A stretch of 47,340 bases of DNA, from positions 1 to 47,340 of IMG/VR virus record IMGVR_UViG_3300025568_000006; one strand, written 5' to 3'. Made by a program: the position numbers and the translations under genes. The DNA comes from a virus. Under the pieces are notes generated by a model. The model did not search any database, was not told the origin of the DNA, and worked only from the letters and a program-made list of their open reading frames with translations. Of the stretch, positions 1 to 47,340 are shown piece by piece. The stretch's first letter is position 1, and the number at the start of each line of letters is the position of its first letter.

Positions 1-127
1 ACGCCATAGCCGACGCCGTAGCTGCGTGGTTCGAGCGGAGCGACGTTGACAAGGCCAAAGCCTTCACCTTCGCGCTCCACGTTGAAGACAGTAATGTCCG
101 GTCGAGCCTGAGCCGAGATGACATCGC
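1..127. repeat. Terminal direct repeat, left copy (circular contig overlap)
   Basis: Bases 1-127 are identical to bases 47214-47340, starting acgccatagccgacgccgta and ending gagatgacatcgc. An exact 127-base overlap at the two ends is what an assembler using a k-mer of 127 leaves on a circular molecule, so it most likely marks a circular or circularly permuted genome of 47,213 bp and not a biological terminal repeat. The reading frame running through the join stays open, which supports the closure. Physical ends cannot be located from this sequence. Confidence 0.95.
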
Positions 128-230
128 GGAACGGATCGAGCAGATCAGGTCCGTAGAGACGCAGCGAGCCGAGGACGCTAGGAAGGCACAGCCGCCTGAG
201 CCGAAACGGAAGCAGCCGTGGGAACCTTGA
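1..230 (+). CDS. Small hypothetical protein, 3' part (continues from the right end)
   Basis: This is the C-terminal part of a gene that starts with GTG at 47141 and crosses the join. Codons here are in phase with base 3 and end with TGA at 228-230. The whole product is about 100 residues, starting VIHVVIMSDRARSARLSFET and ending in a proline/lysine-rich tail, PKRKQPWEP. Its start overlaps the TGA of the terminase small subunit gene (GTGA), so it is probably translationally coupled to it, and it sits between the two terminase genes. I do not recognise the family; a packaging accessory role is only suggested by position. Confidence 0.75.
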   Translation, partial: AIADAVAAWFERSDVDKAKAFTFALHVEDSNVRSSLSRDDIAERIEQIRSVETQRAEDARKAQPPEPKRKQPWEP

Positions 231-303
231 AAACGTCCGGGTCAATAGCCTGTAGCGCTGGAGCGTCGTATCCTGCCCGACGCCGCGCTACTGATCCGGA
301 CAG

Positions 304-352
304 ACGGGCCGGGGTTGAGACGACCTCGCGGCGGTCGTTTCCCCCGGCCCGT
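304..352 (+). other. Nested inverted repeat in the terminase large subunit leader
   Basis: ACGGGCCGGGG at 304-314 is perfectly complementary to CCCCGGCCCGT at 342-352, and inside it ACGACC (320-325) pairs with GGTCGT (333-338) around a 7-base loop. The structure ends 17 bases before the ATG of the large terminase gene, in the 139-base gap 231-369. There is no T-run after it, so it is not a classical terminator. It could be an mRNA structure tuning terminase synthesis or a recognition site for packaging; which one is unknown. No promoter box is evident in the gap. Confidence 0.7.
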
Positions 353-369
353 GCTTCAAAGGTATCGGC

Positions 370-1887
370 ATGACGACGGCGCTACGTGACCCGCTAGACG
401 TAGCGGCGGACATCATCGACCCGCCGATGGTAGGGGCGGCGCTCTACCATGACGACCCGGCGGGCTTCATCCGTGAGTGCTTCATCTGGGACAAGGGCAA
501 GGAGCCGACCGTCTATCAGCTTGAGGTCGCCGAACTGATCGTGGCGGAACGTCGGGTGTCGGTATGCGGGCCACACGGGCTAGGCAAGACGGCGCTGGCG
601 TCATGGCTGATCTGGTGGTTTGCGCTTACCCGGGACGCGCTCAACGAGGACTGGAAGATCCCGACTACAGCGTCGGTGTGGCGCCAGCTTGAAAAGTTCC
701 TCTGGCCTGAGATCCACAAGTGGTACAAGCGGCTCGACTGGGACCGACTAGAGCGACGGCCTGTGACGGACGGCGATGAGCTTCTCGACATGGCGATCAA
801 ACTACGGACCGGCTCGGCGTTCGCGGTCGCCTCTGACGACCCAGCGAAGATCGAGGGCGCGCACGCCGACCAACTCTTCTACATCTATGACGAGTCCAAG
901 TCCATCATGCCCGCTACCTTCGATGCCTCAGAGGGCGCGTTCTCCGGGGCAGGCGCGGACACGGAAGCTGAGGCATACGCTCTAGCTAGCTCGACCCCTG
1001 GCGAGCCTAACGGTCGCTTCTATGAGATTCAGAAGCGTAAGCCGGGCACCGAGGACTGGCATCCGCGAACCGTCACCAAAGAAGAAGTGGTCAAGGCGGG
1101 GCGGATGTCCGGTGAATGGGCCAAGCAGCGCAAGCTTCAGTGGGGCGAGGAATCAGCGGTCTATCAGAACCGTGTCGAGGGCAAGTTCGCCTCCAGCGAG
1201 GAGGACACCGTCATACCGCTGGCGTGGATCGAAGCGGCGAATCAGCGTTGGCTAGAGCTAGCCGATGAGGGGAAGATCAAAGGCATCCGACCCCTTGATA
1301 ACGTCGGCTGTGACATCGCTCGGTCCGGCAAAGACAAAACCGTGTTAGCGCTGAAGCGAGGCGCGGTCATCAGCGAGCTACGCCGCTACACGCGACAGGG
1401 CACGATGGATACGACCGGCGAGATCAAGGGCGTACTCAACAACACCGATGCATGGGCGACCGTCGATGTGATCGGTATCGGGGCAGGCGTAGTTGACCGG
1501 CTAGTCGAGATGGGTATACCGACCGTGGCGTTCAATAGCTCGGTGAAAACCGAAGTGCTAGACGCGAGCGGCGAGCTTGGCTTCACCAACACGCGCTCCG
1601 CCGCCTGGTGGAGCCTACGGGAGTTGCTCGACCCCGACGCCAAGACCGAGCCGATAGCGCTGCCGCCCGACGATCTTCTGACTGGCGACCTGACCGCTCC
1701 GCACTGGCGGGTTATGAGCGGTGGCCGTATCCAGGTCGAGTCCAAGGACGACATCATCAAGCGTCTAGGGCGCTCGACCGATGACGGCGACGCCGTAGTC
1801 ATGGCGTTCTGGGAAGGCCAGCTGGAGGAGTACGAGGAGTACATAGAAGATGACGAGGACTACGTGACGATAGGAGCCGACATCTGA
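370..1887 (+). CDS. terL: Terminase large subunit (packaging ATPase/nuclease)
   Basis: The 505-residue product is the motor that pumps DNA into the prohead and cuts it. A Walker A-like loop GPHGLGKT lies at residues 67-74, a hydrophobic strand ending in the Walker B pair LFYIYDE at 169-175, and the coupling motif SSTPGEP at about 208-214. The C-terminal RNase H-like nuclease begins near GCDIARSGKDKT (Asp 315). Length and motif order fit the family. The gene is preceded by a hairpin leader and followed by a gene whose ATG overlaps its TGA. The ATG at 370 follows weak ribosome-binding sequence (aaaggt). Confidence 0.95.
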   Translation: MTTALRDPLDVAADIIDPPMVGAALYHDDPAGFIRECFIWDKGKEPTVYQLEVAELIVAERRVSVCGPHGLGKTALASWLIWWFALTRDALNEDWKIPTTASVWRQLEKFLWPEIHKWYKRLDWDRLERRPVTDGDELLDMAIKLRTGSAFAVASDDPAKIEGAHADQLFYIYDESKSIMPATFDASEGAFSGAGADTEAEAYALASSTPGEPNGRFYEIQKRKPGTEDWHPRTVTKEEVVKAGRMSGEWAKQRKLQWGEESAVYQNRVEGKFASSEEDTVIPLAWIEAANQRWLELADEGKIKGIRPLDNVGCDIARSGKDKTVLALKRGAVISELRRYTRQGTMDTTGEIKGVLNNTDAWATVDVIGIGAGVVDRLVEMGIPTVAFNSSVKTEVLDASGELGFTNTRSAAWWSLRELLDPDAKTEPIALPPDDLLTGDLTAPHWRVMSGGRIQVESKDDIIKRLGRSTDDGDAVVMAFWEGQLEEYEEYIEDDEDYVTIGADI

Positions 1888-2015
1888 TGAGCCGCGAGAA
1901 GGAACTACGCACCGTCAAGCAGCCGCGCAAGCCCGGCAAGAAGCGCCCGCCTTGGCAGGAGCGCGGAGCGGCAGCACAGACTCGCCGTGCTCCCAGGAGG
2001 GGTGGCCAACGATGA
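1887..2015 (+). CDS. Small basic hypothetical protein (42 aa)
   Basis: An ATG overlapping the terminase stop codon (TGATG) opens a 42-residue frame beginning MSREKELRTVKQPRKPGKKR, extremely rich in Arg, Lys, Gln and Pro with no hydrophobic core. It ends CGATGA, overlapping the ATG of the next gene by four bases, so the chain of overlaps argues that it is translated. Small basic proteins beside terminase genes are common in phages but no function is established from the sequence. Confidence 0.55.
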   Translation: MSREKELRTVKQPRKPGKKRPPWQERGAAAQTRRAPRRGGQR

Positions 2016-2170
2016 CCGTCCTCAAGACCGTTGGCTTCCAAGTCGTTGACGCCCGTGACGGTTCCGTCCTACACAGGGCTGTGCTGTCCGAGAGCTACGC
2101 GGACAAGCTTTGCGAGCAGGCTAGGCGCAAGTGCCCGAGCGCAATGGTAGAGAGGCTGGACCCGAAGTAG
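2012..2170 (+). CDS. Small hypothetical protein (52 aa)
   Basis: I place the start at ATG 2012 (MTVLKTVGFQVVDARDGSVL), not at an upstream GTG/ATG, because a strong AGGAGGGG lies at 1995-2002 and the ATG overlaps the previous stop (ATGA). The product of 52 residues reads like a small alpha/beta fold (FQVVDARDG, then SESYADKLCEQARRKC), similar in style to small phage proteins that describe a field of an environment value. The family is not recognised. It lies between the terminase and portal genes. Confidence 0.6.
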   Translation: MTVLKTVGFQVVDARDGSVLHRAVLSESYADKLCEQARRKCPSAMVERLDPK

Positions 2171-2172
2171 CC

Positions 2173-3750
2173 ATGGGTATCACAGACCGAATAGTCGAGA
2201 CTCTAGGCGGGGCTAGCGTTCCGAAGTTGGAAGAGGCCATAAAGTCCGAGAAGGTGAACAACTCGGTCATCCATGAGAATCTGCGCCGCCTCGAACTGGC
2301 TATGGAAGATGAGGGTTGGCGCAGGACGACCGCGACGATTGAACAAGAATTCACGCGGGGTGGCCTGTCGGACATGATCCGGATCAGCCGCGCCATGTAC
2401 CTGCTCCACCCTCTGCTACAACGAGCCGTCGATGTCAAGACCTACTACATATGGTCGCAGGGCGTCACGTTCAAAGCCAACGAGGATCGCGTCCAGGATG
2501 AGATCGTTGACTCGCTTACCGAGGACGCCGCGAACGATGACGAGATCTACAGCCACCAGGCTAGGCTGCTAACTTCCGTAGACCGGCAGGTGGACGGGAA
2601 CATCTTCCTCGCCCTCTTTACCAACAATTGGGGCGACGTGTCGGTGCGCTCGATACCCACCGAGCAGATCACCGAAATCCTGAGCCGCGAGGGCGACGGT
2701 CGAATCGTCACCTTCTACCGGCGTCAATGGACCGAAGAAGTCATGGACCCTTTCACCGGAACGGCCAAGCAGGAGACCAAGGAGGAGTTGTACCCGGACT
2801 GGCGCTACCACCCCCGCCGCAAACCGGCGACGTTCGGCGACATGAAGGTGAACTGGGACGCGCCGATACTGCACCGCAAGACGGGCGGCTTCAAGGCTAT
2901 GAAGTTCGGCGTACCAGAGACCTACGCGGCACTGGAGTGGGCGCGGGCCTACAAAGGCTTCCTGGAGGACTGGCATACCATCGTCAAAAGCCTGTCTCGC
3001 TTCGCTTGGAAGGCGACTACCAAGGGTCGGAAGGTGAAAGGGCTTCGCAAAAAGGCTGAAGAACAAGGCAAGGGCACGGCCACCGAGGGCGAAGACGAGC
3101 CGCTACCTCGCCCCAAACGGATCGGTGACATGTTCGTCGGCAAAGAGGGCGACGACATCACGCCGATCCCGAAGACCGGCGCGACCCTTAGTAGCGAAGA
3201 CGCGAGGCCGAGCCGGATGATGGTCGCCGCCGCGATGGGCTTGCCGGACACGATACTCAGCGGCGACGTTGATGTCGGCAACTTCGCGACCTCGAAGACG
3301 CTCGACCGTCCCACCGAGTTGATGATGCTTAGCGAACAGCAGCTGGAAGCGTCGATGCACCAGGCCATCTTCCGCTACAACGTTGACGCCAAGGTGCGAG
3401 CCTTCCAGCTACCGGGCCGCGAGGTAGAAGACCCGCGCACCGGCCTGATGCTCATCGAGCCTAGTTTCGACCCCATCGTCAACGTGACGTTCCCGCCGAT
3501 CCTAGAGCATGACCAGAAAGACACTATTGAGAGCATCATCGCCGCCGCGACGCTCAACGGCAAGACGGATGCCGGGCTGCTGCCTCGCGACTACATCGCC
3601 AAGACCTTGCTTGAGACGCTCGGCGCTGACGACGTTGAGTCGCTGCTGAACGAACTACCCGAGCAGGAGATGGAAGACGTCAACGACGCCATCGAGGGTT
3701 TGGTCGAGGCTATCAAGGAGGCGAGCCATGGCAACGGCGTCCCTGCGTAG
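2173..3750 (+). CDS. Portal protein
   Basis: From ATG 2173 the product has 525 residues. Portal proteins form the dodecameric ring at one capsid vertex through which DNA enters and to which the tail attaches. Supporting features are the early helical segment followed by YYIWSQGVTFKANEDRV, the central RSIPTEQITEILSREGDG strand region, and the late AAAMGLPDTILSGDVDVGN segment, which resembles the portal stem/clip region of long-tailed phages. Position directly after terminase and before a MuF-like gene agrees. A longer frame from GTG 2131 would overlap the preceding gene by 40 bases, so the downstream ATG is preferred. Confidence 0.88.
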   Translation: MGITDRIVETLGGASVPKLEEAIKSEKVNNSVIHENLRRLELAMEDEGWRRTTATIEQEFTRGGLSDMIRISRAMYLLHPLLQRAVDVKTYYIWSQGVTFKANEDRVQDEIVDSLTEDAANDDEIYSHQARLLTSVDRQVDGNIFLALFTNNWGDVSVRSIPTEQITEILSREGDGRIVTFYRRQWTEEVMDPFTGTAKQETKEELYPDWRYHPRRKPATFGDMKVNWDAPILHRKTGGFKAMKFGVPETYAALEWARAYKGFLEDWHTIVKSLSRFAWKATTKGRKVKGLRKKAEEQGKGTATEGEDEPLPRPKRIGDMFVGKEGDDITPIPKTGATLSSEDARPSRMMVAAAMGLPDTILSGDVDVGNFATSKTLDRPTELMMLSEQQLEASMHQAIFRYNVDAKVRAFQLPGREVEDPRTGLMLIEPSFDPIVNVTFPPILEHDQKDTIESIIAAATLNGKTDAGLLPRDYIAKTLLETLGADDVESLLNELPEQEMEDVNDAIEGLVEAIKEASHGNGVPA

Positions 3751-4585
3751 CTCGCCCGCCATGATGGGCTTCGCCGAGTTGCTGGAGCGGTCCGGCCCGC
3801 GCACTCGCCGTGCGGCTGTGCCTGTTCTGGTGGAGCTTGCCGAGGCAATCCGACCGGGCGCTAGAGTGGTGAACGATCTCCGGGTCAGCCTGCCGCCCGT
3901 AGAAGGTCTGATGGCGTCCGACCTACGCCGCGAGTTCGAGTTGCTTGGTCAGCTGGTAAGCGCAGCCGCGAGCGCTGAGGGCGGGCTGGTAGTCGAGGAG
4001 GCGTCGCGTCGCGAACGCGCCAGGGTCGCGGCGATACTGGCCGCTGCGAAGTTGGAGACCTGGGTACGGACCCGGTTGCTTCCTGTCTTTGAATACCACT
4101 ACAAGCGCATCCTTGACTCAACCTTCTTGGTCCTGGGACGACATGACATCCGCCCGACCGCCCGTGACGCGCTCGAAAAGCAGATGTTGAATACGGGCGG
4201 CAAACGGATGGGCTTGCTTGACATCGGTCGCGACACGAAAGAAAGCCTATTCAAAGTAATCGACCTGAGCCGAGAGCAGGGGCTAGGGCCGCGACAGACT
4301 GGGCGGCTGATCCGCGACATGGTGCCGAGAGGCCGCTACGTCAACGCCGGGTCGAGCTACAGGGCGACGATGATCGCTAGGACCGAGGCTCTACATGGTC
4401 AGCGGATCGCGTCTATCGAAACTTACCGGCAATCACCTGTCGTCAAAGAACTGGTCGCATTCGACGGCGACCATGATGGAGAATGTGCGGCTCGCAACGG
4501 ACAAGTTTTCAGCTTTGACGATGCCGAAGCAGAGGCCGACTCAACCCACCCACAATGTGTTCTGGCTTTCGGGCCGGTGACTTAA
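3728..4585 (+). CDS. MuF-like minor head protein
   Basis: This 285-residue protein overlaps the portal gene by 23 bases. Its C-terminal third carries the signature of the phage Mu F / SPP1 gp7 head morphogenesis family: a conserved helix ARTEALHGQRIASIETYRQS, then a D-x(n)-C ... NGQVFSFDDA ... HPQC pattern with the typical D, C, H, C residues. These proteins bind the portal and enter the prohead in a few copies, affecting head assembly or DNA ejection. The N-terminal 180 residues are helical with no recognised enzyme domain or toxin extension. Confidence 0.85.
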   Translation: MATASLRSSPAMMGFAELLERSGPRTRRAAVPVLVELAEAIRPGARVVNDLRVSLPPVEGLMASDLRREFELLGQLVSAAASAEGGLVVEEASRRERARVAAILAAAKLETWVRTRLLPVFEYHYKRILDSTFLVLGRHDIRPTARDALEKQMLNTGGKRMGLLDIGRDTKESLFKVIDLSREQGLGPRQTGRLIRDMVPRGRYVNAGSSYRATMIARTEALHGQRIASIETYRQSPVVKELVAFDGDHDGECAARNGQVFSFDDAEAEADSTHPQCVLAFGPVT

Positions 4586-4594
4586 GGAGGAGTG

Positions 4595-4987
4595 ATGAAG
4601 CGACTACTCAAGATCGGGTTGGCGCTTGGCCTCGCGGTAGCGATGGCCGACGTAGCCGTGGACGTACAGCGCGGCTCGCCTGCCGGGGTGAAACCCACCG
4701 ACAAAGGCGAACTGAAAACCGAAGATACCTATCTGCTGAAGAACGACGGCAAGACGGTTCTTCGGATCAACAACACGGGCGAAAGCGCTACCGAAGTAAC
4801 CGTTGTGACGCCGAATGAAGCGGCGGGCGGACTCGCTATCGCTGATCGCGTAGTCGAAGTCCCAGCCGAAGAGGAGCGGATCATCGGCCCGTTCGATCCT
4901 GGCGTCTACAACAACGCAGACAAGCAGATCGCCGTCAAATTCAGTGCCGTCACCGGCGTCACGCTGGCGGCAGTAAAGATCGCTTAG
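4595..4987 (+). CDS. Capsid-associated beta-sandwich protein (probable decoration protein)
   Basis: AAGGAGG at 4584-4590 precedes ATG 4595 (a GTG at 4592 is also in frame). The 130-residue product starts with a helical, weakly signal-like stretch KRLLKIGLALGLAVAMADVA and continues as a beta-rich domain with the pattern LKNDGKTVLRINNTG, VTVVTPN, VEVPAEEERIIGPFDPGVYN and VTLAAVKIA. I recall this pattern from small proteins near capsid genes of actinobacterial phages, so a surface role on the head is likely but not shown. It lies between the MuF-like gene and the protease gene. Confidence 0.65.
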   Translation: MKRLLKIGLALGLAVAMADVAVDVQRGSPAGVKPTDKGELKTEDTYLLKNDGKTVLRINNTGESATEVTVVTPNEAAGGLAIADRVVEVPAEEERIIGPFDPGVYNNADKQIAVKFSAVTGVTLAAVKIA

Positions 4988-4997
4988 GGAGGCGACC

Positions 4998-6626
4998 ATG
5001 ACCGTAGTAGCCGAGAGGGCGAACATCCGTGAGGCGAACAGCCGAGCTTTCCGTGAGGCTGCCGCCAAAGGGGCCAAACGAGAGATCGTCATCATTGAAG
5101 CAGGATGGGGTTCCTCTGGCTACTACTCTGAGGAGGTACTAGAGCGCGACATACCCCGCATCTTCCCTGTTGGGACGCACATGTACCTCAACCACCCGAC
5201 CGAGAGCGAGGAACGCGAGCGTCCCGAGCGCGATCTGCGCGACCTAGTGGGGGTGTTGGAGACCAGCCCTCGTATGGCGGGTATCGCATCGGTGGCCGTC
5301 GCTCGGATATTCGAGCATTGGCTGCCGCTGTTCGAAGACGAGGAGTTCGTCAAAGCCATCGGTACGTCGATCCGAGCGTTTGGCGTTGCCGAAGAGGGAG
5401 CAGCGGGCGGCAAACAAGGCCCAATCATCCAGACCCTTACCGAGGGTTTGAGTATCGACTATGTAACGCAAGCTGGCGCGGGCGGAGCGGTTGGCTCGAT
5501 GGTCGAGTCGCTACGGGAGCGCGTTGTCCCGCTGATCGAGACTGCCCGATCCGATCCGCGCCAAGCCAAAGTTGAAGAGACGCTCGCATCCGACATTCGC
5601 CGCGCTCTCTGTGACGCCGGGGAGGAAGCTTGGGCCGACTCCAACACCTACGTCTACTGCGAGGACTATGACCAGGACGCGGGCTACGCGGTCTTCTGGA
5701 TCGATCCCAAAGACTCGGCGGACTACTACTACAAACAGGGGTTCAGCCTGGACGGCGATGACGTCACGTTGGATGGTGACCCCGAGAAAGTAGACCGCAA
5801 CATCAGTTTCGTCCCAGCCCAAGAGGGAGCGGCTGTGGCTTTGGGCGAGGCCAGGAACGCGGGGAACTGGTTCGAGGCGTGGATTCATCAACGCTTCACC
5901 GAGCGCGCCGACGGCTTGTTTGCCGAAGGGCACCTGACGCGGGACGAGAGAATTTCTTTGAGCAGCGCGATAGGCGCAGCGCTCGATGCCTTCAGTTCAC
6001 AACTCGGCGAGGACGCGCCTCAGCTGTACCAGCGTGATCCCTATGCCGAGCTTGATGAACCAGAAGAACAGTACATACAGGAAAAATGCGGCTCTGATGG
6101 CCGTCAGAACAAAGGAGACAGCATGACCGAGGAGGAGCGCAAACGGCTGTCGGAGTCCGAGGAACGGGTCCGCCAGCTAGAGCGCGACAACGCCGATCTC
6201 AAAGAGGAGAACGGCACCCTCAAAACCCGCGCAGAGCGGGCCGAGGAGCGTAACCTGAACAACGAGGCCAGCCTGGTCGCTGCCGAGGCAATCGGCTCGC
6301 CAGAGGGTCTCAGCCCGAAAGGCATCGCCCGTGCGGTTCGCGAGGCGCTGTCCGGCGGCGTGCCGACGCTGGAGGACGGGCGGCTCGACCGCTCGACTCT
6401 GGAGGAGCGCGCCAGGGCGAAAGCTCGCGAGGAGTTGGAGTACCTGGGGGCGACCGATGGCGACACCGGAAGGGTGCGCGGCATCGGCGAGTCCAGGCAC
6501 GACAGCCAGCTTCCGGGCGGGTCCGGCAACGGGAATGGCGAGGCCGAAGAGAGCGCGCTGGTCGAGGCGTTCGAGGGCATCGGGATGACCGAGGGCCTGG
6601 CCAAGCTCGCAGCGAGAGGGCGATAA
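4998..6626 (+). CDS. Capsid maturation protease fused to scaffold domain
   Basis: The 542-residue product combines a prohead protease and a scaffold. Residues 1-170 fit the serine protease fold of phage maturation proteases, with candidate catalytic His 66 (MYLNHPTESE), Ser 124 (AIGTSIRAFG) and Asp 154 (LSIDYVTQAGAGG). Residues about 195-275 form an extra domain with many Tyr/Asp residues. Residues 376-542 are a charged coiled coil (RLSESEERVRQLERDNADLK) typical of scaffolds, ending in a small helical tail (EAFEGIGMTEGLAKLAA). GGGAGG at 4987-4992 provides the ribosome-binding site. The protein likely assembles the prohead and then clears the scaffold. Confidence 0.85.
   Translation: MTVVAERANIREANSRAFREAAAKGAKREIVIIEAGWGSSGYYSEEVLERDIPRIFPVGTHMYLNHPTESEERERPERDLRDLVGVLETSPRMAGIASVAVARIFEHWLPLFEDEEFVKAIGTSIRAFGVAEEGAAGGKQGPIIQTLTEGLSIDYVTQAGAGGAVGSMVESLRERVVPLIETARSDPRQAKVEETLASDIRRALCDAGEEAWADSNTYVYCEDYDQDAGYAVFWIDPKDSADYYYKQGFSLDGDDVTLDGDPEKVDRNISFVPAQEGAAVALGEARNAGNWFEAWIHQRFTERADGLFAEGHLTRDERISLSSAIGAALDAFSSQLGEDAPQLYQRDPYAELDEPEEQYIQEKCGSDGRQNKGDSMTEEERKRLSESEERVRQLERDNADLKEENGTLKTRAERAEERNLNNEASLVAAEAIGSPEGLSPKGIARAVREALSGGVPTLEDGRLDRSTLEERARAKAREELEYLGATDGDTGRVRGIGESRHDSQLPGGSGNGNGEAEESALVEAFEGIGMTEGLAKLAARGR
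6123..6626 (+). CDS. Probable internal start for a free scaffold protein
   Basis: Inside the protease gene, and in the same frame, AAAGGAG at 6111-6117 stands 5 bases before ATG 6123. Translation from here would give a 167-residue protein that is exactly the coiled-coil scaffold part. The same nested arrangement is known for lambda C/Nu3, where the internal start makes the scaffold in excess over the protease. The ribosome-binding site and the match to the domain boundary are visible; actual use is inferred. Confidence 0.65.
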   Translation: MTEEERKRLSESEERVRQLERDNADLKEENGTLKTRAERAEERNLNNEASLVAAEAIGSPEGLSPKGIARAVREALSGGVPTLEDGRLDRSTLEERARAKAREELEYLGATDGDTGRVRGIGESRHDSQLPGGSGNGNGEAEESALVEAFEGIGMTEGLAKLAARGR

Positions 6627-6629
6627 GCG

Positions 6630-6980
6630 ATGCTCAACGAGGTAAGAGACAGAGCAGAGCAGATCAGCCTGCCCGTGCCGGAAGGTACCACGGCGGGCGA
6701 CCCGGTGGTGGTTGGATCCATCATCGGCGTCGCCATGATCGACCGTGGTGCGGACACCGAAGGCGAGGCGACTGTCAAGACGGTCGGCTCATTCAACCTG
6801 GCGGTTGCCGCAACGGACGGCGAAGCTGAAGACGCGATTGCCATCGGCGACGCTCTCTTCATCGACGCCGAAGGCAACATCACCAAAACCGAAGAAGAAG
6901 GAACGCTCTTCGGCTACGCGCTGGAAGCAGTCGCGGAAGGCGAAGAAGCAACCATCGAGGTAAAGCTGGCGACCCCGTAG
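6630..6980 (+). CDS. Head decoration protein, DUF2190-like
   Basis: The 116-residue beta-rich protein has the layout of DUF2190 capsid proteins: an early LPVPEGTTAGDPVVVGSIIG strand pair, VAMIDRGADTEGEATVKTVG, an AIAIGDALFIDAEGNITK strand and a final FGYALEAVAEGEEATIEVKL. Such proteins bind the outside of the shell and stabilise it. It sits directly between the scaffold/protease and the major capsid gene, the usual place. The start codon follows the upstream stop by three bases and has a weak site (GAGAGGGCG). Confidence 0.78.
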   Translation: MLNEVRDRAEQISLPVPEGTTAGDPVVVGSIIGVAMIDRGADTEGEATVKTVGSFNLAVAATDGEAEDAIAIGDALFIDAEGNITKTEEEGTLFGYALEAVAEGEEATIEVKLATP

Positions 6981-7012
6981 GGCGTCGTCACCGAACGAAA
7001 GGCAAATTGAGC

Positions 7013-8203
7013 ATGGATATGCTTGAGCTATTGGAGACGTTCCGCTCAGACGATGCGGACTTCTCCAACATGTTCGGCGGCGAGGGACAGCGCATGCGCG
7101 CTGTCGAGCGCTCTGCTGCCGAAGCGAGTAAACATCGACGGCAGCTGATCGAGGCTGCCAAATTCATCTCCGACATCAGGTCGGGACGTCAGCCGTTTGG
7201 CCGTCTTCAGGAGGCTATGACGCGCAGCGACTTCCCGCTCCTGTTCGCCGACATTCTGGATCGTCAGATGCTCGGCTCCTACAAAGAGACCGAGCCGACC
7301 TGGCAGGCTTACGCCCGCCGCTCGGTGGTCCCTGACTTCCGCAACGTCAAGCGCTTTGCGATGGACGGTGCTGAGTCAAGGCTCGGCGAGGTCGATGAGT
7401 TGGAGGAGTACAAAAAGCGCGCGCTTCAGGAGCGGAAGGATGAATTCTCCGTCCGCAAGTTCGGTGGCCGTCTTGATCTGAGCTGGGAGGCAATGATCAA
7501 TGACGACTTCGACAACTTCCTGGACACGCCCAACAGGCTCGCACGCGCTGCCCGGCGCACCGAGGCCCACTTCGCCACGTCTCTGTTCGTGGACAAAAAC
7601 GGTCCTCACGCGAGCCTATACAAAGCGGGCAACAGCAACATCATCAAAGACGGTGAAGGCAAACAGCCTCCACTTTCTATCGAAGCGCTTCAGACGGCGA
7701 TGACGCTGCTGAGCGGCGCGGTGGACTTTGGTGGGGAACCGATCCTGGTGGACGTGGTGACCCTGGTGGTCCCGCCTGCGCTCAGGGTCGTGGCCGAAAA
7801 CATCCTGAACGCGACTGAGCTGCGTCTCGAAACCAACGGGGCGAACGAAAACCAGCAGCTGATCGTCGCCAACTGGATGAAAAACGGTCTGCGACTCCAG
7901 GTCGAGCCGTGGATTCCCCACATCGCCACGACCAAAGGCGGCAATTCGATGTGGGCGCTGTTCGGCGCTCCCACCGATGGCCGCCCTGCGCTGGAGATGG
8001 GCTTCCTGCGCGGCAACGAGGAGCCAGCCCTGTACGAACGGCTGCCGAACGCTCGCCGAGTTGGCGGCGGCGGTGGCGACGCGATGGAGTCCTTCGAGGA
8101 CGACTCGCGAGCCTGGCGCGCACGCCACGTGCTCGGCGGCACCCGGCTGACCGGGACCGGCGGGGAGAAATCCACCGTCGCCTCGAACGGAACGGGCGAA
8201 TAG
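7013..8203 (+). CDS. Major capsid protein (Mu gpT / HK97-fold type)
   Basis: A 396-residue protein from ATG 7013 (GAAAGG at 6997-7002; a TTG at 7007 is also in frame). After a helical N-terminal delta-like region it shows the pattern of capsid proteins resembling Mu gpT: SDFPLLFADILDRQMLGSY, TWQAYARRSVVPDFRNVKRF, SVRKFGGRLDLSWEAMINDD and a late strand region with WALFGAPTDGRPALEMGFL. Codon use here avoids CTA and CTAG, which fits strong expression. Position after protease and decoration genes supports the call. Confidence 0.88.
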   Translation: MDMLELLETFRSDDADFSNMFGGEGQRMRAVERSAAEASKHRRQLIEAAKFISDIRSGRQPFGRLQEAMTRSDFPLLFADILDRQMLGSYKETEPTWQAYARRSVVPDFRNVKRFAMDGAESRLGEVDELEEYKKRALQERKDEFSVRKFGGRLDLSWEAMINDDFDNFLDTPNRLARAARRTEAHFATSLFVDKNGPHASLYKAGNSNIIKDGEGKQPPLSIEALQTAMTLLSGAVDFGGEPILVDVVTLVVPPALRVVAENILNATELRLETNGANENQQLIVANWMKNGLRLQVEPWIPHIATTKGGNSMWALFGAPTDGRPALEMGFLRGNEEPALYERLPNARRVGGGGGDAMESFEDDSRAWRARHVLGGTRLTGTGGEKSTVASNGTGE

Positions 8204-8213
8204 GTCTGAGTCC

Positions 8214-8300
8214 ATGACTCAGAGGCGCGGATACAAGCAGCGGCTGGGCGGGAGGGCACCCGCCCGCCTGGTCGCTGCCCGCGTGTCGCTAGGAGGGTAA
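8214..8300 (+). CDS. Very small basic ORF after the capsid gene (28 aa)
   Basis: ATG 8214 to TAA 8298-8300 encodes 28 residues, beginning MTQRRGYKQRLGGRAPARLV. The gap between the capsid gene and the next gene is 98 bases and this frame fills it, ending one base before the next ATG. The Arg/Gly-rich sequence is not repetitive. A strong hairpin (8246-8265) lies inside it, so the stretch may instead be an RNA control element. No strong ribosome-binding site is seen. Confidence 0.4.
   Translation: MTQRRGYKQRLGGRAPARLVAARVSLGG
8246..8265 (+). other. GC-rich hairpin after the capsid gene
   Basis: GGGCGGG (8246-8252) pairs perfectly with CCCGCCC (8259-8265) around a 6-base loop AGGGCA. There is no T-run, so it is not a full terminator. 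Directly after the major capsid gene such a structure could protect the capsid message 3' end or lower downstream transcription, matching the lower need for connector proteins. Confidence 0.55.
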
Positions 8301-8301
8301 G

Positions 8302-8643
8302 ATGGCCGAATACAAAATTGAAACCGACCAGGGAAAGGTCCGCCTGCTGATCTCCGACATCGGCGGCGCGGATGGCGCGTCCTTCTTGTTCGAGGATGAT
8401 GAGATCGCGGCCTTCCTGGCGCTGAACGAAAACAACATCAGGCTATCCGCCGCTGAGGCGCTTCGCGCGATAGCCGGTAATGAGGTGCAGGTATCGAAGC
8501 GCATCAAGTTCCTTGAACTGTCGACGGACGGACCGGCTGTGGCGAAAGAGCTTCGCGCTCTCGCTGAGAGCCTAGAGGAGAAAGCCGATGATGACATCGA
8601 GCCTGAAATCGCCTCCATGGCCGAGACTTGGATGCCCGAGTGA
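8302..8643 (+). CDS. Head-tail connector region protein (113 aa)
   Basis: AGGAGGG at 8291-8297 precedes ATG 8302. The product begins with a small beta domain (YKIETDQGKVRLLISDIGG, SFLFEDDEIAAFLALN) and continues with a helix rich in Ala and Glu (RLSAAEALRAIAGNEVQVSK). The FxDDEIxxFL pattern is one I associate with small head-tail adaptor genes following the capsid gene. Its stop codon overlaps the GTG of the next gene. Function is inferred from place and pattern. Confidence 0.65.
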   Translation: MAEYKIETDQGKVRLLISDIGGADGASFLFEDDEIAAFLALNENNIRLSAAEALRAIAGNEVQVSKRIKFLELSTDGPAVAKELRALAESLEEKADDDIEPEIASMAETWMPE

Positions 8644-9050
8644 CGCCGCGAAAACTTGTACAGTCAGGTATCAGCGGGCCGGGACAGGAAGTCTTTCCCG
8701 AGCAAGCGAAGCAGCAGGCTCGCAACATCGCGCTGATCGACAAAGCCGCGCAACGGTTCGTGAATGAACCCGTCGATGATGGCGGCGGCGAGTTCAACGC
8801 GAAATGGGTAGCGTCGGGCGAACCCATCGACGGCCGCGTTGACGCTATCGGATCGCTATCAGGCCGCAGCCGCATCTTCGCTGAGTCGGTGCTGGAGGCT
8901 ACCACCCATGTCATCACGCTTGATCCCGAAGCAACCGTGAACGTAGCCGACCGGATCGAAATGCACGGGCGGATGTACATTCTCCTGTCCGAGGGCTTCA
9001 ACTCAGAGCAGGCTTCAGTCCAATACCAGGCTAGGGAGTTGACGCCGTAA
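8640..9050 (+). CDS. Head closure / head-tail stopper-like protein
   Basis: GTG 8640 overlaps the previous stop (GTGA), giving 136 residues; a TTG at 8628 is also in frame. The second half reads as a beta barrel: STHVI-like segment ATTHVITLDPEATVNVADRI followed by EMHGRMYILLSEGFNSEQ, resembling stopper proteins that bind the underside of the connector and seal the filled head. The family match is from pattern and position only. The last base is shared with the ATG of the next gene (TAATG). Confidence 0.6.
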   Translation: MTPRKLVQSGISGPGQEVFPEQAKQQARNIALIDKAAQRFVNEPVDDGGGEFNAKWVASGEPIDGRVDAIGSLSGRSRIFAESVLEATTHVITLDPEATVNVADRIEMHGRMYILLSEGFNSEQASVQYQARELTP

Positions 9051-9367
9051 TGAGACTTGAGGCAGAGGTAACGGTCCCGCTCGATGAGCGCCGCAGCGTA
9101 TGGATCCATCTAGTCGCACTGGACGTGGAGCCTGACGACATCGAACGGGCCGCATCCGCTCTAGCGGAGCAGACTACCGCCCAGGCTCTAGCCGCCTACC
9201 AGCACGCTAGCGAGCATGCCCCGGTGGCCCCCGACGCAGCGGCTGTGCTTAGTCGCGCGGGGGTGCGATCTGGAGGCCACCCATCGGGCCTAGCGCCGAG
9301 CGAACGCCCTCCGCGCGAAGATGACCCGGAATCAATGCAGACGTTTGGTGATGATGATGCTGACTAG
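9050..9367 (+). CDS. Hypothetical protein in connector region (105 aa)
   Basis: The frame starts at ATG 9050, overlapping the previous TAA. Residues 1-60 form a likely beta strand and helix (MRLEAEVTVPLDERRSVWIH, then ALAEQTTAQALAAYQHA), and the rest is low-complexity Pro/Asp/Glu-rich, ending FGDDDAD. The C-terminal end overlaps the start of the next gene by 11 bases. I do not recognise the family; the location suggests a minor head-tail joining role. Confidence 0.6.
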   Translation: MRLEAEVTVPLDERRSVWIHLVALDVEPDDIERAASALAEQTTAQALAAYQHASEHAPVAPDAAAVLSRAGVRSGGHPSGLAPSERPPREDDPESMQTFGDDDAD

Positions 9368-9665
9368 CAGGATACCTAGCATCATCGCAAGTTCGAGCAC
9401 CAGGGTAAGCCTTGCTGTCCGCCGCGCTGAAGCAAATATTGAGCGCCGAGCTAAGGCTAAGAGCCGGTATGACACCGGCAACATGCGGGGCGGATGGCAG
9501 AGTGAGAAGCTTGGCCCGTTCGACGGCATGGTCTTCAACCTTGTTAGCTACACGATCTACAACGAGTACGGGACTGTTCATATGGCGGCGCAGCCGATGA
9601 TCCGTCCGGCGGTCGAGGAGAGCCGCGAGGAATTTGAGCGCGATGTGAAGAAGGCTTACCTATGA
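9357..9665 (+). CDS. HK97 gp10-like tail completion protein
   Basis: ATG 9357 (ATGs at 9351 and 9354 are also in frame) gives 102 residues starting MLTSRIPSIIASSSTRVSLA. The pattern of a helix with ANIERRAKAKSR, the YDTGNMRGGWQ motif, strand segments and YNEYGTVHMAAQPMIRPAVE is characteristic of HK97 gp10-family neck proteins (DTG..R.s / YE.GT....qPf.rPA). They help join the tail to the head. It overlaps the genes on both sides. Confidence 0.85.
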   Translation: MLTSRIPSIIASSSTRVSLAVRRAEANIERRAKAKSRYDTGNMRGGWQSEKLGPFDGMVFNLVSYTIYNEYGTVHMAAQPMIRPAVEESREEFERDVKKAYL

Positions 9666-10060
9666 ACCCTGTCCGTAAAGCTCTCTCAGAAATCTTGAAG
9701 GAAGACGCACAGCTGAAAGCCCTGGCGACCAGCGGGGTATTTCATCGAAAGGTTCCGAGCAAAACCGCTCGGCCTTATGTCATCTTCCATAAGTCGTCAG
9801 GCGTTCCAACGTGGGCCTTTGATGGGCCGTCGATGGACAAAGACGTCTGGCTGGTCAAGGGTGTCGCTGACGACCGCGATGAGGCGGAGGACATCGACGC
9901 GCGCTGTAAGGCTCTGCTGAACGGCGCAACCCTGAACATAGAAGGAAAGGACCACCAGGACTTACGCCATATCAACGATGTTGACTATGACGAGATCTTG
10001 GATGGTGAGCGTGTTAACCATGTCGGTGCTGAGTACAAGCTCGACTCAGAAGAAGAATGA
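9662..10060 (+). CDS. Tail terminator-like protein
   Basis: The 132-residue product starts at ATG 9662, overlapping the previous stop. It has the layout of the DUF3168/tail terminator group: an N-terminal helix (VRKALSEILKEDAQLKAL), the strand GVFHRKVPSKTARPYVIFHK, a VWLVKGVAD strand, DARCKALLNGATLN helix and a closing strand. Such proteins form a hexameric ring that ends tail tube growth. AAGGAGG after its stop belongs to the next gene. Confidence 0.75.
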   Translation: MNPVRKALSEILKEDAQLKALATSGVFHRKVPSKTARPYVIFHKSSGVPTWAFDGPSMDKDVWLVKGVADDRDEAEDIDARCKALLNGATLNIEGKDHQDLRHINDVDYDEILDGERVNHVGAEYKLDSEEE

Positions 10061-10073
10061 AGGAGGTAAGAAC

Positions 10074-10421
10074 ATGGCCAGAGTAAAGGCCAGGGTCAAG
10101 AACAAGACCAACCGAAGCCAGCTTGGCGTTCCGGCGCGTAAGACCGCCGACGTCAAGGTTTTGGGCGAGCAGTTGCACCGCATGGTCCAGCGCGGTGCCG
10201 TCGAAGTGATAGGCGAGCCAAAGCCCGTCGATCCCGCCGATGAGGCGTCCAAGGTTGAAGTGCTGGAAGACAGCCAGGCCGCTTCCGAGGAGAAGAAGGT
10301 AGCCGAGGAAGAGAAGAAGGCAGCCGAGGAGAAGGCGGCAGCCGACAAGAAGGCCGAGGAAGAGACCGCTGCGAAGAAGGCCGAGGAAGAAGCCGCTTCG
10401 CGGGGCGGCGGAAGGAGATAG
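10074..10421 (+). CDS. Lys/Glu/Ala-rich tail-region protein (115 aa)
   Basis: AAGGAGG at 10060-10066 fixes the start at ATG 10074. Residues 1-50 are a small basic domain (VKARVKNKTNRSQLGVPARK, KVLGEQLHRMVQRGAVEVI) resembling a short FluMu-type or tail-gene leader domain. Residues 60-108 are an uninterrupted Glu/Lys/Ala repeat able to form one long charged helix, and the end is GGGRR. The function is not known. It lies between tail terminator and tail tube genes. Confidence 0.7.
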   Translation: MARVKARVKNKTNRSQLGVPARKTADVKVLGEQLHRMVQRGAVEVIGEPKPVDPADEASKVEVLEDSQAASEEKKVAEEEKKAAEEKAAADKKAEEETAAKKAEEEAASRGGGRR

Positions 10422-10424
10422 GAC

Positions 10425-10892
10425 ATGGCCAAAGAGGTACTCAAGAAGCCTGTCATCACCATCGACGGAACGGACCTGACCAACAGGATCAGCCAGGTCA
10501 CCATCGACCTGCCCGACGATGAGGTTGACGTAACGGCGTTCGGGAGCGACTTCAAAGAGACCGAGATGGGAATGCGTGACGCCTCCATGGGCTTCAACGT
10601 GTTCCAGGACTTTTCGGCCTCGATGGTGGACGCCACTCTGTGGCCGCTCAAGAACGAATCCAAAAAGTTCATCACCTCAGTTCAGGCCCGCCAGGGGGAA
10701 GTGTCGGCAACGAACCCCGTGTACGTCATGGCGGGCAAGCTCTTCAACTACAACCCGCTGTCGGGTTCTGTTGGGGAGGCCAGCACCACCGAGCCGACGA
10801 TCAAAAACATCACCGACTTGGGCGTGATCCGCTGCACGTCCGCGTTGGAAGTCGAAGAAGCGGAAGAAGAACTGGAAGAAGCAATCGAATAG
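10425..10892 (+). CDS. Major tail tube protein
   Basis: This 155-residue protein begins KEVLKKPVITIDGTDLTNRI and continues with DLPDDEVDVTAFGSDFKETE and ASMGFNVFQDFSASMVDATL, the ordered strands expected of the tail tube fold, and ends with an acidic tail (EEAEEELEEAIE). Position just before the chaperone pair and tape measure fits. The tube protein forms stacked hexamer rings around the tape measure. The ATG follows a GGAAGGAG site at about 10410. Confidence 0.85.
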   Translation: MAKEVLKKPVITIDGTDLTNRISQVTIDLPDDEVDVTAFGSDFKETEMGMRDASMGFNVFQDFSASMVDATLWPLKNESKKFITSVQARQGEVSATNPVYVMAGKLFNYNPLSGSVGEASTTEPTIKNITDLGVIRCTSALEVEEAEEELEEAIE

Positions 10893-10932
10893 CCAGCCGC
10901 AAGGTTGAGCTAACTACAACAAAGGAGAAGTC

Positions 10933-11388
10933 ATGGGTGCACCATCAGATACGCCGAGTATGCCAACCCCCGGTGAGACGGCGAAGGCTGTCCAGAAGGG
11001 CGAGTTGCCCGCTGGCTCAGTCGAGCAGATCCTGGAGGCGGCTCCAAAGGACATCGTGCACAAGGTGCTCGACGTTCCCGAGTGGGGCTATTCCATCAAG
11101 ATCAAGTCAGCCACCGCCGCCGAGTCCGCCGCCGTCAAGCAGCGTGGCATCGGATTCAAGGGAGAGGAGACCACGGTCGCCTGGGCGGAGATGGAGATCA
11201 TGCAGTTCCAGCTGGGCGTGGAGGGACCGAAGTTCTCTGAGGAGAACGTTCGCCAACTCCACCTCAGCTCAGGTCCTGGCTTTGCCAGGGTGATCGACGC
11301 TCTGGACGAGATCAGCAAGATTGACAAGGAGAAGTTGCGCAAAGCGCGCGAAGAATTTCCAGGAGACCAACAGCAGTCTGAGGCTTGA
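10933..11388 (+). CDS. Tail assembly chaperone, gpG-like
   Basis: AAAGGAG at 10920-10926 precedes ATG 10933. The 151-residue product has a Pro-rich leader, a strand region (VLDVPEWGYSIKIKSATAAE) and helices with EMEIMQFQLGVEGPKFSEEN, similar to the first of the two tail chaperones found before tape measure genes. Its 3' end overlaps an open +1 frame (from 11294) that encodes the typical second chaperone domain, so part of the ribosomes probably shift frame here to make a longer gpGT-like protein. Confidence 0.8.
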   Translation: MGAPSDTPSMPTPGETAKAVQKGELPAGSVEQILEAAPKDIVHKVLDVPEWGYSIKIKSATAAESAAVKQRGIGFKGEETTVAWAEMEIMQFQLGVEGPKFSEENVRQLHLSSGPGFARVIDALDEISKIDKEKLRKAREEFPGDQQQSEA

Positions 11389-11554
11389 GTTCGAGCTAGC
11401 CGACTCTCTAGGCCGAACCCATGCGGAGCTAATGACCAGCATCAGCGACAGAGAGTTGGAACTGTGGCGAGTGCTGTTTGAAGTCCGCGCGGAAGAGGCC
11501 GAGAAGGCAGCCCGGCGCAAGCCCGGCTCAGACGCGAGAACGTTTGAGGATTAG
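11294..11554 (+). CDS. gpT-like frameshift extension of the tail assembly chaperone
   Basis: Frame +1 relative to the upstream gene is open from just after TGA 11291-11293 to TAG 11552-11554 and overlaps it by 95 bases. It encodes ...LRLEFELADSLGRTHAELM TSISDRELELWRVL then a short charged tail; the SDREL..W pattern is typical of second chaperones. No good ribosome-binding site or ATG is present at the front. A candidate shift site is UUU-C at 11356-11359, where tRNA-Phe could re-pair with UUC. A -2 shift would reach the same frame. The exact site is inferred. Confidence 0.7.
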   Translation, partial: STLWTRSARLTRRSCAKRAKNFQETNSSLRLEFELADSLGRTHAELMTSISDRELELWRVLFEVRAEEAEKAARRKPGSDARTFED

Positions 11555-14500
11555 ATGGAGCCAGCAGCAGTCCTAGCCGTAGTTGTGAAAGCGCGAGGGA
11601 TCGCGCCGACCAACGCTCAGCTTGGCACGGTTCACAAGAGCCTAGTCAAAGCAGAGGCGGCTGGGACTGCGTTCGGCTCTGGCATGCAGAAGTCCGCCTC
11701 ACGCGCAGCCGCAGCTGGTTCCGCGATGTCGAGCGCGGGACGGTCGATCAATAGGAATGTTGGCCTACCGCTCGCGGCTATCGGGGCGTTGAGCGCTAAG
11801 GCCGCTATCGACTTTGAGGACTCATTCGCCGACATCCGCAAGACGGTTGACGCGACTGAGCGGCAGTACAAACGATTAGAAACCGGCGTCAGAGGTCTCG
11901 CAAAAGAGATACCTATATCCGTCAATGAGTTGAATAGACTCGGCGGCGAGGCTGGCGCTCTTGGAGTCAAGCGGAAAGACCTGCTCGGCTTTATCAAAAC
12001 GGCTGCCGAACTTGGCACCACCACGGACCTGTCGAGCGAAGAAGCGGCTACGTCGCTAGCCCGCCTGTCGAACATTATGAAAACCCCGGCTAAGGCGTTC
12101 CGAAACTTAGCATCTACGTTCGTTGATCTCGGCAACAAAGGGGCTAGCACCGAGCAAGAGATCGCGATGATGTCCCTGCGGATCGCGGGCGCGGGCGCGA
12201 CGCTCGGACTCGCCGAGCATGAAGTCCTGGGTCTGTCCGCAGCCCTCGCAAATGTCGGCATCCGCGCCGAGATGGGCGGCTCGGCTGTGTCTAGAGTCAT
12301 GCTCCAGATGCAGGAGGCCACCGCCAAGGGCGGAGATGAGCTTCAATCGTTTGCCAAGATCAGCGGTGTGTCTACCTCTGAGTTCGAGGCGAGCTTCAAA
12401 AAGAGTGTTCCTGAGACTATCGCCTTGTTCTCCCGTGGCGTCGGCAAACTGAACAAGGAAGGTAAGCCGATCATCTCGACCCTGAAAAAGGTAGAGCTAG
12501 GCGAGAGACGTGTCGGCGACACCATCCTACGTATCGCAGGGAACACCAAACAATTCACTCAAGCGCAGAACGTCGCCAATGCCGAGTGGAAGAACAACAA
12601 CGCGCTAACCAAAGAGGCGAATAAGCGCTACGGGACTACGGCATCTCAAGTCAAACTAGCCATGGCTGAAATTCGCGACCTGGGAATCACCATGGGGCAG
12701 AACCTGCTACCCGTGATCGCGGATGTACTAGGAGTTATGGGTGACGTTGTCGGGGTATTCGCAGCCCTGCCTGATGGGGTGCAAGAGACCCTCCTCAAGG
12801 TTGCCGCTGTGATCGTTATCTTCGGGATCCTGCTATCGCTCGCGGGCAAGCTGGTGTCCGGCTACGCTGCTGTCGCCAAAGGCGTGATCTGGCTTACGAC
12901 CGCGCAAGCCGCCAACACCGCCACGACGAATGCCGCCGCTGCCGCGAATGCCCGGCTCGCGGTTTCCCTTTCCTCTGTTGCTGCCGCCCAGCGTGCCGCT
13001 GCTGTTGGCGGAGTAGCCCTGCCTACTGCTGCCCCTGTCGCACCAACCACGGTGGCAGGCGGAGTAGCTGGCAAAACTGGAGCAGCGCGGATCGCAGGAG
13101 GTCTAGCCCGCGCGCTTCCGTTCGCCCTCGCAGCTGCGGGTATCGGCAACATCGTTAGCTCGGCTGTTCAAGGTGATATGGAGGGTGCCGGCTTCAAGGC
13201 GGGCGGGGCACTAGTCGGCGGCATCGCAGGGGCGCTGCTAGGCAAAAGCCCGGCAGCAGCGGCGCTCGGATCGGCGCTCGGCTCATTCGTCGGCGGGGCT
13301 GTAGGTGATCTCTTTGGCGGTGGTAGTACCGAGGCAAAACATTGGGAGCAGAGCGTCAAGCAGAGTGCCGACAAAGTTAAGGTGTCGATGTCGGGAGCGA
13401 AGACGGCATTCAAGACGGCGGCAGGGGCACAAAAACAGTTGTCTAAAATAGGCCGTCACCAAGAGGGCGTCAGTAGCGCTATTGAAAAGGCTGAATCTAG
13501 GCTTTCCAATCTTCGCAAGAGCGACAAAGCCGGAGCGCCATCTGTTAGCCGAGCCGAAGAACAACTGGCTCGGCTCAAAAGTAAAGAGATCCGACTGACC
13601 CGTAGGCAATGGAGTCAAGAACGTTTGCTTGGCGGAGCCAGAAACAGGGGCAAACAGTATCTTGGCAAGCTGCGTGAGTCAGAGGTTGGGATGATCAGGG
13701 CGAAACAGCAAGGCGTGGAGGCTACCAAACGCCAGCTTAAGAAAGCCCGACAGACGCTTGAATCCCACACCAGAGAGGGCGCCAGTCTCAAGACCCTAAC
13801 TGAGGATGAAGAGCGCTTGCGGCGCAAGCGGCAGAAGGCGCGCTCTGCGGTCCAGTCGCGGACCGAATGGGAACGCCAACTCGCTAAGACGATGCGAGAA
13901 ATCGCAAACAAGTTCGGGCCGAAATACGCCGACCACCTGCGCGAGACCATCCCGCTTTGGACTCGGACTAAGGAACAAGTCAAATCGACTGAGCGATTCA
14001 TGAGGCGCTTGACTCCGGGCATCACTCCGCTGTCGGCGACCATGAAAAAATTTGGCGAATCGGGCAAAGGCTCTACCAAAGATGTAAAACGCGGCTTTGA
14101 AAAAGTGAAGGGCGCGTTAGGTCCGTTCCGAAGTGAATCGAGTACGCAGCTTGGCCGCGCCAAAGAGGACCTGAAATCATGGCGCAAAACTAGCGTCAAA
14201 GGCGTTGGTGTAGTCTCTGACAAACTAGGGACGTTCGCAGGACAACTTGGTATCAAAAATATTGCCTTTGGCATCAACCAGAAAGGCAAAGGCCCTCGTA
14301 AACAGACGGGCGGTATGGTGGTGCCCGGTTCAGGGACCGGCGACAAGGTGCCTCTCAACGCCATGGTTGAGCCTGGCGAGATCGTCCATGTTTTGAACAT
14401 GCGGGCTTCACGTGATAGGGCGAAGCTAGGAGCCTTGGAAGTGCTGAATCATGAAACGCCTAGATTCCCACACCGTGAACGCGCTGGGTTCCAGGTAGGC

Positions 14501-16882
14501 GGCGCGATGATCGACCCTGCTGGACCTGGGACAGGTGTGGTGAACCGAGCTATCGCTGACATCGTCGGGAAATGGTCTACCAAGTACAACGCTGCAATCA
14601 ATTACGGCTATGACCCCGGTGGAGGGCACATGTCGCCAGGCCACAACGTGACGGGTACGGCGACCGACACCGGGCCTGCGGCTGGCTGGGCGTCTGGCAC
14701 TCCCTTGTTCGAGCGCGGCCTACAGTCGATCCAAGGCAAGGTCGATCAGATTTTGTACGGGTCTCACGGTATCGGCGAAGCATATCCAAACCATGGCTGG
14801 GGCAACCACGCTCATATCGAGTGGGGCATGCACCCCGACGTTCAAGGTGTGCTGGGTTCGCTTATCAAGAAACTCGAAATGACCGGACCGGATGGCGCTC
14901 TTAAGGATGTGGGTCAGGCAACGCTCGACGCGGCTGTGCGTATGGCGAATAGCCAACTCAAAAAGATGGGAGGCATGGGAGGCGGACCTGATCTCAACCT
15001 CCAAGGCATCGAGGGTTCTATCGCATCGCAGGCCGCGCAAATAGCGAAGGCAACCGGCAGCCCCAAACGCTCTACCCTGGCGCTGTTCGAGGCTCTATGG
15101 GCCGAGTCTTCGATGGGCGCTTCCGCTCCTGGCAATGTCCTCCAAGCTCTAGGCGCAGGCGGAGCGCCTATCGGTTCCGCCGCCGAAGAGATCAGCGGGT
15201 TCCTCACCGGCAAGCCGCGCTGGACGGGGACGGCTGCGATCCCGCTCGCGAGATCCACGAACATGCCCGCCCACGAGATTGCGCAGGCTGTGCAGAAATC
15301 TGCCTTCTCTAGCGGCTCGAACTACTTGGCGCAGAAGCAGCCAGCGATTGAGACGATGTCGCAGTTCGGCCTCCAAGAAGGAGGCATAGCCCATATGGCA
15401 AAAGGTGGAGCCAAAGGCAAAGGCTCCATATCGAAAAGCATCCAGAATGCCCTCAAGGGGATGTCGCAAGGGAAGAAGCTGCCGAAATACCAAGCCCAGC
15501 TGAAGCGAGTAGGCAGAAGGATTGCCGGCATAGGCTTAGGCAGGGGGAGAGTCAACCGTCTTTCCGGCCTAACCAAGGATGCCGAAAAATATGCGGAGTA
15601 CGCTAGCAACGCTTCAAGCCTGACGACCCAGGATGAAGAGGGGAATATCTTCCAAGGAGAGTTCAAGGGTCGCAACGAGGGCGCTTGGTTGAATGAACAG
15701 CTAGGTGCTCTCATGGGTCTGCGCCGTGATGTAATCGCAGCCCATGGTGTTCTCCAGAGCCGCCAGATACCCCGTGTCGTCAAACTGCTTCGACAAGCTA
15801 AGAAACGTCTCTTGAAAGTTCGTAAAGCTATTCGCGAGGCCGAGAACATGAAGCTGCGAATAGAACGGAAAATCAAAGAGACGGAGCGCGCTAGGAAGAA
15901 GAGTGAGCATAAGCTTGAGGCAGAAGTCAAGCAGATAGAGCGGCAGATCGCAGAGGCTCGCCGTAACGTCCCGCCCGCGAACAAGCACAACAAAGCCGCT
16001 AGGAACGCAGCCAACAAAAATATCGACAATCTTGAGATCGCGAAGGAAGCCAAGAAGCGTGAGCTTGACCACTCAGGTAAGGGCGCTAACGACGAAATCA
16101 AGAAGATGAAGAGAAAAGTGCGCGGCATAGATAGAGCGCAATCTAGCCGCCGCCGAGTAGAGGGGACGCTCACCGGCAAGATCCTGCCCGGCCTGGAAGG
16201 CAAGCGCAAGGGGCTACATGAAACCATGGGGAGCTTGTTTGGGGATGGAGGCGAAGTACAAGGGGCTAGCTTCTACGGCCTCCAGCAAATTCAAGGAGCA
16301 GGAGGCCCAATAGATGCGGTGCCAAATCCGCCTCAGATTGGCACGCTAGGCGGCGAAGTATTTACGGTGCAAAATCGTCTGCGAGAAATTCGCGAAGAAT
16401 CAGAACGCGCTAAGAACCTTTCTCCAAAAGACGAAAGCACCGTAGATGAACTTCTCAACCTTGAACGTGAACTCAATCTCAACCTTAAGAAAGAAAACCT
16501 AGCTCTAAAGTATCAGTTTGGTGTACTCTCAAACTTCCCAGGAGTAGGCCAGGTGGCTGTTCCCGATGCCGTGGCGTATGCTGGTTCGTTCGCCAAGGGC
16601 GGGGTGATGGCTGCGGAAGTGGGCGAGAAGGGGCGAGAGATCGTTGTAGCGCCACAGGGAAGCCGTGTAATCCCCAAGCATGAGGCTACCGCTGCCTTAG
16701 GCGGCGGTGGGCCTACAATGCTTGTAATCAAGGAGCTCACCGTCGATGTCGAGAACGGCACCGCTGAGATCGAGACCGAGGACGGCAAGTTTGAGGCTGA
16801 AGTCAAGAAGGTAAACCGCAAGCAGAGCCGATCAGCTATCACGCCAACCCCTGGCGGGATCAGAAAGGGACGGAGACCATAG
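11555..16882 (+). CDS. Tape measure protein with embedded cell-wall hydrolase domains
   Basis: At 1775 residues it is the longest gene and sets tail length. The N-terminal part (to about residue 400) is the TP901-type tape measure domain (RLGGEAGALGVKRKDLLGFI, SLARLSNIMKTPAKAF). A hydrophobic segment lies at about 412-435 and a Gly/Ala-rich one at about 520-590. Long coiled coils follow. Around 1003-1098 a zinc-peptidase-like domain shows GGGHMSPGHN and later NHAHIEWG (HxH). Around 1168-1272 a lysozyme-like segment has LALFEALWAESSMG. The end GEKGREIVVAPQGSRVIPKH is common to tape measures. The hydrolase domains probably help the tail tip cross peptidoglycan. Confidence 0.92.
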   Translation: MEPAAVLAVVVKARGIAPTNAQLGTVHKSLVKAEAAGTAFGSGMQKSASRAAAAGSAMSSAGRSINRNVGLPLAAIGALSAKAAIDFEDSFADIRKTVDATERQYKRLETGVRGLAKEIPISVNELNRLGGEAGALGVKRKDLLGFIKTAAELGTTTDLSSEEAATSLARLSNIMKTPAKAFRNLASTFVDLGNKGASTEQEIAMMSLRIAGAGATLGLAEHEVLGLSAALANVGIRAEMGGSAVSRVMLQMQEATAKGGDELQSFAKISGVSTSEFEASFKKSVPETIALFSRGVGKLNKEGKPIISTLKKVELGERRVGDTILRIAGNTKQFTQAQNVANAEWKNNNALTKEANKRYGTTASQVKLAMAEIRDLGITMGQNLLPVIADVLGVMGDVVGVFAALPDGVQETLLKVAAVIVIFGILLSLAGKLVSGYAAVAKGVIWLTTAQAANTATTNAAAAANARLAVSLSSVAAAQRAAAVGGVALPTAAPVAPTTVAGGVAGKTGAARIAGGLARALPFALAAAGIGNIVSSAVQGDMEGAGFKAGGALVGGIAGALLGKSPAAAALGSALGSFVGGAVGDLFGGGSTEAKHWEQSVKQSADKVKVSMSGAKTAFKTAAGAQKQLSKIGRHQEGVSSAIEKAESRLSNLRKSDKAGAPSVSRAEEQLARLKSKEIRLTRRQWSQERLLGGARNRGKQYLGKLRESEVGMIRAKQQGVEATKRQLKKARQTLESHTREGASLKTLTEDEERLRRKRQKARSAVQSRTEWERQLAKTMREIANKFGPKYADHLRETIPLWTRTKEQVKSTERFMRRLTPGITPLSATMKKFGESGKGSTKDVKRGFEKVKGALGPFRSESSTQLGRAKEDLKSWRKTSVKGVGVVSDKLGTFAGQLGIKNIAFGINQKGKGPRKQTGGMVVPGSGTGDKVPLNAMVEPGEIVHVLNMRASRDRAKLGALEVLNHETPRFPHRERAGFQVGGAMIDPAGPGTGVVNRAIADIVGKWSTKYNAAINYGYDPGGGHMSPGHNVTGTATDTGPAAGWASGTPLFERGLQSIQGKVDQILYGSHGIGEAYPNHGWGNHAHIEWGMHPDVQGVLGSLIKKLEMTGPDGALKDVGQATLDAAVRMANSQLKKMGGMGGGPDLNLQGIEGSIASQAAQIAKATGSPKRSTLALFEALWAESSMGASAPGNVLQALGAGGAPIGSAAEEISGFLTGKPRWTGTAAIPLARSTNMPAHEIAQAVQKSAFSSGSNYLAQKQPAIETMSQFGLQEGGIAHMAKGGAKGKGSISKSIQNALKGMSQGKKLPKYQAQLKRVGRRIAGIGLGRGRVNRLSGLTKDAEKYAEYASNASSLTTQDEEGNIFQGEFKGRNEGAWLNEQLGALMGLRRDVIAAHGVLQSRQIPRVVKLLRQAKKRLLKVRKAIREAENMKLRIERKIKETERARKKSEHKLEAEVKQIERQIAEARRNVPPANKHNKAARNAANKNIDNLEIAKEAKKRELDHSGKGANDEIKKMKRKVRGIDRAQSSRRRVEGTLTGKILPGLEGKRKGLHETMGSLFGDGGEVQGASFYGLQQIQGAGGPIDAVPNPPQIGTLGGEVFTVQNRLREIREESERAKNLSPKDESTVDELLNLERELNLNLKKENLALKYQFGVLSNFPGVGQVAVPDAVAYAGSFAKGGVMAAEVGEKGREIVVAPQGSRVIPKHEATAALGGGGPTMLVIKELTVDVENGTAEIETEDGKFEAEVKKVNRKQSRSAITPTPGGIRKGRRP

Positions 16883-18883
16883 ATGCCTAGCGATGAAGCC
16901 ATCGTTCTTGATCCCGAAGAGTTCACCCCTGATGATGTCGAGTTAGACCTAGACAAACTCGGCCTTCACGTCCGCGAAGCCGAGTGGGGCGACGCTGAGC
17001 ATGAGCTGTTTATGGTGCGACAGAAGCTTGGTGAAATACCCGCCGACCGGCATCCGCCGAACCGGACCGTCACGCTGAAACTCAAGGCAGAAGAGGACGG
17101 CGCGCAGTCGCTTGCCGAGACTCTACAGAACCTCCAGATGAAGGTCGGCAAGCTACAGGAGCGCGGCGGTTGGGTTCGTAGGGACCCGGACAGCGGCGGC
17201 AACTTCCAAACTCCCGTAGCCGCTATTGTTCACACGGCTGTGCTTGGAGGCGTACACGGATGGTTGATGGCGCACAACCAGATCGCTCCTGAGATCACTT
17301 TGGTGTTGACCATAGGCCCGTACTTCTACGGCGTGGAAGAGATCGAAACCGCCTCATTTGAAGAGACGACGGATCGCGAGTTGATCTACAAGGTGGACGA
17401 TTACAAGGGCACCGCCCCTGGCCTGAAACGGGTAATCGTTACCAACGAGAACGCCTCAGACGACTGGCGAGGCTTCATCGCTGGCTGGGAGTCACGGGAC
17501 TACGCCGAAGCAGCGACGGCTGCGCTTGCATATGAGGCTGAGGACCTAACTCCGCTAAGCGGCGAAATCAAAGAACGATCAGGGGCGTCTGGTGGGAAAG
17601 TAGTTCGAGGTACTTTGCTGTCTATCTGGCAGGCAATTCTAGGGTCGGAAATCGATGGAGTAGGGCACATGACCCACATTGGTACGCGCCGGATGTTCGC
17701 GCGGGTGTACGATCCTGCTGAAGAACTCAAAGCTCGCGAAAAGGAATTGCGGATCGAATGGCGCTCACTCGGCTCTACCCGATGGACCATTAACAGGGCG
17801 CAGGTGGTCGCGTTCAGCCAAGGGTATTCGATCATCGATCTTGGAATCTGCCGACCTGAAAAAGGCGTCATCGGGAACCAGCGCTGGGAGTGGCGAATCG
17901 CGGGACGGACTAGCGGGGCGACAGGCACCACCATCGACATCGACAAAATCTGGCCAGTTCCCGCCGAGCAGATGCTGATCGCTAAGGATCGACCGCGCAT
18001 TATCACGCCTACTTCTTTCATCAACTGGGATGAGTTTGAACAGAGCGAAGGAAACCTAAACGGCAAGGCACTGCCTGATGGCTCCGGTAACTGGTCCACC
18101 GAAACCGAAGGCAATCCCGACTTTGCGGTACACAACGGCGCGATTCGCCGAACCTCGAACAATGACACCTGGTGGGTGATAGCGAAACCGCCGACGAACA
18201 ACCAGTTGGTTATTGCCGCAACCATGTCTTGGTATTGGTCGCGTCTTCCTACCGATAACGCTGAATCAGAGGTTCTTCGATCCCACTTGGAGTGGGGCAA
18301 TGAAGTCGGCATGAACTCTTACTACAACCCGGCAGCAGGTTTGTCTTCTCTGAACTTCTTTGGCGATCTGTTCGAGTGGGCTTGGAAGGGCGCGACGGTC
18401 TACACCTTCACGATGTTTATCGTCGGCGGCGAGTACGCGCTGGGATGGATTCAGGAGGGCAACACGTCGAAAGCTCTGCCTATCGGTCCGCCTGACTTTG
18501 TAACGTTCGACACCGGCTGGGAAACGGCTCAGAGCATGCGCATCCGCGACATCTACAATGGAGACGAGAGTGTCGAACGCCGCTATCTGAACTTCGCCTC
18601 TTGGGTGCCCGACGTAACGGCGATCACCTATGCAGAACACGGCCTCGAAATGCGTAGCGACGGAGTATTCAGGCAGCACGAATCTGATGACGTCTGGGGC
18701 CGCGTGATCGCGGACGGATTCCTGCCGTTCGCCGCGCCATCGCTTCTTGAGAGCCACCCAACGCGAGGCATCATCATCCCGACGCGAAGCGACCTAGAGC
18801 GCCTGCCCGATGACGGCGAAAACGACATCGCCGCTGTTGAGAAATACTACCCAGGATACCACTTCGCTTCAGAGGCTGAATAG
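16883..18883 (+). CDS. Distal tail protein with C-terminal beta-sandwich
   Basis: The 666-residue product begins after the tape measure stop. Residues 1-230 resemble the distal tail (Dit) ring: HPPNRTVTLKLKAEEDGAQS with the following helix of LAETLQNLQMKVGKLQERGG. The middle (230-370) is beta-rich, and residues about 385-640 look like a carbohydrate-binding or lectin-like beta sandwich with many Trp, Tyr and Asn (NNQLVIAATMSWYWSRLPTD, WVPDVTAITYAEHGLEMRSD). This half falls in a CTAG-poor stretch that continues into the next gene. Proposed role: base of the tail tip and possibly host surface binding. Confidence 0.75.
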   Translation: MPSDEAIVLDPEEFTPDDVELDLDKLGLHVREAEWGDAEHELFMVRQKLGEIPADRHPPNRTVTLKLKAEEDGAQSLAETLQNLQMKVGKLQERGGWVRRDPDSGGNFQTPVAAIVHTAVLGGVHGWLMAHNQIAPEITLVLTIGPYFYGVEEIETASFEETTDRELIYKVDDYKGTAPGLKRVIVTNENASDDWRGFIAGWESRDYAEAATAALAYEAEDLTPLSGEIKERSGASGGKVVRGTLLSIWQAILGSEIDGVGHMTHIGTRRMFARVYDPAEELKAREKELRIEWRSLGSTRWTINRAQVVAFSQGYSIIDLGICRPEKGVIGNQRWEWRIAGRTSGATGTTIDIDKIWPVPAEQMLIAKDRPRIITPTSFINWDEFEQSEGNLNGKALPDGSGNWSTETEGNPDFAVHNGAIRRTSNNDTWWVIAKPPTNNQLVIAATMSWYWSRLPTDNAESEVLRSHLEWGNEVGMNSYYNPAAGLSSLNFFGDLFEWAWKGATVYTFTMFIVGGEYALGWIQEGNTSKALPIGPPDFVTFDTGWETAQSMRIRDIYNGDESVERRYLNFASWVPDVTAITYAEHGLEMRSDGVFRQHESDDVWGRVIADGFLPFAAPSLLESHPTRGIIIPTRSDLERLPDDGENDIAAVEKYYPGYHFASEAE

Positions 18884-21291
18884 TGCCGACGATCCCCGAA
18901 CAGCTTGAGGCGCTGGCAGTCCTCGATGAACTGCATCGTTCGCCCGAAGAGAACCCGCCGGAAGCGCCGTGGAAAGAAGCGGCAGGCTGGGCTGCCGGGA
19001 GCGGCGGCGCAGGCTCGATCACGTCGGTCGGCTGGCGCACCATTGCAGGGTTCAGCAGCGGCGCGAACATCGCCGCGATCCACGACGACACCAACACGGC
19101 AAAAGCCGAAATCCTTCACGCCAAGGTCCGGGCGCATACCGCCAGTTCAGGGTCCGAACGCTTCGCCTCGCTCTATCTGAATGTCTGGCCCGCAATTTTC
19201 GGCACCGGCGAACACGCCTATCGAGTCCGGTGGGTCCGCACCGGGACGAATACCTGGACCTTCACGCTGACCGAGCATTGGTCCTCAACGGAAGGCGTGG
19301 TGCTGGCCACGGTCGAAGGCGTGACGATGGTCGACGGCGAAGGCGGCGAGGTCGCGCTGCGCGTCGACAAGGGAACGCAGATCGTCTCCGTTTGGGTGAA
19401 GTCCGAAGAAGGCGCGGAATGGGAAGAAGTCGCCAGCGAAGAAGCTCAGACGGAACTCATCGGCTACACCGATGCATTCCCTTGGAGCGTCGGCCTTGAC
19501 GCGGCAGGCAACACCTCACGCTGGGAGAACATCGGCGTCGGCGAAGGCGAAGAAGCGAGCGAACCAAAAGAAGAAGTAGTTGTCCCTGTCATGATTAAGC
19601 CCGCTATCGAGCGTATCCATGAGCTGCCGCCGGACCGTATGGCTATTAGGGTAGACGCCGCAAACGGAACGGCGGCTCGGTGGTCTGAAGATGAGCCGGC
19701 AGCCGAGAACGCTCTTGCCGACGTAGTTATCGAGGACGAGATTCCTGGCGGCTGGAAGTCGGTCAAGTGTTCTCTTGCGAGAGACCCCTACATCGACTGG
19801 CGCGACATCGAAGAGTTTGCCGAGATGAAGGCATACATTGAGGGCGTTGAGATCGTCGGCGAGGGCTTTCTAGACAAGGGACCAAGCGCCACCGGCGAGC
19901 GCCAAGCTATGAACCCAGAGTTCCTGGGGTGGCAATCCGTACTCAACGATAACACGGCTGCCAAGGTCGGATTCATAGATTCCGATCTAAGCAAATGGGG
20001 AGAGCCGAGTACGCAACGACGGGCAAACCTTGCCGGGGCCAACATACCTTTAGCTGCAAGTACTCAGACGGGATGGTTGAATGCAGGCGATAAGTTGCCT
20101 GGAGTTCTTTTTGATTTTTCAGGAGTTACTTCTGATTCAGCGACCGATCAGGCAGGGGAGGCTTGGAATGATAGTGGCGGTGATCTTATCGGGGCACTCC
20201 TCTATCACTACGAAACTCTCAAGAGCTATGACTCAAGCACTTCAACGTATTGGACTGATCTTGCCCACCTTGCTTCTGATGACATTCTCAGCGGGTCGTA
20301 TGTGTCAGGCGAAGACCACCACCAGGTGACCAACAGCTCGACCTACGAACAGATCGTTTCGTCTGTCGCGATGCGCTACGCAGTCCTGAAGAGCCGCCAC
20401 ATCTCGGGGGCTAGCGGCAACCAAATCAACGCCGTCCATGGGTGGCTTGCTCCTAAGCTTCTAGGCATTCTAGCAACTCAGAACCTAACCCTCCAAGGTA
20501 GTTGGCCTGATGTTGGGTATACCGCTCAGCAAATGCTAGTTTGTTTCATCAACAACTTAGCACAGCCCCTCTACGCTACGGATGAGTCTGTGGATGATGA
20601 TGGCTTCATCATTCCGCAGGCTTGGTATTTGGACGGCGGGCTGTCTTCTATAGTTGACGACCTTGTCAAATACGCTCTGTATGACTGGTTCATCTATCAC
20701 GGCAAGCTATTCGAGCATCGTGAACCTGGGTCATACGGAAGGTTCTGGAAAGCCTATGTAACCCCTTCCGAACTAAATGAAGTCGGCAAGGACTCACAGC
20801 GCCTCTGGCGGTCCATCGTAGTCCAGTACACGGCGTCGGATGGCTCTACTAGGACGGTTGGTCCGCCAGGGTCTAATTCCGACACCGAGACTACCAAACT
20901 GGAAATCACGGACCCAGCGCATCCGGCTGTGCTTGCCGAACGAACTCGACGTGACTTGCTTGATCTGCGGGGCATCGGATCGGCAGAGGTTGCCACCAAG
21001 GTAGGGGAACGTTTTCTAGAGGAAGCAACGCTGCTGAATCGCTCTGGGTCGGCAAAACTTTCCGGGTATGTCATGGACAATCACGGCGTTCTCTATCCAA
21101 CCGCTTGTGTCAAATCAGGTGACTGGATCAGCTTCACGGATTCCCATGACACTTCATACAGAAAAATCGTTCGCAAGAGCTACACGCATAGCGAGCGAAG
21201 CGCCGAGATAGATATAGACGCGCCACCTTCAGGCCTCGATGCCTTGCTCGAACGCCTACAGGTCGGCCTTATTAGTTTGGGGGTGGCTTAG
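18883..21291 (+). CDS. Tail-tip hub protein with N-terminal lectin-like domain
   Basis: GTG 18883 shares one base with the upstream TAG. The 802-residue product starts with a short helix and a beta sandwich of about 200 residues (WRTIAGFSSGANIAAIHDDT, RVRWVRTGTNTWTFTLTEHW, WSVGLDAAGNTSRW) like a concanavalin-type binding domain. After an acidic linker (EGEEASEPKEEV) comes a hub-like part: KSVKCSLARDPYIDWRDIEE, VEIVGEGFLDKGPSATGERQ, later a region ending in the IRKSYTHSERSAEID strand. This resembles large minor tail proteins of actinobacterial phages forming the tip below the Dit ring. Receptor binding is inferred. Confidence 0.75.
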   Translation: MPTIPEQLEALAVLDELHRSPEENPPEAPWKEAAGWAAGSGGAGSITSVGWRTIAGFSSGANIAAIHDDTNTAKAEILHAKVRAHTASSGSERFASLYLNVWPAIFGTGEHAYRVRWVRTGTNTWTFTLTEHWSSTEGVVLATVEGVTMVDGEGGEVALRVDKGTQIVSVWVKSEEGAEWEEVASEEAQTELIGYTDAFPWSVGLDAAGNTSRWENIGVGEGEEASEPKEEVVVPVMIKPAIERIHELPPDRMAIRVDAANGTAARWSEDEPAAENALADVVIEDEIPGGWKSVKCSLARDPYIDWRDIEEFAEMKAYIEGVEIVGEGFLDKGPSATGERQAMNPEFLGWQSVLNDNTAAKVGFIDSDLSKWGEPSTQRRANLAGANIPLAASTQTGWLNAGDKLPGVLFDFSGVTSDSATDQAGEAWNDSGGDLIGALLYHYETLKSYDSSTSTYWTDLAHLASDDILSGSYVSGEDHHQVTNSSTYEQIVSSVAMRYAVLKSRHISGASGNQINAVHGWLAPKLLGILATQNLTLQGSWPDVGYTAQQMLVCFINNLAQPLYATDESVDDDGFIIPQAWYLDGGLSSIVDDLVKYALYDWFIYHGKLFEHREPGSYGRFWKAYVTPSELNEVGKDSQRLWRSIVVQYTASDGSTRTVGPPGSNSDTETTKLEITDPAHPAVLAERTRRDLLDLRGIGSAEVATKVGERFLEEATLLNRSGSAKLSGYVMDNHGVLYPTACVKSGDWISFTDSHDTSYRKIVRKSYTHSERSAEIDIDAPPSGLDALLERLQVGLISLGVA

Positions 21292-21308
21292 CGGTGGAGG
21301 CGAATGGG

Positions 21309-21584
21309 ATGGCTGCAAGGCTACAAGAGCACGATAGAAGGCTTGACGGCCATGATCGCAGCAAAGGCAAAATGTGGGAGCAGATTCATGACGGCAAGCT
21401 CAAACACACTGAAGTTAAGGGGGATGTGAGAAACATCCGCGACGATATCATCGAGTTGAAAAACGACTTTGGCGGGCAGATGAAGTGGATTCGCCGAGGG
21501 ATGTGGGCTGCGGCTAGTACGTTCCTAATCTTCATCCTAATGCTCGCTGGTGTTTTGGTGGCGGTGCTTAGCAATGGCGGATAA
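21309..21584 (+). CDS. XhlA-like coiled-coil membrane protein (lysis)
   Basis: GGAGG at 21296-21300 favours ATG 21309 over the GTG at 21294. The 91-residue product has an N-terminal charged coiled coil (DHDRSKGKMWEQIHDGK, VKGDVRNIRDDIIELKND) and a single C-terminal transmembrane helix (MWAAASTFLIFILMLAGVLV). This layout matches the XhlA/hemolysin family of small phage membrane proteins that accompany holins. It opens the lysis cassette directly after the tail genes. Confidence 0.7.
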   Translation: MAARLQEHDRRLDGHDRSKGKMWEQIHDGKLKHTEVKGDVRNIRDDIIELKNDFGGQMKWIRRGMWAAASTFLIFILMLAGVLVAVLSNGG

Positions 21585-21930
21585 GATGAGCGGCCCGATC
21601 CGTATGAAATACGCCGTGGTCGTTTTCATTGCGACCCTTGTGGTCGCCGCATCACTCGGCGTTGCCGGTATCTATGTCAAAGTCAAGAGCGATGAAGCCG
21701 ACCGCGCCGCCGCGCGCGAGAGACAAAGCCAGTTCTGTGCCCTAATTTTGAACATCAATCAGGACCGGGTACAGCGTCTAAACAACACGCGGGAATATCT
21801 GATTACCAAGGCGGGTCGTGAACACACTCCACTTAACGACTACATCCGTACGGTATCCTTGCCCCGGACGACTGAAGAAGTGGCCGAGGAACGGCTGAAC
21901 ATACCAAAGCATTGCCTGGAGGAAAGATGA
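21574..21930 (+). CDS. Single-span membrane protein in lysis cassette
   Basis: ATG 21574 overlaps the previous gene by 11 bases and has no strong site of its own, so translation is probably coupled. The 118-residue product has one N-terminal membrane helix (YAVVVFIATLVVAASLGVAG) followed by a charged coiled-coil region outside or inside the membrane (DRAAARERQSQFCALILNIN) and an unstructured end. A holin accessory, antiholin or spanin-like role is possible; no lipobox or family signature decides it. Confidence 0.65.
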   Translation: MADKMSGPIRMKYAVVVFIATLVVAASLGVAGIYVKVKSDEADRAAARERQSQFCALILNINQDRVQRLNNTREYLITKAGREHTPLNDYIRTVSLPRTTEEVAEERLNIPKHCLEER

Positions 21931-22496
21931 CTTTCATCATGGTCCTGATTGCGTTGTTCAGCAGAATGACCATCGCGAAGTTAAGCAAGCGCTGGTTCCA
22001 AAGGATGCGTAGTCGTAAGCGTCAGAAGCGCCTATTTCTACGGACCCGGAAGCTAGGGCACCGCAAGGCTTACCGGCGTCACGGCCTCGCCATGCGGAAG
22101 CTGCGAAGCTTGATGAAGAAGGTCCGTGAGATGGAGCGGATCGACTGGAACGGATGCGAGCCGCTGCCGCTGTCACGCCGTCGCGCTCGCAAGGCGGCAA
22201 AGTTCATCTTGAACAGAGTAGACGGCCTGTATATCAGTTCAACCGTCCGGTATGACTCTGTCACCTACCACGGGCCAAGCCAACGCAGGGCTATCGACTT
22301 TGGGTCCAATGATCCAAGCGAGCGCCCCGAGCGCGAAGCGCAGAAGCTACTGTTGAAGAAGTTCGGCCCTGGCTACTTCTTGGAGTTGTTCGGACCCGAC
22401 AACGATGGCTGGGTCAAGAACGGCCAGGTCTACACCGCAAGCGAGGGTGAATTCCTGGAGACCCTCCACGACGATCACTCGCACATGGCAGCCTGA
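21927..22496 (+). CDS. Peptidase-like protein with HxH motif (putative endolysin part)
   Basis: GGAGGA at 21918-21923 sets ATG 21927; the product has 189 residues. It opens with a short hydrophobic stretch (FIMVLIALFSRMTIA) and a strongly basic region. Residues about 100-189 read like a zinc peptidase: STVRYDSVTYHGPSQRRAID then FGSNDP, and the end LHDDHSHMAA carries a DHxH motif, echoing the HxH domain inside the tape measure protein. This is typical of D-Ala-D-Ala carboxypeptidase/M15-like phage lysins, proposed to cut peptide cross-links while the next gene cuts glycan. Catalytic use is unproven. Confidence 0.6.
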   Translation: MTFIMVLIALFSRMTIAKLSKRWFQRMRSRKRQKRLFLRTRKLGHRKAYRRHGLAMRKLRSLMKKVREMERIDWNGCEPLPLSRRRARKAAKFILNRVDGLYISSTVRYDSVTYHGPSQRRAIDFGSNDPSERPEREAQKLLLKKFGPGYFLELFGPDNDGWVKNGQVYTASEGEFLETLHDDHSHMAA

Positions 22497-22506
22497 AAGG
22501 AAAGAA

Positions 22507-23010
22507 ATGGGCAAGCGAAGAAAGAAGCGCTGGAATCTACGCTGGGCGGCGAAGTTCGTAGCCAAATGGGAGGGTGTGCGACTCACCGCCTACTGGGATC
22601 GGATAGCACAGCCGCCGATCCTGACGATAGGGGCTGGGCATACCGGACCGATTCGCAAGGGTGGCAAGCTCCGCCCGATCCGCGAGGGCGACCGGATTAG
22701 CTGGGCCTACGCCATGGTGCTGCTTACCGGCGACCTGCGAACGGCAGCTAGGGCTGTGAACCAGTACGTCCATGTGCCGATTTCGGTGCGCCAGAGGATG
22801 GCGCTCATATCGTTGCCTTTCAATATCGGCGTCGGGGCTTTCGCTAGCTCGACTCTGGTGAAGAAGCTCAACAACAGGAACTACCGAGGCGCTGCCAACG
22901 AGTTCCTGAAATGGAAGTTCGCAGGCGGGGTAGTCATTCCCGGCCTGCTCAATCGCCGCCGCGCCGAGCGGTGGATGTTCATCAATCCAAGAAAGGGAGT
23001 CCGGCTATGA
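22507..23010 (+). CDS. Phage lysozyme, glycoside hydrolase family 24
   Basis: The 167-residue protein (ATG 22507, weak GAAAGG upstream) has the GH24 endolysin signature: Glu 22 in KWEGVRLTAYWD, Asp 31 nine residues later as in T4 lysozyme, then PPILTIGAGHT with Thr 40 as the third active-site residue. Further family marks are VRQRMALISLPFNIGVGAF and the C-terminal GLLNRRRAERWMF. It hydrolyses the glycan chains of peptidoglycan at lysis. No signal peptide is visible, so a holin is needed for release. Confidence 0.92.
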   Translation: MGKRRKKRWNLRWAAKFVAKWEGVRLTAYWDRIAQPPILTIGAGHTGPIRKGGKLRPIREGDRISWAYAMVLLTGDLRTAARAVNQYVHVPISVRQRMALISLPFNIGVGAFASSTLVKKLNNRNYRGAANEFLKWKFAGGVVIPGLLNRRRAERWMFINPRKGVRL

Positions 23011-23402
23011 TCTTCGGATATACGCTGGGGGAAGCCCAGAAGTTCGTTGTTGCGTTCATCTTCTTCGCAGCAACTCTCGCGGGTTTCTTCATCGCATTCG
23101 ACCCCGCAACCACCCCGGCGCTAGTCGCCGTCTCAGGTGCGATCTTCGCCCTGGCAGGGGTGTTCCTCAACAAGCAGCATACCGTCGATGACATGAGTAA
23201 GGCGCTGTCCCAACTCCAGGGAACGTTGATCTCACTAGTCGGCATCTATGTGACGGTTGACCCGGCGCTGATCACGAAAATAGGAATGGCGGTAGCAGCG
23301 GTGATCGGTGTCTACGCGGTCTACAAGCGCGAAAATGATCCGGTTGAAAACGTACCTGTTGCCGCCCGGATCAACACCCCTCTGAAGTCTTTTACCCCGT
23401 AG
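23007..23402 (+). CDS. Holin
   Basis: AAGGGAG at 22993-22999 sets ATG 23007, overlapping the lysozyme stop. The 131-residue product has hydrophobic segments FVVAFIFFAATLAGFFIAF, ALVAVSGAIFALAGVFL, and two weaker ones near LISLVGIYVTV and IGMAVAAVIGVYAVY, then a charged tail with RENDPVENVP. Size, several membrane spans and place after the lysozyme gene support a holin that forms the membrane hole at lysis time. It is the last late gene before a strong hairpin. Confidence 0.8.
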   Translation: MIFGYTLGEAQKFVVAFIFFAATLAGFFIAFDPATTPALVAVSGAIFALAGVFLNKQHTVDDMSKALSQLQGTLISLVGIYVTVDPALITKIGMAVAAVIGVYAVYKRENDPVENVPVAARINTPLKSFTP

Positions 23403-23461
23403 CGTTGGCTGTGCTTTTTCCCGCTTCCGAGGATGGGTTGAAGGGCCTGTTCTCGGAAGTC

Positions 23462-23512
23462 GGGTGCTTCCCCTCTCCCCCTACGGGGGAGGAGAGGCGG
23501 GAGAGAGCACCC
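23462..23512 (+). terminator. Nested hairpin closing the late operon
   Basis: GGGTGCT (23462-23468) pairs with AGCACCC (23506-23512), and inside it CTCCCCC (23475-23481) pairs with GGGGGAG (23485-23491) around a 3-base loop. The T-run is weak (agctttt at 23526-23531), so termination may need a factor. It follows the holin gene and precedes the promoter at 23547. A related inner stem stands at 43124-43140. Confidence 0.7.
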
Positions 23513-23546
23513 GCCCCACGCTATAGCTTTTCGTCGGGGCATCGGT

Positions 23547-23574
23547 TATACTTCATGGTGTAGTTGGTTCAAAC
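23547..23574 (+). promoter_or_regulatory. Promoter-like box, early region start
   Basis: TATACT (23547-23552) is followed 15 bases later by TTCAA and then aaacataaca just before a GAAGGAG ribosome-binding site. No recognisable -35 hexamer lies 16-18 bases upstream. The same box precedes several other units (25509, 29340, 43763, 45264, 46094, 46462), which is the main support. Confidence 0.7.
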
Positions 23575-23599
23575 ATAACATGCGAAGAAGGAGCTACCG

Positions 23600-24142
23600 A
23601 TGTCTACCACCGCCACCGCAATCCCCGCTACCGGGCCGCAGGTTGACTACATCCGCGACTTACTGGATGAGCGAGCCGTCGAGAACCCGGACGCTCTGAA
23701 AGAGCAGGCGAAGACCCTCGACAAGCGCATGGCGAGCCGTTGGATCGCCAGGCTGAAAGAAGTCCCGAAGCGGCACGAGAGCCAGCGCCACCAGCGCGGC
23801 TCGACCCCAAGCGTCAAGAGCGACGTTCCGGCAGGCCGCTACGCCGTCACCGGCGAGGACGGCACCACCGACTTCTATCGAGTGGACCGCCCGGCTGAAG
23901 GGAAGTGGGCTGGCTACGTATTCGTCAAGCTCCAGATCAGTGACGAATATCAGCGCATCCCGCTCCGCAACGTCCAGACGATCCTCGACAAGATCGAGAC
24001 TGCCGGACCCGAGCAGGCGAGTAAGCGCTACGGACGCGAGCTAGGGCACTGCGGAGTCTGCGGGCGGACCCTGACGAACAACGACAGCATCGAGCGTGGT
24101 ATCGGACCTGTGTGCGCCGGCAAGATGGACTGGAGCTTCTGA
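23600..24142 (+). CDS. DUF6011-like zinc-binding protein
   Basis: AAGGAG at 23588-23593 precedes ATG 23600. The 180-residue product has an N-terminal helical region starting PATGPQVDYIRDLLDER, a central beta segment (AGRYAVTGEDGTTDFYRVDR) and a C-terminal treble-clef-like zinc site, HCGVCGRTLTNNDSIERGIG then PVCAGKM. This C-terminal pattern is shared with a family of unknown function (DUF6011) frequent in actinobacterial and phage proteins. It is the first gene behind the 23547 promoter, so it is probably early and abundant. A nucleic acid binding role is a guess. Confidence 0.8.
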   Translation: MSTTATAIPATGPQVDYIRDLLDERAVENPDALKEQAKTLDKRMASRWIARLKEVPKRHESQRHQRGSTPSVKSDVPAGRYAVTGEDGTTDFYRVDRPAEGKWAGYVFVKLQISDEYQRIPLRNVQTILDKIETAGPEQASKRYGRELGHCGVCGRTLTNNDSIERGIGPVCAGKMDWSF

Positions 24143-24339
24143 TGGGGCGCCAGGGATACGAGGGACCGGATATGCGCAGCCCTGCCGGGAGGGCGGGGCT
24201 GCGCGGCAGGCTCCAGCGCGCGGCGCTAACCACAGAGCAGTACGCCACGATCAACGAGCAGGCGGACCAAGACGCCGAGTGGGAGCGCTACTGCCGCGAA
24301 AAGGCCGACCCGTTTGATGAAGCGTGGGGCGACCGATGA
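24142..24339 (+). CDS. Small hypothetical protein (65 aa)
   Basis: ATG 24142 shares one base with the upstream TGA (TGATG). The product is hydrophilic, begins MGRQGYEGPDMRSPAGRAGL and ends with an acidic helix (NEQADQDAEWERYCREKADP). No family is recognised. Tight overlaps with both neighbours support translation as part of the early operon. Confidence 0.6.
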   Translation: MGRQGYEGPDMRSPAGRAGLRGRLQRAALTTEQYATINEQADQDAEWERYCREKADPFDEAWGDR

Positions 24340-24689
24340 GGGTCTGGGATCAAATACCGCCGAGCAAGCTATGCCGCCAACACCTGCTCGGCGAGCACCG
24401 AGAGATCCACGCGATCTGGACGGTGCTCCGCCGAGCTAACCGGCGAACCCTGACCGCCGGGACGGCTGGGTATATGAATCACCCAGAGGTCCGGCGCTGG
24501 CGCGGGAAGGAGCGGGCGCTGGCACAGCGCCATAGCGTGATAGTCCGCGAGATGGAGGCGCGTGGCTACGAACACCGGACGCCGCTATCCAAGCTTCCGT
24601 TTGACGGCTCGCCGCGCAAGCCTAAGCCGATAGATGACCAGCTTGAAAAGCTGCGAGGGAAGAATTGCGATTGCGAGGTATCGTCATGA
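24336..24689 (+). CDS. Pyrimidine dimer DNA glycosylase (T4 endonuclease V-like)
   Basis: From ATG 24336 the 117-residue protein aligns by eye with T4 DenV: residues 12-23 LCRQHLLGEHRE correspond to LADQHLMAEYRE, with the catalytic Glu at position 23 in both. Later features NHPEVRRWRGKERALAQRH, VREMEARGYEHRTPL and the C-terminal PLSKLPF also fit the family. The enzyme would excise UV-induced dimers from phage DNA. In T4 the nucleophile is the amino group of Thr 2; here residue 2 is Arg, which may matter for Met removal. Confidence 0.85.
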   Translation: MRVWDQIPPSKLCRQHLLGEHREIHAIWTVLRRANRRTLTAGTAGYMNHPEVRRWRGKERALAQRHSVIVREMEARGYEHRTPLSKLPFDGSPRKPKPIDDQLEKLRGKNCDCEVSS

Positions 24690-24928
24690 GCATTATCACT
24701 AGAACCAGAGCGACGCTTACGGTGGAGCAGGTTTATGCTCTTGCCGAGTTAGAGTTCAGCGATGACGTGGATATTAGCCGTGCTCGCGGGGAATGTCGAG
24801 AGATAGATGTTGAGTTCACGGAATCAGAGGCTGGCGGAAGGCATCTGTATGTGCAGGACAGGGAAAAGCGCGGTGGTCTCTATCACATCGCCCGGAACGG
24901 AAACACGACTTGGTGCGAACGATCATGA
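24686..24928 (+). CDS. Small hypothetical protein (80 aa)
   Basis: ATG 24686 overlaps the previous stop by four bases (ATGA). The product begins MSIITRTRATLTVEQVYALA and continues as a small alpha/beta domain with DVEFTESEAGGRHLYVQDRE and a final CERS. No domain is recognised. Codon use resembles that of its neighbours. Confidence 0.6.
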   Translation: MSIITRTRATLTVEQVYALAELEFSDDVDISRARGECREIDVEFTESEAGGRHLYVQDREKRGGLYHIARNGNTTWCERS

Positions 24929-25098
24929 AGACTCCGACTTGGCGCCGGAAGCATCACACCAAGCCGAGGCGCATCGGCGACCGCAAGCAGCGTAGTCGCT
25001 TACGGTCTCTAGTTGCCCGGCTAGATGTGGAGGCGGAAGGCTCGATGCCTGCGGAGTCGTCTCATCTCGATTCACAGCGGGGTGGCTGGCGTGAATAG
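24925..25098 (+). CDS. Small basic hypothetical protein (57 aa)
   Basis: ATG 24925 overlaps the upstream TGA (ATGA), giving MKTPTWRRKHHTKPRRIGDR and a further Arg-rich stretch, then an acidic and Ser/Gly-rich end. The basic N-terminal half could bind nucleic acid. The end overlaps the GTG of the next gene by eight bases. No family recognised. Confidence 0.5.
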   Translation: MKTPTWRRKHHTKPRRIGDRKQRSRLRSLVARLDVEAEGSMPAESSHLDSQRGGWRE

Positions 25099-25498
25099 CA
25101 ACCTAACTCCTGAGCGGCGCTCTGAAATAACTCTTCAGAATATTTCGACTTCGGATTGCGGGGTGGTCGCCTGTCAAGCAATCACCAAGCTGCCCCGAGC
25201 AGAGGCGGAGCGGCTGTGCATAGACATCGGCAGGTATGCCCCGGGAGAGGGGATAGCTCGCGGCGGACTCAACAAAGTGTTTATGAACATTGGCTACAAG
25301 TTGACGATGCTACGGACTTGGGAGGAACCCGGCCTGACGGTTGCGTCATTCGCCTTGGCTCATGAATACGGGCTGTTCCTGGTCTACACCGAGAGACATG
25401 TGTCGGCTCTAGTGGACGGCGACCTTCATAACGCTAAGGGCGACTGGCACGCGCCCGTCGAAGAAGCGTACAGAGTTGAGCGGAGGAACGCGCTGTAA
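25091..25498 (+). CDS. Papain-like cysteine protease candidate
   Basis: I place the start at GTG 25091, giving 135 residues; a longer frame from ATG 25025 would overlap the upstream gene. The order of motifs is that of papain-like/C39-type peptidases: STSDCGVVACQAIT with Cys 23 at the start of a helix, a middle section with GLNKVFMNIGYKLTML, then YGLFLVYTERHVSALVDG with His 103 and a following DLHNAKGD supplying Asp/Asn. The protein has no signal peptide. Targets could be host or phage proteins during early infection; this is inference. Confidence 0.6.
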   Translation: MNSNLTPERRSEITLQNISTSDCGVVACQAITKLPRAEAERLCIDIGRYAPGEGIARGGLNKVFMNIGYKLTMLRTWEEPGLTVASFALAHEYGLFLVYTERHVSALVDGDLHNAKGDWHAPVEEAYRVERRNAL

Positions 25499-25508
25499 GC
25501 GGATCGGC

Positions 25509-25531
25509 TATACTCCGCTGGCGGAGTTCAA
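25509..25531 (+). promoter_or_regulatory. Promoter-like box before the helicase gene
   Basis: CGGCTATACT ends at 25514 and TTCAA follows at 25527-25531, 12 bases after the TATACT hexamer, then an AAGGAG ribosome-binding site at 25540-25545. It belongs to the same repeated promoter family and lies immediately after the previous stop codon. Confidence 0.65.
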
Positions 25532-25551
25532 TATTCACCAAGGAGCTACAG

Positions 25552-27567
25552 ATGTCTACCAACAGCAAGCAGCACCCAGTTGTCGCTGAGGTCAGCGATG
25601 ATGGTGACCGCGTAAACGTCATCTTCAAATACCATCCCGACAGGGTGGTGAAGATCAAGAAAGTCCCGAGCGCCCGGTTCGTCCCCAAGGAGAAAGGCGG
25701 TCCGCTCTGGCGGCTCGACCTAGACCTGCCGACGATGCGCAAGCTGCGCGAGCAGTTCGGCGATGAGCTAGGGCTTGGCCCGAAACTCAAGGCTTGGGGT
25801 CACGGGGAAACTACCAAGGAGACCAAGCTCATCAGCATGAGCCAGGCCGACGATGCCGAGCTAGAGCGCGTACCGGCTCGCATGGTGAAAGGGGTCAAGC
25901 TCAAAGGCAGGCGCAAAAAGTTCAAGCTTCGCCCCTACCAGAAAGCCGACATCAAATTCATGTCGGAGACCAACAGCATCAACGCCAACCAGCCTGGCGC
26001 GGGTAAGACCATCGAGACCATCGGCGCTCTGATCGAGGCCGGGATGGAGTGGGGTATGCACCTGGTCTTCGCCCCGAAAACTTCTCTCCGTACGGTCTGG
26101 GAGGATGAAATCAAGGACACCTACAAGCTCGCCGGGTTCGATGAGCCGGTGATCCTGACCGGCGATACGCCCGATGAGCGCCGGAAGGCTATCGCTGAGG
26201 CAAAAGACCTAGCAGAGGAGGGCTGTGCTTTCTGGTTGGTCTTGAACCCGGCGATGGGCAGGATGAAAAGGGTTCGCCAGGGCAAAGGCGACAACATGAA
26301 ATTTGTCGAGGAGCTTGTGTCGCCCGAGCTTGCCGAGATCAGCTGGGACGCGATGATCGTTGACGAGTTCCACCTAATGGGCCTCTCGAACCCTGCAACC
26401 CTGTCGAGTCGCGGCATCAACTACATCGCAGAGGCAGCACAGCCGACACGGCGCTACGCTCTCAGCGGCACCCCGATGGGCGGCAAGCCGATCAAGCTTT
26501 GGGGCGCACTCCACTTCTTGAACCCCGGCGAGTTCTCGAGCCGCTGGAACTGGGCGCGGCACTGGCTGGTCATCAACTCCAACCAGTACGGGTCGAGTAT
26601 CGAGGGGATCATGCCGGGCCGCGAGGTCGATTTCTACAACCACCTGAAGCCCTACCTGGTGAGGCGAACCAAGCGCGAGGCGCTTCCGGGGCTGCCGCCG
26701 AAGAACCGCATCTCTGTGTGGTGCCCGATGACTCAGCGCCAGGCAGAGCAGTACAAGCACTTCGCGACTGAGGCGGAGTGGCGGATCGAGGGTGCCGAGG
26801 AAGAAGGGCGTCTGACCGCGACGAACGTGCTGGCGGAGTACACGCGCCTCAAACAGTTCGCGTCGGCATACTGTGATGTCAAGCAGACGGGGCGCGAGAA
26901 GAACGGCATCCCCGAGATCAAGGTTGAGCCGGTAGCTTCCGACTCCGGCAAGATCGAGTCGCTGGTTGAGAAACTCCGCGAGGAGAACGTGATCGCCAGC
27001 GGCAAGGATGACGATGATCCGAAGTGCGCCCTGATCTTCAGCCAGTTCAAGGCGTTCGTGTATGGGCTGGCTGACTATCTCTACCATGAGCACAGTATCC
27101 CGGTCGGAATTATCACCGGCGACACCAAGGACTCCGCTAGGGTTGCCCTCAAAAATGCGTTCCAAGAGCAGAGCATCGAGCCTCTGAAAGCGCTGCCGGT
27201 TCGCTCGCGAGTAGAAGGCATTGATGCGATGATCGCCAACGACACTCCGCCACGGGTGATGCTGATGTCGACCGAAGCAGGTGGAGCGTCGATCACGTTG
27301 ACGCAGGCCGACTCGGTTCACGTCCTTGACGAGACCTGGGTGCCCGACAACCAAGAGCAGGCTGAGGACAGGGCGCACCGGGGCGACGACAAGACGATGG
27401 AAAAGGATGACGTCAGGATCTACTACTACCGGACTAAGGGCGCCATCGAGGAATACATCATGAAGCTGGTAGCCGACAAGGCTCTCAACAATAAAACGGT
27501 TCTCGATCTTCGCCGCCGCATGCAGGCCGACCTGGAAAAGGCCGAGCAGGAAGAGGCGACGGCGTGA
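25552..27567 (+). CDS. SNF2-family DEAD/DEAH-like helicase
   Basis: The 671-residue protein has an N-terminal HARP-like segment (VNVIFKYHPDRVVKIKKVPS to about residue 75), then the SNF2 ATPase core: LRPYQ at 126-130, Walker A QPGAGKT at 147-153, DEFH box at 271-274, ALSGTPMGG at about 303, and the C-terminal half with FSQFKAFVYGLADYL, STEAGGASITL and QAEDRAHRG at 603-611. All key residues are present. Phage proteins of this type remodel DNA or forked structures during replication or recombination. ATG 25552 follows the AAGGAG site. Confidence 0.92.
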   Translation: MSTNSKQHPVVAEVSDDGDRVNVIFKYHPDRVVKIKKVPSARFVPKEKGGPLWRLDLDLPTMRKLREQFGDELGLGPKLKAWGHGETTKETKLISMSQADDAELERVPARMVKGVKLKGRRKKFKLRPYQKADIKFMSETNSINANQPGAGKTIETIGALIEAGMEWGMHLVFAPKTSLRTVWEDEIKDTYKLAGFDEPVILTGDTPDERRKAIAEAKDLAEEGCAFWLVLNPAMGRMKRVRQGKGDNMKFVEELVSPELAEISWDAMIVDEFHLMGLSNPATLSSRGINYIAEAAQPTRRYALSGTPMGGKPIKLWGALHFLNPGEFSSRWNWARHWLVINSNQYGSSIEGIMPGREVDFYNHLKPYLVRRTKREALPGLPPKNRISVWCPMTQRQAEQYKHFATEAEWRIEGAEEEGRLTATNVLAEYTRLKQFASAYCDVKQTGREKNGIPEIKVEPVASDSGKIESLVEKLREENVIASGKDDDDPKCALIFSQFKAFVYGLADYLYHEHSIPVGIITGDTKDSARVALKNAFQEQSIEPLKALPVRSRVEGIDAMIANDTPPRVMLMSTEAGGASITLTQADSVHVLDETWVPDNQEQAEDRAHRGDDKTMEKDDVRIYYYRTKGAIEEYIMKLVADKALNNKTVLDLRRRMQADLEKAEQEEATA

Positions 27568-27853
27568 CAAGACTTCGGCGCAAGGTTGGTAGCTCGACTG
27601 GAGCCGAAGGCGGGCGTGCTCACGGGGCGCGCTCGCGGGGCGTGGTGCGCGGCGGGGCGTCGGTAGACCGCTCCGCCGCGACCGCCCCGAATGGGCTTGT
27701 CTCGTGGCGTCTCGCTGGCTTTCTCGGCCCGCCCTTGGTAGGGCGTCGGGATCGCGAAGCGCGACGCGAGGCGAGCCGTTATAATGCCATGCGTCTGGGT
27801 GGACGCCGCGCGGTGGAAGCCCGGACCTCAAAAATAACACAGAGGAGAGTTCA
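27568..27853. other. GC-rich intergenic region with hairpins
   Basis: The 286 bases between the helicase and the Cas4-like nuclease genes form the longest non-coding stretch. It is very GC-rich and contains CGGGGCG (27653-27659) against CGCCCCG (27683-27689) and a tight stem GCCCT/AGGGC (27731-27744). A frame of 115 codons from GTG 27564 runs through it, but it crosses the promoter and overlaps the next gene by 58 bases with untypical Arg/Gly-rich content, so I do not call it a gene. The stretch may hold a terminator plus a promoter, or a replication origin; nothing decides. Confidence 0.5.
27780..27785 (+). promoter_or_regulatory. Candidate -10 element TATAAT
   Basis: A perfect TATAAT lies 69 bases before the nuclease ATG and is followed at 27829-27840 by caaaaataacac and an AGAGGAGAG ribosome-binding site. 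The caaaataaca leader is shared with the units starting at 23600, 29381 and 37966. A -35 match is not evident. Confidence 0.5.
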
Positions 27854-29026
27854 ATGCCCGCTAAAACCCCAAAGCGGAGCAAGAAAAGCAACAGCAAAAA
27901 GCGCCCGGTAAAGCGCAAGCGACAAACCGCGAAGCCGCAGCCGCTGCTGATTAGGACCAGCGAGCGAAGCAGCCATGAGGCCTGCCCGTGGCAATGGGGC
28001 ATGGGCTACATTCATAAGCTCTCGCCGCGTCGCGAGGCACCGGCGCTTCGATTCGGCACGCTGGTCCACAAGGCTCTTGAGAAGCGCTACCCACCCGGCA
28101 TCAAGCGTGGACCTAAGCCCGCTGAGACTTTCGAGAAGCTCTTCCAGAAAGAGCGAGCCGAGACTGAGAGCAAGTGGAAGATGAAAGTCGAGGATGACTG
28201 GGAGGACGCCCTAGTTGTCGGCATCGACATGATGGAGGCGTTCATCGAGAAATACGGACGTGATGAGGACTGGCGCGTGATCCAGTCCGAGATGACTTTC
28301 AAGGTTCCGGTCTATCTTTCCGCCGATGGTGCCGTCAACAACGCTCTGTTGGTGAACGCTCTGCTGGAGGCCAAAACCTTGACCAAGAAGCAGGTCGAAG
28401 GCAAGGACCCGCTGTTCTACTACGTCGGCACGATGGACGGCGTTTGGGAGAATCGGATGGATGGCGGAGTTCGGGTCGTAGATTGGAAGACGACCAGCAG
28501 CGACCCCATCAAGGAGGCGGCGGGTAAAGCCGCGCTCGATGAGCAGACTACTGCTTACTGGACTTGGGGTGTCGATTACCTCATCGGACAGACTCTGCTG
28601 AAACAAAGGCAACAGCAAGCTCTCGATGGCATGCTATTCAACTGGCTGCGGAAGGCGAAGCGTGACACGCGCCCGACGAACGCGGACGGCTTAGCTCTCA
28701 ACCAAGACGGGTCGATCAGCAAAAAGCAGCCGCCGCCGATGTTCCACCGCGACGTTATGCACCGATCCGAAATCGAACAGGACAGCGCCCGCGAGCGCGC
28801 CATCCAACAGGTACTCACCATGATGGCTAAGCGCGTCGGCCTGCTACCGATCTACAAGACGCCGGGAACGGGCTACCCGAGCCAGCAGTGCAACGCCTGT
28901 GCCTTCCGCGACATCTGCGAGGTCCATGAGGCGGGCGGCGACTGGGAGTTGATGCGCGATAGCTCCATGGACAAATGGAACCCTTACGGCGATCACGAGA
29001 TCAAAGAAGAGGGCAAAGCCCGATGA
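27854..29026 (+). CDS. Cas4/AddB-like PD-(D/E)XK nuclease with four cysteines
   Basis: After a Lys/Arg-rich 30-residue leader the 390-residue protein shows the RecB/Cas4 nuclease order: Cys 44 (HEACPWQW), His 72 (FGTLVHKALE), Glu 146, Asp 195 (VGTMDGVW), Asp 210 and Lys 212 (VVDWKTT), Gln 231 and Tyr 235 (QTTAYW), then Cys 346, 349 and 355 (CNACAFRDIC). The four cysteines are placed as in Fe-S-cluster nucleases. It probably resects DNA ends for recombination beside the ATPase and SSB-like genes. Confidence 0.88.
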   Translation: MPAKTPKRSKKSNSKKRPVKRKRQTAKPQPLLIRTSERSSHEACPWQWGMGYIHKLSPRREAPALRFGTLVHKALEKRYPPGIKRGPKPAETFEKLFQKERAETESKWKMKVEDDWEDALVVGIDMMEAFIEKYGRDEDWRVIQSEMTFKVPVYLSADGAVNNALLVNALLEAKTLTKKQVEGKDPLFYYVGTMDGVWENRMDGGVRVVDWKTTSSDPIKEAAGKAALDEQTTAYWTWGVDYLIGQTLLKQRQQQALDGMLFNWLRKAKRDTRPTNADGLALNQDGSISKKQPPPMFHRDVMHRSEIEQDSARERAIQQVLTMMAKRVGLLPIYKTPGTGYPSQQCNACAFRDICEVHEAGGDWELMRDSSMDKWNPYGDHEIKEEGKAR

Positions 29027-29358
29027 AGTTCAGGACGACAACCCGCCGAGGCTCACCCACGCAGCCGAGGCTCCCACTAAGAGGGTCAAAAACCTGTAAG
29101 GGATCGACGGATACCGTGGTGCATGGTAGTCGATCCGCGCAGGGTAATCAGCTTGATCAGCTGTGCCGTCCTCCCAACTTGTTCGAGTTCCGACTCACCA
29201 ACACCGACGCTTATGCCGTCTGGGTTGATGAGCGACCTGTAGGCAGTGTTCTCTGTAGCCCTTACTACCGCTGGCTCGCTCTTGATCTAGACGACAACAT
29301 CGTCGCCCGGAATGTGCCGGAGCGAGAAAAAGCCGCAGCAATACTTTGGGATCTGTAG
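29023..29358 (+). CDS. Hypothetical protein with low-complexity N-terminus (111 aa)
   Basis: ATG 29023 overlaps the previous TGA (ATGA). Residues 1-50 are basic and disordered-looking; residues 50-111 form a compact alpha/beta domain (LFEFRLTNTDAYAVWVDERP, YRWLALDLDDNIVARNVPER). An inverted repeat GGATCGAC/GTCGATCC at 29101-29136 lies in the disordered part. The domain might alternatively start later. No function recognised. Confidence 0.5.
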   Translation: MKFRTTTRRGSPTQPRLPLRGSKTCKGSTDTVVHGSRSAQGNQLDQLCRPPNLFEFRLTNTDAYAVWVDERPVGSVLCSPYYRWLALDLDDNIVARNVPEREKAAAILWDL

Positions 29359-29370
29359 TTCAAAATAACA
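29340..29370 (+). promoter_or_regulatory. Promoter-like box inside the end of the upstream gene
   Basis: AATACT (29340-29345), a variant of TATACT, is followed after 13 bases by TTCAAAATAACA (29359-29370) and then TGGAGGAAAG before ATG 29381. Spacing and the TTCAA/aaataaca leader match the 23547 box. It overlaps the last codons of the upstream gene. No -35 seen. Confidence 0.5.
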
Positions 29371-29380
29371 TGGAGGAAAG

Positions 29381-29659
29381 ATGAGCAAGCTCCATCCGAA
29401 CCACCCCAAGTTCTCAGCCCTGATCGGGCAGCGCAAGCGCGACGGGCTGTGCTGTTGCTGGGACTGCCTGCGCTCGGACGGGATTACTCCGCCCCGAGGC
29501 TACCGCACGACCTACAACCGTCTGTACCCGCATACGGTCTTCGAGAAGGACCCCGGCGGCGAACCGTTTGGCAAGTCGAGGAAGACGGAGAAGCCTGACC
29601 AGGTCACTGAAAGCGGTAAGCAGCTGCGCGAGGCCGTAGCGAACAGGTCGGTGATCTAG
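29381..29659 (+). CDS. Hypothetical protein with Cys cluster (92 aa)
   Basis: GGAGGA at 29372-29377 precedes ATG 29381. The 92-residue product has CCCWDC at residues 24-29 of a short region (QRKRDGLCCCWDCLRSDGIT) and a Tyr-rich middle, then a charged C-terminal half. The cysteines could bind zinc, but a full four-ligand site is not obvious. Conserved structure elsewhere is unknown. It opens the small operon leading to the ATPase gene. Confidence 0.6.
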   Translation: MSKLHPNHPKFSALIGQRKRDGLCCCWDCLRSDGITPPRGYRTTYNRLYPHTVFEKDPGGEPFGKSRKTEKPDQVTESGKQLREAVANRSVI

Positions 29660-29917
29660 ATGGACATCAGAACTAGATGCGAGAAGGAAGAAGCAAAACA
29701 CGCCGCGAGCATGCGTCGCTCGAATGAACGCCGTTTGCTCAAGGCGAGGCAGCAGCGACTGGAGCGGCTTTTAGCTGTTCCGGCTGTGCTTGGCCTTGTC
29801 GGTTTGATCTTCTGGATCACCCGGCCCATGCCGGTCGAACAGTGGTACGTCGCTCTGGCGAGCGTCTTCCTGCTGGTTCCCTACTGGACTATCAAATACG
29901 AGATGGAGGAAGACTGA
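29660..29917 (+). CDS. Two-span membrane protein (85 aa)
   Basis: ATG 29660 follows the previous stop directly and overlaps the ATG of the ATPase gene at its end. The N-terminal 37 residues are charged (RCEKEEAKHAASMRRSNERR), followed by two predicted membrane helices (LLAVPAVLGLVGLIFWI and QWYVALASVFLLVPYWTI) joined by a short loop, and a short acidic end. Function unknown; a membrane protein in the replication operon may modify the host envelope. Confidence 0.65.
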   Translation: MDIRTRCEKEEAKHAASMRRSNERRLLKARQQRLERLLAVPAVLGLVGLIFWITRPMPVEQWYVALASVFLLVPYWTIKYEMEED

Positions 29918-30807
29918 TGCCACAGCCGCAACCGCAACCGCTAACGGCAGGCAAGGGTGTCGCCATGATGCTCTACGGACTCAACAAAGTCGGGAAGACC
30001 TTTCTGGCCGGCACCGGCAAGCGCACCCTGATCATCCGTCCGCCCGACGACCACACCGACGCGATCCCCGCGACCGCCGATGTTGAGGAGCTTGTGTTGG
30101 ACTGCTGGTCCGACATGTTCGAGACTTTCTCGTGGCTCCAGCAGGGCGCTCACGCCGACTACGATTGGGTGTGGCTCGACACGATCAGTCTGATGCAGGA
30201 CCGGCTGCTGGAGGATGTGGTGTCCGACATGCTGATCCGCCGTCCTGATCTGGCGATGGATAAGGCGGGCGCGGACCCGGACCGGCAGTCCTGGGTGAAG
30301 CTCAAGGAGAGCGGCGTCATCATTCCTGAGTACGGCGCTGACAAAGGCGAGTACAAGATCAATTTCGACCGCATATCGAAATGGGTCCGCGACATGGTAG
30401 GGATTGCGAAGGCCGGGGCGTTCAACTTCGGCATCGTCGCGCATCCTATCGAGTGGTGGGACCCGACTCGCGGCGACCATGGCGAGGAAATCTGGGCACC
30501 CTGGATTCAAGGCAAAGGGATGATCCCAAAGATTTGCGGCTACATGAATATCATCGCCTACCTTCAAAAACAAGAAGCCAAAGGAGGAGATCAGAGGGTG
30601 CTGCTGGTGGACTCGCCAGGATTCCTAGGAGGCGACCACTTGGAGTGTATCCCTGAGTTGAAATCTGGTCGACATGGAATTGTCGAACCGACGATAGCCA
30701 AGCTTGAAAAGGCTATCAAAGAATCACCCGCGCGGAGCGGCAGCACGTTGGCTGCGCAACCCAAGCGGAAGCGTAAACCTGCGCGCAAACGTCGCGCCAA
30801 GAAATAG
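29917..30807 (+). CDS. Sak4-like RecA-fold ATPase (annealing/recombination)
   Basis: ATG 29917 shares a base with the upstream TGA. The 296-residue protein has Walker A GLNKVGKT at 21-28, a Walker B-like WVWLDT at 84-89 and a C-terminal basic tail of Lys/Arg repeats (KRKRKPARKRRAKK). Phage AAA_24 or Sak4-type proteins of this layout act as single-strand annealing ATPases that work with an SSB partner. The next gene is such a partner, and the nuclease lies upstream. Sequence-based distinction from other RecA-fold ATPases is not firm. Confidence 0.8.
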   Translation: MPQPQPQPLTAGKGVAMMLYGLNKVGKTFLAGTGKRTLIIRPPDDHTDAIPATADVEELVLDCWSDMFETFSWLQQGAHADYDWVWLDTISLMQDRLLEDVVSDMLIRRPDLAMDKAGADPDRQSWVKLKESGVIIPEYGADKGEYKINFDRISKWVRDMVGIAKAGAFNFGIVAHPIEWWDPTRGDHGEEIWAPWIQGKGMIPKICGYMNIIAYLQKQEAKGGDQRVLLVDSPGFLGGDHLECIPELKSGRHGIVEPTIAKLEKAIKESPARSGSTLAAQPKRKRKPARKRRAKK

Positions 30808-30831
30808 CAACCGAAAGCGAGGAAGTCTAGC

Positions 30832-31791
30832 ATGGGAGTTCTAAAGTTCGATTTGTCCGATGTCGAGCCAGGACAGGATTTCGACACGCCAATACCAAAA
30901 GGTACGTACAAGATGCGCATTCTTGAGATCAAGGATGAGCCGTCAAAGAGCGACGGCAGGCCGATGTACACGGTGGAGCTAGAGGTCACCAAGGGCGACT
31001 GGAAGGGACGCCGCCTCTGGGACTACATCAAGTACGCCGACGACACCAGCCAGTGGAAGCTGTCGCAGCTTCTGGAAGCACTCGGCGTCATCGGCAAAGA
31101 CGGCAAACGGAAGGGGTCATTCAACCCGGAGAAGTTCATCGGCAACGTCGTGGTAGTCAGGGTGAAGCACGAACACTCGGAAGACTACGGCACGCAAGCC
31201 AAGGTCGGCTCGATGCAGCCGCTGCCCGAGAGCGAGGCCGAGGAAGCCGAGGAGCCAGAGGTCGAGGAGCAGGAGGAGTCCGGCGACGGCGAAGGCGGCG
31301 AGGAGGAGATTACCGCCAAGCTGGTCAACGAGATGGATCTCGATGAACTAAAGGATCTCGCGGAGGAACAGGAGCTAGAGATCAAGTTCACCAAACGGTC
31401 CAAAGCCGAGAAAAAGGCGGCGGAGATCATCGAGGCCCTGGAGTTGGCCGATGAGGTCGAGGACCCCGAGGACTGGGACGCCCTGGCCGCGCTCGACAGG
31501 GACGACCTAGTGAGCTACATCGAGCAGGAGGAGATCGAGATCGACCCCGACGACCATGACGAGGACGACGATCTTCGCAAGGCCGTCGCCGAGGAACTGG
31601 ACATCGAGGTTCCCGAGGACGCCGAGGACGACGGGGATGACGACAAGCCCGACTACTCGGAGATGTCCGTCAAGGATTTGAAAGCCACGTGCAGCGAGCG
31701 CGGGCTGGAGACCAAGGGCGGCAAGAAAGCTCTCGTCAAGCGCCTCGAAGAGGACGACAACAGCGGCAGCGGCGAAAGTGACCCGTTCTAG
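30832..31791 (+). CDS. SSB-like (DUF669-type) protein with SAP segments and acidic DPF tail
   Basis: Residues 1-130 are an OB-like domain (PIPKGTYKMRILEIKDEPSK, VTKGDWKGRRLWDYIKY), typical of DUF669/SSB-like partners of Sak4 proteins. An acidic linker follows and then three helix-extended-helix segments: about 160-205 (MDLDELKDLAEEQELEIKFT), about 217-260 (DRDDLVSYIEQEEIEID), and the clear SAP domain 275-308 (MSVKDLKATCSERGLETKGG). The end, GESDPF, is like the D-x-PF tip of bacterial SSB. It probably coats single-stranded DNA and recruits partners. ATG 30832 follows a GAGGAAG site. Confidence 0.75.
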   Translation: MGVLKFDLSDVEPGQDFDTPIPKGTYKMRILEIKDEPSKSDGRPMYTVELEVTKGDWKGRRLWDYIKYADDTSQWKLSQLLEALGVIGKDGKRKGSFNPEKFIGNVVVVRVKHEHSEDYGTQAKVGSMQPLPESEAEEAEEPEVEEQEESGDGEGGEEEITAKLVNEMDLDELKDLAEEQELEIKFTKRSKAEKKAAEIIEALELADEVEDPEDWDALAALDRDDLVSYIEQEEIEIDPDDHDEDDDLRKAVAEELDIEVPEDAEDDGDDDKPDYSEMSVKDLKATCSERGLETKGGKKALVKRLEEDDNSGSGESDPF

Positions 31792-32098
31792 CGACGCCCC
31801 ATATAAGACCGCCAACTTGACGTTGGCGTCCTTCTTGGCCCACAAGGACCAGCGGTACAGGCTGGTCAGGACCGAGGGACGGATGGCTACCTGGGAGTTT
31901 GACGGCTCCCAGGTAGTCGGTCTTGTCGCGCAATTCGAGCGGGGAGAAGCGCAGGTCGAGCCTCAAAGCTTCCACCACTCGCTGACCAAGACCCGGAGGA
32001 CTCTATTCGACTTTATCAACGGTGACGATCCCGAGTGGGATGAGGAGAAAACTCAACAGCACAGCCCGTCGCGCCGTTCCCGAGAGGGTGCGTCGTGA
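31778..32098 (+). CDS. DUF5659-like small protein (106 aa)
   Basis: GTG 31778 overlaps the previous gene by 14 bases. The product begins VTRSSDAPYKTANLTLASFL, the T-x-D/N-L-x-A-x-FL pattern of DUF5659-type small proteins found in phages and bacteria. The C-terminal part has a DDPEWDEEK acidic patch. The 3' end overlaps the GTG of the primase-like gene. Function unknown; likely made with the SSB-like protein. Confidence 0.65.
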   Translation: MTRSSDAPYKTANLTLASFLAHKDQRYRLVRTEGRMATWEFDGSQVVGLVAQFERGEAQVEPQSFHHSLTKTRRTLFDFINGDDPEWDEEKTQQHSPSRRSREGAS

Positions 32099-33033
32099 TG
32101 GGCGCTACGCCGGAACAGCTAGAGCGGCTGGCGCCCTACATCGCGGGCGAACAGCCAGACTACAGGGGCGAGATAGCGATGCATTGCCCGCTCCACGGGG
32201 ACGGCAAGCGCTCGGCGTCGGTCAACCCCGAGAAGGGTGTCTGGTTCTGCCATGCGGGCTGCGGCGGCGGGTCCGTCCGGCAGCTGGTCGGTGCCGAGGA
32301 CACGTGGAAGCCTGTTCCTGCCGGAGCTAAGCGGCGACCGGCGATGGCTGCTCGGAGCGTGGAGGTTCCCTTCAACACCGATGACGTTCAGCGCTGGCAC
32401 CACCGCCTGCTTGACGACAGGATGGCAATCGACCTGCTGTTTGATCGGAAGGGGATACGACTAGACACGGCGCGACGGGCGCTGCTAGGGTTCAACGGGC
32501 GGTACTTCAAGATCCCAGTGTTCTCTCCTGAGCGCGAGGTCTGGAACGTCCGCACCTATGACATGGACCCGAGCAACGGACGGCGTAAGATTTGGAGCGT
32601 CAAAGGGATGGGCGCGGCCAAGCTGTACCCAATCGGTCCGCTCACCCGGACCGTATCCGGTGAGGCTGTGCTGATCTGTGAGGGCGAGTGGGACACCCTG
32701 CTAGCTCTACAGGCCGGGGCGTGCGCTGTGACGCGAACCGATGGGGCTGGTAAGCCCTGGCATGACGAGTGGTCCCCGCTGTTCGAGAACCGCCGGGTCT
32801 ACATCTGTCCCGACCGTGATGAGGTCGGCGTTGAGAGTGCCGAACGAATGGCGGCAGCGTTGGATGGGATTGCCGCCAAGGTGAGTTTCGTCAACCTGCC
32901 ATTCGACATCACCAAGAAAGATGGCAAAGATCTGAGCGACTATCTGCTAGAGCGCGAACGCGCCGACTGGTACTTGCTTGGCAACTTGATGGCCGAGGCT
33001 AGCCCTGCCATCAGAGAGGAGCTAGCGGCATGA
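32095..33033 (+). CDS. Primase-like protein (zinc finger and Toprim)
   Basis: The GTG 32095 or ATG 32098 start overlaps the previous stop. The 312-residue protein has a DnaG-type zinc site Cys 31, His 34, Cys 52, Cys 56 (MHCPLHGD ... WFCHAGCGGG), then a domain with FKIPVFSPEREVWN and a Toprim core: LICEGEWDT with Glu 196 and YICPDRDEVG with Asp 240/242. Motif order matches phage primases lacking a helicase domain, though Toprim alone could also serve DNA binding. An RNA polymerase fold is suggested by length. Confidence 0.85.
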   Translation: MMGATPEQLERLAPYIAGEQPDYRGEIAMHCPLHGDGKRSASVNPEKGVWFCHAGCGGGSVRQLVGAEDTWKPVPAGAKRRPAMAARSVEVPFNTDDVQRWHHRLLDDRMAIDLLFDRKGIRLDTARRALLGFNGRYFKIPVFSPEREVWNVRTYDMDPSNGRRKIWSVKGMGAAKLYPIGPLTRTVSGEAVLICEGEWDTLLALQAGACAVTRTDGAGKPWHDEWSPLFENRRVYICPDRDEVGVESAERMAAALDGIAAKVSFVNLPFDITKKDGKDLSDYLLERERADWYLLGNLMAEASPAIREELAA

Positions 33034-33866
33034 AACGGATCGCCGTACTAGGTTGTGGCCCGAGCGGACTGCTGGCTGCGCATGCGGCTAAGAAGCTGGG
33101 GCAGGACGTAACGGTATTGTCGGTGAAAGAGCGCAGCCCGATCTTGGGAGGGCAGTACCTCCACATTGAGATCCCGGGGATAACGGGTGAGGCATCCAAC
33201 GTTACCTACATCAAGATTGGCGACACCAGAGGCTACAGCCAAAAGGTCTACGGCAAGCCGGACGTGCCCTGCTTCCGCTTTCCGGCGGGCGAATACCCAG
33301 CCTGGTCTCTGACCGAGGCGTATGGGAACCTCTGGGATATCTGGTCTGACAAGATCGAGCATTGCTGCGTCGGACCTGATGATGTCGAGCAGCTGTGCGG
33401 GGAGTACGATTTAGTGTTGAGTACGATCCCGCGCGACATCCTCTGCTACCGCAGCGAACATCCGTTTGAGCGGCAACTCATCCGGGTCGCTCAGGGCGGG
33501 ACGCTTATCAACCCGCACGTCGAGAATGTCGTCCTCTACAGCGGGCGTCCGCGCGACAGCTGGTACCGTACCAGCAACTTGTTCGGGCATCACACCACCG
33601 AGTGGAGCGAGGCTAGCATCGAGAGCGTAGACAACACGGAGTTGTTCGACCTGTTCGACATGCCGCCTAACGAAGATGAAGCCCGCCAGGAGATCTGGCT
33701 CATGGGAGGGTTCAAGCCGTTGCGACACGGCTGCGACTGCCATGACGAGCATGACAACCTAGTTTGGCTCGGACGGTTCGGGCAGTGGTCGCATGGCGTG
33801 TTGGTGTCCGATGCTTTCGAGCAAGCGCAACAGGCGATCAAGGAGGCGGAGCAATGGGACCGCTAA
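33030..33866 (+). CDS. FAD-dependent oxidoreductase
   Basis: ATG 33030 overlaps the previous stop by four bases (ATGA). The 278-residue protein opens with a Rossmann motif KRIAVLGCGPSGLLAAHAAK (GxGPSG) and an acidic end of the second strand, then GGQYLHIEIPG and a late segment WLGRFGQWSHGVLVSDAF that fits the second FAD-binding motif. Cysteines HGCDCHDEH lie near the C-terminus. The substrate is unknown; in this neighbourhood nucleotide or DNA base chemistry is a possibility, unproven. Confidence 0.75.
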   Translation: MKRIAVLGCGPSGLLAAHAAKKLGQDVTVLSVKERSPILGGQYLHIEIPGITGEASNVTYIKIGDTRGYSQKVYGKPDVPCFRFPAGEYPAWSLTEAYGNLWDIWSDKIEHCCVGPDDVEQLCGEYDLVLSTIPRDILCYRSEHPFERQLIRVAQGGTLINPHVENVVLYSGRPRDSWYRTSNLFGHHTTEWSEASIESVDNTELFDLFDMPPNEDEARQEIWLMGGFKPLRHGCDCHDEHDNLVWLGRFGQWSHGVLVSDAFEQAQQAIKEAEQWDR

Positions 33867-34189
33867 GAGGCGGAGCAGAGCCACCCACTTCTGACGAACT
33901 GGAGCGCTCGAACCGCGAGCACATGGAAGTTCTCGACATGGCGATGGAGGTCTACAAAGAGCGCAACGCTCGCTACGGCGACGCTTGGAGGCGGAGCGGT
34001 TGGCGCGGCACGCTCACCGACCTGCGCCGGAAGATCGAGCGGGCGTGGAGCTTCCTGTGGCACGCCGAGCCGGGAGACGGGGATGAGCAGCCCGACATAG
34101 ATGATCTGGTGGACATCATCAACTACGCGGCGTTTTCCATCCGAGCCATCAAAGAGAAGAACCGCGACGGTTACGGCGGCTGGTGGTGA
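33854..34189 (+). CDS. DUF1599/MazG-like protein
   Basis: ATG 33854 follows a AAGGAGG site at 33840-33846 and overlaps the previous gene. The 111-residue protein has YKERNARYGDAWRRSGW and DDLVDIINYAAFSIRAIKEK, the patterns of the DUF1599 group, related to all-alpha NTP pyrophosphatases and labelled in some databases as nucleotide-modification associated. It is adjacent to the oxidoreductase. A MazG-like hydrolysis of modified nucleotides is a reasonable inference. Confidence 0.7.
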   Translation: MGPLRGGAEPPTSDELERSNREHMEVLDMAMEVYKERNARYGDAWRRSGWRGTLTDLRRKIERAWSFLWHAEPGDGDEQPDIDDLVDIINYAAFSIRAIKEKNRDGYGGWW

Positions 34190-34197
34190 CATCAAGA

Positions 34198-34425
34198 ATG
34201 ACTGACAAGATGGCGGAATTGTTCGACCGACGTAAGGCTTGGAAGGCGCTCGAATGGGTGCAAGAGATGTCGCATGGTAGTGCCGAGCAGTTTTACGCTA
34301 GCGACTATTTGACTTGTCGCGTAGCGGGGATGGAGAAACCGGCGGTAGTCGAGTACGGCCTACCCGCCAAAGTTGCCGAGGCAATCCGCGACCAGATTGA
34401 CCAAAGGCTACCCGAGGATGTCTGA
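34198..34425 (+). CDS. Small hypothetical protein (75 aa)
   Basis: ATG 34198 starts MTDKMAELFDRRKAWKALEW and the product ends RDQIDQRLPEDV after a small beta region (TCRVAGMEKPAVVEYGLP). GTG 34183 is in frame but lacks a site. The 3' end overlaps the start of the polymerase gene. No family recognised. Confidence 0.6.
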   Translation: MTDKMAELFDRRKAWKALEWVQEMSHGSAEQFYASDYLTCRVAGMEKPAVVEYGLPAKVAEAIRDQIDQRLPEDV

Positions 34426-37400
34426 AAACACCGGACAAGGCAGCAGCGGTAGCTGGCGTGACGACTCGGTGGATACCGCCCATGAGTCCAAGAAGCACAA
34501 ACGAGGAGCGCGTGGCACCGATGACATGGCTTCGCTCAAGGCGTTCGAGTCGAAGCAGCGCAAGCATGTCGAGTTCCAGCCCTTGGGCGTTCGGGCGCGG
34601 AAGCGCCAAGAAGCCGCAGCCCGTCTACACGGGGCGCTCAAGCCGATGCGGTTCGTATCGCTCCACCATCACAGCACGTTCTCATTCCTAGACGGGTTCC
34701 AGATGCCGGAGTCGCATGTGCGACGCGCTACCGAGATCAACATGGGTGCGCTTGCGATGACCGAGCATGGCAACATCTTCAGCCATGTCAAGCTAGAGAA
34801 GGCCGCGCAGGAGCAGGGCGTCAAACCGATCTTCGGCTGCGAGTTCTACATGGGCTGGACCGATGAGAAGCGCCGCCACCAGAAGAAGAACCACCTGACT
34901 GTCATCGCCAAGAACGCGACAGGCTACATGAACCTGCTCGCATTGACTACCCGTAGTTGGAGAGAGGGGTTCTATTATGAGCCGACCGTCGATTGGAACT
35001 GGCTGGTTGAGCATCGAGAGGGACTCGTCATCCTCAGTGGCTGTCAAGGTTCAGCCCTTTTCACGGCTGCTGTTGGCGGTAAGCACGTTGCCCCTGAGGA
35101 AGCAGGATTCAAGCGAGCACTGCGTGTTGCGCGTTGGTTCACCGAGCGGTTTGATGATTTCTATATCGAGGTCCAAGCCTTCCCAGAGCTTGAGTCAACT
35201 TGGCTTGCAAATCCGATCCTCGCCACTGTTGCAAAGCGAGTCCGCCGACCTCTTGTTGCCACGCTCGATATTCACTATACGGCTCCTGAGGAGGCGGAGA
35301 TCCAAAAGATCCTCCACAACGTCCGACCAGGCGAGAGCCGGACCCTAGAGGAGCAGGAGCAGGATTGGGGTTACGACGTACCCCTGGCCCATCCGCCCAC
35401 CGACATGGCCGTGTATAGGCGCTTACGGGGTACGGGCTTGTCGAAGAAGCAGGCCATCGAGGCCATCGTTAGCACCGAGGAGATCGCGCAAGAATGCGAC
35501 GTCACCTTGCCCCGCCTACCGCAAGTCGAGTACCAGCTGCCCGAGGGCTACGACAACGTCACCGACTTTTGGCGCGACCAGCTACGTGCGGGCTGGGACT
35601 ACCGTGGCTGTCGCGATATGCCTCTTGATGAGATCGAGCGATACAAGGTGCAGCTCAAAAAGGAGATGGAGGTAATCGAGGCGAAGGGGTATGAGAACTA
35701 CTTCATGATTGTCCAAGATGGGATCGTCTTCGCTAAGGACGAACAGATCCCCGTTGGTCCGGCGCGCGGGTCGGCTGCGGCTTCCCTCGCCTGCTGGCTG
35801 CTGCGGATCACTGAGGTCAACCCGATGGACTTTGACAACCTGGTATTCGAGCGGTTCATCGACTGGAGCCGCGAGGATATGCCGGACATCGACATCGACT
35901 TTGCCACCTACGGGCGGCAGAGGGTCCGTGAGTTTTACGTCAACAAATACGGCGAGGACTGCGTGTCGAACATTGGAACCTTCACGATGTATAAGTCAAA
36001 GCTTGCGCTGAAGGATGCGGGCAGGGTTCATAAAGTTCCTACCAAGGATATCGAGACGATCAAGGAGTTGCTGCTGGAGCGGTCGAGCGGCGACCTGCGA
36101 GCTAGCGCGACCATCGAGGATACTGTTGATCAGTTCGACGCGGCCTATGATGCGGTGAAGCGGAACCCCGGCCTTGTCTACGCGATGGACCTGGAGGGCA
36201 ACGCCAAGGGGTTCGGAGTACATGCGGCGGGCCTTGTGATTAGCTCGGAACCGATCACCAATGTGACGGCTCTGCTAGAACGCGAGATCAAGGGTGAGAC
36301 CAAGCAGGTGATCGCCATGGATAAGTATGACGCCGAGCGACAGGGGTTGGAGAAGCTTGATTTCCTCTCGCTGTCTACGATGGACGTGATCGCAGACGCC
36401 CTCAACACCTTAGATATGAGCCTTGAGGAACTTTACGAACTACCGCTAGACATCCCAGAGGTAATCCAAGGGTTCAGAGAGAACGATGTGGTCGGGATTT
36501 TCCAGTTCGATGGCCGCGCCACTCGCATCGTAAACGGCGCGCTCAAACCAGACAACTTCCATGAGTTAGTCTGCGTCAACGCCCTGTCGCGACCCGGCCC
36601 GCTCCACAACGGAGCGGTCCAGGGCTACGTCGGCGCGAAGTTCGGCGACAGTCGTAGCGACATGATCCACCCGGCGCTCGACTTAATCACCGAAGATACG
36701 AAATATCAGATCATCTTCCAGGAGCAGATCCTCCGCATCGTGTCGATCATCGGCGGCTTCGACTGGACCAGCGCCGCGTACATCAGGAAGATCATCAGCA
36801 AGAAGCTTGGCGAGCAAGAGTTCAACCGTCAGTGGGACGAGTTTCGTAAGGGCGCTCTCACCGTCCATGAGCGTTTGGATGTCCCGCCGATGGATGAAGA
36901 GACCGCCAAGCTGATCTGGGGAATGTGTATCACGGCGGGTGCTTACGCCTTCAACGCAGCCCACAGCACTGCGTACAGCAAGATCGCCTACTGGTGCATG
37001 TGGCTCAAGCGTTTGTACCCGGCGGCTTTCTATTCTTCCTCGCTGGCGAAGCTAAAAAACGATGACAAGATCGAAGCTCTTCGACGGGATAGTGTCAAGC
37101 ATGGTATCAGCCTCAAGCCGCCGTCTCTAAACGCTGGCGTGGATTGGAGCGTCGTCTTTGACCGCGACCGTCCTAACCGCCGGCAAGCGGTAAAGGAATC
37201 AAAAGAGGTCCGAGCGGGCCTGCGGCAGATACCCGGTATCGCCGAGAAGTCTGCTCTCAAAATTCTCGAATACGGGCCGTACCAGCGCTGGGAAGATCTC
37301 ACGGCTGTGCCTGGAGTCGGACCCAAGACGGTTGAAAGGATCACCGAGTTCGTGAATCAAGCCGATCCTTTCGACATCTACAAGCTCGCGGAAAATCTAG

Positions 37401-37846
37401 AGGCTATGCGCGCCACGCTCGCTGGCGGGATAGACTCGGCACAGGGGCGACTACCCCTACCTACGCATACCGCTGACGAGATCTTCGACGCCGATGGAGG
37501 GTCGCGAATCACCTTCCTGGGACAGCCGACCCATCGCAACCTGCGCGACATATTCGAGTCCAATAGGGCTAAGACCGGCAAAGCGCTCGACAAGTCAGAA
37601 GTAAAGGACGCAGACTACAGCGAATGGGTCGTCATCACTTGCCGCGACGCTGATGATCTGGCGTCGTTTGTCGTGCCGCGCAAGAAGTATCCTCGTTTCA
37701 AAGAGATGATCTGGAAAATGGAGTTGGGTAGTAACGATCTTCTTCTATGCTCAGGGCGGAAGGGCAAGATGAAGGGCACGCTTGGCGAACGGTCCGGCAT
37801 AATTTTCGTGGACAAAATGTGGGTCTTGGAGGTAGACAATGCCTGA
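34418..37846 (+). CDS. dnaE: DNA polymerase III alpha subunit, DnaE type
   Basis: From ATG 34418 the 1142-residue protein follows a 70-residue disordered leader with a PHP domain (RFVSLHHHSTFSFLDG, ALAMTEHGNIF) and the C-family catalytic centre PDIDIDF in the palm, with downstream GSAAASLACWLLRITEVN as its approach. Further helices, YAFNAAHSTAYSKIAYW, a helix-hairpin-helix near PGVGPKTVERI and a C-terminal OB-like domain complete the usual order. PHP histidines appear present, so proofreading may be intact. It should replicate the phage genome independently of the host polymerase. Confidence 0.95.
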   Translation: MSENTGQGSSGSWRDDSVDTAHESKKHKRGARGTDDMASLKAFESKQRKHVEFQPLGVRARKRQEAAARLHGALKPMRFVSLHHHSTFSFLDGFQMPESHVRRATEINMGALAMTEHGNIFSHVKLEKAAQEQGVKPIFGCEFYMGWTDEKRRHQKKNHLTVIAKNATGYMNLLALTTRSWREGFYYEPTVDWNWLVEHREGLVILSGCQGSALFTAAVGGKHVAPEEAGFKRALRVARWFTERFDDFYIEVQAFPELESTWLANPILATVAKRVRRPLVATLDIHYTAPEEAEIQKILHNVRPGESRTLEEQEQDWGYDVPLAHPPTDMAVYRRLRGTGLSKKQAIEAIVSTEEIAQECDVTLPRLPQVEYQLPEGYDNVTDFWRDQLRAGWDYRGCRDMPLDEIERYKVQLKKEMEVIEAKGYENYFMIVQDGIVFAKDEQIPVGPARGSAAASLACWLLRITEVNPMDFDNLVFERFIDWSREDMPDIDIDFATYGRQRVREFYVNKYGEDCVSNIGTFTMYKSKLALKDAGRVHKVPTKDIETIKELLLERSSGDLRASATIEDTVDQFDAAYDAVKRNPGLVYAMDLEGNAKGFGVHAAGLVISSEPITNVTALLEREIKGETKQVIAMDKYDAERQGLEKLDFLSLSTMDVIADALNTLDMSLEELYELPLDIPEVIQGFRENDVVGIFQFDGRATRIVNGALKPDNFHELVCVNALSRPGPLHNGAVQGYVGAKFGDSRSDMIHPALDLITEDTKYQIIFQEQILRIVSIIGGFDWTSAAYIRKIISKKLGEQEFNRQWDEFRKGALTVHERLDVPPMDEETAKLIWGMCITAGAYAFNAAHSTAYSKIAYWCMWLKRLYPAAFYSSSLAKLKNDDKIEALRRDSVKHGISLKPPSLNAGVDWSVVFDRDRPNRRQAVKESKEVRAGLRQIPGIAEKSALKILEYGPYQRWEDLTAVPGVGPKTVERITEFVNQADPFDIYKLAENLEAMRATLAGGIDSAQGRLPLPTHTADEIFDADGGSRITFLGQPTHRNLRDIFESNRAKTGKALDKSEVKDADYSEWVVITCRDADDLASFVVPRKKYPRFKEMIWKMELGSNDLLLCSGRKGKMKGTLGERSGIIFVDKMWVLEVDNA

Positions 37847-37973
37847 ACTGAAGCACGAGAACTTTACTTATCCGCCGAATCAGATTGACAAATGGGGAGC
37901 CGTGAAAGGCTGCACCTGTAAAGCCTGTGAAGCTCACCGCCAAAATAAAATGAAGGAGCATAACTATGTCTGA
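37839..37973 (+). CDS. Small zinc-ribbon-like protein (44 aa)
   Basis: ATG 37839 has a GGAGG site at 37829-37833, overlaps the polymerase stop, and opens a 44-residue frame containing CTCKACEAH, two CxxC-like pairs able to bind metal. The frame ends TGA 37971-37973 by reading past the ATG of the next gene (37966) in another frame. This small ORF was too short for common cutoffs but fits the packing. Confidence 0.55.
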   Translation: MPELKHENFTYPPNQIDKWGAVKGCTCKACEAHRQNKMKEHNYV

Positions 37974-38841
37974 CGACAGGAAAACCGGAACCGACATCGA
38001 GGCGTGGGCTGATGAGGCCATGTTCTCGGCGGAGCCAATCGACCAGGCTGGTCCGAAGGTCTACATCATCAACGCTACGCCGGACCCGCTCGGCTCGATA
38101 GCAGCGGCCAACGCGATCTATGAAGGCAAGGTGCTGAGAAGCCGCAGCCGCGTGACCGATGAGATGCGGCAGTACGCCTGGGAGCAGGTCGGCAAGACCC
38201 ATCTCAAGGCACCACTGGAGTTCATCGACATCCACTTCCTGATCGAGGGCGTGACGCGAGCGTTTACGCACCAGATGGTCAGGCAACGCACGGCTGTGTA
38301 TGCCCAGGAGAGCATGCGCTTCGCGGTCAAGGCCGACATGGTCGAGGAGATCGACCTGCCGCCGACGATCCGTAAAGGGTCGATGGAGGCAGGCGTGTGG
38401 GAGCAGGCTGTCGAAGCCGTACAGCAGGCCTACAGCTACCTAGTCGCGAACGGGGTACCCGCCGAGGACGCGCGCGGCCTAGCTCCGCATGCGGTTAGGA
38501 CGAGGCTCCACTACAAGACCAACCTCAAGAACCTGATCGACCAGGCAGGCAACCGTCTGTGTACTCAGGCTCAGTTCGAGTGGCGCTGGGTCTGGGCGAG
38601 GATTCTGGAGGCCATGCGGAACTGCTGCCCGGATAACTGGCAGTGGAGGCTGATTGCCGAAAGCGAGGAGTTCCGGCCTGTGTGCTACGCGCAGGGCAGC
38701 TGCCCTTGGGGCGGCGACATCGACCGGCCTTGCAAAATCCGTGATCGCGTTGAAGAGGGTCGCTGGAATGAGATAGACATCCGTGAGTGGCTGCTCGATC
38801 CGAACGCGGCGCGTCCCGAGAAGGGGCGGACCAGTGCTTAG
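37966..38841 (+). CDS. thyX: Flavin-dependent thymidylate synthase ThyX
   Basis: The ATG follows the caaaataaaa leader and AAGGAGC. The 291-residue protein contains the ThyX signature as RQR at 106-108 then seven residues and Ser 116, a variant of the usual RHR-x7-S. Other family marks are the upstream LEFIDIHFLIEGVTRAFTHQ and LHYKTNLKNLIDQAGNRL. ThyX makes dTMP from dUMP using folate and FAD. Supplying thymidine matches the presence of the phage polymerase and MazG-like proteins. Confidence 0.93.
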   Translation: MSDDRKTGTDIEAWADEAMFSAEPIDQAGPKVYIINATPDPLGSIAAANAIYEGKVLRSRSRVTDEMRQYAWEQVGKTHLKAPLEFIDIHFLIEGVTRAFTHQMVRQRTAVYAQESMRFAVKADMVEEIDLPPTIRKGSMEAGVWEQAVEAVQQAYSYLVANGVPAEDARGLAPHAVRTRLHYKTNLKNLIDQAGNRLCTQAQFEWRWVWARILEAMRNCCPDNWQWRLIAESEEFRPVCYAQGSCPWGGDIDRPCKIRDRVEEGRWNEIDIREWLLDPNAARPEKGRTSA

Positions 38842-38845
38842 GAAG

Positions 38846-38980
38846 ATGGGGCGGGGTAGGCGGCGCAAGCGTGACAGGTTTGTGCCGCCGCCCAAGCCAG
38901 GGCCGCGCTACATGTCTAGCCCTAGCGGTTTCATATTTGACCGCACAGACCCTAAAGGCCGTGGCAAACTCCCCCGCTAA
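38846..38980 (+). CDS. Small basic hypothetical protein (44 aa)
   Basis: ATG 38846 starts MGRGRRRKRDRFVPPPKPGP and the product ends with FDRTDPKGRGKLPR; a GTG at 38834 is also in frame and overlaps the ThyX stop. The protein is Arg/Pro-rich with one short hydrophobic stretch. The end overlaps the next gene by 20 bases. No family recognised. Confidence 0.5.
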   Translation: MGRGRRRKRDRFVPPPKPGPRYMSSPSGFIFDRTDPKGRGKLPR

Positions 38981-39152
38981 AAACCGGATGCGGGTCGCTA
39001 TCGACAGGGCGATAGCTGAGCCAAGCGCGGAAGAGGGCTGGGCCAAGATGCTCAAAGGTGTTGACGACATCTACCACGCTGTAGCGCTAGGGCGTTCCTG
39101 GAAGAACGATCATGCTCACGACTACATATGGGTCAAACAGAAGGAGCTATAG
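38961..39152 (+). CDS. Small hypothetical protein (63 aa)
   Basis: GTG 38961 has TAAAGG nearby (38953-38958) and gives VANSPAKNRMRVAIDRAIAE; ATG 38988 is an alternative. The C-terminal part (GWAKMLKGVDDIYHAVALGR, then HDYIWVKQKEL) resembles a small helical protein with a His/Asp-rich patch. No function assigned. Confidence 0.5.
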   Translation: MANSPAKNRMRVAIDRAIAEPSAEEGWAKMLKGVDDIYHAVALGRSWKNDHAHDYIWVKQKEL

Positions 39153-39157
39153 ATACC

Positions 39158-39400
39158 ATGGCAATTGAAGTCCAAGTGCTCGCGCAGGTGGTAGATAGCG
39201 AGCCTGAGAATCCGATGAACAACGGCATACTATTCAAGTCAGGAGTAACGACGGTAGCAGTAGCGCCAGAGGACACCAATATCGCCAACTGCTTCGCGAT
39301 AGCAAGGGCGCGTCTGGACACCATCGTCGCCGAGGTAAGCGCTGACTTGCGAGAGCAACTCAAGGTTGCTGAGGAAGGGGTGAGCAATGAAATTTCCTAA
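39158..39400 (+). CDS. Small hypothetical protein (80 aa)
   Basis: AAGGAG at 39140-39145 precedes ATG 39158. The product alternates strands and helices (IEVQVLAQVVDSEPENP, TTVAVAPEDTNIANCFAIAR) and ends SNEIS. Its end overlaps the next gene by 14 bases. No family recognised. Confidence 0.6.
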   Translation: MAIEVQVLAQVVDSEPENPMNNGILFKSGVTTVAVAPEDTNIANCFAIARARLDTIVAEVSADLREQLKVAEEGVSNEIS

Positions 39401-39596
39401 GCTTGAAATCCTGGGCTACATCTACAACCGACCGTCAGCTGAGCAAACCTTCCGCGAGGTAGTCAAGAACTACCAGAGGTACGAGGAGGACAGGCAACCC
39501 GATGAGACGTCTGCGAGGCTCAAGGTTGAACAGGTTGTAGCGACTGCGTTCAAGGAGCACGACAGGGAAAAGAAACATCTAGAAGGCAACGGTTAG
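39387..39596 (+). CDS. Small helical hypothetical protein (69 aa)
   Basis: ATG 39387 follows GAGCA and overlaps the previous gene. The 69-residue product begins MKFPKLEILGYIYNRPSAEQ and continues as a charged helix (NYQRYEEDRQPDETSARLKV). No function recognised. Confidence 0.6.
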   Translation: MKFPKLEILGYIYNRPSAEQTFREVVKNYQRYEEDRQPDETSARLKVEQVVATAFKEHDREKKHLEGNG

Positions 39597-39606
39597 CAGG
39601 GGAATT

Positions 39607-39867
39607 ATGCCAAAACAAAACGTACTAATAAGGGCAAATCGGGATCAGCTGTACTCCATGGCCGCCATCTCATCGTTCGGCGAGGGGACCGAGTTGATCA
39701 TCGACCACAAAAGCTATGACCCGAATGGCGGGACGATCCGCTTCGCCGTGTCGGTCCGCGACAACTCGCCCGAGCAGCGTCTCAAGGACCGGCACGACAA
39801 CGGGTATGCCTACTACGATGTCAACTCGGAAGGCCACGTCAAGCCGCTAAAGGAAGACGAACTATGA
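39607..39867 (+). CDS. Small hypothetical protein (86 aa)
   Basis: AGGGGAA precedes ATG 39607. The product is beta-rich (VLIRANRDQLYSMAAISSFG, GTIRFAVSVRDNSPEQRLKD) with the strand-helix pattern of a small alpha/beta domain. The next small ORF starts by overlapping its last codon. No function recognised. Confidence 0.6.
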   Translation: MPKQNVLIRANRDQLYSMAAISSFGEGTELIIDHKSYDPNGGTIRFAVSVRDNSPEQRLKDRHDNGYAYYDVNSEGHVKPLKEDEL

Positions 39868-39935
39868 AACGTGATACGAATGATGACCGGAAGCAGGGCG
39901 ATGGGAGCGGGGACCAGGAGGCCGACCGTGGCTGA
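39864..39935 (+). CDS. Tiny basic/acidic ORF (23 aa), possible translational coupler
   Basis: ATG 39864 overlaps the previous stop (ATGAAAC) and reads MKRDTNDDRKQGDGSGDQEA to a TGA at 39933-39935, which overlaps the GTG of the next gene. It looks disordered and may work mainly to carry ribosomes to the next start. Real product uncertain. Confidence 0.35.
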   Translation: MKRDTNDDRKQGDGSGDQEADRG

Positions 39936-40452
39936 GGTAGAGCGGTTCGATATCCGTACGAACACCGAACGGCACCGTGAGGAAATGGTGCGCGACGACT
40001 TAGGTGGGTGGGTCCGCTACTCCGACTACGAGCAGGCCGAGAAGCGGGGCGCTGAGATCGCCGCCAAGGCTGTAGAGGCTGAGTGGGAGAAGTGTGCGGA
40101 GGATCATGTGTCAAAGGTCGAAGCTACGAAACGTCTAAATGAGGCTATAGAGGCTGAGCGGGCGCGGTTGGCGCACGGCGGCGAACCAGACATCTCTCCC
40201 GGCGGCGTAATCGCTGCGGAGCCGGACGGCACGATCACCCTGGATGACGGAATCACGACCTGGAATCCGGCGCGAGCAACGGCCTTCCTGTGCGACCAGG
40301 CCATACAGAAAGAGCGGGAGCGGCTGCTCAACGCCTTGCGCGATGAGGCAGATAAGCGGGCTAGCGATCATCGCCCTTGGAACGAACACGATCAGGGCTT
40401 TATCGCTGCCTATCAGTATCTCGCCGCACTACAGGGAGACAACGATGCCTAG
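39928..40452 (+). CDS. Hypothetical protein (174 aa)
   Basis: AGGAGG at 39916-39922 fixes the start at GTG 39928 and not at the upstream GTG 39871. The product starts VAEVERFDIRTNTERHREEM, has a coiled-coil region (KAVEAEWEKCAEDHVSKVEA) and a short beta segment (GGVIAAEPDGTITLDDGITT) with a final helix. No enzyme motif was identified. Overlaps the start of the next gene by eight bases. Confidence 0.65.
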   Translation: MAEVERFDIRTNTERHREEMVRDDLGGWVRYSDYEQAEKRGAEIAAKAVEAEWEKCAEDHVSKVEATKRLNEAIEAERARLAHGGEPDISPGGVIAAEPDGTITLDDGITTWNPARATAFLCDQAIQKERERLLNALRDEADKRASDHRPWNEHDQGFIAAYQYLAALQGDNDA

Positions 40453-40786
40453 CCAGAGCTTGCCGGATGGGGTGGAGCGGTATCGCGCCGGAGACCACTG
40501 CTTTGTGGGCGATCCAGATGGGATGGCCGTGCTTGTAAAGGACCTCCCCAAGATCGAAGAGCAGGTACGCCAGCAGGTACGGGAGGAGTTGACAGACGCA
40601 CTCAATGGGCTTTTGCGGAGGGCGGAGCTGCATCTAGAAGCCGCTGGAGACAAGACCGAAGAGGATCGCGCCTGGCTGTATCGGATGTCGGGCGCAAAGG
40701 TCGCTTTCGAGGAAGCCCTCGCCACCCTCGACCGCGAGCTACCTGGCGTGCGTCCGGCGCTGTTGCCGCCAGGGGAGACCTGTTGA
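40445..40786 (+). CDS. Hypothetical protein (113 aa)
   Basis: ATG 40445 overlaps the previous gene. The product starts MPSQSLPDGVERYRAGDHCF, has a strand pair and then a long charged helix (PKIEEQVRQQVREELTDALN ...). The last residues are hydrophobic and Pro-rich. No family recognised. Confidence 0.6.
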   Translation: MPSQSLPDGVERYRAGDHCFVGDPDGMAVLVKDLPKIEEQVRQQVREELTDALNGLLRRAELHLEAAGDKTEEDRAWLYRMSGAKVAFEEALATLDRELPGVRPALLPPGETC

Positions 40787-41052
40787 TGGACGACCTACTC
40801 GCCGCAGTCAAAGAGATAAAGTCGGAGCAGAACGATGACCGTGAGATTGATCGCGTCCGCATTACCTCGCTTGCGATTGCCGGCTCCATTGTCACCATGT
40901 CATATGAGGCTGAGAAGGACGGCAAGCAGGTAGAGCGCCGCGAGCTACTTATCAGCCCTTGCGATTGGGATCGGGTGATCGAAGACCTGCCAATCGAAGT
41001 GAAGCGTTCGAGTCCGGTGTTGCTGTATGGCATCCCGGTGGTGTTCGACTGA
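40786..41052 (+). CDS. Small hypothetical protein (88 aa)
   Basis: AGGGGAG at 40771-40777 supports ATG 40786, which overlaps the previous stop (TGATG). The product starts MDDLLAAVKEIKSEQNDDRE and has a beta-hairpin region (RITSLAIAGSIVTMSYEAEK) ending SSPVLLYGIPVVFD. No family recognised. It overlaps the ATG of the next gene. Confidence 0.6.
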   Translation: MDDLLAAVKEIKSEQNDDREIDRVRITSLAIAGSIVTMSYEAEKDGKQVERRELLISPCDWDRVIEDLPIEVKRSSPVLLYGIPVVFD

Positions 41053-41897
41053 TGGCCAAACGGAAACCCAAATCCAAGCCTAAGCCGAAGTTGGAGCGCT
41101 TCAAAAGCGAGGGGCTGGCGGGCGAGTTCGGCGGCATGACCGCGCTGGAAAACGAGCCGCCCGTGAACTGGCTTCTGCCCGGTTGGCTTGCGGGCAACGA
41201 GCTAACCTGCATCTATGGCAAAGGTGGAACGCTCAAGAGCTACATCGCGCTAGGCTGGAGCCTCCAGCTTGCGAGCGACGGCAAGAAAGTTCTCTACATC
41301 GCCGCCGAGGGTACCAGCGGGCTGCGCAGCCGGGTGGATGCGTGGCGCGCGAAACATAATTGGATGGCGGAAGTCATACCGACTTGGAGCTACTACAACG
41401 CCAACGTGTTAATCGACCAGGACCAGCAGTTAGTCCAATGGGCGCATGCGCTCTACCACTACCTGGGAGAGAGCAACGAGATCGACTTGATCATCATCGA
41501 CACGCTCGCCAGGAACTTCATGGGTGATGAGAACAGCGCCAAAGAGATGGGGCAGTTCGTGGAGGGTTGCGAGACGCTGAGGCGGAGCTTCAACGCAGCC
41601 GTCCTGGTGATCCATCATGAGGGCATCACGACCGGGCGGGACAGGGGAAGCCCTGCGCTGCGCAACGCGACGTTCGCCATGTTCAAAACGAGCAACGTGC
41701 GGGAGAACGCGAGCGGCGCATCGGTGAACTTTGCGTGCGACCGGATGAAGGACGCGAAGGTGCCCGATGAGGTCCGGCTTAACTTTGATCTTATCGACCT
41801 AGATGTCGATGCGCATGGCGAGGTCTATCAGAACAGCCTGGCGATGCGTTGGTTCCCGCCGCGAAAGAAATCTATCAAAAGGAAAGTGAGTAGATAA
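41052..41897 (+). CDS. RecA/DnaB-fold ATPase (AAA_25-type, putative helicase)
   Basis: ATG 41052 overlaps the upstream TGA. After a Lys-rich leader the 281-residue protein has Walker A GKGGTLKS at 56-63, IAAEGTSG (Glu 86) and a hydrophobic strand ending in DLIIIDTLARN with Asp 150 as Walker B, and IHHEGIT as a sensor-like loop. This is the RepA/DnaB-like group of replicative or loading ATPases used by phages without a canonical DnaB helicase. It probably acts with the primase and polymerase, but direct helicase activity is not shown. Confidence 0.8.
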   Translation: MAKRKPKSKPKPKLERFKSEGLAGEFGGMTALENEPPVNWLLPGWLAGNELTCIYGKGGTLKSYIALGWSLQLASDGKKVLYIAAEGTSGLRSRVDAWRAKHNWMAEVIPTWSYYNANVLIDQDQQLVQWAHALYHYLGESNEIDLIIIDTLARNFMGDENSAKEMGQFVEGCETLRRSFNAAVLVIHHEGITTGRDRGSPALRNATFAMFKTSNVRENASGASVNFACDRMKDAKVPDEVRLNFDLIDLDVDAHGEVYQNSLAMRWFPPRKKSIKRKVSR

Positions 41898-42379
41898 TGG
41901 CAAGGCTACGTAATTGGCAGGATGATGTGAATGATTTCCATAAAGCCCTGGAAATCCCGACCGCAATCGACGATGATCAGGATGTGAAAATCAGACGACC
42001 GGAGCTTCGGGCGGAGTTGCTGGCCGAGGAGGCGTGCGAGTGTTTGGAAGCAATGACCGGGCAGGCCTGGAAGATCGCGCCGGAGATGATGGGAGGCTCA
42101 GGGGAGCCAGACATCGTGGAGGCTGTGGATGGCATCATAGATATCATCGTGGTTGCTTGTGGCGCAGCCTGCGAGTGGGGCATCGACCTCCAACCGATCT
42201 GGGAGGAGATCCACCGGACGAACATGGCGAAGCAGGGAGGGCCGACCAGAAAGGATGGCAAAAAGTTGAAGCCAGAGGGATGGAAGCCGCCGAATGTTAA
42301 AGGTCTAATCGAGGCACAGCAGCAGAGCAAGGAAGAGCTACGCCAGTGGGCCGCGCGTCGCCGGGAGGAACTCGGTTGA
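41897..42379 (+). CDS. MazG-like NTP pyrophosphohydrolase
   Basis: The ATG overlaps the previous TAA. The 160-residue protein shows the all-alpha NTP pyrophosphatase pattern: LRAELLAEEACECLEA with paired Glu residues, then EAVDGIIDIIVVACGAAC with Asp residues and the HRTNMAKQGGPTRKDGKKLK end. Such enzymes bind Mg and cut NTPs, possibly altered or host nucleotides. The TTG start of the next gene overlaps its stop. Confidence 0.85.
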   Translation: MARLRNWQDDVNDFHKALEIPTAIDDDQDVKIRRPELRAELLAEEACECLEAMTGQAWKIAPEMMGGSGEPDIVEAVDGIIDIIVVACGAACEWGIDLQPIWEEIHRTNMAKQGGPTRKDGKKLKPEGWKPPNVKGLIEAQQQSKEELRQWAARRREELG

Positions 42380-42600
42380 ACACGCCAATTGATGGACAAC
42401 AGCGCTGGCTGAACGGAAGGCTCACGGAGCGTAACGTGGCGCAGGGCGAGGTAGCGCGAGCAATTGAACGGGCATTCGAAAGTGGTAAGCGATTCCGGGT
42501 GGGTATCGAATATCTGGAGCCAGAAGAGCACCGGCTGACACAACAAGAGGGTGATCGGACGTTCACGATTCCGAGCGGCCCTCCAGAGGAGAGATCATGA
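42376..42600 (+). CDS. Small hypothetical protein with TTG start (74 aa)
   Basis: TTG 42376 follows GGGAGG at 42363-42368 at a good distance, giving LNTPIDGQQRWLNGRLTERN; there is no ATG. The product has a long amphipathic helix (EVARAIERAFESGKRFRVGI) and an acidic middle. The overlap with the upstream stop supports the start. No family recognised. Confidence 0.6.
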   Translation: MNTPIDGQQRWLNGRLTERNVAQGEVARAIERAFESGKRFRVGIEYLEPEEHRLTQQEGDRTFTIPSGPPEERS

Positions 42601-43067
42601 AAAAGTTGAGCAGCGATGAGGTAGCCCAGGTGGCGCGAGCTTGCGTCGAGCACCACCAAGGCCCGGAGGAGTTCTGGAGGGCGGCGGGGCAGGACCCGGA
42701 TGCCATCCTCAAGGCGATCAAAGAGAACATGGCGTGGAACAGAAGTGCCGCCATCGACATCATTGTACTCGCGGCGATGTCACAAGGCTGGGGCATGCGA
42801 GCGGTCGCCGATGAGAACGGGGATGGCCGACCTGTATATGACAAGCTGGTAGACGTGTTGGACAGGACGAACCGCGAGTGGTACCTGTCGATCAACCATG
42901 ACCCCAACAAGGTCAGGGAGTCGCTTCGCTGGGAGGTTCGGCTCACTATTGAAAACAACGATGGCGAGCTTAAGAAGCTCCGGTCCATCAGGGAGACGCT
43001 CGACAGAGCCTGCTTTGATATCGCAAAAATGGTGGCTAGTGAAATGCTGTTAGAAGGCGCATCGTGA
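42597..43067 (+). CDS. Hypothetical protein (156 aa)
   Basis: AGAGGAG at 42587-42593 precedes ATG 42597. The helical product starts MKKLSSDEVAQVARACVEHH, then AIDIIVLAAMSQGWGMRA, and ends with a charged helix (NNDGELKKLRSIRETLDRAC). No catalytic motif was identified. It may be a regulatory or binding protein. Confidence 0.6.
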   Translation: MKKLSSDEVAQVARACVEHHQGPEEFWRAAGQDPDAILKAIKENMAWNRSAAIDIIVLAAMSQGWGMRAVADENGDGRPVYDKLVDVLDRTNREWYLSINHDPNKVRESLRWEVRLTIENNDGELKKLRSIRETLDRACFDIAKMVASEMLLEGAS

Positions 43068-43118
43068 GCCTCTACCGACACCCGCCCCGGCGTAGCCTGC
43101 GGGAGCGCCGAGCGGACG

Positions 43119-43158
43119 CCCTCCTCCCCCGTAGGGGGAGAGGCGGAGCCGGGGAGGG
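43119..43158 (+). terminator. Nested GC-rich hairpin before the resolvase gene
   Basis: CTCCCCC (43124-43130) pairs with GGGGGAG (43134-43140) around GTA, with an outer CCCTCC (43119-43124)/GGAGGG (43153-43158) partner. Its inner stem and the following GAGGCGG are almost the same as in the hairpin at 23475-23499. No T-run follows. It lies in the 106-base gap before the resolvase and includes, just after it, the GGGAGG ribosome-binding site (43162-43167). Confidence 0.55.
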
Positions 43159-43173
43159 TTCGGGAGGCTGGGA

Positions 43174-43752
43174 ATGAGTTCAACTAAGAACACCCACGCG
43201 ATACTTGCAATCGACCCCGGCGGCACCACCGGAGTAGCGGCGGGCTACATGGAGCTAGAGGAGACGCGAAGGAAGACCGTCGAAGGGATGACCAACCGAA
43301 AGTCGGTTGAGGTGACAGGCGACTATCTGGGGCAGGCGGTGAAGCTAGACAACATCTTCCGCCACTTCATCTTTACGGCGAACGTTTCCTATGGCATACC
43401 GTTGCCGAACATCCATCTGGCGATAGAGAACTTTGTGCTGCGTCGCCGTGAAGCAGGAGGGGCGACTGGCAACCTGATAAGTATCTGGGTGGCGGCGGCG
43501 TTCGCTGGCATGATGTGTAAGCACTTCACCCTGGTGGAGTCGGAAGGCGGAGCGATAGCGGTGGAGGCGCTCACCGTACTGGATGACGAACCGGCGAAAG
43601 CGATCAGCTGGCAGAACGCGAGCGATGCGAAGCACGTTGCCAACGATGAGCGCCTCAAAAGCTACGGTCTGTGGGTAGTCGGAAGTGCTCATGAGCGCGA
43701 CGCCTTCCGGCATATCGTTCTCAGAGTGGACAAGCTTCTCAGCGGCGTCTGA
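43174..43752 (+). CDS. RuvC-like Holliday junction resolvase
   Basis: GGGAGG at 43162-43167 precedes ATG 43174. The 192-residue protein starts with an RNase H fold strand THAILAIDPGGTTGVAAGY holding Asp 14, then HLAIENFVLRR with Glu 85, and near the end AHERDAFRH with Asp 176. This D-E-D arrangement and the DPGGTTGVA loop fit RuvC-like phage resolvases. It would resolve recombination junctions and branched replication products before packaging. Confidence 0.85.
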   Translation: MSSTKNTHAILAIDPGGTTGVAAGYMELEETRRKTVEGMTNRKSVEVTGDYLGQAVKLDNIFRHFIFTANVSYGIPLPNIHLAIENFVLRRREAGGATGNLISIWVAAAFAGMMCKHFTLVESEGGAIAVEALTVLDDEPAKAISWQNASDAKHVANDERLKSYGLWVVGSAHERDAFRHIVLRVDKLLSGV

Positions 43753-43762
43753 ATGAATCAGC

Positions 43763-43788
43763 TATACTTCCCTGATCTGGTCAACCCC
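43763..43788 (+). promoter_or_regulatory. Promoter-like box with GGTCAACCCC leader
   Basis: CAGCTATACTTC with TATACT at 43763-43768 is followed by 10 bases and GGTCAACCCC at 43779-43788. The same GGTCAACCCC follows the boxes at 45264 and 46094 with the same spacing. A -35 element is not clear. TGGAGG at 43791-43796 gives the ribosome-binding site for the first gene. Confidence 0.75.
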
Positions 43789-43802
43789 ACTGGAGGTCTA
43801 AT

Positions 43803-43979
43803 ATGGCTACGTATGATGTGTTTATCCGCGACGCTGATGAGTACGCTGGCGGGTTTGAAATCCGCGTTCCCGGCGTCCTTGATAAGGCCGAGGCGGAAGC
43901 TGAGGCTCTCGCGACGGCGAACGAAAACGGCGACCGTTCCTATGATGGGTCGGATGTCGGCGATATTGCGGAGGTCTAA
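43803..43979 (+). CDS. Small early protein (58 aa)
   Basis: ATG 43803 follows a TGGAGG site; the frame (MATYDVFIRDADEYAGGFEI ... DVGDIAEV) ends TAA at 43977-43979. It is acidic and has a repeated Ala/Glu helix (KAEAEAEALATANENGD). The product is too short for common cutoffs, but the promoter and site make it a good gene. No family recognised. Confidence 0.7.
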   Translation: MATYDVFIRDADEYAGGFEIRVPGVLDKAEAEAEALATANENGDRSYDGSDVGDIAEV

Positions 43980-43980
43980 C

Positions 43981-44148
43981 ATGGATGAAATCCGAATTAG
44001 CGGCGAGGCATTGAGCAACCTGATCCACTACCTGGAGTCCATCGAGGTCTGCGATGAGCTAGTGCTTCAGTCGGAAGGCGGCAGCACGCGCGCCATCGTT
44101 CACGCAGGCGGTTACGCGACGGATGAGATGACGGTCGAGGAATCATGA
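43981..44148 (+). CDS. Small early protein (55 aa)
   Basis: ATG 43981 follows the previous TAA by one base and GGAGG (43970-43974) lies upstream. The 55-residue acidic product starts MDEIRISGEALSNLIHYLES. It overlaps the ATG of the next gene by four bases. No family recognised; early position suggests host interaction. Confidence 0.65.
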   Translation: MDEIRISGEALSNLIHYLESIEVCDELVLQSEGGSTRAIVHAGGYATDEMTVEES

Positions 44149-44846
44149 AGGAGGCTACGCTCAACACCGAGTTCGGGGAGATCACGGTCGCCATACATGG
44201 CGGCGGGTACATCGGTGCGCCCAAACACACCTTGACGGCGGGCGATGTGGCAGTCCGTTTCCTGCCGCCCGGTATCGATGATCCCGAGGATCAGGCCGGA
44301 GTGCACGTGCGTCATGCGCCATCCATCGACGGCGATGAATGCGCCGCCCTCGCGCGGCTGTGCCAATTCGCGGCGCAGCTGATTGGCCTGTTCGATGAGG
44401 CGACCGCCGAGGAGCGCGCGAAGGCGGAAGCTCGGCGTGCTGAAGAAGAACAGGCGGAAGCCGAACAGCGTGAGCGCGAAGCTGAGCTAGAGGACGAACG
44501 CTCTGAGATCCTGCTTCAGGAGCTAGTCGGTGAGCGCGTCAAGGTTCGGCACCAGGGCTACAAGACGATGTGCTACGGCACGGTCCACGTGGCACCGCTG
44601 TACGGAGACCCCGACGACATCATGAAGCGCTATCCGAAAGAATACGGGGAAGAGCCGAGCAGCTACGAGCCTCTGATCAGGTACAGCGATCAGGGTGCGA
44701 CTCGGGACAGAGGGATTGGAAGCTACAAGCGTCTCGATGCGAAGACCGAGCGTGGATGGAGGACGGTCTGGGACGACGGCAAGGACGACCTGCCGGAGTT
44801 TGACCGAGCAGTAAAACTACCAAAAGTAAAACCATGGGGTGAGTGA
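44145..44846 (+). CDS. Hypothetical early protein with coiled coil (233 aa)
   Basis: ATG 44145 overlaps the upstream stop (ATGA). The N-terminal 75 residues form a beta-rich domain (GGGYIGAPKHTLTAGDVAVR), then an Ala/Glu/Arg coiled coil (ERAKAEARRAEEEQAEAEQR) and a C-terminal domain with Tyr/Trp-rich strands (VRHQGYKTMCYGTVHVAPLY). No family recognised. A scaffold or binding role is possible. Confidence 0.65.
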   Translation: MKEATLNTEFGEITVAIHGGGYIGAPKHTLTAGDVAVRFLPPGIDDPEDQAGVHVRHAPSIDGDECAALARLCQFAAQLIGLFDEATAEERAKAEARRAEEEQAEAEQREREAELEDERSEILLQELVGERVKVRHQGYKTMCYGTVHVAPLYGDPDDIMKRYPKEYGEEPSSYEPLIRYSDQGATRDRGIGSYKRLDAKTERGWRTVWDDGKDDLPEFDRAVKLPKVKPWGE

Positions 44847-45138
44847 TATGGAGGGCAACGAGATACACGAGATGTTTATGCAGCTGAATCGTGAATCGGA
44901 GGATTGGGACGGCAACGGTGACAACCCGGTGGATCAGTGGTTGACCGCTCGCGAGATCGATGGGGAGAACTTGGTTGGTTATTCCGAAGCCGTCGCCGTC
45001 AAAATCATCAGGGCCTGCGTCGAGAGAGGCGGCGTGCTCGACGTGGATGAAGTGTCGGGCCGGGTCAGCGCCGCGTTCCAGCTTGGGTTCGAGGTCGCGG
45101 CGAAGCGTTACGGCGGTCAGTCATTGCCTACGCTATGA
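44839..45138 (+). CDS. Hypothetical early protein (99 aa)
   Basis: GTG 44839 overlaps the upstream gene; ATG 44848 is an alternative start. The product is acidic (MFMQLNRESEDWDGNGDNPV) with a helical second half (VAVKIIRACVERGG, SGRVSAAFQLGFEVAAKRYG). It ends the early unit before the terminator at 45214. No family recognised. Confidence 0.6.
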   Translation: MSDMEGNEIHEMFMQLNRESEDWDGNGDNPVDQWLTAREIDGENLVGYSEAVAVKIIRACVERGGVLDVDEVSGRVSAAFQLGFEVAAKRYGGQSLPTL

Positions 45139-45213
45139 TAGTCATGCTTGGATCTCTCCTCCCAAGCCCCAACTTGCTCAAGCCAAGGGGTTGGCCAGAG
45201 CAAGAATCGCGTA

Positions 45214-45247
45214 GAGCCGTCGCCTCCCCGGTGACGGCTCTCGCTTT
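45214..45247 (+). terminator. Hairpin terminator between early units
   Basis: GAGCCGTC (45214-45221) pairs perfectly with GACGGCTC (45233-45240), with a short T-rich tail (tcgctttg). The 45139-45263 gap before it also holds a weaker inverted repeat around CCCCAACTTG/CAAGGGGTTGG (45167-45195). It separates the early operon from the promoter at 45264. Confidence 0.65.
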
Positions 45248-45263
45248 GCTGCGTTCAATCAGC

Positions 45264-45289
45264 TATACTTCATCTGGTAGGTCAACCCC
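45264..45289 (+). promoter_or_regulatory. Promoter-like box with GGTCAACCCC leader
   Basis: CAGCTATACTTC with TATACT at 45264-45269 and GGTCAACCCC at 45280-45289 repeat the 43763 box with the same 10-base gap. A ribosome-binding site AGGAAGGG follows at 45294-45301. The match between the two boxes begins several bases before TATACT. Confidence 0.75.
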
Positions 45290-45304
45290 AAACAGGAAGG
45301 GTGC

Positions 45305-45751
45305 ATGATGGCAACTAAGACGAAAAACCCCTACGTCGGCAAAGGGTCGGCAGGGCAGAACAGCCTGAGCCGCCGCGAGAAGACCGCGAAGGAGGGCAAG
45401 TGCCAGTGGTGCCACACCAAGGTACCGCTGGAGGAGCAGTTCGTCGTGTTCAATGACTTCGACAAGAAGAAGACCGTCAAGTCGAAGAACGCCGCGAAGC
45501 CGGGGCGCGAGAAGCTCTCGCACTACTGCGAGGACTGCGCCACCAAACGGCAGAAGATCAAGCAGGCTGGTGACTTCGACAAGGCGTCGGGGAAGCCGCG
45601 AGGCCGCAAGCCCGCCGCGAAGGCGAAGCCCGCTGCCAAGAGCAAGGCCAAGGCCAAGGCTGCGGCGAAGCCCGCCGCGAAGAAGCGGCGCGTCGTCAAG
45701 CGCAAGGGCAAGAAGGCCGGGTCAGCGGCCAAGAAGACCGACCCGTTCTAG
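45305..45751 (+). CDS. Zinc-finger protein with histone H1-like basic tail
   Basis: ATG 45305 or 45308. The first half has a Cys pattern CQWCHTKV ... HYCEDC, a four-ligand zinc site. The second half (about 95-148) is made of Lys, Ala and Pro repeats (AAKAKPAAKSKAKAKAAAKP) like histone H1 or bacterial H1-like tails, ending KKTDPF. The final DPF matches the SSB-like protein's tip. It may bind and compact DNA or modify host transcription early; this is inferred. Confidence 0.7.
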   Translation: MMATKTKNPYVGKGSAGQNSLSRREKTAKEGKCQWCHTKVPLEEQFVVFNDFDKKKTVKSKNAAKPGREKLSHYCEDCATKRQKIKQAGDFDKASGKPRGRKPAAKAKPAAKSKAKAKAAAKPAAKKRRVVKRKGKKAGSAAKKTDPF

Positions 45752-45755
45752 GCCG

Positions 45756-46019
45756 ATGCAAGGCGACTGGATCGACAAGCTTGCCGGGAGGCCTCTTGAT
45801 GAGGTCTCTCGGCAGGTGTTCGTAGGCAGCCTGGTTGTCGTGGCTGTGCTGCTCATCGGCTTCGCGCTGATCGGCATCGGGCGGGCGCTGGACGGCCCGC
45901 CGCCTACGGCTTATGAGTGTCGGGTCGAGTACGTTCAAGACAACGCCGATGGCATCTGGCCTGACTCGGCGGTGGATGGCAAGCTTCAGAATTGCCTACG
46001 CGAGGCTAGGCAGCGCTAG
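45756..46019 (+). CDS. Membrane protein (87 aa)
   Basis: ATG 45756, four bases after the previous stop, gives MQGDWIDKLAGRPLDEVSRQ, a single membrane helix (FVGSLVVVAVLLIGFALIGI) and an extracellular or cytoplasmic Cys-containing tail (AYECRVEYVQDNADGIWPDS ... NCLREARQR). Two cysteines in the tail could form a disulphide. It lies just before the terminator at 46049. Possible superinfection-exclusion or host-membrane role; not shown. Confidence 0.65.
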   Translation: MQGDWIDKLAGRPLDEVSRQVFVGSLVVVAVLLIGFALIGIGRALDGPPPTAYECRVEYVQDNADGIWPDSAVDGKLQNCLREARQR

Positions 46020-46048
46020 GCACACCGCCAGCAGGAGGCAGGAAGGGG

Positions 46049-46079
46049 AGGCCCGTCTACATGGCGGGCCTTTACTTTT
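46049..46079 (+). terminator. Rho-independent terminator
   Basis: AGGCCCG (46049-46055) pairs with CGGGCCT (46065-46071) around a 9-base loop and is followed by ttactttt. The -35-like TTTACT of the next promoter overlaps its T-tail. It closes the early unit of the zinc-finger and membrane proteins. Confidence 0.85.
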
Positions 46080-46119
46080 GAATGGGCTTCAGGTATACTC
46101 TTTGTATGAGGTCAACCCC
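46071..46119 (+). promoter_or_regulatory. Promoter with -35-like TTTACT and GGTCAACCCC leader
   Basis: TTTACT (46071-46076) is 17 bases before TATACT (46094-46099); GGTCAACCCC follows at 46110-46119, the third copy of this leader. This is the only member of the family with a credible -35 element. It drives a 54-residue protein through an AAGGAG site. Confidence 0.75.
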
Positions 46120-46135
46120 AAGCAAGGAGCAAGAT

Positions 46136-46300
46136 ATGACTCACGCTCAGCGCATGAACAAAACTTACGCAATGCAAATGGAGCGCCGCGATGGAAAGCG
46201 CATCGGTGTAATCGTAAAGGCTCCCAGCATGCACAGCGCAGAAGAGATAGCGATGAATGAGCATACCGATACCACCGTCAAAAGGGTTTTGATTAGGTAG
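46136..46300 (+). CDS. Small early protein (54 aa)
   Basis: AAGGAG at 46124-46129 precedes ATG 46136; the product (MTHAQRMNKTYAMQMERRDG ... VKRVLIR) is small and basic, with a strand pair RIGVIVKAPSMHS. It stands alone between a terminator and the next hairpin, behind its own promoter, typical of host-takeover genes expressed at once after entry. No family recognised. Confidence 0.65.
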   Translation: MTHAQRMNKTYAMQMERRDGKRIGVIVKAPSMHSAEEIAMNEHTDTTVKRVLIR

Positions 46301-46461
46301 ACGCGCTGCGCTCCGCTGCGGACAGCTACCGCCCGCGAGCCGGCATGAGCCGCTAGGCTCTAGGCGTCGAAGCCCGGCACCGGAGGCCCAGCCCTAGCGC
46401 TGGGTCTTCGCTATTTCCAGGGGAAATGTGGCCGTAGGTAGGCATTAGGGGTGGCAGGGGC
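46301..46461. other. Non-coding stretch before the late promoter, with hairpin
   Basis: This stretch holds no gene. CCCAGC (46387-46392) pairs with GCTGGG (46399-46404) around a 6-base loop and is followed by tcttcgctatttcc, a weak terminator for the upstream gene. The GC-rich repeats at 46300-46370 do not fold into a tRNA by eye. Confidence 0.5.
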
Positions 46462-46467
46462 TATACT
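46462..46467 (+). promoter_or_regulatory. Late promoter-like box, nearly leaderless
   Basis: GGGCTATACTTC with TATACT at 46462-46467 stands only 11 bases before ATG 46479 of the terminase small subunit. A start about 7 bases after the hexamer would leave a leader of about 5 bases and no ribosome-binding site. The downstream GGTCAACCCC is missing here, so it differs from the early boxes. Confidence 0.6.
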
Positions 46468-46478
46468 TCCACGCCCAG

Positions 46479-47144
46479 ATGGCGGGCGCGATATCTAGTC
46501 AGAAGGGCAAAGCGGGGAAAGCGAAGCGGCATCGGTACCCCTTCAAAGAGCCGGACGCCAAGTGTAACGGGCGCAAGACGTCTGATCGGGGCTACTGCAA
46601 GCAGAAGGCGGGACACAACACCTGGCACCCCGGCGTAGGCCGCTGTAGCCGCCACGGAGGCTGCTCACCAAAATACACCGCCGAGGTCTTTCGTCTACGG
46701 GCTGAGCAGGAGGTCAAGCGCTACACCTTCAAAGTCAAAACCGATCCGCACTCCGCTCTCCTTGAAGAGCTTGAACGGACGGTAGGGGTCATTCAGTTCC
46801 TGGAGACCAAGGTGAACCTCCTGGAGCATGAAGGCAAGGGCGCCAACATGGTAGGCCCGGTCGGCGGCGGTCAGGGCGGCTTCCCCGAGTACAAGCCCAA
46901 CGTTTACTGGGTCATGCTTCAGTCAGAGCGTAAGCACCTGGAAGACATCGCAGGATCCTGCATCAAGGCGGGCATCGAGGAGCGCCGGGTCCAGCTAGCG
47001 GAACGTCAGGGCGAGGCCATCGCGGCTGTGCTTAAGGGCGTGCTTGAAGAGCTTAAGATCCCCGACAAGGATTCCGAGAAGGTGCCTGGCCTAGTACGCA
47101 AACATCTGTCGCTGATCCAGGGCGGGAAGGCTGAGGCCGCGTGA
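46479..47144 (+). CDS. Terminase small subunit
   Basis: The 221-residue protein has a basic leader and a zinc site Cys 29, Cys 40, Cys 56 and His 59 (CNGRKTSDRGYC ... HPGVGRCSRHGG), a pattern I recall from terminase small subunits of actinobacterial phages. The rest is a long coiled coil (HSALLEELERTVGVIQFLET and following). The gene precedes terminase large subunit with one small gene between. DNA recognition for packaging is inferred from motif and context. The start has no ribosome-binding site. Confidence 0.75.
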   Translation: MAGAISSQKGKAGKAKRHRYPFKEPDAKCNGRKTSDRGYCKQKAGHNTWHPGVGRCSRHGGCSPKYTAEVFRLRAEQEVKRYTFKVKTDPHSALLEELERTVGVIQFLETKVNLLEHEGKGANMVGPVGGGQGGFPEYKPNVYWVMLQSERKHLEDIAGSCIKAGIEERRVQLAERQGEAIAAVLKGVLEELKIPDKDSEKVPGLVRKHLSLIQGGKAEAA

Positions 47145-47340
47145 TCCACGTCGTCATCATGTCCGACCGCGCCCGCTCGGCTCGGCTTAGCTTTGAAACC
47201 GACAGCCCAGCTGACGCCATAGCCGACGCCGTAGCTGCGTGGTTCGAGCGGAGCGACGTTGACAAGGCCAAAGCCTTCACCTTCGCGCTCCACGTTGAAG
47301 ACAGTAATGTCCGGTCGAGCCTGAGCCGAGATGACATCGC
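47141..47340 (+). CDS. Small hypothetical protein, 5' part (continues at the left end)
   Basis: GTG 47141 overlaps the TGA of the terminase small subunit gene and the frame runs to the end of the window in phase with the frame at bases 1-230, ending at TGA 228-230. The complete product is about 100 residues. The start region reads VIHVVIMSDRARSARLSFET. Family unknown. The reading frame across the join supports the circular closure. Confidence 0.75.
   Translation, partial: MIHVVIMSDRARSARLSFETDSPADAIADAVAAWFERSDVDKAKAFTFALHVEDSNVRSSLSRDDI
47214..47340. repeat. Terminal direct repeat, right copy
   Basis: Exact copy of bases 1-127; see the left copy. It should be removed once when circularising, leaving 47,213 bp. 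Confidence 0.95.

Follow-up and report, generated by a model that had tools for sequence, protein, structure and literature searches.

A candidate antisense hairpin RNA complementary to a repeated mRNA leader element in an uncultured virus

The closest described phage antisense RNAs each act on one message. The CI RNA of P4 is complementary to short sequences in transcript leaders (seqA and seqC; PMC4825925); it is processed from the leader that it controls and works by premature termination within one operon. The C4 RNA of P1 and P7 carries complementary sequences in its loops, which pair around the ribosome binding site of a phage mRNA (PMC12197685), and it targets the ant mRNA only. A short word repeated at gene starts is known from the cluster K mycobacteriophages, in which the SAS element, GGGATAGGAGCCC (13 bp), was described by Pope et al. 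2011 with its function unknown (PMC3203893). All SAS copies have one orientation, except for a single opposite copy in four phages (PMC3203893). As late as 2024 and 2025, the role of the SAS was described in papers as ill-defined or in need of verification.

The locus described here lies in a stretch of viral DNA of 47,340 nucleotides (IMG/VR record IMGVR_UViG_3300025568_000006), hereafter the window. Like the RNAs of the P4 CI and P1 C4 type, its candidate RNA is noncoding and, by prediction, highly structured, with a loop-borne stretch complementary to the leader/ribosome-binding region of phage mRNA. It differs from CI in lying at the end of an operon (operon A) and matching the leaders of separate promoters, and from C4 in matching several leaders. 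No sequence relation to the P4 CI RNA was found. No described RNA family model recognises the RNA: a search of Rfam gave no family at the gathering threshold in the window and one chance-level, unrelated match in 43000–46500, and a tRNA scan gave no matches.

The isolated-phage relatives of the terminase, DnaE-like polymerase and helicase are mostly actinobacterial phages; the window represents an uncultured virus of bacteria, with actinobacteria as probable hosts. Its ends form an exact direct repeat of 127 bp (1–127 and 47214–47340) and a 26-kb contig (L004/L040) spans the end-repeat junction, so that the genome is probably complete, circular or circularly permuted, with 47,213 bp. The length of the repeat, which is also 127 bp at the ends of the G003 and G005 contigs, may be that of an assembly overlap. 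The viral contigs searched also included another assembly of this virus. Related contigs (G001–G005 and G009–G012) were recovered by searches with DnaE, the small terminase and gene B; gene B itself has no match among isolated phages in the searched collection.

Promoters with a common leader element

A sequence-only reading of the window had picked out three promoters in which a TATACT box is followed, after a 10-base gap, by the 10-mer GGTCAACCCC. All three sites were exact and at the positions reported (Table 1). A search for TATACT-N10-GGTCAACCCC with <=3 mismatches gave three matches in the window against 0.14 expected, and no shuffle produced three. The N10 spacers of the sites are unrelated in sequence, indicating that the sites are not one copied block and that the −10 and the 10-mer are conserved with the distance between them held. 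GGTCAACCCC alone occurs in four exact copies in the window, the fourth at 32220, inside a gene and without a −10.

Table 1. Positions of the predicted promoters, leaders, genes and hairpins in the window
Feature	Position	Strand	Remarks
TATACT promoter before DUF6011 gene (23600)	23547..23552	+	same promoter type, different leader
TATACT promoter before SNF2-type helicase gene (25552)	25509..25514	+	leader AGTTCAATAT; G001 counterpart AGTCAACCCC
Promoter A, −10 TATACT	43763..43768	+	extended, AGC in front
Leader A, TCTGGTCAACCCC	43776..43788	+	10-mer at 43779–43788; 13 contiguous pairs with hairpin RNA
Gene A, 58 aa, no assigned function	43803..43979	+	first gene of operon ending at hairpin RNA
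Candidate −10 TATGAT for separate hairpin RNA	45134..45139	+	CGC in front; putative
Hairpin 1 of noncoding RNA	45146..45167	+	predicted fold
Hairpin 2, CUUGCUC-aa-GCCAA-GGGG-UUGGC-ca-GAGCAAG	45173..45204	+	carries anti-leader; predicted fold
Anti-leader GGGGTTGGCC, tetraloop and 3' arm	45187..45196	+	pairs with three leaders, one G-U
Strong hairpin followed by TTTGC	45209..45244	+	probable terminator of operon A and hairpin RNA
Promoter B, −10 TATACT	45264..45269	+	sequence match
Leader B, 10-mer GGTCAACCCC	45280..45289	+	sequence match, pairing
Gene B, 148 aa, CxxC zinc-ribbon-like, Lys/Ala-rich tail	45305..45751	+	conserved in relatives
Promoter C, −10 TATACT	46094..46099	+	TTTACT at 46071 as −35, 17-nt spacer
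Leader C, 10-mer GGTCAACCCC	46110..46119	+	sequence match, pairing
Gene C, 54 aa, no assigned function	46136..46300	+	ORF
TATACT before probable small terminase gene (46479)	46462..46467	+	nearly leaderless, no 10-mer

TATACT occurs six times in the window, always on the + strand, upstream of an ORF and with a G at −14. This G is that of a predicted extended −10 and, as predicted promoters, the six boxes are of one type, three of them carrying the 10-mer. With the plain consensus, a plausible −35 element is indeed confined to a single site, promoter C. The transcription start was placed by the usual step of 7 nt after the −10, which gives a purine at sites A, B and C (A, G and A, respectively), and the 10-mer would thus lie at about +5 to +14. 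It had been proposed to lie where transcription starts; this holds in that it is a transcribed leader element, but its predicted position is not that of the exact mRNA 5' end. In each case the 10-mer closely precedes the Shine-Dalgarno sequence and is 14–16 nt away from the start codon. The term 'early', which had been applied to these promoters, is unsupported: they adjoin terminase genes, and support was found neither for nor against the label.

Of the other three TATACT promoters, those at 23547 and 25509 have different leaders and that at 46462 has almost none. The 10-mer is absent from the window leader at 23547, whereas the orthologous gene in G001 carries GTTCAACCCC; a site matching the anti-leader is absent from the window leaders at both 23547 and 25509. 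Before the probable small terminase gene, TATACT lies ~8–11 nt upstream of the ATG in the window (46462–46481), in G002 (L059 ~1085–1104) and in G005 (L068:3477), and is replaced by TATGGT in G001 and G011. Between genes B and C lies an 87-aa ORF with a hydrophobic stretch (45756–46019), which has no Pfam or PHROG match.

The leader element recurs in relatives. In G002, TATACT-N10-GGCCAACCCC precedes the gene A ortholog and GCTTAACCCC precedes gene B. G001 has the leaders AGTCAACCCC (helicase gene) and GTTCAACCCC (DUF6011 gene), GGTCAACCCC before the gene B block, and a gene A leader, CGTCAACCCC, that lies nearer to its −10; G011 has two leader copies. A strong −10 and the leader are conserved at fixed spacing in G000, G001, G002 and G011, and a reversed control pattern gave no matches in relatives. 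Random scatter of the 10-mer in relatives, set beforehand as the observation that would count against it, was not seen, as the copies sit in leaders. This conservation supports the claim of promoters with a common transcribed leader, and we conclude from the comparison that the 10-mer is a real conserved element of the 5' leader. An exact search for TATACT-N8-12-GGTCAACCCC returned 28 viral contigs which, beyond the assembly of the same virus, had no evident promoter-gene layout, as fits chance. Among the matches listed in a scan with GCTCAAGGGGTTGRC, only the known relative G001 had a leader.

A predicted hairpin complementary to the leaders

The noncoding DNA that separates promoter B from the 96/99-aa gene (45139–45262) is predicted to form three hairpins and folds far better than its shuffles (z = −5.3, and −6.3 in a second run). 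In the fold prediction, the four G of the hairpin 2 tetraloop are unpaired with a probability of about 1. The segment containing this loop, GGGGUUGGCC (45187–45196), is the antisense of the 10-mer except for one base, which pairs as G-U. Contiguous pairing with the region extends over 10 pairs for leader B and for leader C, as well as the longer stretch of leader A. None of 200 region shuffles paired as well with the leaders, singly or as a set, in the window, and likewise 0/200 did so with the leader sets of G001 and G011. When all sense-strand segments of 120 nt were ranked, the hairpin region came first as a leader partner in both the window and G011, and second in G001. A contiguous-helix score replaced RNAduplex for ranking the leaders, internal loops having inflated the RNAduplex background. 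No word clearly stood out in the window when 8-mer enrichment was limited to strict Watson–Crick pairs, since the pairing there includes a G-U.

For clade I the evidence consists of three related sequences, of which two have nearly the same hairpin; G001 and G011 keep the order of upstream gene, GGGG-loop hairpin, terminator, promoter and leader. Their hairpin, CGATGCTCAA-GGGG-TTGACATCG, differs from that of the window, a C-G pair of the loop-closing stem being replaced by U-A, and its loop and arm are exactly antisense to GTCAACCCC. The contigs of G002, G009 and G012 do not include the hairpin region and are outside this comparison; that of G002 breaks in the hairpin/terminator region (L061 end / L059 start). 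The terminator loop in G001 (L058 reverse strand, ~46850) and G011 (L074 ~1960) also reads GGTTGACTG, which is complementary to CAGTCAACC in the helicase leader of G001 and to CAGTCAAC upstream of its gene B, making it a possible second pairing loop. The candidate −10 for a separate RNA overlaps the stop codon of the 96/99-aa gene. A similar TANNNT is found in the same place in G001, G011, G003, G004 and G010, which partly reflects stop codons often beginning with TA.

In more distant relatives, both leader and loop differ. The G003/G004 leaders (group II) have TAGCNT-N10, with CAAGC across the junction, and extra GCCAAGCA copies lie beside Shine-Dalgarno sequences. A hairpin at the same genomic place has a 12-nt loop holding UGCUUGGC, which matches the leaders GUCAAGCA/GCCAAGCA; a compensatory pair distinguishes the stems, whereas the loop core is unchanged. 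In group III (G010), the loop region UGCGGGAUCGG matches GAUCCCGCA/CCGAUCCCG and fits both leaders, GATCCCGCA and CCGATCCCG. Loop-complementary sites were enriched in leader zones in 6/6 genomes tested (p 0.0014 to 0.03; the G010 test counts overlapping words twice), and leaders paired best, on average, with the RNAs of their own group. Pairing in G003 was not significant, being equalled by 112/200 region shuffles and 13.5% of genome windows; it was marginal in G004 (24/200 shuffles and 1.4% of windows as good) and in G010 (8/200 and 3.6%). With motifs that were chosen after looking, the different leaders and fitting loops of groups II and III are suggestive of the same pairing.

A parallel in cluster K mycobacteriophages

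The SAS resembles the window's word in being short and non-palindromic, lying at gene starts in one orientation, and occurring only once in antisense in several of the phages (PMC3203893). Correspondingly, the window has three sense leader copies and one antisense copy, the latter with its one differing, G-U pairing base and in noncoding hairpin DNA. The two words are unrelated, as the SAS includes the Shine-Dalgarno core and lies 3–7 bp from the start, whereas the window word lies further upstream. Matches to the SAS in the window were not beyond chance (one 2-mismatch match vs 1.36 expected).

Within 20000–59600 of Adephagia there are 16 sense SAS copies (<=2 mismatches) and one antisense copy, located between genes 92 and 93 in a gap of 432 nt. 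There it forms the unpaired apical loop of a predicted 20-bp hairpin (~58,660–58,713; L130:38661–38714). Covariation across eight relatives supports this hairpin: 88.7% of cells are paired and seven pairs have changed on both sides; none of 500 shuffles reached the covariation score and slid controls were 32–52% paired. This set favours the hairpin, its sequences having been hand-trimmed to it and one of its members having supplied the structure. Five Adephagia-type phages share an invariant loop core, CCTCCTATCCC. Amgine, Syra333 and TClif have an altered loop in which pairing with the SAS is interrupted (−16 to −20 kcal/mol vs −22), and the search did not find the hairpin in five other relatives (Marshawn, Hurricane, Yuna, MacnCheese and LeMond). 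According to a 2024 paper, the gap between genes 92 and 93 of Adephagia appears to be where late transcription starts (PMC11373665), and the hairpin may therefore be part of the late leader. A literature search found no report of an SAS hairpin in Adephagia. Adephagia provides an independent parallel to the leader-hairpin arrangement of the window.

Proposed antisense pairing and its alternatives

We consider it fairly probable that GGTCAACCCC is the 5'-leader target of a phage-encoded antisense RNA acting on several phage mRNAs. The sequence itself shows that the sites exist and are conserved, that a hairpin is predicted, and that it is complementary to the leaders, with a better fit to those of its own group than to those of other groups. 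We infer that the RNA is transcribed, pairs with its targets in infected cells and represses them. The RNA would arise from the noncoding stretch 45139–45245, which could have a promoter of its own or be transcribed as the 3' end of operon A. Hairpin 2 is predicted to be stable alone (−17.1 kcal/mol), so that pairing needs a loop-first route: the apical-loop GGGG would contact the leader CCCC, and pairing would then run into the 3' arm to give 10–13 bp. The duplex would lie ~15–25 nt upstream of the start codon, beside the Shine-Dalgarno sequence and within the ribosome footprint; the likeliest result would thus be less translation (or cleavage) of the gene A, B and C messages in trans, controlling their timing or dosage. 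The nearly leaderless small-terminase message would escape such an RNA. The suggestion that the 10-mer is the target of a phage regulator is supported by the conserved leader, although the regulator is likely to be the antisense RNA rather than an unspecified DNA-binding factor.

In the main rival reading, a phage repressor or activator binds the 10-mer as a DNA operator, placed just past the start site and with an inverted copy upstream of promoter B. This we judge improbable. The position at +5 to +14 suits an operator, and so does the mostly fixed N10 spacing, but the distance between −10 and leader falls to N5–N6 in two leaders, and some G003/G004 sites adjoin a Shine-Dalgarno sequence with no −10 nearby, which fits an RNA target better than promoter DNA. 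Co-variation of all copies between groups would also be expected of an operator with one inverted copy; however, the additional copy is in every case antisense and located in the loop of a hairpin that precedes a terminator-like or second strong hairpin, and the one base that differs in the window's anti-leader still pairs in RNA. Furthermore, Pfam reveals no helix-turn-helix or integrase in most non-structural genes, many of the small proteins matching nothing. The stoperators of cluster A mycobacteriophages are likewise asymmetric sites repeated within one phage genome, but they are DNA sites for a repressor. Their consensus, GGTGGMTGTCAAG, is not the window's word: it has no exact match in the window, and of six matches with 1–2 mismatches on both strands (2 expected) none is at these leaders.

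Marginally less probable still is that promoter and leader form one cis element (a downstream promoter element, a translation enhancer or a 5'-end stabiliser), with no trans regulator and a coincidental antisense hairpin. Such an element would account for the fixed spacing of −10 and leader in clade I and G002, but not for the hairpin region ranking genome-wide as first partner in the window and G011 and as second in G001, nor for the joint change of leader and loop in other groups. That the anti-leader acts in cis only, operon A read-through folding it onto leader B and silencing gene B as read-through protection, fits the arrangement of the two, which lie 84 nt apart on one strand, anti-leader first, and are separated by a terminator-like hairpin, but is very improbable, as it leaves unexplained the identical leaders at promoters A and C and the like leaders at the G001 helicase and DUF6011 promoters.

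Antisense control remains the preferred reading, on which this virus probably controls several of its genes at once through a small RNA that it encodes. If true, the matching of many leaders by one hairpin would place a set of operons under the control of one RNA, and paired mutations could change the leader-loop code. It is possible, and we propose it only tentatively, that several actinobacterial phage groups independently use such a switch of one hairpin and many leaders, in which word and loop co-evolve to give each group a private code; the SAS would then be one case, with a hairpin in the late transcript turning off the SAS genes. The SAS elements of cluster K would thereby gain a concrete hypothesis, testable in Mycobacterium smegmatis.
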